From positions 1-64,000 of the forward strand of contig NZ_JJOY01000014.1 of NCBI RefSeq assembly GCF_000979455.1: 64,000 bases of DNA, in the 5' to 3' direction. A program made the position numbers and the translations under genes. The notes beneath the pieces were generated by a model. The model did no database searches. It worked only from the letters and a program-made list of their open reading frames with translations, and had not been told where the DNA came from. Source of the stretch: Methanosarcina sp. 2.H.T.1A.6. Its GTDB lineage: Archaea > Halobacteriota > Methanosarcinia > Methanosarcinales > Methanosarcinaceae. Below, piece after piece: positions 1 through 64,000 of the stretch; position 1 is the first letter of the stretch, and every line of letters begins with the position of its first letter.

Positions 1-98
1 CTTTAGCTGTACTTTTAGTGGGGATAACTGTAAATTACGGCATTAAAGAAAGGAAGGAATTACAAGCTTTCTCTGAGTAACGAAGTAAAGAGGGGGCT

Positions 99-165
99 AT
101 ATTTTTAAGTAAGACTCTTATTTTTAAGTAAGACTCTTATTTTTAAGTAAGACTCTTATTTTTAA
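99..165. repeat. tandem repeat, about 20 bp x 3
   Basis: Three direct copies of an AT-rich unit of about 20 bp containing TTTTTAAGTAAGACTCTTA lie head to tail. They sit beyond the 3' end of the surface-protein gene read from the other strand. The remaining bases from 1 to 206 hold no gene that I can support. Confidence 0.85.
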
Positions 166-206
166 AACATGTTTAAAACTCACTCAACAAACCACTTTTT
201 CATAAA

Positions 207-827
207 TCATTTCTTCTTATATATTCCTGCAAAAAAGCCAGTTACCAAAAAAACGGCTCCAATACCCAGAAGAAAAAGGGGCAGATCAAAACCTTCTGCC
301 TGGTTTTCAAACAAAGGAGGGATAGAAGAATTGTTATCAAAGTTACCGGCAGGAGGAGTTTCGGGTTTCTGGGGCATGGGAAGCCTGGAGTTGAGGTGTT
401 GATACACTGGAGAGAACCTTACCAGTACTCCATTTGCCCCGGCATAGATGGTGTCCACTGTGAGGTTCAAAATCTCTGTAGAGTTATTAGAATATACAAA
501 AGTGCTGCCCTCACTGACAATAGCGTCTTCAAGGAAAACTCCTTCCCTGCTAAGTTCGATCCATACCTTGCTGCCCTCAGTATCAGCACCTTTTACGTAA
601 ATCTGATAATCCTGTAAGAATGTGTAGTAGTCTCCTGACCGCACATAAATCTCGTCCCCGTCAATTAAAATAATAGGAAGCTTCCCCTCATCTGCACCAG
701 CCGGAACAGGAAGTACTGCACAGAAGAGAATTGAAAAGAAAAAAAAGACCAGAAGGGAGAAAAAAAGTGCAGGCAGGAGATTTGCTCCTTCCCTGCTTTT
801 TCTTCCATGTTTATTTGGGGCGCGCAT
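207..827 (-). CDS. small S-layer-like surface protein, membrane anchored
   Basis: Predicted cell-surface protein of 206 residues. After a basic N-terminus comes a long hydrophobic signal segment (about residues 17-43), then a single short beta-rich domain with the DGDEIYVRSGDYYTF pattern seen in Methanosarcina S-layer-related domains, a Pro/Asn-rich stretch, and a C-terminal membrane helix ending in KKK. I chose the ATG at 827 because it has a GGTAGAT element 8 nt upstream. It overlaps the birA stop by 17 nt, so it is probably the last gene of the pycB-pycA-birA run. An ATG at 866 in frame is possible but lies deep inside birA. Family S-layer proteins are usually far longer, so this is a minimal or truncated version. 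Confidence 0.65.
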   Translation of the reverse strand: MRAPNKHGRKSREGANLLPALFFSLLVFFFFSILFCAVLPVPAGADEGKLPIILIDGDEIYVRSGDYYTFLQDYQIYVKGADTEGSKVWIELSREGVFLEDAIVSEGSTFVYSNNSTEILNLTVDTIYAGANGVLVRFSPVYQHLNSRLPMPQKPETPPAGNFDNNSSIPPLFENQAEGFDLPLFLLGIGAVFLVTGFFAGIYKKK

Positions 828-1788
828 AAATGCATCTACCTGCAATAATTTCTTCCTGAGTATCATCTGCCTTTCTGATTATAAGTGCTCCGTCAGGAGT
901 TACTCCAACAGCTTTGCCTTCTATAATCCTGGAAGGTGTGGTGACCTTTACATCTCTACCAATCGTATCCGAGAGTGCAAGCCAATCATTGAGTATCTGG
1001 GAAAAAGGCTGGGTCTTGAAGCTTATATACTGTTGCTCAAGCTCAAAGAGGAAATCCTGCAGGAACGAAACTCTTCTTAGATGTCTTCCAAGCTCGACTT
1101 TCAGAGTGGTAGAACCTGCACGGAAAGACTCGGGAATATCCTTTAAATCCATATTTACATTGATTCCTATCCCGAGAACGACATAGTCCACTCTATCCAC
1201 TTCAGCCTTTGCTTCGGTAAGGATCCCGCAGACTTTCTTTCCATTGATACGGACATCGTTTGGCCACTTGATGCGGGCATCAAGGCCCATATTGCGGATT
1301 ACATTTGCAACTGCAAGCCCGGCAACAAGAGTCAGCCTTGAGGCGTGCCTGAGAGGAATCCCGGGCTTCAGGATCACAGACATCCAGATCCCACCATGGG
1401 GTGAGACCCATTCCCTGCCCATGCGGCCCCTGCCTCCCTTCTGTATCTCAGCGATAACAAGGGCTCCTTCTTCTTCGGAAGCTGCAATTTCTTTAGCGAC
1501 ACTGTTAGTGGAGCTAACTTCCTCGAAGTAATGAATCTTCTGTCCCAGAAGAGTTGTTTTGAGTCCCATCTGGATCTCATCAGGGTACAGGAGTTGAGGC
1601 ACTGATTTCAGGACATAACCCCTCTTGGGAGATGATTCTATTTCATATCCGTCCGCCTGAAGGGATTTGATGTATTTCCATACCATAGTCCTGGAAATTC
1701 CAAGCTTGAGTCCCAGTTCTTCCCCAGAAACAGGGGTTTTCTGTGCATCCTTAAGTGCCTTAATAATTCGAGATCGTTTATCTCCCAT
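811..1788 (-). CDS. birA: biotin--[carboxylase] ligase / biotin operon regulator BirA
   Basis: Bifunctional BirA of 325 residues. An N-terminal winged helix (residues 1-65, including the recognition stretch GISRTMVWKYIKSL) is followed by the biotin ligase catalytic domain with the biotinyl-AMP loop KGGRGRMGREW (about residues 117-127), KWPND (about 194-198) and the small C-terminal SH3-like domain. It would activate biotin and attach it to the PycB lysine encoded just upstream. GGGGTG lies close before the ATG. The helix-turn-helix makes transcriptional control plausible, and an imperfect dyad overlaps the predicted transcription start (see the regulatory entry). Confidence 0.93.
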   Translation of the reverse strand: MGDKRSRIIKALKDAQKTPVSGEELGLKLGISRTMVWKYIKSLQADGYEIESSPKRGYVLKSVPQLLYPDEIQMGLKTTLLGQKIHYFEEVSSTNSVAKEIAASEEEGALVIAEIQKGGRGRMGREWVSPHGGIWMSVILKPGIPLRHASRLTLVAGLAVANVIRNMGLDARIKWPNDVRINGKKVCGILTEAKAEVDRVDYVVLGIGINVNMDLKDIPESFRAGSTTLKVELGRHLRRVSFLQDFLFELEQQYISFKTQPFSQILNDWLALSDTIGRDVKVTTPSRIIEGKAVGVTPDGALIIRKADDTQEEIIAGRCIYARPK

Positions 1789-1797
1789 CCGCGCACC

Positions 1798-1832
1798 CCA
1801 TACAAATGTATACGTTCCGCCGTATATATTGT
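1798..1832 (-). promoter_or_regulatory. birA promoter with possible operator dyad
   Basis: On the minus strand an AT-rich box AATATATACG (plus-strand 1822-1831) lies about 26 nt before position 1800. At 1800-1811 is ATACAAATGTAT, in which ATACA and TGTAT are inverted arms. The arms would straddle the start of transcription, a position suited to repression. That BirA binds here is inference only. Confidence 0.35.
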
Positions 1833-1904
1833 CTTAGTCCAAACATATGCATCATATCAAACAGACCGGAATTTCTCATTACAGTTTTCCGGAGAGTAAA
1901 CTAG

Positions 1905-3386
1905 TCACCGCTGTGTTTTCTGGGCCATATTAACATATGCATGCACAGCAGCCGTGATCGCTGCGACCTTCTTGTCCTTTGCCTCCAGAGCCGAAGCCAG
2001 AGTAGCCCCTTTTTCATTATCGGCCTTAACGACCTCTTCCACAGCTTCAAGGATATTCTGCTCTTCGATAAAACCGGTTGTCATATCGCCTCTGCGAAAT
2101 GCAGGATTCCTCATGACAGCTTTATGGAAGGGAATATTGGTTTTGACTCCCACGACCACGTATTCGTAAAGAGCCCTTTCCATCCTGGCAATGGCATCCT
2201 CTCTTTTTCTTGACCAGACGCAGAGCTTGGAAATCATGGAATCGTAATAAGGGGAAATTGTATACCCAGTATGTACACCGCTATCCACCCTTACTCCAGG
2301 GCCTCCGGCAGAACGGTATCTACGGATCTTTCCTGGCGAAGGGGCAAAGTCGTTTAAGGGGTCTTCAGCGTTGATCCTGCATTCGATAGCATGGCCGTCA
2401 ATAACGATATCTTCCTGCTCAAGCTCGAGCTTTTCACCCCAGGCAATCCTGAGCTGTTCCCTTACAATATCGACCCCTGTGACCATTTCGGTGATTCCAT
2501 GTTCCACCTGCAGGCGGGTATTGACTTCAAGGAAATAAAAGTTCCCTTTAGAGTAAAGGAACTCGACGGTTCCTGCGTTTACATAACCTATTGCTTTTGC
2601 CACCCTCACGGCAGCCCCGCCCATCTGCTCCCTTAGTTCGGGAGTCATGATAGGAGAAGGAGCCTCTTCAATCAGCTTCTGGTGCCTTCTCTGGATGGAA
2701 CATTCCCTGTCCGAAAGATAAACCGTATTACCAAAAGAGTCGGCAAGGATCTGGATCTCTATGTGCCTGGGCTCTTCTACGTATTTTTCAATAAATACCG
2801 AAGAATCCCCGAAAGCCGAACCTGCCATCTGCCGCGTGGAACTCAGGGCTGTTGCAAGCTCTTCCCTGGAATTAACGACTTTCATCCCTATTCCGCCGCC
2901 GCCTGCAGACGCTTTGATAAGGACGGGGTAACCGATCTTCTCAGCCACCTCAAGGGCTTCGGTAACGTCCTCAACTGCATCTTTTGTTCCCGGAACTACA
3001 GGGACTCCGGCTTTCATCATCAGATTTCTTGCCCTGATTTTACTTCCCATTTCCGCAATCACATGGCTCGGAGGACCTATGAAGATAATACCCTCTTCTT
3101 CACAGCGTTTTGCAAAGACAGGGTTTTCAGAAAGAAAACCGTAGCCAGGATGGATTGCATTGGCTCCGGTGTTTTTTGCAACTGCGATGATAGCTTCCAT
3201 GTTCAGGTAACTCTGGCTGGCAGGGGCAGGGCCTATCAGATAGGCCTCGTCGGCATACTTGGCAAATAGGGCATTTTTGTCAGCCTCCGAACAGACAGCT
3301 ACAGTGGAAATTCCGAGCTCCCTGCAGGCACGCATGACCCTGATTGCGATTTCACCGCGGTTTGCAACAAGTACTTTTTTGAACAT
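1905..3386 (-). CDS. pycA: pyruvate carboxylase subunit A (biotin carboxylase)
   Basis: ATP-dependent biotin carboxylase subunit of the archaeal two-subunit pyruvate carboxylase, 493 residues, carboxylating the biotin on PycB. Visible are the N-terminal [13 protein letters not shown], the glycine-rich ATP-grasp loop [23 protein letters not shown] and the catalytic [10 protein letters not shown]. Translation was started at the ATG at 3386, which has AAGGTGG 8 nt upstream and gives the usual family length. A frame extending seven codons further is open but unlikely to be used. It follows pycB after 22 nt, so the two are co-transcribed. Confidence 0.96.
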
Positions 3387-3408
3387 AATACATTCCACCT
3401 TGCTCAAT

Positions 3409-5127
3409 TCATTCGATTGACAGTATTATGTCACCAGGAGTAACCGTATCTCCTTCGGAAACAAAAATTTCCTTGACGGTTCCCGAATGTGGAGCATGGA
3501 CCGTGTTTTCCATCTTCATAGCCTCGATGACAGCAACCGTATCTCCTTCCTTCACGACATCTTCAACCTTAACCTTTATGGAAAGCACCATACCCTGCAT
3601 TGAGCTGGAAACTCCTCCTTTAATGGATTCAGCGCTTGGCTTTTTAGGAGATGCCTCGGAGATGGAAACCCCACCTAGAGGCTCGATCTTGACTTCGTAG
3701 ACCTCGTCATCTACCTCGACCTTGAAGTGGGTAGGCATTGTGTACTCCTGAGGAACTACAGGGGCAGGAGCAATAACTGCCAGGGATTCTTCTTCCATTT
3801 CCCCTTTCAGGAACTTCGGAGCAATTGCCGGATAAAGGATGTATGTAAGGATATCTTCTTCGGATTTTGCAATACCCATTTCCTCTGCTTCTTTTCTCCT
3901 CTTCTCATATTCAGGCTTGAGGAGGTCTGCAGGGCGGCAGTGAATCGGCTCTTCGTCGCCTATGATTTTTCCGACAATTTCAGGGCTGATTGGGGCAGGA
4001 GAGCGCCCGTAGAGCCCGCGTACATAATCCTTTACCTCTTTAGGAATGACCTTGTAACGTTCTCCCATTAGCACATTGAGCACAGCCTGCGTGCCTACAA
4101 TCTGGCTTGTAGGAGTAACAAGAGGCGGATACCCGAGCTCTTTTCTGACTTTCGGCATCTCGTCAAGCACAGCCGCATACTTGTCAAGGGCATTCTGCTC
4201 TTTTAACTGGGAAACTAGGTTAGAGAGCATGCCTCCAGGGATTTGATAGATAAGGACATTGGTGTCGATTTGTTCGGAAATGGGGTCAAGAATCCCCCGG
4301 TACTTGTCCTTCAGGTCTTTGAAATACCTGACAACCTCTTCAAAGGCTCCAAGGTCAAGACCTGTATCATACGGAGTTCCCTTAAGAGCTGCAACAACGG
4401 TCTCGGTAGGCGGCTGGGATGTCCCCCATGCCAGAGGAGAGAGTGCAGTGTCCAGAACATCCACCCCAACATTACAGGCTGCCATATAACTCATCGGGGC
4501 CATTCCCGAAGTGCAGTGGCAGTGTAGAGAAATTGGGATAGAGATCTCTTTTTTCATGGCACTGATTATCCGGGTGGCATCATTGGGAGAGAGAAGTCCT
4601 GCCATATCTTTGATACAGAGGGAGTCACATTCCAGCTCTTCAAGCTGTTTTGCAAGCTCCACATATTTTTCTACTGTATGAACAGGGCTTATGGTGTAGC
4701 AGACCGTACCCTGTACGTGGGCTCCCAGGCCTTTTGCCACTTTGATAGAAAGTTCCATATTCCGGACATCATTGACCGCATCGAAAACCCGGAAAATGTC
4801 AATGCCGTTTTCATAGGCTTTGGTGACGAACTTTTCAACAACGTCGTCTGAATAGTGCCTGTACCCTACAAGGTTCTGGCCGCGGAGCAGCATCTGAGCA
4901 TCTGTGTTGACCATCTTTTTCTTGAGGTCCCTGAGGCGCTGCCAAGGATCTTCATTAAGGTAGCGAATACAGGTGTCGAAGGTGGCACCTCCCCACATCT
5001 CGAGAGAAAAATACCCAATCTGGTCCAGTTGTTCAACCACTTCGAGCATGTCCCTTGTCCGCATCCTGGTTGCCAGGAGGGACTGGTGTGCATCCCGGAG
5101 GACGGTTTCAGTAATTTTTACACGCAT
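3409..5127 (-). CDS. pycB: pyruvate carboxylase subunit B (carboxyltransferase and biotin carrier)
   Basis: Transfers CO2 from carboxybiotin to pyruvate, giving oxaloacetate for the incomplete reductive TCA branch and aspartate-family synthesis. It has 572 residues. The N-terminal carboxyltransferase barrel starts [20 protein letters not shown] and carries the metal-binding LHCHCTSG. A linker leads to a C-terminal biotinyl domain with EAMKMEN, whose lysine is the biotinylation site. The ATG at 5127 has AGAGG 8 nt upstream. It is the first gene of pycB-pycA and is followed by its own ligase, birA. Confidence 0.96.
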
Positions 5128-5706
5128 GGATGAGCCTCTTAAATCGAATCAAAAAACAGAATTTATTGAAATATACTCATCCGTGACTTTTCCAGAGAGA
5201 TTAATCTGGAATTTCCGGAGTATAGATAGGAACTTGTTTTTTGATTCGGATCGGTCAAAGCATATAAGTCTCCTGGTAGCTATCATGTGCAGTAGCATGT
5301 GCAGTAGCCTGCAATTTGCCTGGAGAGGGGTTAATTCGGTATAATATAACCGAATCTCCGGTACCGCATAATGTAGCAGGAGAAAATTAATATTACAAGA
5401 TACGCACGCAAAACTCAACGTGTCTTGCGTCGATAGGAATATTTTTAATAATACCATTGTTAACAAGTAAATACTTTTCGCTGCCGTTAACATTAGGGAG
5501 TACTCATCTCAAAAAGAAGCTCCCGGATCAGAAAAACAACTATAATACAATAATAGGAGAACTCCTAACCCTGGTGGAAAAAAGAAGGAAAAAGAGGATA
5601 AAACAAAAGAAAAAGAGAAGAGAAGAAAACAAAAGAAAAAGAGGATAAAACAAAAGAAAAAGAGAAGAATACAAAAGAAAGCTCATTGTCTGGAAAATAC
5701 ACTTTT
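5128..5706. other. intergenic region with purine-rich repeats
   Basis: No convincing gene. Bases 5283-5308 hold a short doublet of TGTGCAGTAGCA. From 5577 to about 5690 the plus strand is almost pure purine and contains a repeated block of about 54 bp built from GAGGATAAAACAAAAG and AAAAAGAGAAGA. The pycB promoter must lie upstream of 5127. Open frames here are low complexity and are not accepted as genes. Confidence 0.7.
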
Positions 5707-6654
5707 TTACTTTCGCCCGACAAAGAGCCACTGGTCATAAGTACCTTCTGAATCCGTGTTGTCCACGATTTCCCCTTCGACCCCTGCCTTAAGGAGAGTA
5801 TCGGCGAGAATTTCAATCTCTGGTTTGCTGCTTACGGTAAAGAGCAGGACAGCCCCATCAGCTGCAACCGAGACAGCCTCTCTCATAATGCCGGTCCAGA
5901 GCTCCTTGTTAAATTCATAGACAAGCCCCAGCATGAAGCCCATTACGGCATCAAAACTGCCGGGCTCAAAGTATCTTGAAATGGCTGTTGCATCCATAAC
6001 CACAGCCCTTTGAGGGTTCAGGACCTGCTGCTCGAGCCCCTGACAGACAGTACACTTATTGATTTCTATTGCCAGAGGGTCCAACCCGAGCCTGTAGAGT
6101 GCGAGCGTTGACATCCCGTTTCCACAGCAAACCTCAAGGAGCCTGCCTTCGGGGTAATAGCCTTTTTTTCGGAGAAGCTCAAAAATTTCGGTGACTCTCT
6201 TTACACGATTTTCAGAAAAAACACTTTTATAGGACTCAGGTCTCACAGAGCAGCTCGGACAGAAGTTCCGGCTAACAAGCATAAGGGAGTAGTATTCATT
6301 TATTGCGTTCCGCCAGGTTTCGGGAGGAAGTTCAATATCCTTTTCAGGAGGGTGTAGGGCAAGAATGGAGTCTGCAAGGGCTTCAAATCTGGTTTTCAGG
6401 GAAGCCGACGCAAGGGCTCCGGTAAATACTGACCAGAAATCTACAGGAACGTTTCCATCTGCAGGATTGAAAAACAGCAATCCAACCGTGTGTTCCCCCT
6501 CCCTGACCCTTATAAGCCGAATGCTTTCCGCGCCAGGAAAGTTTCGGACTCCGTTAAGATACTGGAGCGTACGCTCAGGAGTTCTCTGTGTGGTATAACT
6601 TTCTTCTACAAAGTAGATCTCTTCATCTAGGTCAAGGAGTTCCTGTAAGAGCAT
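5707..6654 (-). CDS. class I SAM-dependent methyltransferase, unknown substrate
   Basis: A 315-residue protein whose C-terminal half is a Rossmann methyltransferase: motif I LLEVCCGNGMSTLALY, an acidic residue after beta 2 (LAIEINKCT), VVMDATAI, and the motif IV region FDAVMGFMLG. The N-terminal half (about residues 1-160) has no motif I recognise. Single gene on its strand, upstream of the divergent histone gene. The role cannot be set from sequence. Confidence 0.75.
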   Translation of the reverse strand: MLLQELLDLDEEIYFVEESYTTQRTPERTLQYLNGVRNFPGAESIRLIRVREGEHTVGLLFFNPADGNVPVDFWSVFTGALASASLKTRFEALADSILALHPPEKDIELPPETWRNAINEYYSLMLVSRNFCPSCSVRPESYKSVFSENRVKRVTEIFELLRKKGYYPEGRLLEVCCGNGMSTLALYRLGLDPLAIEINKCTVCQGLEQQVLNPQRAVVMDATAISRYFEPGSFDAVMGFMLGLVYEFNKELWTGIMREAVSVAADGAVLLFTVSSKPEIEILADTLLKAGVEGEIVDNTDSEGTYDQWLFVGRK

Positions 6655-6974
6655 GTGTGACTAGATTCGAATAATCTAATATCAAGATTTCGAAAAAGAG
6701 ATTCCGAATAAAATGATTGGAATAAAAGTTCATTGAATAACAAGTTTAAAAGACTTCCAAGAATTTACGGGCATAAGAGAATGATTATAAAAATAGTTTG
6801 AAAGAAAAAAAGAGGTAAATGGGCTTTACAAAGTAAATAAAGGGGAAAAAGAGCATTAAAGGCTGAATAAGAAGTGAAGAAAACCCCGATATAAGCAAAG
6901 GTATTTATAGAATCTGATTACAAAATCAGAGATTAGAAGGAATTTATATTAACAAAAAGAACCTGGAGGATAAT
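6655..6974 (+). promoter_or_regulatory. histone promoter region
   Basis: AT-rich 320-bp spacer between divergent genes. A TATA-like TATTTATA at 6902-6909 is the best candidate for histone transcription, giving an untranslated leader of roughly 45 nt, and GGAGG at 6964-6968 precedes the ATG at 6975. I see no other feature. Confidence 0.5.
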
Positions 6975-7187
6975 ATGGCAGCAAAAGTTATACCGTTTGC
7001 ACCAATTGAGCGTTTAATAAGGACAGCAGGTGCCCACAGAGTAAGCGAAAGTGCAGGAATGGCCCTTACGGAAATCCTGGAAGAATATGGGCTTCAGATT
7101 TCAAAAGAAGCTATAAAACTTGCAGAGCACGCCGGCAGAAAAACCGTGAAGGCTGAAGATATAAAACTGGCAACAGAAATGCTGTAA
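6975..7187 (+). CDS. archaeal histone (HMf family)
   Basis: Histone-fold DNA-wrapping protein of 70 residues, standard for the family. The three helices are visible: IPFAPIERLIRTAGAHRVSE, then the long helix ALTEILEEYGLQISKEAIKLAEHAGRK split by a strand loop, and VKAEDIKLATEML. The RTAG and RKTVKAEDIKLA patterns are diagnostic. A strong GGAGG lies 6 nt before the ATG. Downstream, starting 17 nt after the stop, is a folded RNA-like element that may be in its 3' untranslated region. Confidence 0.97.
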   Translation: MAAKVIPFAPIERLIRTAGAHRVSESAGMALTEILEEYGLQISKEAIKLAEHAGRKTVKAEDIKLATEML

Positions 7188-7203
7188 ATAAAAAGAGATA
7201 TTC

Positions 7204-7313
7204 CTGGCAGGCAATCGCAGATTAGGAGGGTGTAAGCACCCAGCTTCAACCCATTTAGCATCAACTTAAATGGGCAATACTACAAAAAGTATTGGAAGAA
7301 ATCGGATTGCCAG
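7204..7313 (+). ncRNA. candidate structured RNA or structured 3' UTR (four-way junction)
   Basis: Closing helix GGCAATC (7210-7216) with GATTGCC (7305-7311), extended inward by GATT (7220-7223) with AATC (7300-7303). Inside it sit three perfect hairpins side by side: GGGTG-TAAG-CACCC (7228-7241), CCCATTTA-9 nt-TAAATGGG (7250-7274) and CAATACT-6 nt-AGTATTG (7275-7294). All pairings were read directly. It lies between the histone stop and a terminator-like hairpin at 7379-7401, so it could be part of the histone transcript or an independent small RNA. I recognise no known family. The plus strand is inferred from the histone gene. Confidence 0.5.
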
Positions 7314-7378
7314 CGTTCTGAAATACCGGTTCAATAATTCGAATCCCGCTTTTAGGGATAAAAAATAACTAAAAAGAC

Positions 7379-7402
7379 AAAATGCTGAAAAACAGCATTT
7401 TT
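7379..7402. terminator. hairpin with flanking A and T runs between convergent genes
   Basis: AAAATGCTG, loop AAAAA, CAGCATTTT followed by further T. The nine-pair stem and T-run fit a terminator that could serve both the histone transcript and the ferredoxin gene converging on it. Confidence 0.6.
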
Positions 7403-7424
7403 CCTATTTTTACTGTTATCCTTA

Positions 7425-7688
7425 TTATGCAGTCGCGGATTCAAGCTCAACTATAGTGAGAGATTCCACAGGGCAAATCTTTGAGCAGGCTCCGCAGCGG
7501 ATGCAGACTTCGTCACTGATAATTGCCATCCCGTCGATGATCCGGATTGCAAGTTCAGCAGTCTCAGGATCAAAATCATCGCTTTTCATTAGTTTCGCGT
7601 TCACAGGGCAAACGGAATAACAGATGCCGCACCCAATACATTTTTCGGACTGAACTATTTTTTTGTTTTTCTTATCTGCCTTTGCCAT
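7425..7688 (-). CDS. 2[4Fe-4S] ferredoxin
   Basis: Small electron carrier of 87 residues with two clusters: CIGCGICYSVCP near residue 17 and CIRCGACSKICP near residue 62. Between them is an insertion of about 35 residues that is longer than in clostridial ferredoxins. A basic N-terminus (KADKKNKKIVQSEK) precedes the first motif. A near-perfect GAGGTGAT lies 5 nt upstream of the ATG. Single gene. The redox partner is not shown by the context; a polyferredoxin-type subunit of a larger enzyme is an alternative. Confidence 0.9.
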   Translation of the reverse strand: MAKADKKNKKIVQSEKCIGCGICYSVCPVNAKLMKSDDFDPETAELAIRIIDGMAIISDEVCIRCGACSKICPVESLTIVELESATA

Positions 7689-7860
7689 TAAAAATCACCT
7701 CAAAAAATTCCAGATAATTGCCAGACAACGGGAAATATACCGCATAAGAAGCTGTAAAAGCGAGACTGGCTGCAAATATAAAGAGAAATTTATATTTGTT
7801 CTGTCTATGATATATTTGATATTTTTAAGGTATATGAAGATTTCGAAGAGCCTGTCAGGG

Positions 7861-8373
7861 TCAAACTCCGAAAATAAGGTCAGCCAGGCCCATGCCCGTC
7901 ATCGTGAGTATAGTTACAATGGCTCCTGCTATCATTACCCCTGCAGCGATTGCTGGCAGTGAATGCTTGAACTTGATCCCGAACACAAACGCGGCTGCAC
8001 AGCCTGTCCAGGCTCCGGTAACTGGCAGAGGCACGGCAACGAAGAGGGTCAGGGCAAGGAGTCCGTATTTTTCAAAGTTTTCAGTGTGGTTTCGTCGGGT
8101 CCTTGAAAAGAGCCACGTGAAAAAGACATCGAAGATGTGGTAACGCCTCAGGTACCCGGAGACTGGCTCAAGGAAAAGCAGAAGGGGGACCACAGGAATA
8201 AGGTTTCCAAGCACCGAAAGGACATAAGCCTCAAGAGGCCCCATTCCATAGATGCCCATGGCAACAGGAATTGCGCCCCTCAGTTCGGAGATCGGAAGAG
8301 CCCCTATAACCATTACTGCAAGCCAATGGGGTACAGACCCCAGCATTTCGACCAATAAATTTTCAACAGACAT
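7861..8373 (-). CDS. COG2426 small membrane protein (Sm_multidrug_ex family)
   Basis: Membrane protein of 170 residues with about five hydrophobic segments and the family signature LPISELRGAIPVAMG near residue 26, plus VPLPVTGAWTGCAAA. The family was once labelled small multidrug export protein, but its true substrate is unproven. It stands alone between the ferredoxin and rfcS on the same strand. Confidence 0.85.
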   Translation of the reverse strand: MSVENLLVEMLGSVPHWLAVMVIGALPISELRGAIPVAMGIYGMGPLEAYVLSVLGNLIPVVPLLLFLEPVSGYLRRYHIFDVFFTWLFSRTRRNHTENFEKYGLLALTLFVAVPLPVTGAWTGCAAAFVFGIKFKHSLPAIAAGVMIAGAIVTILTMTGMGLADLIFGV

Positions 8374-8459
8374 GATGATCAGGAGTGATAACTATAATCT
8401 TTTGAGAGAAAAAGGCTCGCTTCAGTCAGCCTTTTTCTGCCGTTCAGAGATCTGGATGT

Positions 8460-8543
8460 AGAGCTTGCGGCAAGACCTGTTAATCTGCCAGCTAACTCAG
8501 GAAACCATATAGCAGGGTATCCCCGATTAAGAGCTTGCGGCAA
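8460..8543. repeat. 14-bp direct repeat
   Basis: AGAGCTTGCGGCAA occurs at 8460-8473 and again at 8530-8543, between the COG2426 gene and rfcS. Between them CTAACTCAGGAAACCAT (starting at 8492) is identical to a 17-mer in the spacer after tRNA-Ser (near 37106), so this spacer shares material with other intergenic sites. Confidence 0.6.
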
Positions 8544-8569
8544 ATCTGTTTATCAGGATTTCTGAAGCC

Positions 8570-9574
8570 TCAGTCTTCTCTTGAAAGAGCAAAATGTGCA
8601 AGTAAGGCTTCCAGCTGGATTTTTTCACTGGCTCCTTCGGTTAGCCTGAAATCAGTCTCCCCGATGATATCCACAAGTGCGACAATATCCCTTTCCGAAA
8701 GCCCGAGATCCAGAACCATAAGGTTATCCATTTCAGAAACCACCCTGTAGATCTGTCCCACGATGTCTTCTCCGGAAAGCCCTTCTTCATAGAGCAGCCT
8801 GTTAAGCTCTTTTCTGGCAGCCCTGAAGTTTCCACGCAGGGCAGTCTCGATCAGGTCCTTTATCTCTTCAGGGTTTGCAGTTGCCGTAGTCCTGTAAATA
8901 GTTTCCCTGGAAATAGGCTTTTCCGTATCAATGAAGACAGCAGCTTGAAGAGAATTGACAGCTTTTCGCATGTCTCCCTGAGCTACATAAATCAGAGCTT
9001 CATACCCGCCTTCGGTAATGGATAAAACCTGGTCTTTAGCAATGTATTCAAGACGTTTTTTAATGGCTTCATCGGAAAGTCGCCTGAACCTGTAAACTGC
9101 ACACCTGGACTGAATAGGCTCGATGATCTTGGAGGAATAGTTACATGAGAGAATAAAACGGCAGTTGCTGCTGAATCTTTCCATGGTCCTGCGGAGTGCA
9201 GACTGCGCATCCGAGGTAAGGGCATCGGCTTCATCAAGGAAAATGATCTTGAACGGAGCTCCTCCTATAGGGGCGGTTTTTGCAAAGTTTTTAATCTTGT
9301 TTCTAACGATATCAATACCCCTTTCATCGGAAGCATTGAGTTCGGTAAAATTTTCTCGCCATAACTCTTCCCCGAAAATCTCCCTTGCAATTGAAACTGC
9401 AGAAGCTGTTTTCCCGACACCGGGAGGCCCGGAAAAGAGGAGGTGAGGAAGGTTTTTAGTTGCCACATAAGACATCAGGCGCTCGATTATATCGTCCTGC
9501 CCTGCTACCTGATTAAGCCTGACCGGCCTGTATTTTTCAATCCAGATCTCTTCTTTAATCTTAGAGTCCTCCAT
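8570..9574 (-). CDS. rfcS: replication factor C small subunit
   Basis: AAA+ clamp-loader subunit of 334 residues that helps load PCNA. It has WIEKYRP at the N-terminus (RFC box II), Walker A GPPGVGKTASA (about residues 49-59), Walker B FLDEADALT, sensor 1 SCNYSSKIIEP with the SRC arginine finger, and sensor 2 GDMRKAVNSLQ. The C-terminal collar helices complete the family length. Methanosarcina has two small RFC subunits; which of the two this is cannot be decided from the window. Confidence 0.95.
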   Translation of the reverse strand: MEDSKIKEEIWIEKYRPVRLNQVAGQDDIIERLMSYVATKNLPHLLFSGPPGVGKTASAVSIAREIFGEELWRENFTELNASDERGIDIVRNKIKNFAKTAPIGGAPFKIIFLDEADALTSDAQSALRRTMERFSSNCRFILSCNYSSKIIEPIQSRCAVYRFRRLSDEAIKKRLEYIAKDQVLSITEGGYEALIYVAQGDMRKAVNSLQAAVFIDTEKPISRETIYRTTATANPEEIKDLIETALRGNFRAARKELNRLLYEEGLSGEDIVGQIYRVVSEMDNLMVLDLGLSERDIVALVDIIGETDFRLTEGASEKIQLEALLAHFALSRED

Positions 9575-9909
9575 TAATGTTTACACCTTAATTAGAGAAG
9601 ATAATATTTAAACTTTCGAATGTTTGCGATATATAAGGCATGCCGACCGCATTTCGAAACAGGAGAACCCTCATAAGTCAAAACTCTGGAACGGGGATAA
9701 ATAAGAAGGCAAGAATAAAAGGATATTAGGGTTTAAAACAAAACGCCCTGAATATAAGAGAAAACGAAAGTTTATTGAAAGAGACTTCCGGTTGCGAATG
9801 TATTTTTTGTGCAAAACGACTGTCTTAAATTAGAGATGAGAGGAATTCATTAGAGTATTAAAGAGTTAGAGGGACTGATAGTAAAAGGATTTAGATGAGA
9901 GGGATTTAA
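9575..9909. other. intergenic spacer between divergent rfcS and DUF2284 gene
   Basis: AT-rich spacer of 335 bp. It must hold promoters for both flanking genes. I see no repeat or RNA structure that I would defend. Confidence 0.5.
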
Positions 9910-10449
9910 TTGCCCGAGAATTTACACATTTTAATTGAAAAGGCTTCAAGCCCGGGACTTAAAGTCTACCCCCTGGAATCAGGAGATCTTGTGGTGGAGA
10001 ACCGGATAGCCCTGAAATGTGCCCACGGCTGCCGGAACTATGGAGAGAGGCTTAGCTGTCCTCCCCACATCCATTCCATTGAAGAATTCAGGAAGATCCT
10101 TTCAGAATACAGAGATGCGCTCCTCCTTGTGGAAGAACACGATACTGCAGATGTGCAGGATATCCTCGAAGCCTGGGGAGAACTCCAGAAAAAGTCCTTC
10201 CGTAAGATGTTCGAGCTGGAACAGGAAGCTTTCAGGAAAGGTTTTATCTATGCCCACCTGCTCCGGCCCGGCCCCTGCAACGAATGCGAAAGTTGCAACC
10301 TGGAAAAGTGCGTAAAACCTGAGTTCAGGCGTTTTCCCCCGGAAGCCGTGGGAGTCAACCTGCAGAAAGTTATGGAAAAGGCAGGTATCGAGCTTGAGTT
10401 TTGCAGACCTGAAAAAACAATGTGTGTAGGGGTTCTCCTTGTGGAATGA
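9910..10449 (+). CDS. DUF2284 predicted metal-binding protein, TTG start
   Basis: A 179-residue cysteine-rich protein of the DUF2284/COG5423 family. Cysteines cluster as CAHGCRNYGERLSCPPH (about residues 37-53) and CNECESCNLEKC (about 122-133), with the family motif CVKPEFRRFPPEAVGVN and a final CVGVLLVE. Such spacing suggests iron-sulfur or zinc binding. The frame opens immediately after an in-frame TAA at 9907, so the TTG at 9910 is the first usable start, with GAGAGGG upstream. No function is established for the family. Confidence 0.85.
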   Translation: MPENLHILIEKASSPGLKVYPLESGDLVVENRIALKCAHGCRNYGERLSCPPHIHSIEEFRKILSEYRDALLLVEEHDTADVQDILEAWGELQKKSFRKMFELEQEAFRKGFIYAHLLRPGPCNECESCNLEKCVKPEFRRFPPEAVGVNLQKVMEKAGIELEFCRPEKTMCVGVLLVE

Positions 10450-10510
10450 AAAACTAAAAAAGCCAGAAAAGAAGCCAAAAAGAAACCAAAAAGAAGCCAA
10501 AAAGAAAAGG

Positions 10511-10542
10511 TCGAATTGCCCTTTTGGGGGAGAGCAATTCGG
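10511..10542. terminator. hairpin between convergent genes
   Basis: CGAATTGC (10512-10519) pairs with GCAATTCG (10534-10541) around a loop that itself contains CC-TTTT-GG. It follows a run of AAGCCAAAAAGAA repeats (about 10456-10505) and separates the plus-strand DUF2284 gene from the end of the rnf operon. Confidence 0.5.
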
Positions 10543-10565
10543 ATTTTCAGGTTAAATCTGTTTGT

Positions 10566-10910
10566 TTACTCACCATAGGCAAAATTGTAGGCAATCTTTC
10601 CTATGATGGGGATTTTGAACTTTGAGCCCCTGAAGGCCATGTACATCGGAATCACGATGAGCAGCATTCCAGGCATTCCAACACCGTCTGCAATGGCCCA
10701 GCCAATCGTTGGGATCCATGCCACAAGGAAGATAAAGAGAACATACGGCAGGAAGAGCAGGATCGACTGCATGGCGTGGAAGCGGACGAACTTGTTCTTG
10801 CGCTCAAGGAGCAGGAAGAACAGGCCTGAGAGCCAACCTACAGGGTAACAGAGAGCTGCCACGACATTTTCAGGCAAGCCCAGGAAAGTTTTGTACGGCA
10901 TATTTTTCAC
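10566..10910 (-). CDS. Tic20/DUF4870-like membrane protein of the rnf operon
   Basis: A 114-residue protein with three to four hydrophobic segments. GLPENVVAALCYPVGWLSGLFF followed by a charged KNKFVRFHAMQSI loop is typical of the DUF4870 (Tic20-like) family. It follows rnfB on the same strand after 43 nt and ends the mmcA-rnf operon. In M. acetivorans a small membrane protein at this place is co-transcribed with rnf; its function is unknown. It may assist assembly of the complex, which is inference. Confidence 0.82.
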   Translation of the reverse strand: MKNMPYKTFLGLPENVVAALCYPVGWLSGLFFLLLERKNKFVRFHAMQSILLFLPYVLFIFLVAWIPTIGWAIADGVGMPGMLLIVIPMYMAFRGSKFKIPIIGKIAYNFAYGE

Positions 10911-10953
10911 CTCTTTAGTCTTTAAAGGCTGTCAGAAAATAAACGAGCCCGGA

Positions 10954-11760
10954 TTACCGGAGCTCGATTGCCTTCTGCGGGCAGATAGTAACACAGGCTC
11001 CACATGCTGTACACTTTTCCTGATCGATTTCAGCCAGGAATTCCGTGACCTTGATAGCGCCTGCTGGGCATTCTTTTTCACATTTCTTACAGCCGATACA
11101 GCCAACCTCACAGACTGCCTTAACGTCTTTACCCTTGTCATGGGAACGGCAGAGCACATGCACTTTCTCTGAGTTCCTGGCAAAGGTGAGCACACCGTTA
11201 GGGCAGGATGCAATACAGTTTCCGCAGCTTGTACATAGGTTCTTGTTCACAACCGGGAAACCGTCTTCTCCCATGGAGATGGCGTCAAACGGGCAGGCTC
11301 TGACACAGGTCCCAAGCCCCATACAGCCGTAGGTACAGCCTTTCCTGGAATCACAGAGCATGAGGGCAGCTTTGCAGCCTTCCACTCCCTGATAATCATA
11401 AAGGGTCGTACAGTGAGCCTGTCCACCCTGACAGCGGACAAAGGGAAAAGCCTTCTCGGACTCTGAAACTTCCTGTCCCATGACTGCGCCAATCTGTTTT
11501 GCAACGTCATATCCTCCGACCGGGCAGCTGTTTACAGGTGCACCACTGAGGACAATTGCTTCGGCACAGGAAGCACATCCGGCAAATCCGCACCCACCAC
11601 AGTTGGCTCCGGGGAGAAGGGAAGCGACCTCATCGACCAGAGGATTGGTTTCCACTTTAAAGACCTTGGAGGCAAATACCAGCATTGCGCCTACCGCAAT
11701 ACAGAGCCCTACAAGCACCGAAACGGTGTTTATGATCACAGTCATAATGTCTGCGGTCAT
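10954..11760 (-). CDS. rnfB: Rnf complex subunit B, polyferredoxin
   Basis: Electron-input subunit of Rnf, taking electrons from reduced ferredoxin. It has 268 residues: an N-terminal membrane helix (about 8-30), the RnfB cluster motif CGGCGFAGCASCAEAI, then four further ferredoxin-like motifs CTYGCMGLGTCVRACP, CTSCGNCIASCP, CIGCKKCEKECP and CTACGACVTICP. Its start overlaps the rnfA stop by 4 nt (ATGA). Confidence 0.96.
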   Translation of the reverse strand: MTADIMTVIINTVSVLVGLCIAVGAMLVFASKVFKVETNPLVDEVASLLPGANCGGCGFAGCASCAEAIVLSGAPVNSCPVGGYDVAKQIGAVMGQEVSESEKAFPFVRCQGGQAHCTTLYDYQGVEGCKAALMLCDSRKGCTYGCMGLGTCVRACPFDAISMGEDGFPVVNKNLCTSCGNCIASCPNGVLTFARNSEKVHVLCRSHDKGKDVKAVCEVGCIGCKKCEKECPAGAIKVTEFLAEIDQEKCTACGACVTICPQKAIELR

Positions 11761-12356
11761 AGTGGAATCACCTTGAAGTAGTTAGCAAAGGACATTGACA
11801 TGATCAACGCAATGAAGAAAGCGTATGTGACTCCTCTTCCAACTGCTTTTGGGACATAGAGCACGTTACTCCTCTCACGTATGGAAGACATGATGAGCAT
11901 TGCAACAGTATATCCTACTCCGGCTGCAATCCCGAAAGTAATACTCTGGATGAAGGTGTATTCGTTCATCACATTAAGCAGCACAGCACCGAGCACTGCA
12001 CAGTTCGTGGAGATCAGAGGCAGGTAAATACCAAGCGACCTGTACAGAGGGGGCATATGCTTCCGGACAATAAACTCTACCAGCTGCACAAGCGCTGCAA
12101 TCACTATGATGAATGCAATCGTGTTCAGGTACTCAAGCCTCAAAGGAACCAGAATGAACGTGTACAGGAGGTATGAGACGAAAGAGGACAGCGTAATAAC
12201 GAAGATAACTGCCCCTGACATCCCGGATGCGCTTTTTACGTCCTTTGTGACGCCCACGAAAGAACAGAGCCCGAGGAACTGGACCACCAGGAAGTTCTTA
12301 AGAAACACGCCATCCATAAAGATCGCAAATAGAGATGCGTCTGCCATTTTAATCAC
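11757..12356 (-). CDS. rnfA: Rnf complex subunit A
   Basis: Integral membrane subunit of 199 residues with six predicted helices, paired with RnfE to form the pseudo-symmetric core that holds an iron-sulfur cluster in the membrane. The inverted-repeat signatures NFLVVQFLGLCSFVGVTKD and STNCAVLGAVLL each carry the conserved cysteine. It overlaps rnfE by 8 nt and rnfB by 4 nt, pointing to translational coupling. Confidence 0.95.
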   Translation of the reverse strand: MIKMADASLFAIFMDGVFLKNFLVVQFLGLCSFVGVTKDVKSASGMSGAVIFVITLSSFVSYLLYTFILVPLRLEYLNTIAFIIVIAALVQLVEFIVRKHMPPLYRSLGIYLPLISTNCAVLGAVLLNVMNEYTFIQSITFGIAAGVGYTVAMLIMSSIRERSNVLYVPKAVGRGVTYAFFIALIMSMSFANYFKVIPL

Positions 12357-12993
12357 CTTTCATAGCCTTTAAAATCCTGCGGTAATTGACCATAGTCATC
12401 AGGACCCCAATGGTCAGGAAAGCTCCCGGCGACAGAGTCATAACACCTATGGGGTTGTACCCCAGCATGGAGACAAAGTCAATTAACTGGACTCCAAAGA
12501 GCTTGATCCCGCCTGTACCCAGAAGCTCCCTGATACCTCCAAGAAGCATTAGCACAAGCAAGAACCCTGAGCCTACACCGAATGCATCAATTATCGAGTA
12601 AAAGACTCCATTCTTCAGGGCATAGGCTTCGGCACGTCCGATCACAATACAGTTCACCACGATCAAGGGAATGTACACACCTAAAGATGCGTACATACCA
12701 GGCGTAAACGCTTCCATTACCATATCCACTATCGAAACGAAAGTAGCTATGACAATGAGTTCTATTGGAATTCTCACTGTGTCAGGAATTTCTTTTCTAA
12801 GTAATGATACCAGCATATTTGAACCGACAAGAACAAATAAGGTCCCTGCAGCCATACCAATCCCGTTTTCAACGGAAGTGGTGACAGCCAGCGTAGGGCA
12901 GAGCCCTAACACGAGGCCAAATATGGGGTTGTCCTTGGTAATTCCTCGCATATATTCACTTGCTACACTCCTATTATCACCCATATGAATCAC
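12349..12993 (-). CDS. rnfE: Rnf complex subunit E
   Basis: Integral membrane partner of RnfA, 214 residues, six predicted helices. The conserved cysteine-containing stretches NPIFGLVLGLCPTLAVTTS and VNCIVIGRAEAYA are present. Start overlaps the rnfG stop by 4 nt. Confidence 0.95.
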   Translation of the reverse strand: MIHMGDNRSVASEYMRGITKDNPIFGLVLGLCPTLAVTTSVENGIGMAAGTLFVLVGSNMLVSLLRKEIPDTVRIPIELIVIATFVSIVDMVMEAFTPGMYASLGVYIPLIVVNCIVIGRAEAYALKNGVFYSIIDAFGVGSGFLLVLMLLGGIRELLGTGGIKLFGVQLIDFVSMLGYNPIGVMTLSPGAFLTIGVLMTMVNYRRILKAMKGD

Positions 12994-13550
12994 CCTTCCT
13001 GAGCTCTTACACCATCGATACCAAAGTGCAGAGCATTCACCACCGTTACGGTTGAAATAGTCGCACCGGAAATGGCATCAACTTTTCCACCGTCTTTGGA
13101 CAAACTAAGATCAGCCACTGGCAGATTTATGAACTGGGACTTAAAACCGGGTTCCGTAATTTTTGCTCCAAGCCCCGGAGTTTCGGCGTGGGACATAACT
13201 TCCATTCCTGTTACGGTGTTGAAGTCCGCGCTTACTCCACCAAGAAGCTCAACAAGGCCCTGTGCACCGGGTTGAGTATTTCGGAAGGCATACCCGACGA
13301 TATTTCCGGAAGAGTCAACTCCACGGAAGTACAGAACAACAGGGTTGCCTTCTGCATCTACCTCGTCCCCATAAACCGGTTCAAAGTCTGCAGCTGCAGG
13401 CAGAACCGCTTTTAATGCCTGCTTCTCCTGCTCAGCCTGCAGTACTCCCAACTGCACCTGGGTAGGGACAAAGGTCACTGCCAGAAGTACAGCCGCGAGC
13501 GCTGAAAGTACAATCATTTTTATGATAATGTTTGCCGGGGTATTTTTCAC
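12990..13550 (-). CDS. rnfG: Rnf complex subunit G, covalent flavoprotein
   Basis: A 186-residue protein with one N-terminal membrane helix and an extracytoplasmic FMN-binding domain. SGATIST near residue 160 contains the threonine that receives FMN through a phosphoester bond in this family, the target of the ApbE encoded divergently from the operon. Overlaps rnfD by 4 nt and rnfE by 4 nt. Confidence 0.95.
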   Translation of the reverse strand: MKNTPANIIIKMIVLSALAAVLLAVTFVPTQVQLGVLQAEQEKQALKAVLPAAADFEPVYGDEVDAEGNPVVLYFRGVDSSGNIVGYAFRNTQPGAQGLVELLGGVSADFNTVTGMEVMSHAETPGLGAKITEPGFKSQFINLPVADLSLSKDGGKVDAISGATISTVTVVNALHFGIDGVRAQEG

Positions 13551-14404
13551 GCTTCAACACCTCCAAAAGGCTTTGGAACGGTGGAGCGTTCGATCAGCGG
13601 GGAAATGGCATTTGCAAGCAGCAGTCCATAGAAGGTCCCCTCGATATAATTTCCAGTGAAGTACCCGTAAACTACTGTAAGGACTCCACAAGCAACCCCG
13701 TAAATAAGTCTTCCATTCCGGGTTATCGGAGAGGTAGAGGTTTCCGTTGCAATGAAAAACACTCCAAGCAGGAAAGACCCTGTAAAGATGTAAGAAAGAG
13801 GATCTCCGAGCACAACCACAAGCACCACAGTTGTCAGTAAATACATGAGAGGAATTCTCCACTCAATGTACCTTCTGGCAATGAGGTACAGCACACCGAT
13901 CATCGCAATGGGGGATGCATCTGCCAGGAACCCGGCTCCTGTCTCAAGGATAAGGTCCGAGAGAGAACCAAGCTGGGGAACTGAGAGAGGTACCATCAGG
14001 AAAGGCCAGGAAAGCTTCAAAAAGACCCAGGTAGCCAGTGCGGGGTTGAACATATAAGAGCCAAGCCCCCCAAAAGCATGCTTTACAACCCCTACTCCGA
14101 AGACTGCCCCGATAAAGGGTAGCCAGAAGGGGACTGCGGGTGGGACCATCAGTGCGATCAGCAGTCCCAGATAGACTGCATTTCCATCACCGATTGTGAC
14201 TTTCTGTTTGAATGCCTTTTGGATTGCCAGTTCGATAAAAACTGCACCCAGCACTCCGGCAACAAGATTACCGAGAGCGGGGAATCCAAATAAGTAAATC
14301 GAAGCTAAACATAACGGGAGAAGAACAATAAATCTGCTCCACATTAATTTCTTAACCGATACACCTTCCTTTATATGAGGAGGTGGGGATACCGTAAAGG
14401 CCAT
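13547..14404 (-). CDS. rnfD: Rnf complex subunit D
   Basis: Integral membrane flavoprotein subunit of 285 residues with about eight helices, homologous to NqrB and part of the ion-translocating path. The conserved block GSYMFNPALATWVFLKL and the region ATETSTSPITRNGR near residue 220 fit the RnfD flavin-site neighbourhood. It starts one base after the rnfC stop. Confidence 0.95.
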   Translation of the reverse strand: MAFTVSPPPHIKEGVSVKKLMWSRFIVLLPLCLASIYLFGFPALGNLVAGVLGAVFIELAIQKAFKQKVTIGDGNAVYLGLLIALMVPPAVPFWLPFIGAVFGVGVVKHAFGGLGSYMFNPALATWVFLKLSWPFLMVPLSVPQLGSLSDLILETGAGFLADASPIAMIGVLYLIARRYIEWRIPLMYLLTTVVLVVVLGDPLSYIFTGSFLLGVFFIATETSTSPITRNGRLIYGVACGVLTVVYGYFTGNYIEGTFYGLLLANAISPLIERSTVPKPFGGVEA

Positions 14405-15718
14405 TTATTTAGTCGCCTCCTCCATAGCTTCAGCAGCACTCAGGTTGTGGATCTGAAGCTTTGAGTATTTGATCAATTGCACAAGATGTCTTTTTGAGGG
14501 ACAGACTACCGCACATGCCCCGCACTCAATGCAGTTCATAGCGTACAGCTGCTCACATTCCTCATATTTACCAAGGTTCGAATAGGATGCAATTCTGGTC
14601 GGAAGCAGGTTTACAGGACAGACGTCCACACAGCGCCCACAATGGACACAGGCAATCGATTCATCCCGCAAGACTTCTTCCTTTGTCTGGATGACAATTC
14701 CCGTGGTGTTCTTGACCACTGGAGCCTCATCCGTATACACGGCTACTCCGCCCATCGACCCGTTAATAATAAGCTTGCCAGGTTCACCCCTGTAACCTCC
14801 GCAGGCATCAATTACGTCCTTTATAGGAGTTCCGAACCTGACAATTACGGACCCGGGCTTGTTGACAGCTCCTGTGACCGTTACTGCGTTTTCAAGGTAA
14901 GGCTTACCTTCATATATGGCATCGTATACTGCTTTGGAAGATTTTACTCCGCATACTACCACATGCACATCTGAGGGTTCGTGTCCGAGGGAGATCTTCC
15001 TGCCCATCACATCAGCTGAGAGCAGGTTCATCATCGTTGGGGTATAGGTGATTTTGCCTGCTGCAACCACGATGATCCGGTCGTCAATGTCTTCAAGGTA
15101 GTAGTCAGCGTGCCTCTTCCCGATGATCGGGGCAATAGTGAGGGGTTTTCCATCAACTACGGCGCCTTTGAAGGCTTTTATGGACTCCTTGTCATCTGCC
15201 CGGACAACAATTACTCCCCTCGAGATCCCACTTGCTTCAAGCATAAGGCTGAACCCTTTGAGAACCTTGTCAAGGGAGTTCAGGTAAGCATGGGTAATCA
15301 GGGGAAAGGTTGCATTCATGAGCAGAGTATCGATTCTCTTTCCAGGCTTCAGGGCAAGGTATGTGGGCTTTTCGTAATACTCAACAATTCCCGCTTCCTT
15401 GATCATCTGAATTAACCTTGAAGGAGGTGCATTCTTTTCAGGAACGAACTCAACCGATTGTGTACACTCTGAAGGTGTGAGCACAACACTGAGGATTCTC
15501 TTTCCGCTGGGGTTTGGCATCAACCCAATTGATTCCACAGTCCCGCAAAAGGGGGAATGGACATAAGCGAGGTCGCTGCCCTCGCATTCCCCCAGCTTCT
15601 GGCCGACGAGAACCTCTTCGCCTTTCTTAACCAGAGGAGCACAAGCAATTCCGTCATGCTGCCTCATGGGTATAATCGCCTTTTCAGGCAGTTTATCAAG
15701 TCTAATAACATCACTCAA
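14405..15718 (-). CDS. rnfC: Rnf complex subunit C
   Basis: Peripheral iron-sulfur subunit of 437 residues. A barrel-sandwich region at the N-terminus (CAPLVKKGEEVLVGQKLGE) is followed by an NuoF-like flavin fold region and two cluster motifs, CVHCGRCVDVCPVNLLP and CIECGACAVVCPSK. The usual glycine-rich NADH site of bacterial RnfC is not obvious; Methanosarcina Rnf does not use NAD, and MmcA is thought to take its place. Confidence 0.95.
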   Translation of the reverse strand: MSDVIRLDKLPEKAIIPMRQHDGIACAPLVKKGEEVLVGQKLGECEGSDLAYVHSPFCGTVESIGLMPNPSGKRILSVVLTPSECTQSVEFVPEKNAPPSRLIQMIKEAGIVEYYEKPTYLALKPGKRIDTLLMNATFPLITHAYLNSLDKVLKGFSLMLEASGISRGVIVVRADDKESIKAFKGAVVDGKPLTIAPIIGKRHADYYLEDIDDRIIVVAAGKITYTPTMMNLLSADVMGRKISLGHEPSDVHVVVCGVKSSKAVYDAIYEGKPYLENAVTVTGAVNKPGSVIVRFGTPIKDVIDACGGYRGEPGKLIINGSMGGVAVYTDEAPVVKNTTGIVIQTKEEVLRDESIACVHCGRCVDVCPVNLLPTRIASYSNLGKYEECEQLYAMNCIECGACAVVCPSKRHLVQLIKYSKLQIHNLSAAEAMEEATK

Positions 15719-15732
15719 GGTTTGCCGCCTCC

Positions 15733-17232
15733 TTACAGTGCAGGCTCCGTTTCAACCTCTACAGGTTTCGGCCTGGGATAGGTAACAGCGATGCTCTTTG
15801 CAGCTGCTGAGTCTCCTCCCGGATCCTCTACATAACCTATAGATGTCCAGTCAATCACGGCTTTGCTTCCATGGCAGTCCTTGCAGGTCAGAGGAGAAGA
15901 AATTCCCACATCTTTGCTGACGATGCTATGTGCGACCTGATAATAAAGTTCCGAAGTCCTCAAGACCGCATTCGGATAATCGGGCTTTCCGTCTCCGTTG
16001 GCATCGTAAGCCTGCATTTCGTCCACTGTTACTTTACCATCGCCGTCGGAATCCGCTGCCTTCACATACTGTACCGGGATAGGATCTCCAACGGAGATAC
16101 TTGTGTTCGGGTTTGCGAGCACTTCAGGGTTAGTACCTGCGTCCCACCAGGTTCCGGTAATATTGTTGAACGGGGTGAGCATTACACCGGTGTCATTCCT
16201 TGTATCCACGCTTGGCAGGACATCTCCGAAGGTTCCGTTGTGCCAGGCAAGGACAGGCTGGAAGTCTGCTTCCCGGTAAACATCTTCGCGTTCTCCATTC
16301 TGCCAGCTGAAAGATTCAAGTGGCTTGCCACCCGGCAGATCTCCTCCAGGAAGCTCAGGGATGTGACATGCTTCACAGGCAAGGAATTCCATGTGAGAGT
16401 CAGCAAATGGACCGTGTGATATACCTGCATGGCACTCAGCATCGTCACAACTGCGCATGGTATCATCATAGTGGCTCTCCGGAAGGTCGGGGGAATCAGA
16501 AGTGTTTCCACGTCCGATCTGGTGATCAGAGGTTATTATGAAACCTTCAGTGTGGTGACATTCTGCACATTCAACACCTTTTGCTGCATGGACGTCTGAC
16601 TCTGCATAGGATTCTTCATCGCCCCACATAACAGCCCTCTGTTCTACATCGGTGATGTGGCACTTCTGGGCACAAGAAGACTCCTGAGGAGCCCCGTTTA
16701 CATTGTCGTGGAAAACGATCAGCAGAGGGTAGGGGGTAAGCAGATTAGCGTTGTAGACAAAAAACTGTATAGGATTGGTCCTTGCAGCAAGGCTGGATTT
16801 TGCCATAGCTGCGCTGTTTGCATCATCATATTCTCCCTTTTCGATTTTCTCGGCACGGGCTTCGAAATCGTAGAGACCATACTGCTCATGGCACATCATA
16901 CAGTCAACGCCAACACCATATTCTGCAAGCGGACCTCCACCAGGATGGTACTTCCCGAATTCTTTGACCCATTCCTCTTCTCCGGATGTTTCAAGATCAA
17001 AATTTGTGAGGGGAGACCACCGATCCATATCTACCTGTACATGATAAGAATGATTGACATTTTCGTAGACATCGAAGTGACAGCCTCCACAGACCGTATC
17101 GGACCATTCTCCCTTGGTCATGTAGTGGGATGCAATTTGATCATTCCCTGCATATCCAAGAGAAGAATAGGCACCAGCAGCCACGAGAAGCAGCACAGCG
17201 ACTCCCGACACCAACAGATTTAACCTATTCAT
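15733..17232 (-). CDS. mmcA: multiheme c-type cytochrome MmcA (heptaheme)
   Basis: Secreted or membrane-anchored cytochrome of 499 residues, first gene of the operon and 14 nt before rnfC. After a signal helix (about residues 4-27) seven heme sites can be counted: CGGCH, CMMCH, CAECH, CEACH and CKDCH, plus the looser CAQKCH (CX3CH) and CDDAECH (CX4CH). In M. acetivorans it links Rnf to methanophenazine and to extracellular acceptors. Near residues 394-405 is a textbook EF-hand loop, DSDGDGKVTVDE, followed by a partial second one, DANGDGKPD. I start at the ATG at 17232; a GTG at 17241 is in frame. Confidence 0.95.
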   Translation of the reverse strand: MNRLNLLVSGVAVLLLVAAGAYSSLGYAGNDQIASHYMTKGEWSDTVCGGCHFDVYENVNHSYHVQVDMDRWSPLTNFDLETSGEEEWVKEFGKYHPGGGPLAEYGVGVDCMMCHEQYGLYDFEARAEKIEKGEYDDANSAAMAKSSLAARTNPIQFFVYNANLLTPYPLLIVFHDNVNGAPQESSCAQKCHITDVEQRAVMWGDEESYAESDVHAAKGVECAECHHTEGFIITSDHQIGRGNTSDSPDLPESHYDDTMRSCDDAECHAGISHGPFADSHMEFLACEACHIPELPGGDLPGGKPLESFSWQNGEREDVYREADFQPVLAWHNGTFGDVLPSVDTRNDTGVMLTPFNNITGTWWDAGTNPEVLANPNTSISVGDPIPVQYVKAADSDGDGKVTVDEMQAYDANGDGKPDYPNAVLRTSELYYQVAHSIVSKDVGISSPLTCKDCHGSKAVIDWTSIGYVEDPGGDSAAAKSIAVTYPRPKPVEVETEPAL

Positions 17233-18352
17233 AACGACCACATTCTCTTTTTTTGTTCACGTTGTTATGTTCATGCTTGGAAAGAAACAAAGTTCAAATT
17301 TCAACAACTTGAAGCTTATATTGAGTAATGAATGAGATTGAAGGATAATTTACGGCTGGATCGTATACGGCCAGGGGTGTACTGCCGTCACTTCCAGGCC
17401 TCCAGTGGCATAATCCAGAAACACAAAAGGAAATAATTAACGGAAAACTGAAGCGAGAAGGAACTGGCATGAACGGCTAGCCTAGCTCTTTTTGGCATAA
17501 TTTGTTCCCCTGAAGGCTTTTTGATCACCGGCTTTTTCCTTTCCTTGCTTTAGATAGCCATTTTACTCCGAAAAACAAAGCTAAATTCCACTTCAACGAA
17601 AAATGTTTGCTTGAGGTAATACTTATTTCTTTCGAAATAAGTTTGAGGGAATTGTACAGACATTAATAAAGTAATAAAAATATATACTTAATATATAGTA
17701 CGTGACGTATATTAATTAAATATATAAAATGTCTGTAATAGAATTTAAAAATTACACTTTTTTAATATATATAGTTTTCCTAAGAAAATATACATGATTA
17801 TACATTAAAATCAGGAAGGGAATCTACAAAAGTCACCTGGTGAAAAGAATCCTATTAAACCTTCAAAGAAAAGAAAAAAGCCTGTCAGATAAAATAACAT
17901 GAGGAGTATATAAAAGCAGTAGAAAATGGTCCGAGTAATCAATAATTAGTTATTCATTAACCATTAATCATGAATCAACCAGTAAATAAAAGTGAATTGC
18001 CAGTAAATAAAAGTGAATAACTATAGAATGTCCCGCACAGAACAGGGAAAAATGCAGCAACGAAAAATATGATTAAAGAATATAATGAAAGAATATCAAA
18101 AGCCTATTGTCAATAAATAGACAGCACAGAAAAACAAAAAAAATAGATCGGAAGAAAGAGTTAAAAAACTGGCTGAAAAACATTGAAAATAAAAAAGCAA
18201 TCAAAAAAGTAAATAAAAATCAAATTTCACCTTCAATTTCATTTAATTTCACCTTCAATTTCATTTATACCTCGATCCAGTAAAATAAACATCTGGATAG
18301 AATAATAAAAATAACCCAAAATTAAAAAACAAGAAGGAAAAATTGATAGAGC
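17233..18352. promoter_or_regulatory. long divergent mmcA/apbE control region
   Basis: No gene is visible in 1.1 kb. A perfect inverted repeat ACTTATTTC-TTTC-GAAATAAGT lies at 17621-17642. A 19-bp direct duplication around CAGTAAATAAAAGTGAAT occurs near 17980-18018, and AATTTCACCTTCAATTTCATTT is doubled at about 18222-18266. The tract 17640-17800 is extremely AT-rich, with several TATA-like boxes. The length fits a regulated divergent promoter with long leaders; no factor site can be named. Confidence 0.55.
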
Positions 18353-19378
18353 ATGGATTCAAAATACAAAACACTATTTGCGTTTTTACTGATTATATCC
18401 ATATTAGTATCAGGCTGCGTGCAGTCTGAACCTGAAGAGGATAGAGAACTTAAGGAGTTTCAACAGACCAGAAGCACTATGGATACTACAGTTACGGTAG
18501 CTGTATACGCTTCAAATGACAGCGAAGCTTCGAAGGCTATAGAGGACGCCTTTAGTGAAATATACAGAATTGACGCCCTTATGAGCCCTTCAAAAGAAGA
18601 CAGCCAGCTTAATATCCTGAATACCAGAGGAGAAGTTGAAAATGCTGACCCTGCTTTTATCTACGTACTGAACCAGTCAAAGTACTATTCAGAGAAAAGC
18701 GGAGGAGCCTTTGATATTACCATCCAGCCAGTACTTGACCTATGGAAGAGTAAATTCCTTCCTGAAGGATCACAGAAACCTCCAACTGCAGATGAACTGA
18801 ACGAAACTCTCAAACTCGTAAACTACTCGGAAATAAGCACAGAAAATGGGAATGCAAGCCTGAACCCCGGGATGAAAGTAGCCCTGGGAGGGATTGCAAA
18901 GGGCTACGCAGTTGATAAAGCAATCGAGTCTTTGAAGGAAAACGGGATTGAAAACGCTTTTGTCAACGCGGGAGGAGACGGGAGATACATAGGTCAGAAG
19001 CCAGATGGCACTTCCTGGATGGTAGGCCTTCAGAACCCTGACAGAAGCGAACAATATGTTACTGCAATTGAAGCTCGCGATATTGCAGTAGCAACAAGCG
19101 GAAACTATGAACGTTACTTTAACGAGTCGGCAAGAGTGTCACACATCTCGGACCCGAGAACAGGATATTCTTCTGAAAGCCTTATTAGCAGCACGGTAAT
19201 TGCCAGAAACGCTATTGACGCCGATGCTTTTGCAACTGCAGTCTTCGTGATGGGAGAAGAAGAAGGGCTTGAGATGATAGAAAATCTCGAAGGCGTTGAA
19301 TGCCTTATAATAACCGAAGACCGCAGGCTTGTGTACTCAAGCGGATTCAAAGAATATGAAGCAGAAAGCTATAGCTGA
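18353..19378 (+). CDS. apbE: FAD:protein FMN transferase, lipoprotein
   Basis: ApbE of 341 residues. It moves FMN from FAD to threonine in flavoproteins such as RnfG and RnfD. A lipoprotein signal ends ILVSGC near residue 22. The family core follows: MDTTVTVAVYA, GGAFDITIQPVLDLW, the flavin-binding GGIAKGYAVDKAIE, NAGGDGRYIG, and the metal-binding end HISDPRTGY then DADAFATAVFVMG. Divergent from mmcA-rnf across 1.1 kb, which supports a dedicated role in Rnf maturation on the outer face of the membrane. Confidence 0.95.
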   Translation: MDSKYKTLFAFLLIISILVSGCVQSEPEEDRELKEFQQTRSTMDTTVTVAVYASNDSEASKAIEDAFSEIYRIDALMSPSKEDSQLNILNTRGEVENADPAFIYVLNQSKYYSEKSGGAFDITIQPVLDLWKSKFLPEGSQKPPTADELNETLKLVNYSEISTENGNASLNPGMKVALGGIAKGYAVDKAIESLKENGIENAFVNAGGDGRYIGQKPDGTSWMVGLQNPDRSEQYVTAIEARDIAVATSGNYERYFNESARVSHISDPRTGYSSESLISSTVIARNAIDADAFATAVFVMGEEEGLEMIENLEGVECLIITEDRRLVYSSGFKEYEAESYS

Positions 19379-19470
19379 GGTCAGATCAGTGTGAGATGTT
19401 GTAGTTAAGACACACAAAAGGAACTGATCAGGGTATGGAGGACTTATACAGTCCAGAGCAAGAAGACCTG

Positions 19471-20028
19471 TCAGTCCAGGTATACAGTATGCAGGACCTC
19501 ATAAATGGGACCTTCAGGTGTTAGAGTGCTTTTCTTCAGAAGCACTTTATTTACCTGCATGCTGCCAATTTTTGTATCTTTTAACTCTTTCAGGGCATCT
19601 GCAAAAGCATTTTTTTGATCTTTATTCAGGAATTTTACCCTGGCAAGGGTAGCATGAGCAGTAAATGCCCTCCCGTCTTCTTTGAACTTAAAAGGTTTCA
19701 GGGCGGTTTCCACATCATCATGAAGAGTCTCGAAGTTTCCTGTTGCCCCCAGCCACAGGACTTTAGGATTCGAAGGCTTTGGGAAAACCCCGATGCCTTC
19801 AATTTGTGCTTCGAAAGGCTCACAAGTAAGAGAATCAAGAGCCTCAGCCAGGGGTTTTACCATTGATTCTTCAATATCACCGATGAACTTCAGAGTTATG
19901 TGAACTATTTCAGGATTAACAAACTTAAGGTCAAAATCGGAAAATCTCTCCTGGATATGGAGGATTTTTTCCCTGAAACTCGGGTCCAGTTCCACTGCTA
20001 TAAATGTCCTGATCAAAGCTTTCACCAT
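19471..20028 (-). CDS. thpR: RNA 2',3'-cyclic phosphodiesterase ThpR (2H family)
   Basis: Opens 2',3'-cyclic phosphates on RNA ends. With the ATG at 20028 (MVKALIRTFIAVELD) it has 185 residues, the usual length. The two catalytic HxTx motifs are HITLKF and HATLAR. The frame is open 71 codons further upstream to 20241, but that part is hydrophobic and AT-rich and is not family-like, so I exclude it. Single gene, convergent with apbE. Confidence 0.92.
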   Translation of the reverse strand: MVKALIRTFIAVELDPSFREKILHIQERFSDFDLKFVNPEIVHITLKFIGDIEESMVKPLAEALDSLTCEPFEAQIEGIGVFPKPSNPKVLWLGATGNFETLHDDVETALKPFKFKEDGRAFTAHATLARVKFLNKDQKNAFADALKELKDTKIGSMQVNKVLLKKSTLTPEGPIYEVLHTVYLD

Positions 20029-20449
20029 ATAAATTAGAAAAAATAACCAGAAAAATGTTTCTATCACTTTACCGTTCAGAAAAAACAAATTCAGGATGAC
20101 ATTTCCAGAAAAATTGTAAACCCTAGTGATCCGGACTACATTTAAAAAAGGTGAGAAAAATGAATAGCGAGAGTTGAGGAGAAAAATAACAGAGAAAAGA
20201 GGAAAAATAGGAGCAATCACAGAACAATTATAATATATCAAATATTACACTACACGGTAAACAGGCCTGTTACGTATTCAATTACCGGTAATGTTAACTC
20301 TGAGAACTAATGTGAACCTATGGAAATGATATTAGCTCGAAGAAATAATAATTAACTTAAAAATCAAACAGCAGAATATAAACTAACCTCAGAGCAGAGA
20401 AGCAGGACTGCAAATATAGTTGCGTAAAAATAAAAAAGGGGTGGACGAC

Positions 20450-21325
20450 ATGGACAGAGCACGTATAATTGCAGAAGCGGCAGCCCGTATTTCCCATGAA
20501 CTTAATGCTGCCGCAATTATGGTCTCAGGAGATCTGAGCTTTGAGGGAATCGAGACCGGAGGAGTTCCGGTGTATTATATCTCCATGCGCCCGAAAAGTA
20601 TAATCGATCACCTCGTAGCAACCGGCAAAGAAGGAAAAAGTCCTGTAAAAGAACTCAGCGACCAGCTCAACCGGGAAGCTTCGGGTAACTTTGACCACCT
20701 GCAGCATGCTGCAGCCATAGAGTACGTGCTTGAGGGGCCCAAAGGCGGGATTGTTGTCGGTGTTGTCGAAACTCGCGGTTCCAGCTCTATTATAGTCCAT
20801 AGCCTCGATGAAAACCCTCTGATAAAAGCAATGAAAGAATGTGAAGAGAGGGTCAGGCCTGAAGTCATGAATGCGGTTCTGAAGATTGCTTTTGATATCG
20901 CCCTCACGGGCAGGGAAGGAAAAAAAATAGGAGCTGCTTTTATTGTAGGCGATTCCGAAGAAGTTCTGAAACGCTCTCATCAGATAATCCTTAACCCTTA
21001 TGCAGGCCATGAGGAAATCCACAGAAACGTCCTTGACAAAAAAAACTGGGAATCCATAAAGGAATTTGCCCAGCTTGACGGAGTTTTTGTGATAGATGAG
21101 ACGGGCATTATCCATGCAGCAGGACGATACCTTGACGTGGATGGGAAAAATATTGATATTGATAAAGGGCTGGGAGGACGGCATGTCTCAGCAGCCGCCA
21201 TCAGCAGGGATACGGTAGCAATCTCAGTTACAGTATCAGAGTCAGGCGGAGTTCTCAGAGTATACAAAGATGCAAAAGAAACCATCTGCATAGAATCCTT
21301 ACAGCCTGCTACCAGATACATCTGA
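20450..21325 (+). CDS. dacZ: diadenylate cyclase DacZ (c-di-AMP synthase)
   Basis: Makes cyclic di-AMP from two ATP. It has 291 residues from the ATG at 20450, chosen because GGGGTGG lies 6 nt upstream; ten further codons are open. The C-terminal DAC domain carries the DGA-equivalent LDGVFVIDETGIIHAAGRYL and the GGRHVSAAAISRDT motif. The N-terminal half is the archaeal-specific regulatory domain. In euryarchaea the nucleotide controls osmolyte and potassium balance, and dacZ is generally the only cyclase. Confidence 0.93.
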   Translation: MDRARIIAEAAARISHELNAAAIMVSGDLSFEGIETGGVPVYYISMRPKSIIDHLVATGKEGKSPVKELSDQLNREASGNFDHLQHAAAIEYVLEGPKGGIVVGVVETRGSSSIIVHSLDENPLIKAMKECEERVRPEVMNAVLKIAFDIALTGREGKKIGAAFIVGDSEEVLKRSHQIILNPYAGHEEIHRNVLDKKNWESIKEFAQLDGVFVIDETGIIHAAGRYLDVDGKNIDIDKGLGGRHVSAAAISRDTVAISVTVSESGGVLRVYKDAKETICIESLQPATRYI

Positions 21326-21345
21326 CCTGGAATGCAGGGAAAATG

Positions 21346-21490
21346 TTTAGCTGCCTGTTAATTAACTGCTTGTTTTTAAATACCTGTTAATTAACTGCCT
21401 GTTTTTAAATACCTGTTTTTAACTACCTGTTTTAAAATACCTGTTAATTAACTGCCTGTTTAAATACCTGTTTTTAACTACCTGTTTATT
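21346..21490. repeat. degenerate tandem repeat of CCTGTT-type units
   Basis: About ten imperfect copies of a short unit alternating TACCTGTT, TTTAAATACCTG and TTAATTAACTGC occupy the spacer between dacZ and the DUF1614 gene. Palindromic TTAATTAA cores recur three times. Confidence 0.7.
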
Positions 21491-21600
21491 AGAGCTCTCC
21501 GGTGCAGGTATGGAAACTCGAATGAAGATGGATACTCATTAATAAAGAGAATATACATATCTCTTAATATGCAGAAAACCGGAGAACAGAGAGTAATTCC

Positions 21601-22320
21601 ATGAGCAGGCAGATCTTCTACATGCCTTTCAGCCTGAAATTCCTTTTCCTTTTGATTCTCATTCTGATCTTTGGGCTTGGGTCTCTGTTTCTGGGAATTA
21701 TTGTATCTGCCTTCATGAAAATAGGATTTTCTGCAGAAGACGCACTCTTAATCCTGCTCCTATCCCTCCTTGGAAGCGGGATCAATATCCCGCTGACAAC
21801 TCTGAGGTCTGAAATCCCGGTCGTCAAGGAAAGTTATATAAAAGTCTTTGGGATTTCCTACCGGATTCCTATCCGGCAGATTGTTAGAAATGAAACGGTA
21901 CTTGCTATCAACGTAGGAGGGGCAGTTATACCGGTCCTGATTTCTGCTTATCTTCTTGCACAATTCCCTTCTTCCCTCTTTCTTGCAGGAATTGGTGTAG
22001 CAGTTGTTGCAGCCATAACCTATTCCGTAGCGAAGCCGATTAGGGGAATAGGAATTGCAACTCCGGCCCTGGTCCCGCCCCTGACAGCTGCCCTTACTGC
22101 AATCCTGCTTACTTCGGTAATCCAGATATCTGACTGCCCTGTTGAACCTTGCCGTGTTATCATTGCTTATACGGGAGGAGTGCTTGGGACCCTTATAGGA
22201 GCTGACCTGCTTAATCTGGGAAAAATCAAGAAGCTGGGAGCTCCTGTTGCAAGCATAGGAGGGGCGGGTACATTTGATGGGATTTTCTTAAGCGGCTTTA
22301 TCGCACTTCTTCTTATCTGA
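21601..22320 (+). CDS. DUF1614 membrane protein
   Basis: A 239-residue membrane protein with seven to eight hydrophobic segments. LLSLLGSGINIPL (about residues 52-64) and the later LIGADLLNLGKI, GGAGTFDGIFLSG are DUF1614 features. No function is established. It follows dacZ on the same strand after a repeat-filled 275-bp spacer, so co-transcription is uncertain. Confidence 0.82.
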   Translation: MSRQIFYMPFSLKFLFLLILILIFGLGSLFLGIIVSAFMKIGFSAEDALLILLLSLLGSGINIPLTTLRSEIPVVKESYIKVFGISYRIPIRQIVRNETVLAINVGGAVIPVLISAYLLAQFPSSLFLAGIGVAVVAAITYSVAKPIRGIGIATPALVPPLTAALTAILLTSVIQISDCPVEPCRVIIAYTGGVLGTLIGADLLNLGKIKKLGAPVASIGGAGTFDGIFLSGFIALLLI

Positions 22321-22330
22321 AAAAGTAGCC

Positions 22331-22431
22331 CCTGATTAATTGATGGATATATTCCGGAATCCATGAGGAAAATTTCAGTTTTTTCACCCTGCGCCGCGTG
22401 GGGCCCGAACCAGCCGGTCAGGTAAGAAAAA
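22331..22431. repeat. dispersed intergenic repeat, copy 1
   Basis: About 100 bp that aligns with 36998-37097. Both copies begin CCTGATTAATT, share ATTCCGGAA, GAGGAAA, TCAGTTTT and CCCTG, and end in a GC-rich segment with CAG and AGAA. Differences are mostly transitions. It lies 10 bp past the DUF1614 stop. The rest of the spacer to 22753 holds a triple CAGATAAATACCCTTTA repeat (about 22688-22733) and no gene. Confidence 0.6.
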
Positions 22432-22753
22432 CAATCGAAAAACAGAGACCGCAAATGAAAGAAAATATACTGAAGAGATGCTGAAAAAATACCCCCGGAA
22501 TGGAGAAAATATTTTCCTTGCCGGAAACCGTTTTAAAATTACAGAAAAACAGAAGTCCCTCTGCTAGCTCATCTGGCTGTCAGTTAAAAAAGCAGAAAAA
22601 AGACGCCCTAATAAAAAAGAGATTGAGAGAGACAGCTCTCTACAGAGATGACTCTCTATTAGAGAATGACTCTCTACTATATTCCTTACAGATAAATACC
22701 CTTTACAGATAAATACCCTTTACAGATAAATATCCCTCAAAGATAATAACAGA

Positions 22754-24994
22754 TTAACTCTTTATTCTAAGAGCCAGACAGACCATAACCCCAAGAATCC
22801 CGGAGATTATTCCAAAGCCAGGAAGTTTTGCGGGGGCTTTCTCATCGGCTTTTTCCTCAGGGTAGCTATTGTTATCTTCACCCTCAAGCGCTATACTGGA
22901 AGAAGCTGCCCTGTAATCAGATGAGATGTTTTCAGACTCATTTGAACCTGGGACCGTATCTGTCAAGTTGCCCTCTTCTGAAAAAGTGTTATTATCAGCA
23001 GGTCCGGCATTTTTGTCTTCAATGACAATATCCGTGGCAGGGAAAATAATGTATCCGCTCGGAGAGGTACTGCCTTTCCCCTTATCTGAGGTCTGGAAAT
23101 ACCAGGAGTCAGTAAAGTAGTTCTTTTTGTCCTTGTCGAGGTTCAAAGTAATCGAATTTGAATTTTTGAGGACAATACCGTCTTTGGAAGTTTCCTTTAC
23201 TTTAAATCCCTGGATTTCGTCCCCATTTTTAATAATCAGAGTGTTATCCCTGTCGATTAACCAGGTATATTTGAAAACTGCAACAGAATCAGTGGCACTC
23301 ATAAAAACAGAGTCCACATAGGTAATGAAATAGAGCTGGTCTTTTCCATCTCCGAAGTCTGCTGTTGCGGTAAAAGCCTGGTTTTTTACAGTTCCGTCAG
23401 CTTCCATAATTCCGGACTCAAGTTCATTATCTCCTTTGTAAAGAGAGAACCAGACCTTTTTTCCTTCTATATCGATCTGGTTTACTGTTAGAGAATAATC
23501 TTTTCCAAGGTCCCAGGCCTCACCGGCTTTGAGCATTTTTTTATCACTGCCGTCCTGGTTGATAACAAGATTTGCAAGCTGACTTGCATCATTTTCAACT
23601 GTAATATATTGTTTCCCGAACAAGGCAAGTTTGTAGAAGAACATCCCTCCAAGTTCTGCAGGAGTTGTTCCAGCATCAAGCCCGAGTTCGGAAACAAGTG
23701 AATATTTGCTGGAAAACTGCCTTGTGGAATACACAAGTTCTTCTTCACCTATTACGTGGTTCCCTGGATTGCTTTTTCCAAGCTCGTCCTTCCCATCTTT
23801 TTCGATGTACTGCAGACGTTCTCCCCACCAGTTATCAGAAGCCACAAAATCCTTGTGTTTGTTTATGGGGTAGACAAAACCGCCAAAAGTAGTAGCATTC
23901 CAGCAAAAACCATCGGAAGAAGTCTCATTTGTATCAAGAGGCAAACCTCTCAGGGTATAATTTCCAGGATTGCTCAGTTCTTTTGCAGGGAAAATAATGT
24001 ATCCGCTCGGAGATGTACTGCCCTTTCCTTCATCTGAAGTCTGGAAATACCAGGAATCTGTAAAGTAAGTCTTTTTGTCTTTATCCAGATTAAGGGTGAT
24101 TTCCTTTGAGTTTTTGAGAACAATCCCGTCTTTTGAAGCTTCTTTTACCTCAAACCCCTGATACTCATCCCCATTTTTAATAATCAGAGTATTATCCCTG
24201 TCGATTAACCAGGTATATTTGAAAACTGCAACAGAATCAGTAGCACTCATAAAAACAGAGTCCACATAGGTAATGAAATAGAGCTGGCCTTTTCTGTCTC
24301 CGAAGTCTGCTGTTGCGGTAAAGGTCTGGTTTTTTACAGTCCCGTCAGCTTCTACAATTCCGGACTCGAGTTCATTATCTCCTTTGTAAAGAGAGAACCA
24401 GACCTTTTTTCCTTCTATATCGATCTGGTTTACTGTTAGAGAATAATCTTTTCCAAGGTCCCAGGTCTCACCGGCTTTGAGCATTTTTTTCTCACTGCCA
24501 CCCTGATTGATAACAAGATTTGCAAGCTGACTTGCATCATTTTCAATAGTAATATACGGTTTTCCAAACCAGGGTAACTTATAGTAAAACATTCCTCCAA
24601 GTTCTGCAGGAGTTGTCCCGGCATCAAGCCCCAGTTCGGAAACAAGTACATATTTGTTGGAAAACTGCCTTGTAGAATACACAAGCTCCCCTTCACTTAT
24701 AACATGGTTTCCGGGGTTGTTTTTTCCAAGTTCGTTCTGGCCATCTTTTTCGATGTACTGCAAGCGTTCTCCCCACCAGTTCTCAGAAGCCACAAAATCC
24801 TTGTGTTTGTTTACAGGATAGTTAAAGCCTCCAAAAGTAGCTGCATCCCAACAAAAACCATCAGATGAGGTCGCATTGGTGTCAAGAGAACTCCCACAGA
24901 TAGCCGGGGCTGCAAAGCCTAAAGGAGGGGCCAGCAAACAGATTACAAACGCAATCAAAAGTGAAGACAAAGCTTTTTGGATACCACGATTCAT
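22754..24994 (-). CDS. duplicated-domain S-layer family protein with PGF-CTERM-like anchor
   Basis: Surface protein of about 746 residues. Signal peptide (about 1-30), then two near-identical S-layer domains of roughly 300 residues each, both starting DTNxTSSDGFCW and containing WWGERLQYIEKDG, STRQFS, LVSELGLDAGTTPAELGGMF and KVWFSLYKGDNELESGI. A polar Ser/Asn/Glu-rich stalk follows and the end is PGFGIISGILGVMVCLALRIKS, a PGF-CTERM-type sorting signal. The domain pair matches the major Methanosarcina S-layer protein layout. The ATG at 24994 has GTGAT 7 nt upstream; an ATG at 25006 is in frame. Confidence 0.93.
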   Translation of the reverse strand: MNRGIQKALSSLLIAFVICLLAPPLGFAAPAICGSSLDTNATSSDGFCWDAATFGGFNYPVNKHKDFVASENWWGERLQYIEKDGQNELGKNNPGNHVISEGELVYSTRQFSNKYVLVSELGLDAGTTPAELGGMFYYKLPWFGKPYITIENDASQLANLVINQGGSEKKMLKAGETWDLGKDYSLTVNQIDIEGKKVWFSLYKGDNELESGIVEADGTVKNQTFTATADFGDRKGQLYFITYVDSVFMSATDSVAVFKYTWLIDRDNTLIIKNGDEYQGFEVKEASKDGIVLKNSKEITLNLDKDKKTYFTDSWYFQTSDEGKGSTSPSGYIIFPAKELSNPGNYTLRGLPLDTNETSSDGFCWNATTFGGFVYPINKHKDFVASDNWWGERLQYIEKDGKDELGKSNPGNHVIGEEELVYSTRQFSSKYSLVSELGLDAGTTPAELGGMFFYKLALFGKQYITVENDASQLANLVINQDGSDKKMLKAGEAWDLGKDYSLTVNQIDIEGKKVWFSLYKGDNELESGIMEADGTVKNQAFTATADFGDGKDQLYFITYVDSVFMSATDSVAVFKYTWLIDRDNTLIIKNGDEIQGFKVKETSKDGIVLKNSNSITLNLDKDKKNYFTDSWYFQTSDKGKGSTSPSGYIIFPATDIVIEDKNAGPADNNTFSEEGNLTDTVPGSNESENISSDYRAASSSIALEGEDNNSYPEEKADEKAPAKLPGFGIISGILGVMVCLALRIKS

Positions 24995-25331
24995 GAATAT
25001 CATCACTCGTTTTCATTGAAATTTATAAATTAAACCATACATAAGAAGAAACTATAAGCAAATATTGTTATAAATAATAGAGAACGTAACAACAAATAAA
25101 GCTGGGTAGTTAATAAATTTTACTAATTTGAATTGAAAAAAAGAAAAATAGTACTAAATAGAACATAAAAACAAAAAAAGAAAATGAATAGCTTCAGTTT
25201 ATCAGGAAATCGAGGACATAAGACCTTAATAATAAAAAACAAAAAAACAAAAGCAAAATTAAGAAAAGGGGTAAAAAATTAAGCAAATAGGCATGAAGAG
25301 TTAAAGAGCTGCAATCACATTCAGTATCTGC
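24995..25331. other. AT-rich intergenic spacer
   Basis: Holds the S-layer gene promoter on the minus strand and the region behind pelA. Long A-runs occur at about 25135-25280. No gene or clear structure seen. Confidence 0.5.
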
Positions 25332-26384
25332 TCAGCCCCTGACTCTGAAACGGAGCAGAGCTGCAATTCCTCCCAGTTTGTGAAGCTTTTCCCCAGGCTC
25401 AAAGGTCGTGCTGAATACAACAACCTTTCCCTGTGCCTGCTCAACCTCCATAAGAAGTTTGTCGATATCTTCTCCTTTTTCCCGCCCTTCCCGCAGGGTT
25501 TCGTCAGCAATGAGCAGGGTTTCGACAGCCCCGTATCCAAGAGCATTTTTAACATCCGCAAAACCATAAGCGGCTTTACCGTCCATTGAGATCTCCCTGA
25601 TGAGGTCTTCCATGAGAGAGGATTCCCGGGCTATACGGGACTCCTGCATGATTCGGTCCACAGCCCCTCTGCGGAGCACTTCCTGAAAGCCGGACATCCC
25701 GATCATTGAAGTATCTTCAGTCAGCGCCTTTGAAGCCATATCAGGCTCAACATCATGGAAATATTTCAGGAAATCTTCTTTGGTAAACCCGGGGCCTGCA
25801 ATCACTATAGAGGCGTCTTCGGGAACCGCATGCCTGAGCTGTTCAACAAGTTCCCTGAAAAACTCATTCCTGAGCCCGGTCTCTCGCTTCCCGGATGACT
25901 GCCGGATATGGGAGTAGATCTCAATTCCGTAGTGGCGCACAAAACCAATGTCTGCATCACCCTCTTCGACTGCCACAAGAACAACTTTAGGGCGTTTTCC
26001 GGCCTCTTCGGCATCCTGGATGCGCTGGAGCTGGTCATTTTTCCAGTGCTCCTTGACAATGGAAATATTTGTCCCTATTTCGATATTAAGAGTGTGATAG
26101 GAGCCGGTGTCCATCCCCTGCTCTATCGGTCCGTGTATTCGCAGCCTGTTCGCGAATTTGTGGAACTCCATTTCCTCAACCCTGATCCCGAGCCGGACCT
26201 TTACTTTCTCGACTTTTTCCGGACGAAGTTTGTCGCTTGCAGAATCAGCTTTCCTTTTGGTAAGGGCAAAGACCATATCGCCTTTTTCAATGATGTATTT
26301 CAGATGCCAGAGATCGTCGAGGGTTTCAGCTGTTACGGCAATTTCCCCTTCCCTGCCTTTAAGAGAACGGTTCGTAACCCTCAT
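25332..26384 (-). CDS. pelA: Pelota (Dom34) ribosome rescue factor
   Basis: Splits stalled ribosomes with ABCE1 and starts no-go/non-stop surveillance. It has 350 residues: an Sm-like N-terminal domain (MRVTNRSLKGREGEIAVTAETLDDLWHLKYIIEKGD), a central eRF1-like domain lacking GGQ, and a C-terminal domain with FADVKNALGYGAVETLLIAD. Its start overlaps the rqcH stop by 4 nt (ATGA), placing two arms of ribosome-associated quality control in one operon. Confidence 0.95.
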   Translation of the reverse strand: MRVTNRSLKGREGEIAVTAETLDDLWHLKYIIEKGDMVFALTKRKADSASDKLRPEKVEKVKVRLGIRVEEMEFHKFANRLRIHGPIEQGMDTGSYHTLNIEIGTNISIVKEHWKNDQLQRIQDAEEAGKRPKVVLVAVEEGDADIGFVRHYGIEIYSHIRQSSGKRETGLRNEFFRELVEQLRHAVPEDASIVIAGPGFTKEDFLKYFHDVEPDMASKALTEDTSMIGMSGFQEVLRRGAVDRIMQESRIARESSLMEDLIREISMDGKAAYGFADVKNALGYGAVETLLIADETLREGREKGEDIDKLLMEVEQAQGKVVVFSTTFEPGEKLHKLGGIAALLRFRVRG

Positions 26385-28753
26385 ACCTTTGTCACTCCAT
26401 GCATTTCAGTTTCCTCTTCACTTCCCTCTTCACTTCCCTCTCCAGACTCCGTTTCAATTTCCACTTCAATATCTTCTCCGGCTTCTTCTCCGAATTCATC
26501 TTCAGTTTCTTCCTCATAGCCCTCAGATTCGGCCTCTAGTTCGGAAGCCCCGTATTCTTCTCCTTCAGGCTCGATTCCCTGCCCTTTTCGTTCTGGTTTC
26601 TGGGTCCTGAGGTTTGACTCCCCGGCAGGGATCATCATAGCTACCAGGTCAGGGGATGCGATCTGCTTTACAAAGCGAGGGTCACCAAGCTTGTCCGCAT
26701 AAATCCGGTAGATTTTTTTCGAGATATCATTCTGATTGAATTTGCCCGGAGTAAGTTCAAGGATATAGTCCCCATGCTTCCGGACTGCAGAAGCAGGCCC
26801 GCCTATGACCCTTGTCTCGCCTTTCAGCTCAAGCCCGACTGCAACTCCAAGAGGTACATCTTTGAAGTAATTGCGCTCTCCACGGATAACAAATGCCCCC
26901 TTTTTCAGGTACTCTCCTGACTCCGGCGTCTTTGTTACCTGTTCAGCTTTAATCCAGTAGCAGTCCCCACTGAACTGCCCGGCTTTCCAGAGGCTCGAAT
27001 AAGAAACTGCAAACTGTGCAACTTCCTGAAGAGTAGATTCCGGAACCTCCTCTCCTCCGGTTTTAATAACTGTCAGAGGAGCACCCGGGGTCTGTGTATG
27101 GAAGACGATATCTCTTTTTTCCATGTATTTTTTGAAAACTTCCTCGTTAGTGTCGGCATCCCTGCCTCCTACAACCAGGAAACCGTCTGAGGATACAAAC
27201 CACCTGAAACGGTCGTACCAGTGCTTTTTCCGGGACGCCTGCAACTTCCTCCCTGCCTTTGCAGCCTTTGCCGCAGCCTTTTTCGCCATAGCCTTTCTGG
27301 TATCCTCAATGGCTTTGAGAGCCCCTTCCCTCTTTTTAGTAAACTTTTTGACCTTCTCGTAATATTCCTGGGCGTTCTGAGGCACGGTCTTCCGGATATC
27401 AAGGTTGACGCTCTTGCCGTCAAGCTCAACAGTTACAGTCCCGGTCTTCTGATCAATATTTGTAATCATTTGTGCAGCAGGCACGGCCTTTTTTGCCTGT
27501 TTCAGGATGGAACGGATTTCATCCCAGGAATAGCCCTTTGCCCTTGCACCGTTGAGTACGGAAAAAAGCTCTTCGATAATCTGGTAATTGGCGTAGACTA
27601 TCTCTGCAAGAAGGTTATTTTTCTCAATTTCTTTTTCGAACTTTACAAGGCTCTCTTCCTGCTGGAGAAGCCGCCTTTCGTAAACGCCAAGAGTTTTCTC
27701 TTTTTTTTCGGCTTCCTTTACCTCTGCAACCTGTTCCAGAGACTTTTTCCCGAAAAACTCGTCAAGTGCCGTATTAAATGAATCAAAATATTCCTTTTCA
27801 TATTCAGAATATCGGGTGAGGTCAAAAGGCATCACATCGAATGTTTCGATCTTCCCGTTGATTTCCGTCTTTATATGCTGAGGTCTGAGTCCCGGAACCT
27901 GAGTTTCAAGTCCTGCTCGAGTTTCAACTTCTATTTCATTTCCGGATTTGATTTCAACCCCGGATTCAGTTTCAACTCCGGTTTCAGTTTCGATACCTGT
28001 TTCTGGCTCAGCCTTTATCTCGCCTTTACCTGCAGTCCTGCCCCTGAACAGCGGGGAAAAGAGGTCCTGCAGCGCATCATGGAGCCTTTCAGCATCCTCT
28101 ACAATGGCTTCTTTTGCAGGTTTAGCCTTATCAATTCCTGCACGAGCACAGGCCTCTTCTGCCAGGACTCCCCCAAGGTTGAATCTTGTAGCAATGGTCC
28201 GGACAATATCGGCGGTCGATTTAGAAAACGCGTCCATAAGGTCCGAAACCTTAGCCTCCACAGGGCTCAACTGTGCCTCAGGAAGCTCATAAATCTCCCC
28301 ACTCCTCAGCCTGCGGTCCTTCATAGTCACGGGGTTCATTGGCAGGATAATTTTGTTTTCGGAATCCACAATCAGGACGTTTCCCCGAGCGAACAGCTCC
28401 ACAATGAGGGTGTTTCTGATCCCTCCCCTCTCAATCCCGATCTTCACGATCCTGTCAAAGTCGTGCTGCTCCACGGATACAATCCTGCCCCCCGCCAGGT
28501 ACTTTCGGAGGAGCATGGGAAAAGCCTGAGGAAGCGTGGGGCTTTCCCTGAAGTGTTTACTTAAATGGATACGCTTCCCAGCCTCAATAAACAGGTTATC
28601 CCTACCCTGATGAAAAACGTAAAGGTTGATGCGGATTTCCCCACTTGCGGGCTGGTAGATCTTCCCGATCTTCGCATCAAGAATGGACTTCGGACCCCCT
28701 GACAGCTCGGCAACAACTGCAGCAACGTCGGCACTTGACATATCCTGTTTCAT
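26381..28753 (-). CDS. rqcH: RqcH/NEMF ribosome quality-control protein
   Basis: Archaeal Rqc2/NEMF homolog of 790 residues, binding obstructed large subunits and recruiting tRNA to add C-terminal tails. The NFACT-N domain has D9 and the D100-R101 pair (QHDFDRIVKI), matching residues needed for tailing in yeast Rqc2. Then come HhH and coiled-coil regions, and the NFACT-R domain with HWYDRFRWFVSSDGFLVVGGRDA. Two additions stand out: a Glu/Thr/Gly repeat at residues 243-282 and a very acidic tail from about residue 715. Directly upstream of and overlapping pelA. Confidence 0.92.
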   Translation of the reverse strand: MKQDMSSADVAAVVAELSGGPKSILDAKIGKIYQPASGEIRINLYVFHQGRDNLFIEAGKRIHLSKHFRESPTLPQAFPMLLRKYLAGGRIVSVEQHDFDRIVKIGIERGGIRNTLIVELFARGNVLIVDSENKIILPMNPVTMKDRRLRSGEIYELPEAQLSPVEAKVSDLMDAFSKSTADIVRTIATRFNLGGVLAEEACARAGIDKAKPAKEAIVEDAERLHDALQDLFSPLFRGRTAGKGEIKAEPETGIETETGVETESGVEIKSGNEIEVETRAGLETQVPGLRPQHIKTEINGKIETFDVMPFDLTRYSEYEKEYFDSFNTALDEFFGKKSLEQVAEVKEAEKKEKTLGVYERRLLQQEESLVKFEKEIEKNNLLAEIVYANYQIIEELFSVLNGARAKGYSWDEIRSILKQAKKAVPAAQMITNIDQKTGTVTVELDGKSVNLDIRKTVPQNAQEYYEKVKKFTKKREGALKAIEDTRKAMAKKAAAKAAKAGRKLQASRKKHWYDRFRWFVSSDGFLVVGGRDADTNEEVFKKYMEKRDIVFHTQTPGAPLTVIKTGGEEVPESTLQEVAQFAVSYSSLWKAGQFSGDCYWIKAEQVTKTPESGEYLKKGAFVIRGERNYFKDVPLGVAVGLELKGETRVIGGPASAVRKHGDYILELTPGKFNQNDISKKIYRIYADKLGDPRFVKQIASPDLVAMMIPAGESNLRTQKPERKGQGIEPEGEEYGASELEAESEGYEEETEDEFGEEAGEDIEVEIETESGEGSEEGSEEETEMHGVTKV

Positions 28754-29117
28754 GAAGTGGATATAATAGAGGATTCATGTATAAGTCTATTGTCTAGACC
28801 GATTAGAGCTTCGGCACCCGAGTTGAGCCACCCGAGTTGAGTCTCGGGATCTCAGGAAATCTGAGATTTTCTGGGAGTTGCACTGCAAGTGCAACAGTAC
28901 GCGGTCCTTTTCGCTCCTCTCAAGAGGACTTATTGATGGCGACAGTTTTGGAAAAGTTTTGAAAGGGATTAGGGGAGAAGAAAAAAGGATTGAAACCGAA
29001 GCAGCCGTAAAAGCCATATTCAACCTATCCTGTCCCGCCCCCCGGCGCGGTTTTTCCGCAATGTAGATTGAAGAAGACACACTGGACATTAGTTGCGAAG
29101 GAGTAAAGCTAAGGGGA
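28754..29117. other. spacer with a cluster of hairpins upstream of rqcH
   Basis: A 14-bp direct repeat beginning CACCCGAGTTGAG (28815 and 28829) leads into three close hairpins: CCCGAG/CTCGGG (28831-28848), ATCTCAG/CTGAGAT (28849-28867) and GTTGCACT/AGTGCAAC (28877-28895), then TCCTCT/AGAGGA (28915-28928). No gene is supported. The structures could lie in the rqcH leader or end the upstream gene's transcript. Confidence 0.55.
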
Positions 29118-29951
29118 TTACAGTTCCATCAGTAGGCGAAAACCAAGGTTGCCGAAACGACTCTCAGCTTCGCGCTTGAAGCGGCCAGCTGATCGGCAAG
29201 ATTCAGCACCACAGTACCAGCTGCCCCCACGAGAAACCCGATCGAAGCAATCCTCATCTTCCCATGAATTACCATCAAAAGGAGAATCTTTGTAGTTTTC
29301 ATGCCATTTATCCTGAACCCATTCCCAGACATTCCCATGCATATCGTAAAGCCCCCAGGAATTAGGCTGCTTCCGGCAAATCGAGTGAGTTTTACGACCT
29401 GAGTTTTCAGCGTACCATGCATAATCATTAAGCTTTGACTCATCATCACCAAATGAATACCCTGTTTGTGTACCGGCTCTGCAGGCATATTCCCATTCGG
29501 CTTCTGAAGGTAAACGGTACTTATCGGTACTTTCTGTTGCATTCAGTTTTTTAACAAATTCCTGGACATCATTCCAGGAAACCATCTCAACTGGTCGGGC
29601 TTCACCCTTGAAGTGTGAGGGATTAGTTCCCATTATATTTTTCCATTGTCTTTGTGTGACCGAAGATTTACCCATGTAGAAAGGATTTTTAATTTTTACT
29701 TTATGCACCGGAGATTCGGAATCGGATCTGTCTTTCTCTTCAGAAGGTGAACCCATATCAAATTCCCCGGGCGGGATCAGTACAAATTCCATACCAGTAG
29801 AGGAGCTGGCAAAGGTTGCAGGAGTTTCTGAGTATCCAGACTTTGCCACGACATATGAGTCTTCAACAAAATATGAGTCTTCAATTTCTCCCCTTTTCAG
29901 ATGGCATAGAACTGCGTTAATGTGATTTTTAAGGTTACTTTTGCTTCCCAT
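29118..29951 (-). CDS. formylglycine-generating-enzyme (SUMF1) family protein
   Basis: A 277-residue protein. After about 55 unassigned residues comes an FGE-sulfatase domain: FVLIPPGEFDMGSPSEEKD, YRLPSEAEWEYACRAG, GLYDMHGNVWEWVQD and RGGSWYCGAESCRSAGR, ending LGFRLLMEL. C247 and C252 have the same spacing as the two active-site cysteines of true FGE, whereas many SUMF1-like proteins lack the first. No sulfatase is encoded nearby, so the substrate is unknown. No signal peptide is seen. Confidence 0.88.
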   Translation of the reverse strand: MGSKSNLKNHINAVLCHLKRGEIEDSYFVEDSYVVAKSGYSETPATFASSSTGMEFVLIPPGEFDMGSPSEEKDRSDSESPVHKVKIKNPFYMGKSSVTQRQWKNIMGTNPSHFKGEARPVEMVSWNDVQEFVKKLNATESTDKYRLPSEAEWEYACRAGTQTGYSFGDDESKLNDYAWYAENSGRKTHSICRKQPNSWGLYDMHGNVWEWVQDKWHENYKDSPFDGNSWEDEDCFDRVSRGGSWYCGAESCRSAGRFKREAESRFGNLGFRLLMEL

Positions 29952-30511
29952 AAGATCTTCCCCCCAAAAGTTCTTATTTCGGTGTCAGTTTCGATAGTTA
30001 TTCTGGTTTTTCATGGGCATTGACAGGAACAATTATAGAGATATTATATATATTAATAGGAAATTCATTTCCGGATTTCTTAGTCAATTTGTTTACATTG
30101 TATATGAGCTCTTTTTCTTTCTGAGTAAATCCCATCCCGGTTTAACCTATAATGAGTCCTTTCCGCTGACAATATTTACTTTGAACCTACTCTATCTTCG
30201 AATCGACTCTATCTTCGAATCGACTCTATATTCGAATCGACTCTATATTCAAGTGAACCGGAAAATCCGAATAATCAGTTGTTCCTGTTAAAGTCCCGAT
30301 TTTCCTTCCAGGAATGATGTTTATTTCTGTGATCCTGAACTGGTGGTTTTCCAGCAGGCTTTGAAGCCTCTTACCTGGACACAAATTGAGGATAAAAAAA
30401 CTGTTTTAAAAAAACTCATATAAACAAAAGTAAAATATGAGTTAATCTATCTTAGGAAACCCCAAACCTAAAATCAAACTAAAAGATTCAAAACCCAAAT
30501 TCCCAAAAACC
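29952..30511. other. intergenic region with 17-bp tandem repeat
   Basis: A 560-bp spacer between divergent genes. At 30190-30257 four copies of CTCTATCTTCGAATCGA run in tandem, the last degenerate. AT-rich sequence before 30512 should hold the priS promoter. No gene supported. Confidence 0.7.
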
Positions 30512-31756
30512 ATGGACCACCGAACCACCCGTTATTTGAAATCCTGTTTTCAGAACTATTATAAAACCGCTGAAATAGTTCTTCCTGACCACCTGCCTAA
30601 TAGAGAATGGGCTTTCATCTTCTACGATGATATGCCGGAAAAAATGATGCATCGGCACAAGTCTTTCGGTTCTCCGGGAGAGGCTCTTGATTACCTTTAC
30701 GGCATGGTTCCTGCGCATGTTTACAATTCTACGGCTTACTACGAATACCCTGATGCAAAGAAGATGAATGAGAAAAACTGGCTCGGGGCAGAACTGATCT
30801 TTGACCTTGATGCAGACCACCTGCCAAATGCCCCGAATAATTATGCTGATATGCTTGAGCTTGTGAAGAAAGAGACTCTTAAGCTCATAGATTTTCTGTT
30901 AGACGATTTTGGAGTTTCAGAACAGGAAATGGAGCTGGTCTTTTCCGGAGGAAGGGGATATCATTTACACGTTACGAATCCGAAAGTTCTGAAGCTCGGG
31001 AGTTCAGAGAGAAGGGAAATCGTGAATTATGTGAGCGGAAGGGACATTGATTTCAAGCACTTTTTCAAGGAGATTGCAATGGATGGGGATTTCGGGACAG
31101 GCTCAAAGGCATTTAAAGGGATTAAGAACGTGCCTATGAAGTGCACGCTTGTTGGATACGATTCCGGGTGGGGTAAGAGGATTGCGCTTTATCTTACGGA
31201 CTACATGAAGACTGAGTGTGAAAAAAAGTACAAGAAAGATATGTTTCCCGAACTCCGCAAGCATGAGAAGGTAGGGGATGCCACAATAAAAAAGCTGATT
31301 AATATTACGAACAGCGAAAATGGCTTAAAGGACATTCTGGAGAGAGGAAGGCTGGACTTTGACGTAAGAAATTTTAAGGAGATTGCCGCATATTTTATGC
31401 AGGAATCAGTTGAGGATTTCCTGAACAGGTTCGGAGCCAGTGTTGATGAACCGGTGACTGCCGACATCAAACGCCTGATCCGTGTACCCGGGTCCCTGCA
31501 CGGCGGGTCCGGGATGCTGGTTAAGAAGCTTGCTTTTTCCGAGCTGGAAAGGTTTGATCCGCTCAATGATGCAGTTATCTTCAGCGACAAACCAACAAAA
31601 ATAACCGTTTCAAAGCCTTTCTCAGTACAGCTGAAGGGCAAGGATTTAAGAATAGAAGAAGGCATACAGGAAGTTCCGGAGTATGCAGCCGTATATCTAA
31701 TTTGTAGAGGTGTTGCGGAGTATGGACATAGAAAAAATCAGCCAAACACTGTATAA
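30512..31756 (+). CDS. priS: DNA primase small (catalytic) subunit
   Basis: Catalytic subunit of archaeo-eukaryotic primase, 414 residues. The metal-binding LIFDLDADH (D98 and D100) and SGGRGYHLHV catalytic motifs are clear, with RVPGSLHGGSG further on. Its end overlaps the start of the GINS gene by 35 nt, the usual archaeal replication pairing. Confidence 0.95.
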   Translation: MDHRTTRYLKSCFQNYYKTAEIVLPDHLPNREWAFIFYDDMPEKMMHRHKSFGSPGEALDYLYGMVPAHVYNSTAYYEYPDAKKMNEKNWLGAELIFDLDADHLPNAPNNYADMLELVKKETLKLIDFLLDDFGVSEQEMELVFSGGRGYHLHVTNPKVLKLGSSERREIVNYVSGRDIDFKHFFKEIAMDGDFGTGSKAFKGIKNVPMKCTLVGYDSGWGKRIALYLTDYMKTECEKKYKKDMFPELRKHEKVGDATIKKLINITNSENGLKDILERGRLDFDVRNFKEIAAYFMQESVEDFLNRFGASVDEPVTADIKRLIRVPGSLHGGSGMLVKKLAFSELERFDPLNDAVIFSDKPTKITVSKPFSVQLKGKDLRIEEGIQEVPEYAAVYLICRGVAEYGHRKNQPNTV

Positions 31757-32438
31757 GGAAAAAAACCAGACATTGAAAACGATTCAGGCTGATTTTTATC
31801 AGGAAGCTGAAAAATACATCCGGGAGCTTGAGAAAGAGATAGGGAAGATTAATAATCCCCGTTCTCCGGAATCAAAGATGCTTAATGACGAGCATGAAAG
31901 AGCACTTTCGGACCTTGAGACTATCTTTATGAAAAGGATAGGGAAGGTCATTACCCGGGCAACGATCCAGTCTAACGCTGATAAACCTATTTCAAAGGAT
32001 CTCGAAAAGCTGCTTCCTGCAGAGAAAATGCTTTATGATCTTGTGCTTCAGGGAATAGAAGCTGCAAAAGTAGAGCTTTTAGGCCCCATTCTTTATCCCG
32101 ATTCAGGGAAGATTCCGGCCTGGCCCGGGACAGGGGATGCAAGACAGGCATCTGCCGCGGTTCTTGTAGACGCAAAAACAGGCAGGGGAATAACTGTAAC
32201 TGCCGAAGGGAAGAACACAGGGACAGAGTCGGGCAAAAACAATATAAACGAAGAATATGTTGTTGTCCGAATACTGAAGGACCTGCCTACTTTCACAGGG
32301 GCGGACGGCCGGAACTATACGGTCAATGCCGAAAATGTGGTTGTTTTGCCGCAACTGAATGCAACAGGGCTGATAAAGCGGAAAGCAGCAAAACTGATTG
32401 CTGCCGGAGAGAAAGGCTCCGGAGAAAAGAATTCCTAA
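31722..32438 (+). CDS. archaeal GINS complex subunit (Gins51 type)
   Basis: Component of the CMG-like replicative helicase. It has 238 residues from the ATG at 31722 (GAGGTG 9 nt upstream); a GTG at 31710 is in frame. The alpha-helical A domain fills about residues 1-130. A Gly/Ser-rich linker leads to a small B domain (VVVRILKDLPTFTGADGRNYTVNAENVVVLPQLNATGLIKRKAA), so the domain order is A then B, as in Gins51. Coupled to priS by overlap. Confidence 0.88.
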   Translation: MDIEKISQTLYKEKNQTLKTIQADFYQEAEKYIRELEKEIGKINNPRSPESKMLNDEHERALSDLETIFMKRIGKVITRATIQSNADKPISKDLEKLLPAEKMLYDLVLQGIEAAKVELLGPILYPDSGKIPAWPGTGDARQASAAVLVDAKTGRGITVTAEGKNTGTESGKNNINEEYVVVRILKDLPTFTGADGRNYTVNAENVVVLPQLNATGLIKRKAAKLIAAGEKGSGEKNS

Positions 32439-33313
<875 letters not shown>

Positions 33314-33387
33314 CCGTATCAGGGAAAGCACTTAACAGGAATAGAGTATAGAATAATTTAGAGAACAAAAATTGAGAAGTGGTACGA

Positions 33388-34200
33388 ATGGGAAACGATA
33401 ACTGGCCTGAAATCGGAGAATTTGTTGTCTGTACGGTGAAGAATGTAACTGATTTCGGAGCCTACGTCGAGCTTGAAGAATTCGGAGGAAGGGAAGGTTT
33501 CATCCATATCTCCGAAATAAAAGCAGGCTGGGTCAAGTACGTCAGGGACTACGTAAGGGAAGGGCAGAAGATTGTCTGCAAGGTTCTGAACGTGGACCCT
33601 TCCCGAGGCCACATCGACCTTTCGTTGAAAGACGTAAATGAGCACCAGCGGCGGGCCAAGATCCAGGATTGGAAGAATGAGCAGAAAGCCACCAAGTGGC
33701 TCCAGTTCGTGGCCGAAGAGACCGAGAGCGAGGGCGATGAAATTGGCCTGCAGGCTCTGCATGAAAAACTTGTAGAAGAGTTTGGAAGTGCATACGCCGC
33801 CTTCGAAGAAGCAGCTGTTGAAGGGGAAAGCGCCTTTAAAGGGCTCAAAGTCAACAAAAAATACTTACAGAGCATAATCAAAATCGCAGGAGAAAATATC
33901 AAACTGCCCTTCGTGGATATCGCAGGGTATGTGGATCTGACCTGCAATCTTCCAAATGGCATAGAGGTCATAAAACAGGCCCTTCATGCTGCAAATTCCA
34001 TCAGTGATGTTGATGGGGAAGATATAAAGCTCGAAGTAAGTTACACAGGGGCTCCGAGATATAGAATCAAGGTAATAGCTCCTGACTATAAGAAAGCCGA
34101 ATCAGTCCTTAAAAAATCCGCTCAGACAGCAGTAGACACTATTGCTAAACTTGGCGGACATGGGATTTTCAAGCGGCATATCGAATCAGCAAAGGCGTGA
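33388..34200 (+). CDS. eif2a: translation initiation factor aIF2 subunit alpha
   Basis: Alpha subunit of aIF2, 270 residues from the ATG at 33388. N-terminal S1 domain (GEFVVCTVKNVTDFGAYVELEEFGGREGFIHISEI), a helical domain, and the C-terminal alpha-beta domain that docks on aIF2-gamma (GAPRYRIKVIAPDYKKAESVL). Third gene of the translation operon. Confidence 0.96.
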   Translation: MGNDNWPEIGEFVVCTVKNVTDFGAYVELEEFGGREGFIHISEIKAGWVKYVRDYVREGQKIVCKVLNVDPSRGHIDLSLKDVNEHQRRAKIQDWKNEQKATKWLQFVAEETESEGDEIGLQALHEKLVEEFGSAYAAFEEAAVEGESAFKGLKVNKKYLQSIIKIAGENIKLPFVDIAGYVDLTCNLPNGIEVIKQALHAANSISDVDGEDIKLEVSYTGAPRYRIKVIAPDYKKAESVLKKSAQTAVDTIAKLGGHGIFKRHIESAKA

Positions 34201-34206
34201 TAACCT

Positions 34207-34362
34207 TTGGGACAAAAGATCCGCAAATGCAAAAATTGCGGCAGGTACACTTTAAGGGAAAAATGCCCGGCTTGCGGGGGAGAAGTCTTACCCGCGATCC
34301 CGGCTCGCTTTTCTCCTAAGGACCCTTATGGCAAGTACCGAAGACTGGCAAAGAAAGGATAA
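34207..34362 (+). CDS. nop10: H/ACA ribonucleoprotein protein Nop10, TTG start
   Basis: A 51-residue protein that stabilises Cbf5 in H/ACA pseudouridylation complexes. It reads GQKIRKCKNCGRYTLREKC, then CPACGGE and PARFSPKDPYGKYRRLAKKG, with the zinc ribbon (four cysteines) and the Nop10 signature ending. The start is TTG at 34207, 6 nt after the aif2a stop; GGCGTGAT upstream overlaps the aif2a end. It is easily missed because it lacks an ATG. The aIF2a-Nop10-PAC2 order is a known archaeal arrangement. Confidence 0.93.
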   Translation: MGQKIRKCKNCGRYTLREKCPACGGEVLPAIPARFSPKDPYGKYRRLAKKG

Positions 34363-34371
34363 GGGATTTTT

Positions 34372-35142
34372 ATGCAGCAAAGTACACTTGTCCGCCTGAA
34401 AGAAAAACTTGAGCTCAAAACCCCCATAATGGTAGTTGGACTTCCGGGAGTAGGGCTTGTTGGCAAGCTGGTGGCAGAGCATCTGGTAGACGAACTTGGG
34501 GCTGAAAAGATTATGGAGGTTTATTCTCCGCATTTTCCACCCCAGGTCCTTATCAATAAAGATTGTACTGTCCGTCCGGTAAGCAACACCATATACCACG
34601 GGAAAGTAAACGAAACTGATGTTCTTTTTCTTGTAGGGGACCACCAGAGCACTACTTCACAGGGACATTACGAACTCTGCTCTCTTTATCTGGACATTGC
34701 AGAGGAACTTAAAGTACCCAGAATATACACCCTCGGGGGCTACCCTACAGGCAAACTCACCTATGAAGAGACAGTCCTTGGGGTTGCCAACAGCACGGAA
34801 CTGATCGAAGAGATTAAAAAATTCGGGGTCGAGTTCAGGGAATCGGAGCCAAGCGGGGGAATCGTAGGAGCATCCGGTCTGCTTGTGGCTTTCAGCAGGA
34901 TGAGGGGCATAGATGCTGCTTGTCTTATGGGAATGACGCCAGGATACCTGATGGATCCCAAAAGTGCCCAGTCTCTTTTGAAGGTGCTGTGTAATATGTT
35001 CGGGATCGAGGTAAACACAGACTCCCTTAAGAAAAAAGCAGAGGAAATGGAAAGTATCCTCGAAAAGTTGAAAGAAAAAGAAGAGCAGCAGAACTTCCCA
35101 GAAGTTAAACCCACGGAAGAAGACCTGCGCTACATAGGATAA
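34372..35142 (+). CDS. PAC2 family proteasome-assembly-chaperone-like protein
   Basis: A 256-residue protein of the COG2047/PAC2 family. MVVGLPGVGLVGKLVAEHLV and LGGYPTG with SGGIVGASGLL are typical. It ends in a charged coiled coil (about residues 215-245). Archaeal members act as proteasome assembly chaperones or ATP-independent chaperones; the end DLRYIG could place a hydrophobic C-terminal motif for proteasome docking. Last gene of the translation operon, 9 nt after nop10. Confidence 0.87.
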   Translation: MQQSTLVRLKEKLELKTPIMVVGLPGVGLVGKLVAEHLVDELGAEKIMEVYSPHFPPQVLINKDCTVRPVSNTIYHGKVNETDVLFLVGDHQSTTSQGHYELCSLYLDIAEELKVPRIYTLGGYPTGKLTYEETVLGVANSTELIEEIKKFGVEFRESEPSGGIVGASGLLVAFSRMRGIDAACLMGMTPGYLMDPKSAQSLLKVLCNMFGIEVNTDSLKKKAEEMESILEKLKEKEEQQNFPEVKPTEEDLRYIG

Positions 35143-35255
35143 ATACATAGATAGGGAAGTTCCAGGTAGAGAATACGCGGATAGAGAATCCGGATAGAGA
35201 AATACATATTTAAGGAACCTGAAAGTTAAAAACGATTCTGGCGAAAGGTTCGGAA

Positions 35256-36659
35256 ATGAAAGTCAATGCAGACCTCCATCTCCACTCAAAGTACTCGATG
35301 GCGTGTTCGGGGAAGATGGAACTACCCACAATTGCTAGTGAAGCTTCGAGAAAAGGGATGGAGCTTATCGGTACAGGGGACTGCACTCATCCGAAGTGGC
35401 TGGAAGAGATAAAAAAAGCAGCTATTTCAGACGAAGAAATCCGAATAGGAAATATATGTTTTATACCCACTACCGAGGTCGAGGATATCGACCGGGTACA
35501 CCACCTCCTGATTTTACCTTCTATTTCAAAAGCCGAAGAGCTGGCAGAAAGAATTGCCCCTTTCGGAAACCTTGAAGCAGATGGGCGCCCATCAGTTAAG
35601 CTGGATGGCTGTGAAATTGCAGAGATTGCAAAAGATCTTGGAGCTCTTATAGGCCCCTGTCATGCTTTCACACCATGGACTGCTCTTTATGGCTACCATG
35701 ACAGCCTGGAAAGCTGCTATGGGGATATGACAGAATATGTCTCTTTTGTTGAACTTGGCCTGAGTGCAGACAGTAATTACGCGGACAGGATTGAGGAACT
35801 GCACCGACTGACCTTCCTTACGAACTCTGATGCCCATTCCCCTTCTACCAACAAACTGGCAAGGGAATTTACTCAGTTCAATGTTCCGGATATTACTTTT
35901 GAAGGCATCAAGAAAGCAATTCTCAGGAAGCAGGGATACGGAGCTACTCTGAACGTCGGTTTTTTCCCTGAAGAAGGAAAGTACAACCGGTCTGCCTGCG
36001 TCAAGTGCTTTACTCAGTATCCGCTGCCGGAAGCCGAAGCTAGAAGATGGCGCTGTCCGATATGTAGAGGCATTATAAAAAAAGGAGTGGCTGACCGGGT
36101 CAACGAACTTGCGGATTTTGAAAAACCCGAGCATCCTGACCACCGACCTCCTTATCTTCACCTGATCCCTCTTGCAGAGATCATACAGATGTCACTCGGC
36201 CACGCAAGCGTCCAGACAAAAGGCGTAAAGACTGCTTGGGAAACCATTGTCGGGCATTTCGGAAACGAGGTTGAAGCCCTTATCTATGCAGAACCGGAAG
36301 CCCTGAAAATAGTGGATGACAGGATAGTAAACGCAATTCTCGCTTTCAGGAAGGGCGATGTTATAATCCACCCCGGCGGAGGTGGCCAGTACGGCTGGCT
36401 CGAACTGCCCGGCCACCTGAAAGCAGAAAAACCCGGACCTGTAGAAAAAGGCGCCGAGGAAAAGAAAAAAGCCTCAAAAATAACAAAAAGAGAGATAGGA
36501 AAGCCAAGAACTCAGATATCATTTTCTGACCTTGAGAGAAAAAAATTCGCAGAAACAGTCGAAACTGAAGAAGAAAAGACAGCAAGAGCGAGTAAAAAAT
36601 GGCCAGAGAAAGAGAATCAGGAAAAACCTGCAGGTCAGAGGTCACTTTTTGATTTTTAA
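35256..36659 (+). CDS. endQ: endonuclease Q (deaminated-base DNA repair)
   Basis: EndoQ of 467 residues. It cuts DNA 5' to hypoxanthine, uracil and abasic sites. A PHP-type metal site begins NADLHLHSKYS and continues with GTGDCTHPKW, TTEVED, GPCHAFTP and NSDAHSP. A four-cysteine zinc element (CVKCFTQYPLP, CPICRG) follows. The protein ends GQRSLFDF, a PCNA-binding PIP box, after a lysine-rich linker of about 70 residues. This fits PCNA-stimulated repair. Confidence 0.92.
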   Translation: MKVNADLHLHSKYSMACSGKMELPTIASEASRKGMELIGTGDCTHPKWLEEIKKAAISDEEIRIGNICFIPTTEVEDIDRVHHLLILPSISKAEELAERIAPFGNLEADGRPSVKLDGCEIAEIAKDLGALIGPCHAFTPWTALYGYHDSLESCYGDMTEYVSFVELGLSADSNYADRIEELHRLTFLTNSDAHSPSTNKLAREFTQFNVPDITFEGIKKAILRKQGYGATLNVGFFPEEGKYNRSACVKCFTQYPLPEAEARRWRCPICRGIIKKGVADRVNELADFEKPEHPDHRPPYLHLIPLAEIIQMSLGHASVQTKGVKTAWETIVGHFGNEVEALIYAEPEALKIVDDRIVNAILAFRKGDVIIHPGGGGQYGWLELPGHLKAEKPGPVEKGAEEKKKASKITKREIGKPRTQISFSDLERKKFAETVETEEEKTARASKKWPEKENQEKPAGQRSLFDF

Positions 36660-36859
36660 AATCCGAGAGTCGCTGAGAATAAAATATATAAGATAGAAAG
36701 TCTATTCACTTAACTCTGCACCAAAAACGTCGGGTACTGCCCGGGAACGTCCTCATTATTTAAAATCCATCTAACATTTAAGCTAACGTTTAACATTAAA
36801 GCGAAGTTTAACATTTAAGCTAACGTTTAAGCTAACCTAAAACGTTCTTAAAGCAAAAT
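36660..36859. repeat. direct repeats of TTAAGCTAACGTTTA type before tRNA-Ser
   Basis: Four related short units (AACATTTAAGCTAACGTTTAA and variants) lie between about 36771 and 36840. They may surround the tRNA promoter; TATA-like boxes occur at 36681-36692. Confidence 0.6.
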
Positions 36860-36943
36860 GCCCAGGTAGTCTAGCGGTAGGGCGACGGTCTCGAAAACCG
36901 TTTCTTCTTTGGGAGAGCGCAGGTTCGAATCCTGCCCTGGGCG
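36860..36943 (+). tRNA. tRNA-Ser (anticodon CGA)
   Basis: Acceptor stem GCCCAGG pairs with CCTGGGC. The anticodon stem ACGGT/ACCGT encloses CTCGAAA, so the anticodon is CGA. A long class II variable arm and the T-arm CAGGTTCGAATCCTG follow, with discriminator G. CCA is not encoded. Total 84 nt, no intron. Confidence 0.96.
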
Positions 36944-37476
36944 TAACCCTCTTATTAAAACCTTATTAAAACCTCTTTTTAGAAAAACAGGTGTTGCCTG
37001 ATTAATTTGTTAATCCATTCCGGAACCCCCGAGGAAATCGGTCAGTTTTCTCCCCCTGTGCTGCACGGAGCCTGAGCCGGCCTGCCAGCCAGAATAAATA
37101 ATTTCCTAACTCAGGAAACCATTTTCAAGAATGTAGGTATAAACGCTTCCTCCAGCTTGCCCACAGCCCTACAAAAAAAGAAGTGAGTACCGGGTTTTTC
37201 TAACACTATTAATATTTACTTTTTTATGTCACTTTTAATTTCTTGCTATTATTTTCTTCCTTCTCTTCTTTTTTGTTGGAAAGACCGCTCTCCTGCGTCG
37301 AGCGTGAAAAAGACACAATACAACGAATGACGTTGTATGGGGAAGAAATTCTTGTAATTCACTCCTTTAGTCCACTTGAGTGAGCGAAGCTCACTGTTCT
37401 TATGGGCGTTAAGAATAATAGATATGCCCCCAGTAAATAGGGTGAAAAAAAGATTTCAAATTAAGGGGAGATATGC
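36944..37476. other. spacer with dispersed repeat copy 2
   Basis: Bases 36998-37097 match the dispersed repeat at 22331-22431. CTAACTCAGGAAACCAT near 37106 also occurs at 8492. Further on are inverted repeats ACAACG-AATGA-CGTTGT (about 37321-37337) and GTGAGCGAAGCTCAC (about 37380-37394). GGGGAG just before 37477 is the rubrerythrin ribosome-binding site. No gene is visible. Confidence 0.6.
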
Positions 37477-37968
37477 ATGAGTTCCAAAGACAACCTTAAG
37501 GCTGCATTTACTGGCGAATCAATGGCAAACAGGACATACCTGGCCTTTGCGAAGAAAGCAGACGAGGAAGGGTATCATCAGATAGCCAAACTCTTTAGAG
37601 CCGCTGCTGCTGCGGAAACAGTTCATGCTTTCAATCACCTCCAGCGTATGGGAGGGATTGGAACTACAATGGATAACCTGAAAGAGGCCGTTAACGGCGA
37701 AACATACGAATTTGAGACAATGTACCCCACTTTTATAGAGGAAGCAAAAACAGAAGGGGACAACAGGGCTCTCTGGAGCTTTGAAGTGGCAAATAAAGTA
37801 GAAAAGGTTCATGCAAGACTATATGAAAAAGCCCTGGAAGAAATAGGGAATAATAAAGAGGTTGATTATTACGTCTGCGGGGTCTGCGGACATACTATTG
37901 AAGGTGAACCTGAAGGGAACTGTCCGATTTGTGGGGCACCTGCATCCAAATTCAATAAAATTGACTGA
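37477..37968 (+). CDS. rubrerythrin
   Basis: Non-heme di-iron peroxidase of 163 residues protecting against hydrogen peroxide. The ferritin-like part has the ligand motifs GESMANRTY and AETVHAF and a second helix pair with EVANKVEKVHARLYEKALEE. The C-terminal rubredoxin domain has CGVCGHTIEGEPEGNCPICGAP. Single gene with a strong GGGGAG element. Confidence 0.95.
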   Translation: MSSKDNLKAAFTGESMANRTYLAFAKKADEEGYHQIAKLFRAAAAAETVHAFNHLQRMGGIGTTMDNLKEAVNGETYEFETMYPTFIEEAKTEGDNRALWSFEVANKVEKVHARLYEKALEEIGNNKEVDYYVCGVCGHTIEGEPEGNCPICGAPASKFNKID

Positions 37969-38269
37969 AAACCGATTAAGACAACAACATTTCAGACGGT
38001 CAGGGAAATCCATCGAGAGCTAACAGATAAGAAAAAAGCTCTCCATTTACTTTTTTGCTAGCATGGCTTTAAAAACAGATTGAAGCCATTATTAACCTTC
38101 TTTCGTTTTAATAAGGGCATCAAGCAAATAAGGAATTCGATTCCCGCGTTCCTTTGATTCTTTGGCTTTTATGCAATTATACTTCCCGAAACCTCAGGGA
38201 TTCAGATAAACAACTTTATTTGCAAAACCCCTGATATAGAACAAAATTGAAAAGGGAGCCCTGAATTTT
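37969..38269. other. intergenic spacer
   Basis: AT-rich with no repeat or gene that I can support. AAAGGGAG at 38251-38258 is the probable ribosome-binding site of the following small gene. Confidence 0.4.
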
Positions 38270-38440
38270 TTGAAATTAAACAAGAAATTGATGAAATACT
38301 TCGACCGCCGCAGAACAGGCAAATGGACAGGTGAGGTAAGTGCATATGACTTCGCAGTTCGCCTGCTTGGTTACATATCATTTGCGATATTTGTGCTCAC
38401 AATCCTTGCAGGAATAATCTATTTTCTGTTTATGTACTGA
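38270..38440 (+). CDS. small single-pass membrane protein
   Basis: A 56-residue frame, 49 residues if started at the ATG at 38291. A basic, aromatic N-terminus (MKYFDRRRTGKWTGEVSAYDF) precedes one long membrane helix, LLGYISFAIFVLTILAGIIYFLF. TTG at 38270 is preferred because GGGAG lies 11 nt before it, whereas nothing precedes the ATG. I do not recognise the family. It precedes tRNA-Trp on the same strand by about 100 nt. Confidence 0.6.
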   Translation: MKLNKKLMKYFDRRRTGKWTGEVSAYDFAVRLLGYISFAIFVLTILAGIIYFLFMY

Positions 38441-38537
38441 GGAAGAAATAGAAATATGTTCTCAAAAACCATGTTTCTTGCCGTTAACTATTTAAAAGAG
38501 AAAGGATATGTCAGTATCCTTGTTAACCTTTCATTAA

Positions 38538-38730
38538 GGGGCTGTGGCCTAGCCCGGCATGGCGATGGGCTCCAGCGGATAAATGATGAACAACGGGTCT
38601 ACCGAGTCTTTCCCGACGGGGCAGGACAATGAGGAACCGTTGGAGCACTGATAGATGCTCACCAGAAAAACTGTGAAAGCAGTTGTTCGGAGATACCCGT
38701 CGATCGTGAGTTCGAATCTCACCAGCCCCA
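38538..38730 (+). tRNA. tRNA-Trp (anticodon CCA) with intron
   Basis: Acceptor stem GGGGCUG pairs with CAGCCCC, discriminator A. Anticodon CCA at 38572-38574; the anticodon stem AUGGG pairs with CCCGU after splicing. The T-arm is GTGAG-TTCGAAT-CTCAC. A 119-nt intron interrupts the anticodon loop after position 37 (about 38576-38694), the canonical archaeal site. Mature length is 74 nt. CCA is not encoded. Confidence 0.95.
38576..38694 (+). ncRNA. tRNA-Trp intron acting as box C/D methylation guide
   Basis: Box C ATGATGA (38583-38589), D' CCGA (38602-38605), C' ATGAGGA (38629-38635) and D CTGA (38648-38651). The guide before D' (38593-38600) pairs over 8 bp with the spliced sequence AGACCCGU, putting C39 at the fifth base from D'. 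The guide before D (TGGAGC) pairs with GCUCCA, putting C34 at the fifth base from D. This is the arrangement known in haloarchaeal tRNA-Trp introns. Confidence 0.88.
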
Positions 38731-38740
38731 CCTTTATTAT

Positions 38741-38785
38741 TTTCTTTAATTTTCTTTAATTTTCTTTAATTTTCTTTAATTTTGA
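38741..38785. repeat. TTTCTTTAATT tandem repeat
   Basis: Four copies of an 11-bp unit follow tRNA-Trp. The T-rich tract may also end its transcription. Confidence 0.75.
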
Positions 38786-38901
38786 TTTTCAGGAAAACAT
38801 TCTCATCTTTGTATGATTACTTTCTAATTCCAGTATCGATACTCTCGATATAGACCTCTTTTTTGATAATATCCTCTTTTGGATTCAGTTCAATCCCGGA
38901 A

Positions 38902-39854
38902 ATGAGAATACGGAGTTATAAATATCAGTTACTTGAAAAAAAGACCCATCATTCAAAACGAAGGGATTCCTTATAAAAATTAAACCTGATCTTAAAAGAG
39001 GGGTTAAACCGAAAGACTTCAGGAAAATCCTGACCTGCACAGTATGTTCCTTTCTGATACTTACTTTAGCCGTCAGCCCTGTATTTGCGGACATATCTAC
39101 CGCAGACCCCGGGCAGGTAAATTCTACAGTTGAAGAGACTGAAGAAGCTAAAAATCCAGCGGCAGCCGAAAAAGGGAATTTCGGGAAAATTGAAATCATA
39201 ACAATTCCAAACGGCTCTGAGATCCATATAAAGGAAAAGGTCGTGGGAAAAACCCCGGCTCTTATAGAGAAAGTACCGCCCGGTTTTTATGAGGTTGTGC
39301 TAACGCAGGAAGGGTATGAAGATGTCTTTGAGAGGGTGCTTGTTAAAGCCGGGAAAACGGCCTCAATCTCAAAAAAACTCCGTGTAAATGAGAGAGTACA
39401 CAGCATTTCTTCAAGCCCCTCCGGAGCAAATGTCTACCTTGACGGGAAGTACAAAGGAATAACTCCGGTCGTATTTCATGCAGACGAAGGGCAGCATAAA
39501 CTTACTATAAAAAAGACCGGATACAGCACGGTTTCAGAAGAGATCAATGCCTCCGGAGAGACAGCACTTGTGATGGAGGAAAAGCTCCACCTCAATCTCT
39601 TTACATACTTTGCTGCAACCCTGGTTCTGCTGGTTGCAGGCGTTATTATAAAAAGAAACCCCGAAAAGTTAAAGTTTAAATTCCCGAGAAAAGTTTCGGC
39701 AGGTGACAAGGCACTCAAAAAAGTTCAGAAGGCACCAGAGAAGAGAGATGAAAAACTGCAAGGGAACTCATCAGTTCCTGATGATCTGGTAGAACTGGAA
39801 AATTTTACGGAACAAAATTTTGAATACACAGTAAAAAAGAAAAAGAAAGTCTGA
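38902..39854 (+). CDS. PEGA-domain membrane protein with disrupted or recoded 5' end
   Basis: Predicted surface-facing protein. In one frame from 38937 to 39854 are a signal-anchor segment (LTCTVCSFLILTLAVSPVFA), an acidic linker, two PEGA domains (KIEIITIPNGSEIHIKEK then VHSISSSPSGANVYLDGKYKG), a membrane helix (YFAATLVLLVAGVII) and a basic tail. That frame has no ATG, GTG or TTG before 39243, which lies inside the first PEGA domain. An ATG at 38902 (MRIRSYKYQLLEKK) is in the +1-offset frame and reaches the slippery heptamer A AAA AAG at 38936-38942, where a -1 slip would join the frames. An indel, recoding or a non-standard start could each explain this. PEGA domains are typical of archaeal surface proteins. 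Confidence 0.65.
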
Positions 39855-39970
39855 TTAAAAATGATTATCAGGAAGGTTGATTAGAAAAATTGATTAGAAT
39901 AATTGATTAGAATAATTAATTAGAATAATTGAGAGGCAGAAACGGACTGCTTCCGGATTCTGGAAGTTTT

Positions 39971-40026
39971 CATCCTTCATCCTTCATCCTTCATCCTTCA
40001 TCCTTCATCCTTCATCCTTCATCCTT
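39971..40026. repeat. CATCCTT x 8 microsatellite
   Basis: Eight perfect 7-bp copies. The last one touches the stop codon of the minus-strand aminotransferase, and degenerate copies continue into its last codons (EGEG). A looser repeat TTGATTAGAATAA lies just upstream at about 39878-39928. Confidence 0.95.
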
Positions 40027-41216
40027 CACCCTTCACCTTCAAATTCTTTTTCCAGAAAAGCCTCCAGACGGTCCATGCCTTCTGCAATGTTTTCAAGGCT
40101 GTTAGCGTAGGAAAAACGCAGGTAGCCTTCTGCCCCGTTTCCGAAGTCTATGCCGGGAGTTACTGCCACGCCTGCCTCATTGAGGATCCGGCGGCTCAGC
40201 TCAAGAGAATCATTGCTGAACTTGCGGGCATCAGCAAGGACATAAAAAGCTCCCATTGGCTCTTTGCGAACTTCGAGGCCCATGCCGAGAAGCCTTTTAA
40301 GCATGTACTGGCGACGTATATTATAGGTCTGGACCATCTCAGTAACGTGTTCCTGAGGACCTTTCAGGGCTGCAATGCCTGCCTCCTGGACAAAGGAGTT
40401 AGCGCAGATAAAGAAATTCTGGTGAATTTTCTGAATCGCGCGTATACAATCAGGGGGGCAGATAATATAGCCAAGTCTCCAGCCGGTCATTGCATAAAGT
40501 TTGGAAAAGCCGTTAAGGACAAAGGCATTTTTAGTATATTCCAGGATGCTGTGTTCTTCTCCGCTGTAGATCAGGCCCTGGTAGATTTCGTCCGAAACGA
40601 TAGGAATTCCTTTTTCATCTGCTATTGCGGCAAGGCCCTGCAAACTTTCAGGAGACATAACATGCCCTCCGGGATTTGAAGGACTGTTAATGAGGATGGC
40701 TTTGGTATTCGGACTCAGGCACTGCCTTACTGTTTCGGGTTCAAGGACAAAGCCGTTTGTCTCGCTCGTATAGACAAAAACAGGGGTTCCGCCCAGATAC
40801 TTTACGAAATTTGGATAGCAGGCGTAGTGAGGGTTCGACATAATTACTTCATCCCTCTTTTCAAGCAGAGCCATAAAAACAATCAGGAGACCAGGGCTTG
40901 TCCCGGAAGTAACAATAACCTGATTCGGGTCCAGGTCAACTCCAAACTTCTGATGATAAGACTCAACTATTGCCTCTCTGAGAGCAGGGAGTCCCTGGCT
41001 GTGAGTGTACTTTGTAAATCCCCTACCAATCGCAGCACAGGCAGCCTCACAGATATGGGGAGCAGTAGGAAAATCAGGCTCCCCTACCTCAAGATGGATT
41101 ATATGCCTGCCCTTAGCTTCCAGAGCCTTGGCACTTTCCAGTACTTCCATCACATAGAAAGGAGGGATATCTTCTGATTTTTTTGATAAGATGCAATCGG
41201 AATTTATCGAAAACAT
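40026..41216 (-). CDS. class I/II PLP-dependent aminotransferase
   Basis: A 396-residue fold-type I aminotransferase related to aspartate aminotransferases. GEPDFPTAPHI at the N-terminus, YTHSQGLPALREAI, the SNPHYACYPNF region, NSPSNPGG, and the PLP lysine in NGFSKLYAMTGWRLGY. LRFSYANS near the end holds the substrate-carboxylate arginine. The amino donor cannot be set from sequence. Single gene; its last residues are encoded by degenerate copies of the adjoining 7-bp repeat. Confidence 0.92.
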   Translation of the reverse strand: MFSINSDCILSKKSEDIPPFYVMEVLESAKALEAKGRHIIHLEVGEPDFPTAPHICEAACAAIGRGFTKYTHSQGLPALREAIVESYHQKFGVDLDPNQVIVTSGTSPGLLIVFMALLEKRDEVIMSNPHYACYPNFVKYLGGTPVFVYTSETNGFVLEPETVRQCLSPNTKAILINSPSNPGGHVMSPESLQGLAAIADEKGIPIVSDEIYQGLIYSGEEHSILEYTKNAFVLNGFSKLYAMTGWRLGYIICPPDCIRAIQKIHQNFFICANSFVQEAGIAALKGPQEHVTEMVQTYNIRRQYMLKRLLGMGLEVRKEPMGAFYVLADARKFSNDSLELSRRILNEAGVAVTPGIDFGNGAEGYLRFSYANSLENIAEGMDRLEAFLEKEFEGEG

Positions 41217-41507
41217 AAAAGACCTTCTGAAAAGCGATTAATATAAAAGCCACAAGGTAAAAGCAAGTAATATCACTGAGTATGTACCTGAAACTGCGTA
41301 TGCTTTCAATATTTAAATATTCTGTGGGAAAAACAAAGAGTCAAACCTGAGGGACATAAAAGAAAAATTAATCCCGGAATGAGTTTAACAAGAAAAAAGT
41401 TAACTCTCGGAATCAGGTAGATTTTATCTGTCTAAGGCGGGAAGACCCCTTCCTCAAACCTCTGGGCCTTCAGGCGAAGGGATTAGGGAGGGGCAGTTCG
41501 CAGAAAC

Positions 41508-41975
41508 TTAATCTTTCGGCATAATTTTATCAACTACCTCCACATCCGGCCCAGCCCAGCCCTGATCTTCAAGCATTTTTGCAAAATCACGCTGAAAGGT
41601 CTGGAATATTACAACGTTTTCAGGGACAATATTGAGGAAATCGTAATCTCCATAAGCTCCCGTAAAGAAAGAGGCGACAGTTTCTTCAAATTTTTCCTCG
41701 ATTCTTTGCGGGTACCAGAGCCCGTATTGAGAAAGTAAAACAAAGTTAGGATCAGGCACAGGAGCCTCTTCCGGATAGATATAAAAACCTATAAAGACCT
41801 CTTCTCCGGACTTTGCAAGAACCAGTTTCTTTTCAAACCCCGGTTTCTGAAGTTTGAGAAACCATTCCCCCTTTAGAAGGTCTTCAGGTTCTTTGATAAC
41901 TCCATGGGCTTTCAGAATCCTTTCAGCTACCTGCTGGATTTCCAGAATAATGGCATTACGCTGTTCTTCAGGCAT
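41508..41975 (-). CDS. unrecognised soluble protein
   Basis: A 155-residue protein from the ATG at 41975. No family recognised. It has an amphipathic N-terminal helix (NAIILEIQQVAERILKAHGV), a beta-rich middle (KKLVLAKSGEEVFIGFYIYPEE) and an acidic C-terminus. The frame stays open 60 codons upstream to an ATT at 42155 that follows GGGGG on the transcript, and that part includes CISCLKMPEEQ. There is no ATG, GTG or TTG in the extension. It follows the transporter gene on the same strand. Confidence 0.65.
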   Translation of the reverse strand: MPEEQRNAIILEIQQVAERILKAHGVIKEPEDLLKGEWFLKLQKPGFEKKLVLAKSGEEVFIGFYIYPEEAPVPDPNFVLLSQYGLWYPQRIEEKFEETVASFFTGAYGDYDFLNIVPENVVIFQTFQRDFAKMLEDQGWAGPDVEVVDKIMPKD

Positions 41976-42271
41976 CTTCAGGCAGGAGATACAGAAGTCT
42001 TCGGAGGGAACTCCTTTGTATTGAGTACCAGCCTCTGCACCTGATTTTTCCTGCTTTTCAGCCTTTCTTTCGAAATCTGTTTCTGAACTTTTCGCATTAC
42101 TCGGGATTTCAGCCTTAACCTGCCGTATTTCGGTCTCAGAATGTTCTACCGTAATTAGTACCCCCGTTAATGTATAGGACGGAGATGCCCATAAGCATTG
42201 GTATGTAAGTCCCTAAAAAAGATTCCCGATCCACTCCCGGATCGGACCTGATTTCAGGAACTGCACCTGTT

Positions 42272-42955
42272 TTAACCTTTAACCGGACCTGCTTCCCCGC
42301 TTTCCCCGGGATAGGGGACATCGTTTATGTTTCCAGAAGCAAGCCATCTGACACCAAGATATACAAAGGGGGTATCAAGGAGAGCAAACATCACTTTAAG
42401 GATCCAGACAGGCAAAATCATATAAAAAACTGAAACTACCCCCAGTTCGGGAGTTACATGATAGAAAGCAATAAACGTGAAAACGATGGAGTCGAGCAGC
42501 TGGGAAACAATTGTTGAAAGATTGTTTCTGAGCCAGAGATACCTGCCATTTGTCTTCTGCTTCCAGAAATTAAAGGCCCACAGGTCATGGTGCTGGCTTA
42601 TAACAAAAGCGATCATGCTTGCCAGTATAACTCTCATGGAATTTGAAAAAACGCTATTAAAAGCCTCATTATTCGGGTACAAATGAGATGGTGCCAGACC
42701 AGTACTTATGAACACGAAAAAGGATGCAATACAGAGTGAAAGAAAACCTGCATGTAAGAAAACCTTTGTCACTTCCCTTCCTTTAACTTCTTCTACCATG
42801 TCCGTAATAAGGAAAGTAACCGGATATGCGAAAAAGCCTACCGAGGTTACGATCCCGAATATCTCAATTAGCTTGCTCCCGAGAAGGTTTCCAAGGAGTA
42901 GAGAGCTGACGAAAACTGTTAGCAAAAGCTGTATCTTGTAATCTATGGGTTTCAT
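42272..42955 (-). CDS. queuosine/archaeosine precursor (preQ0) transporter, YhhQ family
   Basis: Membrane protein of 227 residues with about six helices. GNLLGSKLIEIFG, the strongly conserved ITDMVEEVKGREVTKVF, and the later LDSIVFTFIAFY with LDTPFVYLGVRW are characteristic of the QPTR/YhhQ family. In archaea the salvaged base would feed archaeosine in tRNA; substrate assignment is by family. Confidence 0.88.
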   Translation of the reverse strand: MKPIDYKIQLLLTVFVSSLLLGNLLGSKLIEIFGIVTSVGFFAYPVTFLITDMVEEVKGREVTKVFLHAGFLSLCIASFFVFISTGLAPSHLYPNNEAFNSVFSNSMRVILASMIAFVISQHHDLWAFNFWKQKTNGRYLWLRNNLSTIVSQLLDSIVFTFIAFYHVTPELGVVSVFYMILPVWILKVMFALLDTPFVYLGVRWLASGNINDVPYPGESGEAGPVKG

Positions 42956-43085
42956 GAATTCTCAGGATTTAAGTTGGGTTTAAGGGTTGGATAACATTAT
43001 AAACTGGATACTTTAACATCTTCAACACCGGCATTTGGTCCCCTAAAAAGGGGATTTAAGCAGGGGTCTATTAGATGCCGGAAAA

Positions 43086-43913
43086 TTACCTGAAACGTTC
43101 TGCTCTTCTGAAGAGGTTTTGAGGCGACCTGTCTACTTCATCACATATTATCTTATGGGGGATGGAAGAGGGCAGAATTGAGTAAGCCTGACTGTCAGTA
43201 CCCCGAAGCCCCCAGGTTTCGTCCGTGAGCAGGAAATAAGAGTTTTCAAGCCTTACTCCCTTTGATTTAAGGGAAGAAAGGACCACAGGGTTTGAAAGGT
43301 CTTTTCGAATCTCTTCCGCAGCCTTTACCTGAGTGCCAGGACCTCCTTTTTTTACAGGATAAACAAGGTCATCGGAAAGGGTCTTTTCCATTGTGCGGAC
43401 TATCAGCCTGTAGCAGGTTTTTTTGTTTGTGGACATTTCCGGAACTTTTTCCAGATAAAAAACGTTACGGCCATTCCTGACAATATCTGAAAGAACGTCT
43501 TCCCGCCTCGAAAAAGATTCCACATCAGACGTGGATATACTCGAGAAAAAAACAGGAAACTTTTTAGACAGACTGTCTGCAGCTGCCTGGTTCGCCTTCT
43601 CGCGGGGAATATATTCAAAGCTAACTCTGGACCCTGAAAACTCCTTTTCTACTTCCTGCGCCCTTCCCTGAAAAGCTCTTACGGCTTCAGTAGAATCATT
43701 ATAAACAATTATTTCGGCATCGCCTTTTGAAAAGATCCTGACAAGGGATATGGCAAAATTGAGGGCTGCAAGTTCACAGTCAAGATTATTCTGAGGATGA
43801 CCCGGGACTTTAGTTGTTGACTGGTGGAGCTGCCCACCATCCCGTAAAACCACGCAACCGAGGTAGGAGTCTTCACTTTCATTATAAGACGAATCACAGT
43901 AGACTTCAAGCAT
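43086..43913 (-). CDS. RNase H-like protein with unassigned C-terminal domain
   Basis: A 275-residue protein from the ATG at 43913 (AGGTGA 8 nt upstream; a GTG at 43925 falls inside that element). Residues 1-125 look like RNase HI: CDSSYNES (D7), DCELAALNFAI (E47), IIVYNDSTEAV (D73) and NQAAADSLS (D113), so all four metal-binding acids are present. Residues 126-275 match nothing I know; they contain a KKTCYRLIVRTME segment and end in a basic RRAERFR. Activity on RNA/DNA hybrids is plausible but unproven. Single gene. Confidence 0.75.
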   Translation of the reverse strand: MLEVYCDSSYNESEDSYLGCVVLRDGGQLHQSTTKVPGHPQNNLDCELAALNFAISLVRIFSKGDAEIIVYNDSTEAVRAFQGRAQEVEKEFSGSRVSFEYIPREKANQAAADSLSKKFPVFFSSISTSDVESFSRREDVLSDIVRNGRNVFYLEKVPEMSTNKKTCYRLIVRTMEKTLSDDLVYPVKKGGPGTQVKAAEEIRKDLSNPVVLSSLKSKGVRLENSYFLLTDETWGLRGTDSQAYSILPSSIPHKIICDEVDRSPQNLFRRAERFR

Positions 43914-44165
43914 CTTTAGTTTCACCTTTCTGGTAAGGAGGAGTTTGTAATAAACGAACCGGATGATTATAACAGATAGATTATAGATAAACAGTTATAA
44001 ATATTGAGAATTGAGCTTTTATAAAAATAGTGTGTTAATGAGAGAAAAAGGTTTTCAGCCTTTCTGGTGATAAAGGAGAAAGGAAAAGGGCTTTAGAGTG
44101 ATTCAGGAAAAGTAATAATGAGAGCAGGAAAAAAGGAAAAAGAAAAGAAAAGAAAAAAACTGCAA

Positions 44166-45782
<1,617 letters not shown>

Positions 45783-45901
45783 TCACCTGGATTAGGATCA
45801 AATATTCTTACTTAATTAAGCTATAATTTATCGAAGTCGTGATTTACCTGATATTCAGGATATGCCTGATGTAATATATTCAGAAACGGCCTCATTTGAC
45901 A

Positions 45902-46180
45902 TTATTCTTCAACAACGGTTGCCAGGATATCCTTGAAGTCGACAAAAATATATTTTTCATCATCTATTTCAATCTCATCGGCCTGGTATCCCCCGTAAAT
46001 TACGTGGTCTCCCTTTTTCAGAGGGAGCTCCTTCCCGTCTTCAAAGGTCCCCACAGCCAGAACGATTCCTTCTTTTTTCTCCTGCCGTGCAGGCTCCGGG
46101 ATATAGATCCCGCCTTTAGTCACTTCTTCTTTCTTCTGGTTCTTGAGTAATACTCGTTCGCCAATAGGTCTGACAATCAC
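45902..46180 (-). CDS. groS: co-chaperonin GroES
   Basis: Ring co-chaperonin of 92 residues. I start at the GTG at 46180 (VIVRPIGERVLLKNQKKEE), which has AAGGAGG 8 nt upstream; the frame is open 17 codons further, to a GTG at 46231. Mobile loop KEEVTKGGIYIPEPAR, then GDHVIYGGYQADEIEIDDEKYIFVDFKDILA. First gene of the groES-groEL pair. Confidence 0.95.
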   Translation of the reverse strand: MIVRPIGERVLLKNQKKEEVTKGGIYIPEPARQEKKEGIVLAVGTFEDGKELPLKKGDHVIYGGYQADEIEIDDEKYIFVDFKDILATVVEE

Positions 46181-46231
46181 TCTTTGTTCCTCCTTGATAT
46201 GTAAGTGACCTAAAATTAGCTGAACATTCAC

Positions 46232-46439
46232 TTGTTGCTATAAGTCAGCATGGAATTGATGAATGTATTGAGCTGTAAAACGCCCAACTATCTGCATATA
46301 ATGTAAAACTTATATTTAAAAATTACCCGCATTTTAGAGAAAATTTATAAGTAAAATAAAAATAATTGCAAAAAAATCGAAATGATGCCTACAAATTAAA
46401 ATAAAATATATATACATGAATCTCTAAAATAATACACAG
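46232..46439. promoter_or_regulatory. divergent groES / regulator promoter region
   Basis: A TATA-like AAAATATATATA at 46403-46414 is centred about 30 nt before the regulator's ATG at 46440, so its transcript is probably leaderless; no ribosome-binding element precedes that ATG. On the minus strand AAATATAAG (about 46309-46320) can serve groES. No CIRCE element was found. Confidence 0.55.
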
Positions 46440-46847
46440 ATGGTTCAGCAGATTCTTCTCAGAAATCTTGAAAAACCCCAGATAAAGAGCCTTGAAGAAG
46501 ATCTTTTATGGTTCTGTGACAGTTTTGGCTTTTCTTCGGGCAGGGATACCGAAAACACAGCCAACAGGATAATCTTCAGCCTGCTTGAAAAACTTTCAAA
46601 TGACGAGATAAGTTCATCGGAAATTCTGGCTGAAGACCTTGATATGAAAATCTCAAGAATCAACCATCACCTCCGGAACCTCAACGACTCCGGGCTCCTT
46701 TACAGGAAAAAACGCCTGATTTATTTGAGGGGAGGCAGCCTGAAAGCTGCAGTAAAGGAGATGAGGAAAGACTCGGAAAGGATACTTGATGAACTGGAAA
46801 ACGTAGCTGAAGAAATAGATTCAATTATGGGCCTTAAAAACCGATAA
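46440..46847 (+). CDS. winged-helix transcriptional regulator divergent from groESL
   Basis: A 135-residue protein. An N-terminal stretch with EDLLWFCDSFGFSSGRDTENTANRIIFSLL leads to a winged helix (SSSEILAEDLDMKISRINHHLRNLNDSGLLYRKKRLIYLRGG, about residues 52-98) and a C-terminal coiled coil. Its place next to groES suggests heat-shock control, which is inference. The predicted transcript is leaderless. Confidence 0.78.
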   Translation: MVQQILLRNLEKPQIKSLEEDLLWFCDSFGFSSGRDTENTANRIIFSLLEKLSNDEISSSEILAEDLDMKISRINHHLRNLNDSGLLYRKKRLIYLRGGSLKAAVKEMRKDSERILDELENVAEEIDSIMGLKNR

Positions 46848-46982
46848 AAGCCGGGATATAAAAGGCACTTCAGGAGATAACAAACTGACTATAGACTGGA
46901 AGCTGAGAAACTAACAACAGCCTAAAACAACAGGCTGAAACCGGAAAAGAATTCAATAATCATTTCCATTTACATTTTAGCA

Positions 46983-48122
46983 ATGAACAGAGTCTCCATA
47001 GTTTCCTGCCCTGATTATTCTGATACAAAAGAAGCAATAGCCCGGGCTCTTGGCCTGCTGGGCGGCATTGAAAAAATAATTGATCCGGGAGATCGCGTAC
47101 TTCTCAAGCCAAATCTCCTTTCAGCCAGCCCACCGGAAGCTGCCACAACTACCCATCCTTCTATGGTAGCGGCAATGTGTGAATTCGTGCTCAGTGCAGG
47201 AGGAAAGCCAGTAGTCGGAGATGGAGCCGGGATCTCAAGGCCTGGAGCTACAGCAAAAGCCCTGAAGGTTTCAGGCATAGAAGAGGCTGCCCGCAAAGCC
47301 GGAGCCCAGATTGTGAACTTTGAAACTGCAGGTTTTACTCTGGTAGAAGTTCCAGAGCCGCTTCAGTTCCGGAAACTGTACATTGCAAACCCTGTCCTTG
47401 AAGCAGATGTTATAATATCTCTTCCGAAACTGAAAACCCATGAGCTTACATATTATACAGGCGCGGTCAAGAATTTCTTCGGAGTCCTCCCCCTGAAATG
47501 CCGAAAAGAAATACATCTTCTTGGAAACAGGGATCTTTTTGGTGAAGCCGTCGCCGATGTTTATTCTGTCGTAAGGCCCAATTTTGCAGTCATGGACGGA
47601 GTTGTAGGCATGGAAGGAAATGGGCCTTCCCACGGAAAGCCTGTAAACTCAGGAGTGATTCTGGCAAGCCCGGACTGCGTTTCCCTGGATATTGTTGCAG
47701 CAGAACTGATCGGCTTTGATCCTCTCAAAATCCCCACTACGGCAGGTGCCCTGAAGAAAGGTTTCGGAAACCAGTGTCCTGTGGTGGTCGGAACGCCATT
47801 AAAAGAAGTCAAAAAGAAATTCAAGCCTTCGAGCGGGGGAATCAGTACATCCCCTGCGTTCCTTAAGCGCAGCCTTGGCAAATATTACACCATTAACCCC
47901 AGAATCAACCAGAGAAAATGCACTCAATGCGGAGCCTGCTATCTGAACTGTTCTCCCGGGGCGGTGGAACGGCTGGAAGACGGAACTTTCAAGATTAATC
48001 CGGAAAAATGCATCCTGTGCTACTGCTGCAGGGAACTCTGCCCTAACGATGCAGTCGAGATAAAAAAGTCCCTGCTGGCACAGTTTTTAACAGAAACCGA
48101 GGATTTAATACGTAGAGCATAA
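46983..48122 (+). CDS. DUF362 protein with two C-terminal [4Fe-4S] motifs
   Basis: A 379-residue protein. DUF362 core (LLKPNLLSASPPEAATTTHP, VVGDGAGISRPG, ISLPKLKTHELTYYTGAVKNFFG, GMEGNGPSHGKP) is followed from about residue 310 by a ferredoxin module CTQCGACYLNCSPG and CILCYCCRELCPNDA. Such fusions occur widely in methanogens; function is not established. Single gene. Confidence 0.85.
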   Translation: MNRVSIVSCPDYSDTKEAIARALGLLGGIEKIIDPGDRVLLKPNLLSASPPEAATTTHPSMVAAMCEFVLSAGGKPVVGDGAGISRPGATAKALKVSGIEEAARKAGAQIVNFETAGFTLVEVPEPLQFRKLYIANPVLEADVIISLPKLKTHELTYYTGAVKNFFGVLPLKCRKEIHLLGNRDLFGEAVADVYSVVRPNFAVMDGVVGMEGNGPSHGKPVNSGVILASPDCVSLDIVAAELIGFDPLKIPTTAGALKKGFGNQCPVVVGTPLKEVKKKFKPSSGGISTSPAFLKRSLGKYYTINPRINQRKCTQCGACYLNCSPGAVERLEDGTFKINPEKCILCYCCRELCPNDAVEIKKSLLAQFLTETEDLIRRA

Positions 48123-48271
48123 ATGTAAAATGAAATCTGGCAATTACATTATAACACTTTCTTTTTTATCTTTTTGCAAGATCTTTTAATCCAGAACGCC
48201 TAAAAGATGTATTAAAAGAATCTTTTGCTTGGGAAAATACCCCTGTGCTCGTAAATGAAGAAGGTGATGGG

Positions 48272-48490
48272 ATGCTTTATACCTATATAGATACAGAGTA
48301 TGCTCCGGAAAAATGCTCTCTTTGCAGCGGAACCGGGAATGATGAAGGTGGAATCTGTGAAGCCTGCGGAGGACAGGGAAACGTGCTCGTTGCCCAGCCT
48401 GCAATAATATGTCCACTTTGCAGTGGGTCAGGTAACCTGGAAACAGGGACCTGCAGGGCATGTGGAGGAAGTGGCTGGGCTCTTTTATGA
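48272..48490 (+). CDS. stand-alone DnaJ-type cysteine-rich zinc-finger protein
   Basis: A 72-residue protein from the ATG at 48272, which has AAGGTGAT close upstream. It has four CxxCxGxG motifs: CSLCSGTG, CEACGGQG, CPLCSGSG and CRACGGSG, the exact pattern of the DnaJ zinc domain that binds two zincs, but there is no J domain or substrate-binding domain. A frame from 48245 (GTG) adds nine residues. Possible roles are thiol-disulfide chemistry or chaperone partner binding; neither is shown. Confidence 0.8.
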   Translation: MLYTYIDTEYAPEKCSLCSGTGNDEGGICEACGGQGNVLVAQPAIICPLCSGSGNLETGTCRACGGSGWALL

Positions 48491-48611
48491 AAAAAAACAT
48501 GAAGGGTCCCAGATTTATACCGCCATAATCATAAAATGAAACTATGGCTTTTCAGGAACTATATTTATCAGAAAACTTCTCCGAATTCGCCGGGAAATCC
48601 TCCTTTCCCGT

Positions 48612-49211
48612 TTACTTTTGCCGCCCCAGAACTTCGTTCTTTTTTTCAGCGGGCAGACAGTCAAAGCATGTCTCATACCTTGAGGACTTATACTTTTTTC
48701 TGCATACCGGGCAGAGCTCCATGCCCCTCAGGCTTGCAAAATGACAGCGATTGCAGAGTACGGTTGCGTGTTTCAGAGACGCATATTCTTCCTCGGCTTT
48801 TCGAGTTTCTTCTTCAATTAGATCTTCAATCCCGCTTTCTTCAAGCCATTCATGATAAAGATTTTTGAAGTTTCCTTCTCCTGTATCTTCAACAAGCACT
48901 TCGATACACTGCTCTTCAAGGTCAGTATGGTCAGGCTCGGTTTTATGTACAGTAGAGGCTTTGTGCCAGGCAGGGTGGCTTTTATGGCGGTGTTTACCGG
49001 TCAGGACGTGCTCGAATTTCTGGTACTTTTGTCTGTACACTTCCCTGAATCTGGTATAAGCAAGACTGTAAATCCCGGAACGGACCTCTGCCGGAGAAAA
49101 GGCTCCGGGAGTATGGACACACAGGCGCTCAGAAGAGCCGCACCAGGCACAGGCTTTGCCTTTAATGAATTCAGCCCTTTTTTCTTTCCATTCCTTAGAG
49201 GTTCGTTTCAT
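48612..49211 (-). CDS. cysteine-rich HNH-like zinc protein, unknown function
   Basis: A 199-residue protein from the ATG at 49211. It begins with a basic region and CAWCGSSERLCVH, resembling the first half of HNH folds. A histidine-rich centre follows (KHRHKSHPAWHKA), then CNRCHFASLRGMELCPVCRKKY and CFDC near the end. A longer frame (to 49241) begins MIPEDLTGIP. No nuclease HNH core is clear, so I call it only a zinc-binding protein. Confidence 0.68.
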   Translation of the reverse strand: MKRTSKEWKEKRAEFIKGKACAWCGSSERLCVHTPGAFSPAEVRSGIYSLAYTRFREVYRQKYQKFEHVLTGKHRHKSHPAWHKASTVHKTEPDHTDLEEQCIEVLVEDTGEGNFKNLYHEWLEESGIEDLIEEETRKAEEEYASLKHATVLCNRCHFASLRGMELCPVCRKKYKSSRYETCFDCLPAEKKNEVLGRQK

Positions 49212-49389
49212 TGGAATACCTGTAAGATCTTCGGGAATCAAAGATATTTAAAACTGGAGGTCTCATGTTCAGATTAAAGTATATATCTGATTTAACAGGT
49301 CACATGAAGCTCTCTGGCTATAAGTACTGCATTCAGGATAATTCATTGAACAAACTTTCTGACTCACTAAACAAACATTTTCTGATCCC

Positions 49390-50199
49390 CTAAACAGACA
49401 TTTTCTGATCCCCTAAACAGATTTTATCTGACCTTTCCATATAGTATTCGAAGAGTTCTCTACCCCAGGCCAGGGCGCGGGATTCTAAATTGAGAAGGTA
49501 CTGCCCTTCAAACCTTCCTTTCTTATTGAAAAACCCGAGCAATAACGCGTTTTCCGAAATAGCAATCAATGCAGGAATTTCAAGCGGAGCTCCTGCATGC
49601 ACAAAAACAGAGGCATTTTTCCTCGCCAGAATTATCTCTCCCGTATCACGGAAATCCCCTGAAAACCTATCAAATGAATCTTTGCTAAGGATGAGCTGGA
49701 CCTTAACATCTTTTTCTGCGAGCTCCAGAGAGAAAGAAGGGATCTGAGGGTGAAAATAAGAAAAAAGGAGCATAACCTTTGAAGACCCGGCAAAATGATT
49801 AATCATCTCAGGGAACAGATCAAATCCGTGAGTAAGCCCGGGTTCTACAAGTTGGCTTCCTTTAAGCTCCCCTATCCGTTTTAACAGATGAAAAGGAATT
49901 GAATCCAGTTTCCTGTGGCTCCAGAAATAATCATTATCCTCAAATGTGCTGGCTGCATCCAGTAAAGGCCTGGCTTTTTTAACTAATATATCACCTATGA
50001 TAGAAAGACGATATACATCTCCTTTCTGAACAATTAAACCTTCTTCTTTTAATTTTTTGATATGGGGAAGCAGGGAAATTCTGGGGACCTGAAGCAAATC
50101 AAGAATTTCATCACTATTTCGTGGCCCTTCTGCCAGCAGTAACAGTAAATTTTTCCTGTTGTCAGAAAATAAAAGAATATTAACAAGCTGTAGTTTCAT
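49390..50199 (-). CDS. DUF1724-type methanogen helix-turn-helix regulator
   Basis: A 269-residue regulator from the ATG at 50199 (an ATG at 50220 adds seven residues). The winged helix covers residues 1-75 (RNSDEILDLLQVPRISLLPHIKKLKEEGLIVQKGDVYRLS), followed by the larger domain seen in the methanogenesis regulators of Methanosarcina (Msr-type): FHLLKRIGELKGSQLVEP and LELAEKDVKVQLILSKDSF. Target genes are not indicated by neighbours. Confidence 0.82.
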   Translation of the reverse strand: MKLQLVNILLFSDNRKNLLLLLAEGPRNSDEILDLLQVPRISLLPHIKKLKEEGLIVQKGDVYRLSIIGDILVKKARPLLDAASTFEDNDYFWSHRKLDSIPFHLLKRIGELKGSQLVEPGLTHGFDLFPEMINHFAGSSKVMLLFSYFHPQIPSFSLELAEKDVKVQLILSKDSFDRFSGDFRDTGEIILARKNASVFVHAGAPLEIPALIAISENALLLGFFNKKGRFEGQYLLNLESRALAWGRELFEYYMERSDKICLGDQKMSV

Positions 50200-50364
50200 C
50201 TGGGTTGCGCCTTCTAACATAAGTTAGCATCTTTTAGTAATACGACAGTGTGAAGATTTCAAATACATATAGCACGGAGATAATCATTAGTGTACGAATA
50301 TAAAGGTTATCTTGAGTCTGAAAAACAAGAAAAGTAAAGAATATGGAATAAAAGATAGAGAAGG

Positions 50365-50509
50365 AAATATCAGAGAAGAGAGTTCAAGGTAAGAAATATC
50401 AGAGAAGAGAGTTCAAGGTAAGAAATATCAGAGAAGAGAGTTCAAGGTAAGAAATATCAGAGAAGAGAGTTCAAGGTAAGAAATATCAGAGAAGAGAGTT
50501 CAAGGTAAG
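50365..50509. repeat. 29-bp tandem repeat x 5
   Basis: Five essentially perfect copies begin at 50365, 50394, 50423, 50452 and 50481, each starting AAATATCAGAGAAGAGAG and ending CAAGGTAAG. There are no spacers between them. The spacer 50221-50594 otherwise holds no gene. Confidence 0.95.
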
Positions 50510-50594
50510 AAATAAGAAAAAGCACCTTTCATCTTTCCTTCCAGGTGCTTCCCAGATTCAGGCAAATGGAACGATCCCGATGCCGGAAAGAAAA

Positions 50595-51452
50595 TCAGTC
50601 ATCACTACTGCTGCCACTGCTTCTTGAAGCATTAGGAACAGAAGGATAATAGCACCGAGAAAGGGCTCCATATACGAATTGAGTGGGAGCCATCCAGACA
50701 GTTCCGGTACCATCGAAGGTCTGAAGGGCTCCATCGCCGCTTGTCAGATTTCCGACCAGATTCTTTGCAGACCTCTCAACTGTAAAGTTGATAGAAGCCG
50801 ACCTCAGGAATACAAAATTCCCATCAACCTGTAATCTCTCGTTTTTAAGCTCATATTTTAGAACCTCAGCCGGAGGCACGGGAATTGCAAGTACACACAG
50901 ACCTGTTCCGCTGATTTTTGTCTGGAACCAGCCTTCTCCTCCAAAAAGACCGGATGATAGGTTTTTCTGGGATGAGACTTCTACGTTGACCCCGTTTTCA
51001 CAGCAGTAGAACATTCCCTTATCTACAATAATCGCATCATTGTTCAGTTCCAGCAGTATGTAATGGCTGAAGCTTGGTTCAAGGAAAATCTCTCCTGTAC
51101 CCGAATACGTGGGAGTAAAGGCGGACTCGTTGGTCAATTTATTTTTAAGCAGTTTTTTTGCAAGACCTCCAACTCCCCCGGTCTCGCACTCAGCACAGAT
51201 ATTCCCCTTGTGGAAATGCAGGGCACCCCTTTCAGTGGTTACTGCACTATTCATGAGGGTGATTTTTACCTGCTTGAGGCTCATGCCAGCTTTCTCAAGG
51301 TAATACAGGTTTTCTGCAAGGCAGACATCCCTGAGCCCCCGCAGGGTCTTATACTCGAGAATCTCGATCTTTATTCCGTCTTTTTCAATGCATTCCAGAA
51401 CATTGATGTTATCATAGAATTTTTTCTCGATAATAGGCTCACCGCATATCAA
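50595..51452 (-). CDS. AIM24 family protein, TTG start
   Basis: A 285-residue beta-rich protein of the AIM24/TRAP-like family. LMNSAVTTERGALHFHKGNI, AFTPTYSGTGEIFLEPSFSHYILLEL, the GLFGGEGWFQTKISGTG core and DGTGTVWMAPTQ are diagnostic. It ends in a serine tail. The first in-frame start is TTG at 51452, with AAGGTTATC about 10 nt upstream. Family function is unclear. Confidence 0.85.
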   Translation of the reverse strand: MICGEPIIEKKFYDNINVLECIEKDGIKIEILEYKTLRGLRDVCLAENLYYLEKAGMSLKQVKITLMNSAVTTERGALHFHKGNICAECETGGVGGLAKKLLKNKLTNESAFTPTYSGTGEIFLEPSFSHYILLELNNDAIIVDKGMFYCCENGVNVEVSSQKNLSSGLFGGEGWFQTKISGTGLCVLAIPVPPAEVLKYELKNERLQVDGNFVFLRSASINFTVERSAKNLVGNLTSGDGALQTFDGTGTVWMAPTQFVYGALSRCYYPSVPNASRSSGSSSDD

Positions 51453-52072
51453 TTTATTTGAAGATAACCTTATAGATTCATGCCGAACTTCAGAAATAAC
51501 ATTAGATATTCAGCCATCTACTTTAATAAATATATTAGTAATTGTATTATAACATTTTGATATAGTAGCCATTTATAAAAGTTATCCATAATTCTGATAA
51601 AAAAGCAAGCAGCTCCTGAAAATTAAGCAGTTCCTATAAACATAAAGTATTGGTTTTCCAGAAGGACTCTTGAGTTCAACACTACAAGAAATATTACATG
51701 TGCAACATACACACTGAAGAATTCTACCAGAGCCAGCAAATATTTGAGAATTGAATGGATATTTTTGAAAGTTTTATTCATTTAACTTTTCTGTTTTAGC
51801 TTTATTCATTTGACTTTTCTGTTTTAGCTTTATTCATTTGACTTTTCTGTTTTGGCTTTATTCATTTGACTTTTCTGTTTTGGCTTTTCCACACTGGCTC
51901 ATTTGCCATCACTTTTAGTAATTATATATAAACGGTGTTATCCCTGAGTAGAAGCATATGAGAGTTTAAATTTAAATTCGTAATAATCTATACATTTAAG
52001 GGTTTAAACATAGATAATACAAATAAACAGAACTTATGAATTAATCCGATTAATAAGGAATTGAGGGGAACA
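51453..52072. other. intergenic region with 28-bp tandem repeat
   Basis: A 620-bp spacer between divergent genes. Four copies of a 28-bp unit (start TTTATTCATTTGACTTTTC) begin at 51773, 51801, 51829 and 51857. TATA-like AATTATATATAAA near 51920-51932 and GAGGGG before 52073 belong to the phosphoribosyltransferase gene. No other gene is supported. Confidence 0.7.
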
Positions 52073-52726
52073 ATGGCAATCTTTAAAAATAGGGCAGATG
52101 CAGGAAAACGACTGGCAAAAGAACTTATGACATACTCAAACCGTCCGGATGTACTGATACTGGCGCTTCCGCGGGGCGGGGTTCCCGTAGCTTTTGAAGT
52201 TGCAAAAAAACTGAATGTAAAAATGGACGTTTTCGTAGTTAGGAAGCTGGGAGTTCCTGGCAATGAAGACCTGGCAATGGGAGCAATAGCATCTGAAGAC
52301 GTCCGTGTATTGAACGAAGACATTGTAAGGTCTTTCAAGATACCTGATAGAGTAATTGCTACGATAGCTATAAACGAACTCAGAGAACTGGAACGCAGGG
52401 AGCGTATTTACCGCAGGAACCATCCCAAACTGAATATAAGTGGCATGACTGTAATCCTGATAGATGACGGGATTGCAACCGGAGCATCGATGCATGCAGT
52501 AGTTGAAGCCCTTAAAACTAAAAACCCGGCTAAACTGGTAGTTGCAGTCCCCACGGCTTCCCCGGACACGCGCAGTTTCTTTGAGGACAAAGTAGATGAA
52601 ATAATCTGTATTACTACGCCGGAGCCCTTTTATTCAGTAGGCACCTGGTATGGAGACTTCAGCCAGACTACGGACGAAGAAGTCTGTGAACTGCTGGATA
52701 AAGCAAGGAATTTTTCATCGAAATAA
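52073..52726 (+). CDS. phosphoribosyltransferase family protein
   Basis: A 217-residue type I PRTase from the ATG at 52073 with GAGGGG upstream. LALPRGGVPVAFEVAKKL at the N-terminus and the PRPP-binding VILIDDGIATGASMHAVVEAL (about residues 128-148) are clear. This subgroup is often fused or adjacent to a dienelactone-hydrolase-like domain; here only a remnant of that hydrolase follows. Substrate unknown. Confidence 0.88.
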   Translation: MAIFKNRADAGKRLAKELMTYSNRPDVLILALPRGGVPVAFEVAKKLNVKMDVFVVRKLGVPGNEDLAMGAIASEDVRVLNEDIVRSFKIPDRVIATIAINELRELERRERIYRRNHPKLNISGMTVILIDDGIATGASMHAVVEALKTKNPAKLVVAVPTASPDTRSFFEDKVDEIICITTPEPFYSVGTWYGDFSQTTDEEVCELLDKARNFSSK

Positions 52727-52859
52727 GCTCGCAGGTAAATCTGCTGCTAACTCGTGACCAAATCCCAGGTAAATCTGTTATTCATTATTAGCTCATAAGT
52801 AAATCTGTTATTCAGGCACAGCCGATCTGCAGTTAATAAGTAAATCCTGAAGGGAGAAT

Positions 52860-53117
52860 ATGAACGCATCATTAAATACTGGTAAAAGAGATGATGAAGT
52901 CCGTATCCCAATTGCAATCCATCTAGAGGGAATTCTATCTACCCCGGAAGGAGCCGGGGAAATTGTTGTTTTTGTGCATGGAAGCGAGACCATACGCCAC
53001 AGCCCACGCAACAAGTACGTTGCAAAGGAACTTAAGAGAAGCGACTCTGGAACCCTTTTATTTGATCTTCTTCGTCCGGGAAAGTATAACGAATATAACC
53101 TATGGTTATACAAATAA
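52860..53117 (+). pseudogene. truncated dienelactone hydrolase-like gene
   Basis: An 85-codon frame whose first 75 residues match the N-terminus of an alpha/beta hydrolase partner of PRTases: VRIPIAIHLEGILSTPEGAGEIVVFVHGS, RHSPRNKYVAKELKRS, GTLLFDLLRPG. It then breaks into an unrelated end, KYNEYNLWLYK. The nucleophile elbow, acid and histidine of the hydrolase are absent. The spacer before it has repeats of GTAAATCTGTTATTCA (about 52735-52850). Confidence 0.75.
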
Positions 53118-53280
53118 GGCATGATAAAAAACAATATCGAATGACATGAATTAATACGGGACTGACGAAAGAGAATATTTATATCTGTTGATCGCTTATC
53201 TATATGTTCTGGTTTAAGGTATATAATACAGGTATAAATTTAAAATTTATTCAAATAAATCACGGCTTTTCTGAGAAATT

Positions 53281-54276
53281 ATGAAAGGAACTGATAGTAC
53301 AGATAATGAAGCCTTCTCTAACTCCGAGGAGACGGAAAACACCCGGTATTCCCAGGCAATTTACGTAACAAAGGTTGCGATGGCTTCAAACATTTTGCTG
53401 ACAGGTTTTAAGTTTTTTGCAGGGATAATGGGTAACAGTTCAGCAATGGTTGCTGATGCCGCCCATTCCACGTCAGACTTCATGACCGACATCGCAGTAA
53501 TAGCAGGTTTAAAAGTTGCCAAAAAGCCCAGAGACAGCACGCATAATTACGGTCATGGGAAAATCGAGACCCTGTCTGCTGCATTTATAGGACTGGTGCT
53601 CGTTGTAGTGGCTTTCGGGATTTTCTGGGGCGGGCTTCAAAAGGTTATTGCTTTTTATCAGGGAGAAGTGCTGCCAGCTCCAAGTGGGATTGCTCTTGCT
53701 GCAGCAATCCTCTCAATAGTGATAAAAGAGTGGCTATACCGCTACACCATAATATATGCCCGGAAACTTAAGAGTGATGCACTGATAGCAAACGCCTGGC
53801 ATCACCGTTCAGACGCCTTCTCTTCAGTAGGGACAATGGTTGGAATCGGAGGTGCAATCCTCCTTGGAGGCAAGTGGGTGGTGCTCGACCCGATAGCCGC
53901 CGTAATATTGAGTTTATTTATCTTCAAAGTGGCATTCGATATATCTTACAAAAACCTGAACGAACTGCTGGAAGCTTCACTGGACTCAGGGACCTATAGA
54001 AGTATTGAGGAAATCCTGATAACCACGGAAGGCGTGCTGGGCTTCCATGAATTAAAAACCCGGAAAATAGGGAATGCCATGGCTGCAGATGTCCATATTG
54101 AAGTAGACAGAAGCCTGAACATTGTAGATGCACACGAAATCTCAACAAAGGTAGAAGACAGGTTAAAGGAAGTCTGCGGCAAAAATGGCCAATTCTCAAT
54201 TCATGTGGAACCCTGTTCGGACTCGAATTCGGATTCAGGATACGAAGGAAAAAATGAAAAGCAGAGACTCTCCTGA
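53281..54276 (+). CDS. cation diffusion facilitator family transporter
   Basis: Divalent-metal/proton antiporter of 331 residues with six helices. Metal-site motifs DAAHSTSDFMTD in helix 2 and WHHRSDAFSS in helix 5, plus GHGKIETLSA in the loop between helices 2 and 3. The C-terminal cytoplasmic ferredoxin-like domain (about 240-315) has HELKTRKIGNAMAADVHIEVD. A short acidic tail follows. The metal cannot be set. Confidence 0.93.
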   Translation: MKGTDSTDNEAFSNSEETENTRYSQAIYVTKVAMASNILLTGFKFFAGIMGNSSAMVADAAHSTSDFMTDIAVIAGLKVAKKPRDSTHNYGHGKIETLSAAFIGLVLVVVAFGIFWGGLQKVIAFYQGEVLPAPSGIALAAAILSIVIKEWLYRYTIIYARKLKSDALIANAWHHRSDAFSSVGTMVGIGGAILLGGKWVVLDPIAAVILSLFIFKVAFDISYKNLNELLEASLDSGTYRSIEEILITTEGVLGFHELKTRKIGNAMAADVHIEVDRSLNIVDAHEISTKVEDRLKEVCGKNGQFSIHVEPCSDSNSDSGYEGKNEKQRLS

Positions 54277-54488
54277 AATAGAAGGTTCTTTTTAAAACAT
54301 AAGCTCCTTTAACTTTTTTCACCATTTTTAAAAGAGAGTTTATACATTGAACAGCAGTTTCAGCTTGACCCGAAAATCCATCAGACATCGGCACTTTCTG
54401 CTACATTTATCCCCATTACAAACTTCGTCCCCTGATCCCTTTTAAGTTCGATACAGCCATCTATCTGTTCAACGAGAATATTTACAAG

Positions 54489-55868
54489 CTAGAGCCCAAG
54501 AGAATCGACAGTATTAAAATCAACGGTTTCCGGAATACCCCTGCCGTTATCTGCTACCATTAATGTGTAATCAAAACCCCTTTCACAGCCCATACCCTCG
54601 CCTGAATGTCCTGTTTTTGAAGCAGGTTTTGCTGCCCTGCTGAGACTTATTCGAATTTCCCCTCCCTCCCCTTCAGGGAAAGCATGCTTCAGGGAATTCG
54701 AGACCAGTTCGTTGACAATAATTCCAAGAGGAATTGCAGTGTCCATGCCAAAATTAACCTGTTCAAGGTCAAGTTTGAGGCTTATATTATCGTTGCCCAC
54801 AAGATATGAGTTTAACAGGTCTGCAGTCAGTTTCCGGAGGTAGGCTGCAAAATCCAGAGTATCTATGTCATCACCTTTGTATAACTCTTCATGAATGAGA
54901 GCCATAGAAGCTACACGGTTCTGGCTTTCCCGGAAGGCTTCAAACATTTTTCTGTCGCTGAACCTTTCTGCTTCGAGACTGAGCAGGGAAGAGATTACCT
55001 GCAAATTATTCTTTATCCTGTGATGGATTTCTTTTATGCGGGCTTCCTCAATTTGTCGTAGAGTATCTTCTGCCTTTTTACGTTCGGTAATATCGTGAAC
55101 AAATCCCTGGAATTGCCCGGAAGTTCCGGAATCTTTCGGAAGCTTCTGGAAAACCTCCCTGACCCATCTAACCTCTCCATTTTTTCTCTGTACCCTGTAC
55201 TCGATTTCGGTAGATAGATCCGGATTAGAGACTGATTTTTTAATGTTCTCAAGAAGCATGGGACAGTCTTCAGGCACAACTACTTCTGCCCATTTAACCC
55301 TGTGAGAAAGAAAGTCTTCCTTACTGTAACCTGTAATCTCTTCAACCGCCCCATCCATGAAGGTTGTTTCTGCATTTTCATCAAACCGGAAACCTATAAG
55401 ACCTTCGATATTTTGCACCAGTGAAGAGTAGGCTCTTTCATTTGTTTGAGGAAACACAATTGAAGGTTCACTTTCAGGTTCTTCTATTTGCACACCGAGC
55501 ATCCTGTAAATACGCCCCTGATCATCCTGAAGAAAAAATGTTTTCTGCCTCAAAGCTCCTTCACTCTGTTTAAGCTCCCTGAAAAGAATGCTGTAAGGCT
55601 CACTGAACCCAGTAGACACAATTGCCGTGTAGATCAGGTAGAAAAACAGCAGTTTAAAATAGTGCCCAATAGCAAACGAAAAGTCATCCACCTGTGTAAA
55701 CGTGGTGGCAGTCAGTTCTGAGAGAACTGTCAGGATTATGGAGGCTGCGAGCAGCCTGAAAACATGGTTTTCAAACCGATCTCCCTTTAGATAAAGAAGG
55801 ATCAATGAACAGACAAGCGTTAAAGAGATTACATACTCGCTTATCTGTCTTTCCGCAGATGTCTTCAA
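54489..55868 (-). CDS. sensor histidine kinase, C-terminal fragment ending at UAG
   Basis: A 459-codon frame beginning at a TTG that lies within the inserted element. It encodes the second half of MASE3 (SEYVISLTLV to LFRELKQSEG), a PAS domain with PAC (FDENAETTFMDGAVEEITGYSKEDF), a HisKA_2 dimerisation helix (KEIHHRIKNNLQVISSLLSLEAERF, the histidine near residue 280), and an HATPase domain with NELVSNSLKHAF and VADNGRGIP. It stops at UAG after DSLGL, where homologs continue with QLV. In Methanosarcina UAG can be read as pyrrolysine, so a 495-residue product is conceivable. Confidence 0.7.
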   Translation of the reverse strand: MKTSAERQISEYVISLTLVCSLILLYLKGDRFENHVFRLLAASIILTVLSELTATTFTQVDDFSFAIGHYFKLLFFYLIYTAIVSTGFSEPYSILFRELKQSEGALRQKTFFLQDDQGRIYRMLGVQIEEPESEPSIVFPQTNERAYSSLVQNIEGLIGFRFDENAETTFMDGAVEEITGYSKEDFLSHRVKWAEVVVPEDCPMLLENIKKSVSNPDLSTEIEYRVQRKNGEVRWVREVFQKLPKDSGTSGQFQGFVHDITERKKAEDTLRQIEEARIKEIHHRIKNNLQVISSLLSLEAERFSDRKMFEAFRESQNRVASMALIHEELYKGDDIDTLDFAAYLRKLTADLLNSYLVGNDNISLKLDLEQVNFGMDTAIPLGIIVNELVSNSLKHAFPEGEGGEIRISLSRAAKPASKTGHSGEGMGCERGFDYTLMVADNGRGIPETVDFNTVDSLGL

Positions 55869-56095
55869 AAAAATAACATTTTTCCTGCTATCGTTTTTGG
55901 AGATTTATTTTAAAATTTGCAGTTATAATTTCAACTGAAGCTTAGGAAAATGGATGCTGGAAGTTTTCAATGAAGGCAAAAAGCCACAAATTTTGGAAAA
56001 TATCAAAAACATATGTTTAGTTAAACATGAAGTTTTTCAGAAAAAACGATCGCAGAAAAAATTGTGAAAATTGAAAGGACATCTGCGGAAAGCCG
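55845..56095. mobile_element. MITE-like 251-bp insertion with terminal inverted repeats
   Basis: The ends carry the perfect 15-bp inverted repeat CTTTCCGCAGATGTC (55849-55863 and, inverted, 56078-56092). Similarity continues inward for about 50 bp (ATTTTTCCTGCTATCGTTTTT against ATTTTTTCTGCGATCGTTTTT). The element is bounded by GCTTAT at 55839-55844 and 56096-56101, a 6-bp target duplication; removing it and one copy restores the MASE3 reading frame. It encodes no protein and has an internal palindrome ATGTTTAGTTAAACAT. I do not recognise the parent family. Confidence 0.78.
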
Positions 56096-56419
56096 GCTTA
56101 TGACTTTAAATGCAGTTAACCCTACACCTTCAATATAAGCAACCGGAAAAATCTCCATCCTCTCATATGACAAAGTATGTAAAAGGTCCAGGGTGCCAAA
56201 AAAGAAACAAGAAATTTCTATCAGCAAGAGATACCTGTTTTCCAGAAATGTCTTGGATTCCCATGCAACCAGAAATATTACATACGCAATTATGACACTG
56301 AATAACTCCACAAGAGTGTGGAAAAAAAGGTTGTTACTAAGGTTAATCAGATGGAGCAAACTTATTACGACTGCCCAGAATATTATTTTGTAGATTACGA
56401 TCCGAGAATTCTTATCCAC
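56021..56419 (-). pseudogene. MASE3 sensor N-terminal fragment
   Basis: A 132-codon frame from GTG at 56419 with four hydrophobic segments: IIFWAVVISLLHLI, HTLVELFSVIIAYVIFLVAW, YLLLIEISCFFFGTLDLLHTL and, from the inserted element, a spurious LSIFTIFSAIVF. YIEGVGLTAFKVIS is the MASE3 signature just before the insertion. The last 25 residues are read from the element, so the product is not a functional sensor. Confidence 0.7.
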
Positions 56420-56695
56420 TTTGCTAAATACATTTACCCCATTTGAATATTATTTAGGTATGCAGAGGAACTACTGAGTTTATATTATTTATAATATATC
56501 GCCATAAAAAATCACACTATAAATTAATATAGTTACTAAAAAAAGTTTGACTTAGAAATTTACATATAACAATATTTTTGGAATTATTTTTAGATTTCTG
56601 CCCAAAATCTTTTTTCTGCTTGCTAATATCCATCCAAAAAAAATAAATGGGAAGATAATCTTCCCAAACTGGCAATATTCTATTTGATATTTAAG

Positions 56696-58276
56696 TTACA
56701 TTTTTCTGTAGAAGTAGAGACAACAAAGGCCAACTGCACCAACTATCAATATTACAGTTACGGGACCGAATCCAGAATCCCTGGAATTTTCAGAATTATT
56801 TTCGGACATGTTCAGATCTGTTGATTTATTGATTTCAGATTTTACAGTTGGTTCTGTGGATTCAACCCCGATCTTTTCTCCTGTAATTACAAAGGAAGAA
56901 AAACCCGGAGTTTCAGCTGTGAAATGCAGGACCTGTTCATCTTCGTCTACAAGCTTTACTGGAAGCTTAACCCATTCTTTGTTTTCGTCATCGTATCTGA
57001 AAAGAGCAACAGAAGACTTGTTTATATGGGTATCCAGAATCCAGGCATTATTCACCTTGAAGCCTATTGATTTATTTTCAATATCCTTTGAATTTCCATA
57101 GCCAGCATTACCGACCCATACGTTGAATGATTTGTAAACAATACCTTCCGGAAGGTCAGAAACAAGAGTAGACTTATTCTTCAGGTCCTCAACAATGGTG
57201 GTAGTCTTGCCTACAGTTTTCTTTGCTTCAAACTTTATGAATTCAATACAGGTTGCATTCTGTGGGAAATTGAACACTACAGGCTTTCCGTTCGTGATGA
57301 AGGTCTGTGAGATCTCTTTAGATGCGACATTATTTGCAGGTTCAGGAGAGCCACCAGCTCCACCAGAAGAACCACCGGAGCTTGAGCTGTGATGACTGCC
57401 GCCTGAACTACTTCCAGTGTCTTCGACGGGGGTTTCTACTGGGGTTTCAGTTGGAGTCGTGACAGGTACAGTGGGTTCAGCAGGCTTCTCTACAGGAGTA
57501 GTTGTATTATTGATTGTGTTATTGGAGGGTACTTTTGGTTCTACAGGTTTCTCAGGAGTTGTAGTATTGTTGGTTGTATTATTTGCAGGGGGTTTTGGAG
57601 GTTGCTCGGGATCTTCAACATTATAGTCAGGTATAAGAGTTACAACCTGTTTACCTGATGCATCTGTGTGGATCTCTACATTATTTATGGAGTAATACCA
57701 TTCTGGATAACCAGTTTCCATTGCCACTCCACAATCTATGAACTGACAATTTTCTGCTCCAACAGCAGTAAGATATGTTCCCGACATACCTGTTCCACAT
57801 TCTATGAACTGTGTATTCAGAGCAAAAATCCTATTATCAGTAATTGCTGCCATACCGATATCATAATGTATTATTTTACTATTCCTAACCTCACAACTTG
57901 AAAATCCGGCAGGAGTAGCACAGATCCAGGAATTACTACCATTATTCTCACCATTAAAAGTGAATCCATCCATTACTCCGTTTACTGGTCCATATAAATC
58001 ACTAGCCTGAAATCCACCTTGAATTATTGTATTAGCATTTCCGGATTTAGACTTTATAATCAAGTCAGGTATTTCTACATAAATATCCTCAGTATAAGTC
58101 CCAGGCTCAACAATAATTGTATCTCCTGCAGTTGCATTATTAACTGCTGCCTGTATAGACTCACCATTGTGAACTATTATGTTCGCTGCAGCACCTATTC
58201 CAGAACCTGCCATTAAGATTAAAAAGGCAGATAAAATTGCAAGAAAGCGGTTTTTCAATTTCCACACAATGAACAC
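56696..58276 (-). CDS. surface protein with beta-helix and PGF-pre-PGF domain
   Basis: A 526-residue exported protein. Signal peptide (about 10-30), a right-handed beta-helix (residues 33-220; IIVEPGTYTEDIYVEIPDLIIKSKSGN), a Thr/Pro/Asn-rich linker with NNTTTPEKPVEP repeats, a Ser/Gly/His patch, then the PGF-pre-PGF domain (about 320-470; GFSSFVITGEK near its end). A Ser/Asn stalk and a C-terminal helix with YFYRKM follow. The many NxT/NxS sites suggest glycosylation. A substrate for the beta-helix cannot be named. Confidence 0.88.
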   Translation of the reverse strand: MFIVWKLKNRFLAILSAFLILMAGSGIGAAANIIVHNGESIQAAVNNATAGDTIIVEPGTYTEDIYVEIPDLIIKSKSGNANTIIQGGFQASDLYGPVNGVMDGFTFNGENNGSNSWICATPAGFSSCEVRNSKIIHYDIGMAAITDNRIFALNTQFIECGTGMSGTYLTAVGAENCQFIDCGVAMETGYPEWYYSINNVEIHTDASGKQVVTLIPDYNVEDPEQPPKPPANNTTNNTTTPEKPVEPKVPSNNTINNTTTPVEKPAEPTVPVTTPTETPVETPVEDTGSSSGGSHHSSSSGGSSGGAGGSPEPANNVASKEISQTFITNGKPVVFNFPQNATCIEFIKFEAKKTVGKTTTIVEDLKNKSTLVSDLPEGIVYKSFNVWVGNAGYGNSKDIENKSIGFKVNNAWILDTHINKSSVALFRYDDENKEWVKLPVKLVDEDEQVLHFTAETPGFSSFVITGEKIGVESTEPTVKSEINKSTDLNMSENNSENSRDSGFGPVTVILIVGAVGLCCLYFYRKM

Positions 58277-58723
58277 CCAAAGAAAGTATTTTTTAATGAC
58301 TTCGTCTCAAACAATAATATAAGGAAGTAGACTTTAGACTCACATAGGAGTTATTTATCTGACTTTGGTATTGATGAAGAAGTCAATGACTAATTTTAAA
58401 AGATTTATTAATAATAAAGAATTATATTAGTAGAATAGAAGATAGTATATAATATTGTCGAACAGTTATTAATATAACTGTAGACTTATATATTTAAGCA
58501 AAGGCTTGAAAATACATACTGGGGCTTAAAATGTGCAATCTGTAATGTTCAACCAATTATAAAAGCAAAAAATGTTAACGTTTCGTCAACGACAAGCTGA
58601 TATTTCCAGAGATTTGCATTCTTGCAGTTTCTTTCTAATTGTCAGGATAACTAAAACAGTATTGAAACCGCAGACAACTTATAAAGCCACCCACAAAAAG
58701 AGGACACAAAACAAAAAAACAAG
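58277..58723. other. AT-rich spacer
   Basis: Between the surface-protein gene and tRNA-Thr. It should hold the surface-protein promoter near 58300-58450, a tract of very high AT with many TATA-like strings. No repeat or gene is supported. Confidence 0.45.
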
Positions 58724-58795
58724 AGCCGTCGGGGGGACTTGAACCCCCGGCCTGCTGATTACGAATCAGCCGCTATACCGCTAAGCCACGACGGC
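58724..58795 (-). tRNA. tRNA-Thr (anticodon CGT)
   Basis: On the minus strand the acceptor stem GCCGTCG pairs with CGACGGC, discriminator T. The anticodon stem GCTGA/TCAGC encloses TTCGTAA, so the anticodon is CGT. T-arm GGGGG-TTCAAGT-CCCCC. Length 72 nt, no intron, CCA not encoded. Confidence 0.96.
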
Positions 58796-58951
58796 ACATA
58801 GATTAAAGAATAAGCAGACTTAAAATAGCGATAAAGAATTTAACCATTTCGCTCGTGAGAGTTGTTTCCTTCCCGCAAAGAGAAGAATTAAAGAGAAGGA
58901 AAGCAAAAACTGCCAGTTACTTTCTTGCTCTTTAATAATTATTTTAACTTA

Positions 58952-59050
58952 TTATTTTTCTCTTTTCTGAAAGTACTTGAGATAAAACCATATAAAAATA
59001 AGAGCAACCAAAACTGAGAAACCTATCATGAAATAGGCAAATGTGGACAT
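58952..59050 (-). CDS. 32-residue single-helix membrane protein
   Basis: Very small gene. MSTFAYFMIGFSVLVALIF runs into IWFYLKYFQKREK, one membrane helix with a basic tail. GGGAGCTGAT lies just upstream of the ATG, a good match to archaeal ribosome-binding sites, which is the main reason to accept it. Size and shape recall small accessory subunits of membrane complexes, but no family is recognised. The neighbour on its upstream side is trm5 on the same strand. Confidence 0.6.
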   Translation of the reverse strand: MSTFAYFMIGFSVLVALIFIWFYLKYFQKREK

Positions 59051-59225
59051 CAGAAATCAGCTCCCTGTAGAATTCTAAGTATGATCTGTAATTAAGCAGT
59101 TTTAAGCAACCTTATTGAAATTGTACCTGCAAATGTTTAAACATTTCTTTTACACAGGCTTCAGAATATTAGATCATACGGTTCCTTTTCTTCCTGCAAA
59201 AAATATTTTATATATTATATTTTAA

Positions 59226-59282
59226 TTGGCACACCCTGGCTACCAGTTACACCCTGGCTACCAGTTACACCCTAGTTGCCAG
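59226..59282. repeat. 17-bp tandem repeat x 3
   Basis: Copies of ACACCCTGGCTACCAGT in tandem, the third degenerate, in the spacer behind trm5. The rest of 59051-59357 shows no gene. Confidence 0.8.
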
Positions 59283-59357
59283 TATAAGTCGCCCGGCAGA
59301 GAGATTTTCATGCTCCGACCTTTGCGAGAGGTCGAGAAGCGAAAAATGGCAGAAATC

Positions 59358-60368
59358 TCAAATTACCCTTGCTTCGATGCATATATTATACTGGTGGGGG
59401 GCATAGGAACGGACTACTTTTTCCTCCAGAATTTCAATCTTCCGCCCTGCTTTTTCCGCAGCTTTTCTGATAAGTTCGACGGAGCTTTCGAAGAGATCGT
59501 CTTCATGAGTCATTCCGTAATAGTGGATTATGCCACCTGGTTTTGTAAGGAGGACAGCAGAGTCAAGGAACTCATGGGCACTGTGAGGAAGGTTCATGAT
59601 TACATGATCGGCAGTGCCTGCAAACCTTTTTGCTTCTTCCCGGGCATCGCCTTCGATTGCTTCAATGTTTTTTGCGGAGTTAAGGGTTATATTTTCCCTG
59701 AGATAGCGGACAGCATCCGGGTTTTTGTCGATTGCCACAACTTTTGAAGGCTTTTTGCTTTTTGCAAACAGGATGCTGTAAGGACCGACACCTGCAAACA
59801 TATCGACAACGGTATCGCCGTCCTTAACCCAGGCGAGGATTCTTGAACGTTCAGTAGAAAGACGGGGAGTAAAATAAGCTTTTGAAAGGTCGACTTTGTA
59901 GCGGCAGCCATACTCCCTATGGATGGTTTCGGTTCTGGGCTCGCCTGCAATTACCTCAAATTCCCTGATCCTGAACTCTCCGATAACAGGAGTAAGAGGC
60001 TTGACAACGGTTTTTATGTTTGGCTGGGCAAGAAGGAGGACATCGGCGATTTTGAAGGCTGTTTGTGAGTCCAGACTCTCGTCTTCCAGAAGCGCAATAT
60101 CTCCGATGAGCTCATAAGCCGGATTGAAACCAAGAAGATCTCCAGGTGTGGGTTTTTTCTCCTGAGGCTCAAAATCAAACTCAGCAAGTTCAGCTTCCGC
60201 AGGAAGATCTGCCAGCTCATGCGAAAGAAGCTCTCTGGAAAGGGGAAGATAAAGAAAAGTTTCATCCGAACCTATTTTCAGAGAATTATCAAGGAGTTCA
60301 AAATCAAGGAGTACTCTCCTTGCAGATTCTCCTTTCTTTTTGGGAATTTGTATGCATTGTCGCTTCAT
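59358..60368 (-). CDS. trm5: tRNA (guanine37-N1)-methyltransferase Trm5
   Basis: Makes m1G37 in tRNA, preventing frameshifting. It has 336 residues: an N-terminal domain, then a Rossmann methyltransferase with VVDMFAGVGPYSILFAK (motif I), VVAIDKNPDAVRYLREN, EGDAREEA and the catalytic MNLPHSAHEFLD. It ends SYAPHQYNICIEARV, as in archaeal Trm5. Single gene. Confidence 0.93.
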   Translation of the reverse strand: MKRQCIQIPKKKGESARRVLLDFELLDNSLKIGSDETFLYLPLSRELLSHELADLPAEAELAEFDFEPQEKKPTPGDLLGFNPAYELIGDIALLEDESLDSQTAFKIADVLLLAQPNIKTVVKPLTPVIGEFRIREFEVIAGEPRTETIHREYGCRYKVDLSKAYFTPRLSTERSRILAWVKDGDTVVDMFAGVGPYSILFAKSKKPSKVVAIDKNPDAVRYLRENITLNSAKNIEAIEGDAREEAKRFAGTADHVIMNLPHSAHEFLDSAVLLTKPGGIIHYYGMTHEDDLFESSVELIRKAAEKAGRKIEILEEKVVRSYAPHQYNICIEARVI

Positions 60369-60561
60369 AGAACTCCTACCTTCTGAAACTCTAAAGCTAT
60401 CCTTTTGTTATTAAGTTTTCTCAATATCGAAATTGAATTTGGGACTTATTTTAATAAGGGACTTATTTCAGGAACTTTGTTTCCAAAGGCATCTTTAGAC
60501 TTGAAATGATATTAAAATAGGAATTATCAATAAGCGTTCAAACAGATGGAGGGGAGTTAAT

Positions 60562-60969
60562 CTGGCACCTGGACTGACCATATCGGAACTCAGAACTATA
60601 TCACTTAGTCTACAAATAGCAACTCTATTACTTTACATAATAAGCGTTGGGGCTTTAAAGAAAAATAAATCGAAAAAAGAAGGAATAACAAAACATGGAA
60701 AAATAGTAACTGGGGGATATGCTCTTGCGATATTATCCGGCCTTTACATGTTATATTCCGCTTACAATTTAATCATTGCCGGGAAAGCCCCTTCAGTCAT
60801 ATATATTCATGGCCTTTTTGGAACCATAGCCCTGGCTTTTGGTTTTATCTTTGTAATTAACAGATGGAGCTGGAAAACTCTTCAAAATATGAGAATACAG
60901 CTGGCTTTATGGATACTGACCTTTAGTGGTGGGATATTGATCTATCTCACTCTTACCGGAAAATTATGA
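60562..60969 (+). CDS. DUF420-like four-helix membrane protein, apparent CTG start
   Basis: A 135-residue protein with four hydrophobic helices: LQIATLLLYIISVGAL, GYALAILSGLYMLYSAY, YIHGLFGTIALAFGFIFVI and LALWILTFSGGILIYLTL. A histidine in KHGKIVTGGYA and another in YIHGLFGT resemble the DUF420 family. The frame is open from 60505 but has no ATG, GTG or TTG before 60748, which would delete half of the protein. CTG at 60562 follows GGAGGGG with 7-9 nt spacing and is my choice. Single gene, divergent from trm5. Confidence 0.68.
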   Translation: MAPGLTISELRTISLSLQIATLLLYIISVGALKKNKSKKEGITKHGKIVTGGYALAILSGLYMLYSAYNLIIAGKAPSVIYIHGLFGTIALAFGFIFVINRWSWKTLQNMRIQLALWILTFSGGILIYLTLTGKL

Positions 60970-61147
60970 GGAAAAAAGAAAGAGAAATGTATAATTATAA
61001 AAATTAAACGCGATATGAAAACAGGATATATGCACAGCTAAAAGGCTCGATCTGAAGAAGACTGAACACAGAAAAATAGGGCACTTATACCCTGCACATA
61101 CCGGAAAACCCTTTAATCAGGCTGGAAAATAAAAAAAGAAGAAGAAT

Positions 61148-62161
61148 TTAAAGGATAATCTCAATATCCAGTTCTTCTGCTAGTTCCTTATACCTGTTCC
61201 TTATGGTAACTTCCGTAACCCCGGCAACATCTGCGACTTCCCGCTGAGTTCTCCGCTCACCGCAGAGAATGGATGCAATGTAAATTGCAGCTGCTGCAAC
61301 TCCTGTTGGGCCTCTTCCGCTTGTAAGTTCTTTTTCTGATGCTTGCCTGAGGATCTCAACACTCTTTGACTGGACTTCTCCTTTCAGGTTAAGCCCGGAG
61401 CAGAACCTCGGGACATAGTCGATTGGGGAAGTTGGCATGAGTTTCAAGGCAAGTTCTCTGGAAATGAAACGGTAAGTCCTTCCGATTTCCTTCCTGCTGA
61501 CCCTCGAAACCTCTTCGATCTCATCAAGAGTCCTCGGGACACTGCACTGGCGGCAGGCAGCATAAAGAGCTGCTGCGGCTACGCCTTCAATACTGCGGCC
61601 GCGGATAAGGTTCTTGTCCACAGCTTTTCTGTAAACTACTGCCGCTGTTTCCCTGACAGTTCTCGGCAGACCCAGAGCAGAAGCCATTCTGTCCAGTTCG
61701 GAAAGGGCAAAAGCCAGGTTTCTTTCAGTTGCGTTACTTACACGAATTCTGCGCTGCCATTTTCTTAAACGATAGAGCTGCGCACGGTTTTTGGAGGAGA
61801 TAGACTTTCCATAGGAATCACGATTCCTCCAGTCAATCATTGTGGAAAGCCCCTTGTCGTGGATTGTGTATGTCATGGGCGCACCCACACGGGAACGCTT
61901 CATACGTTGATCGTGATCGAAAGCTCGCCATTCGGGCCCTTCATCCACAAAATCGGCATCTACGACAAGTCCGCAGTCACCGCAAACGAGCTCTGCCCGC
62001 TCGTAGTCGTGAACAAGGTTCCTACTGCCGCATTCCGGACACACGGCCTTTTCGTTCTCAAAACTTTGCTCCTTTTGCTTCTCTTTGCGAGCTTTGATCA
62101 TGGCACGTATTTTTTCTCTTTCAAGAGTGTCCGAATAGCGAACCCTTTCGACTTCTACCAT
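61148..62161 (-). CDS. tfb: transcription initiation factor TFB
   Basis: TFIIB homolog of 337 residues that recruits RNA polymerase to TBP-bound promoters. Zinc ribbon [24 protein letters not shown] (about 40-63), B-reader [18 protein letters not shown], then two cyclin folds ([16 protein letters not shown] and [18 protein letters not shown]), the second ending with the BRE-contacting [29 protein letters not shown] lies 6 nt before the ATG. gar1 lies upstream on the same strand, a common archaeal pairing. Confidence 0.97.
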
Positions 62162-62353
62162 ATTATATCACCTTACAAATTAACATGACTATGTTTATGA
62201 TTCCCTGCAATCTCAAGCCTGCACAACATAAATTACAGTATATATATAAAAGAAGGGATACGAAAACTTGCGGCTATAACTAGCAAAAAACATATAAACC
62301 AGTTAAAGTTAACCATAACAAAGGATTTAAATCTTCATCGACAATCAGAGATC

Positions 62354-62614
62354 TCACCGAATATAGACTCTTTCATTGACGAGAGCCCGAATTTCTGAAT
62401 CAGGAATTTGCCTAAAGCCCCTCACTAAAAAATATGGATGGTTCACAGGTCCAAAGACACTGGCAATTGTACCAATCCGACTCAGGGCTTTGTCAACAAC
62501 AACCGAATTCAACTTTGGAGGACTACCTGAGACATTATCGGGTTTTACCTCATCCCCTCTAATTATCAGGTTTTTAGGACCTGACCTGTGCAACACGGTA
62601 CCGAGTCGTTTCAT
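62354..62614 (-). CDS. gar1: H/ACA ribonucleoprotein protein Gar1
   Basis: Small RNP protein of 86 residues from the ATG at 62614 (three more codons are open). Beta-barrel with MKRLGTVLHRSGPKNLIIRG, the core VVDKALSRIGTIASVFGPVNHPYFLVRG and a short tail. Works with Cbf5, Nop10 (also in this window) and L7Ae in pseudouridylation. Confidence 0.92.
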   Translation of the reverse strand: MKRLGTVLHRSGPKNLIIRGDEVKPDNVSGSPPKLNSVVVDKALSRIGTIASVFGPVNHPYFLVRGFRQIPDSEIRALVNERVYIR

Positions 62615-62623
62615 ATCAGCCAC

Positions 62624-62935
62624 GAATAGTTATGCCTCTCTGCGCAGGGTAGAATACCCCGGCTTCGAGTGGATTAAACTGTCAGTCCCGAATAAGAATA
62701 TATATTATAGACTGAGAAGCATATGTAGTCTACGTTTATAACATATAAAGATATCGCAAGACCTATATTATACATTGATTGGAACTAAATTGAGAGAGTA
62801 AAATATAAGATACAGTCAAGGAGAACCACAAGCTTATATATTAAATGGACATTGTTGGCAACAACCAGGCCTTAGGTCTGGGGAATTATCAGACTCTAAC
62901 TCCGATTAATGATCTCGTTTCAGGGAGGAGAATCA
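62624..62935 (+). promoter_or_regulatory. ppdK promoter and leader with 5'-proximal hairpin
   Basis: TTATATATTAAA at 62834-62845 is a strong TATA box for ppdK, predicting a start near 62864. The hairpin CCAGGCC-TTA-GGTCTGG at 62865-62881 would then sit at the very 5' end of the transcript. The leader of about 70 nt ends with GGGAGGAG (62923-62930), 5 nt before the TTG. The rest of the spacer carries the gar1 promoter and no gene. Confidence 0.55.
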
Positions 62936-64000
62936 TTGTCTAAGTTCGTATATTTTTTTGGAAAGGATGTAACTGACGGCAAAAGTAGTATGAAAGACCT
63001 GCTTGGAGGTAAGGGTGCAAACCTTGCCGAGATGGCAAATCTCGGAATTCCCGTACCACCTGGCTTTACAATAACAACCGAAGTCTGTGTACTTTATCTA
63101 AAGGAAAAGAAATATTCCGCAGAACTGCTCAGACAGGTCGAAGAAGCAATCGATCGATTAGAAAAACTAAATAATAAAAAACTGGGAGACCCTGAAGATC
63201 CACTACTTGTTTCTGTAAGGTCCGGAGCCAAAGTATCCATGCCAGGGATGATGGACACCGTCCTGAATCTGGGGCTTACGGACAAATCCGTGATTGGACT
63301 CGCAAAAAAAGTTAATGATGAAAGATTCGCTTACGACTGCTACAGAAGATTTATCGCCATGTTTGGGGACGTGGTGCTTGGAGTTGAATTCAGAAAATTC
63401 GATTCCTTAATCGAGGACACTAAAAAGGAAATGGGGATTAAGTCCGACACTGACCTCGATGCAAAAGCATTAAAAGAATTGGCAGAAAGATTTAAGGAAG
63501 TAATCAAACTCGAAAAAGGATTTGAGTTTCCACAGGATCCTAAAGTTCAGCTTCAGATGGCAATTAATGCTGTTTTTGATTCATGGAATAACCAGAGAGC
63601 CATCACCTACAGGAAACTCAATGACATTGATGACAGCTGGGGTACAGCTGTTACTGTACAGACCATGGTTTATGGGAACAGAGGAAACACCTCAGGTACA
63701 GGCGTTGCTTTTACAAGAAACTCATCTACAGGCGAAAAGAAGTTCTTCGGAGAATACCTCATCAATGCACAGGGCGAAGACGTGGTTGCCGGGATAAGGA
63801 CCCCTGCTTATATTAATACTCTAGGAGACAAAATCCCGGCAGCATATGCCCAGCTTGTGGATATTTGTCAGAGACTTGAAGCCCACTTCAAGGACATGCA
63901 GGACATAGAGTTTACCATTCAGGAAGGAAAACTCTACATGCTGCAGACCAGAACCGGAAAGCGCACAGCTGCCGCAGCCGTAAAGATTGCAACGGACATG
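62936..64000 (+). CDS. ppdK: pyruvate, phosphate dikinase (5' part, runs off window)
   Basis: Interconverts pyruvate and PEP using ATP and phosphate; in methanogens it supplies PEP for sugar synthesis. 355 codons are present. The start is TTG at 62936 (SKFVYFFGKDVTDGKSSMKDL follows), supported by GGGAGGAG 5 nt upstream. The ATP-grasp domain is visible: LLGGKGANLAEMANLGIPVPPGFTI, LLVSVRSGAKVSMPGMMDT, GNTSGTGVAFTRNSSTGEK, FFGEYLINAQGEDVVAGIRTP and EFTIQEGKLYMLQTRTGKRT. The phosphohistidine and PEP-binding domains lie beyond the window. Confidence 0.95.
   Translation, partial: MSKFVYFFGKDVTDGKSSMKDLLGGKGANLAEMANLGIPVPPGFTITTEVCVLYLKEKKYSAELLRQVEEAIDRLEKLNNKKLGDPEDPLLVSVRSGAKVSMPGMMDTVLNLGLTDKSVIGLAKKVNDERFAYDCYRRFIAMFGDVVLGVEFRKFDSLIEDTKKEMGIKSDTDLDAKALKELAERFKEVIKLEKGFEFPQDPKVQLQMAINAVFDSWNNQRAITYRKLNDIDDSWGTAVTVQTMVYGNRGNTSGTGVAFTRNSSTGEKKFFGEYLINAQGEDVVAGIRTPAYINTLGDKIPAAYAQLVDICQRLEAHFKDMQDIEFTIQEGKLYMLQTRTGKRTAAAAVKIATDM

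Follow-up and report, generated by a model that had tools for sequence, protein, structure and literature searches.

The window, a 64,000-nt stretch of Methanosarcina sp. 2.H.T.1A.6 DNA, contains on its reverse strand a histidine kinase gene of the MASE3-PAS-HisKA_2-HATPase type, interrupted by a non-coding element of 251 or 252 bp (Table 1). The 5' part of the gene lies at 56102-56419 and the 3' part runs from 55844 downwards, with reading homologous to other kinases continuing past a TAG codon to about 54402. The ORF list of the window holds no ORF of at least 50 aa wholly inside the element, in agreement with the first-pass annotation, made from the letters of this DNA, which had described a MITE-like element devoid of coding capacity. 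The element is thus short and lacks a transposase gene, as MITEs do. At its left end (55849-55868) the element provides a TTG start, from which an open frame continues into the 3' portion of the kinase to give a 459-aa ORF that may appear in automatic annotation as a separate gene.

Table 1. Coordinates of the features of the interrupted kinase locus in the window
Feature	Coordinates	Strand	Basis or remark
Interrupted MASE3-PAS-HisKA_2-HATPase histidine kinase pseudogene	54402..56419	-	Pfam/NCBIfam matches on both halves; translation of the joined flanks and of the stretch beyond the TAG; intact syntenic orthologue (672 aa)
Junction where about 74 MASE3 codons are lost in frame	~56140-56152	-	Between SYERMEIF and PVAYIEG; gap against homologues, missing profile positions, alignments with the orthologue (protein and DNA)
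TAG replacing a conserved Gln codon (SLGLQLV)	54489-54491	-	Gln in 13/13 aligned homologues
MITE	55845..56096	.	252 bp, in the frame of sister copies (genome and genus alignment), most of which extend 4 bases beyond CTTTCC on either side
MITE, alternative extent	55845-56095		251 bp, with GCTTAT read as the duplication
Left terminal inverted repeat, CTGTCTTTCCGCAGATGTC	55845..55863	+	19 bp, inner 15 perfect; 16-18/19 bases as in the ends of the 1.7-kb autonomous IS
Right terminal inverted repeat	56078..56096	-	Reverse complement, CCGGCTTTCCGCAGATGTC
Left target-site duplication	55839..55844	.	6-bp GCTTAT, or only its final five bases, CTTAT
Right target-site duplication	56096..56101	.	GCTTAT; or CTTAT (56097-56101) if the element ends at 56096

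Ends and borders of the element

In the letters of the window, CTTTCCGCAGATGTC occupies positions 55849-55863 and its perfect reverse complement positions 56078-56092. Inward of these repeats the inverted similarity continues imperfectly, at 74% between 55849-55883 and 56058-56092, and a second inner stretch (55878-55898 and 56042-56062) reaches 90%. The perfect 15-bp terminal inverted repeats, the inverted similarity beyond them and the GCTTAT on both sides of the element, all reported by the first-pass annotation, were therefore found again.

The same annotation had given the borders as exact to the base. At the right border, however, one base can be assigned either way: the element measures 251 bp if the duplication is GCTTAT (6 bp) and 252 bp if it is CTTAT (5 bp), and the joined sequence after excision is identical for both readings. 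The 252-bp frame fits the anatomy of the family as well or better, because sister copies extend four bases beyond CTTTCC on both sides. It is also favoured by the end rule of the IS1634 family, C-----YT, which both ends obey only in this frame (left, CTGTCTTT; right, CCGGCTTT) and which the right end of the 251-bp frame breaks. The window copy is one base off the canonical 6-bp duplication frame.

Dispersed copies, empty site and fold

Within this genome and across the genus, both the inverted-repeat ends and the element as a whole are found repeatedly, a recurrence that the first-pass annotation had proposed looking for. A search of the own genome (4.07 Mb, 54 contigs) recovered, besides fragments, one further copy that is 99% identical, with 3/252 bases different, two that are 92% identical and some ten others of nearly full length at 73-84%. 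There were matches in 28 of the 31 genomes of the genus and in 39 of the 112 of the family, so that the element exists as multiple dispersed copies at all three levels, as is typical of MITEs. One congener genome, G002, contains some 25-30 near-identical copies, which points to recent spread. Also in G002, one copy is apparently nested in the end of another (L125:1818-2126), with the inverted repeats doubled on both sides.

Among 58 distinct copies, the element extends four bases past CTTTCC at both ends and usually measures 252 bp. An exact 6-bp target duplication occurs in this common frame in 41 of them; when the right flanks were shuffled 2000 times, the number of such copies averaged 0.9 and never exceeded 5. 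A few others show a 5-bp duplication in that frame. The window copy, with 5 bp in the 252-bp frame or 6 bp in the 251-bp frame, likewise has a duplication of 5-6 bp.

The syntenic orthologue (L186, in genome G009) is an intact 672-aa kinase without insert, which provides the empty site that the first-pass annotation had suggested seeking. Its neighbours match those of the window, namely a hydrolase, a cation-efflux protein and, on the far side, a methyltransferase, with functions named by reading the sequences. The empty site reads IISEYVISLILV in the orthologue and VISEYVISLTLV in the joined flanks of the window; the wider surroundings read RGLTDFLIISEYVISLILV and VGLTAFKVISEYVISLTLV, respectively. 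Other intact homologues of the kinase also lack the insert. We considered that the 251 bp might belong natively to this kinase lineage, for instance as a diverged linker or an insert with a regulatory role, and might never have transposed: here they lie in one gene, and the TTG-started frame inside the left end runs in frame into the kinase. However, the presence of the same sequence at many unrelated loci with target duplications, together with the uninterrupted orthologue and homologues, refutes a native insert, to which we give practically no credence.

The whole element folds back on itself very strongly, with z = -6.9 as a DNA single strand and -6.8 as RNA. Considering this fold, the second copy at 99% and the many additional copies, a chance origin of the observed structure is excluded. 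The foldback, together with a mean column identity of 83% over 30 divergent copies, could also indicate that the element is retained for a hairpin function, as a structured RNA, a terminator or a regulatory cassette, beyond being a mobile passenger. Yet when the 30 copies are folded as a consensus, nothing beyond a short stem at the ends and some weak internal pairing persists, real covariation is absent (its term is -0.21 kcal/mol), and a comparison of the element with Rfam returned nothing near the gathering score, leading us to reject a structured-RNA function. The inverted ends and an origin from recent master copies account for both fold and conservation, making a retained hairpin function very unlikely; the inverted ends are the best explanation of the strong fold.

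An IS1634-family partner and previously described MITEs

The genome of G002 carries, at four places, a 1,708-bp IS with the same ends as the MITE (CTGACTTTCCGCAGATGTC and CCGACTTTCCGCAGATCTC), the two being identical at 16-18 of 19 terminal bases. This IS encodes an intact 540-aa protein that matches the IS1634 transposase model NF033559 with 383.5 bits, as well as Pfam DUF4277 and DDE_Tnp_1. A full IS with matching ends, the last of the searches put forward by the first-pass annotation, thus exists in congeners and encodes an IS1634-family transposase. Relatives of the IS at 88-93% and 75-77% identity in other congeners have the same ends, and several of these same-ended relatives are flanked by 6-bp duplications (CTAAGA, CATTAT, ATATAT, TTACAT). 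The window's own assembly contains the cognate IS only as a 261-bp remnant (92%), along with a partial, poorly matching relative at the end of a contig, indicating that the transposase of this genome was either lost after the last movement or is concealed in the gaps between the 54 contigs.

Beyond the ends, eight comparisons between the MITE and the IS yielded no significant similarity (best p = 0.06), which leaves the idea that the MITE arose from this IS by internal deletion unsupported. Another type of IS1634 element, about 1.9 kb long and with a 76% similar transposase, was found at L161, L183 (G008) and L162 (G010). Inside the repeat, its right end, CCGACATTCCGCAAATGTCCACAAAAATAACATT, is somewhat closer to the left end of the MITE than is the 1.7-kb IS (p = 0.06). 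Recoding of an in-frame TGA common to this second type was discarded, because the TGA precedes the likely start Met.

Members of the IS1634 family are 1500-2000 bp long, with ends C-----YT and direct repeats of 5-6 bp (PMC2266710). The window MITE agrees with them in its ends and in duplications of 5-6 bp, and its 1,708-bp partner encodes a DDE transposase (NF033559); unlike these IS, however, it carries no transposase gene. Two MITEs associated with IS1634-family elements have been described in the genus: that of ISMba11 in M. barkeri, with 247 bp, 23 copies, inverted repeats of 20 and direct repeats of 6, and that of ISMac10 in M. acetivorans, with 249 bp, 15 copies, inverted repeats of 18 and direct repeats of 0 (PMC3852290, Table 4). 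Compared by size, inverted repeats, direct repeats and copy number alone, both resemble the window MITE in genus, size, IS1634 partner and length of the inverted repeats, and the ISMba11 MITE also shares the 6-bp duplication. The 2013 report found archaeal MITEs and their IS to be alike only at the ends (PMC3852290), as is the case here. The window copy is a separate insertion from the ISMba11 and ISMac10 MITEs, and represents one more insertion of an already described kind of Methanosarcina MITE.

Decay of the kinase and movement of the MITE

According to the first-pass annotation, removal of the element restores the reading frame exactly. The flanks indeed join in frame (...LTAFKVIS-EYVISLTLV...), but the rejoined kinase is still defective. 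About 74 MASE3 residues between SYERM and YIEG, present in every intact homologue, are absent from the joined reading, leaving profile positions 69-142 uncovered; this loss, of 222 bp, lies 40-50 bp from the element. The window kinase reads IFPVAYIEG where paralogues read GIFP...NFPVAYIEG, and a deletion between short repeats (possibly two TTTCCGG-like stretches) would fit this arrangement. Near the C-terminus, the TAG codon cuts the HATPase domain, and homologous reading persists beyond it; the window kinase consequently does not retain complete MASE3, PAS, HisKA_2 and HATPase domains. The same genome encodes a PylS-type (pyrrolysyl-tRNA) synthetase, and the TAG may be a nonsense mutation or may be partially read through as pyrrolysine. 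The kinase is thus a decaying pseudogene with three lesions, the MITE, the loss of about 74 codons and the TAG.

We conclude, with a probability of about 0.95, that this is a non-autonomous MITE, that Methanosarcina transposases of the IS1634 family recognise its ends, and that it was inserted by a transposase acting in trans into a kinase gene that is now a decaying pseudogene. The element belongs to a multicopy family with shared ends and target duplications, the orthologous site is empty and an autonomous IS with the same ends exists in congeners. An IS1634-family transposase, supplied in trans, would recognise the ends of the MITE and place it in the kinase gene, where 5-6 bp of the target would be duplicated; movement by this particular transposase is a step that we infer. 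The host gene has in addition lost about 74 codons and acquired the TAG.

These results account for the split kinase gene by ordinary gene decay through a mobile element, and the two kinase ORFs are to be annotated together, as a single pseudogene that carries three lesions. General knowledge of MITEs is unchanged by the finding, and an archaeal MITE family with clean ends, duplications and a matching transposase could become a small genetic tool or a marker of activity. Two copies in this genome differ at only 3/252 bases, suggesting recent movement, and both the 1.7-kb and the about 1.9-kb IS1634 subtypes share MITE-type ends within the family. It is conceivable, although we consider it rather unlikely, that the MITE lineage outlives its transposase, with two or more diverged IS1634 subtypes serving its ends across the family. 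If so, the MITE would persist over long times as a parasite of IS1634 elements that change or arrive from outside, and would not be a by-product of one IS.
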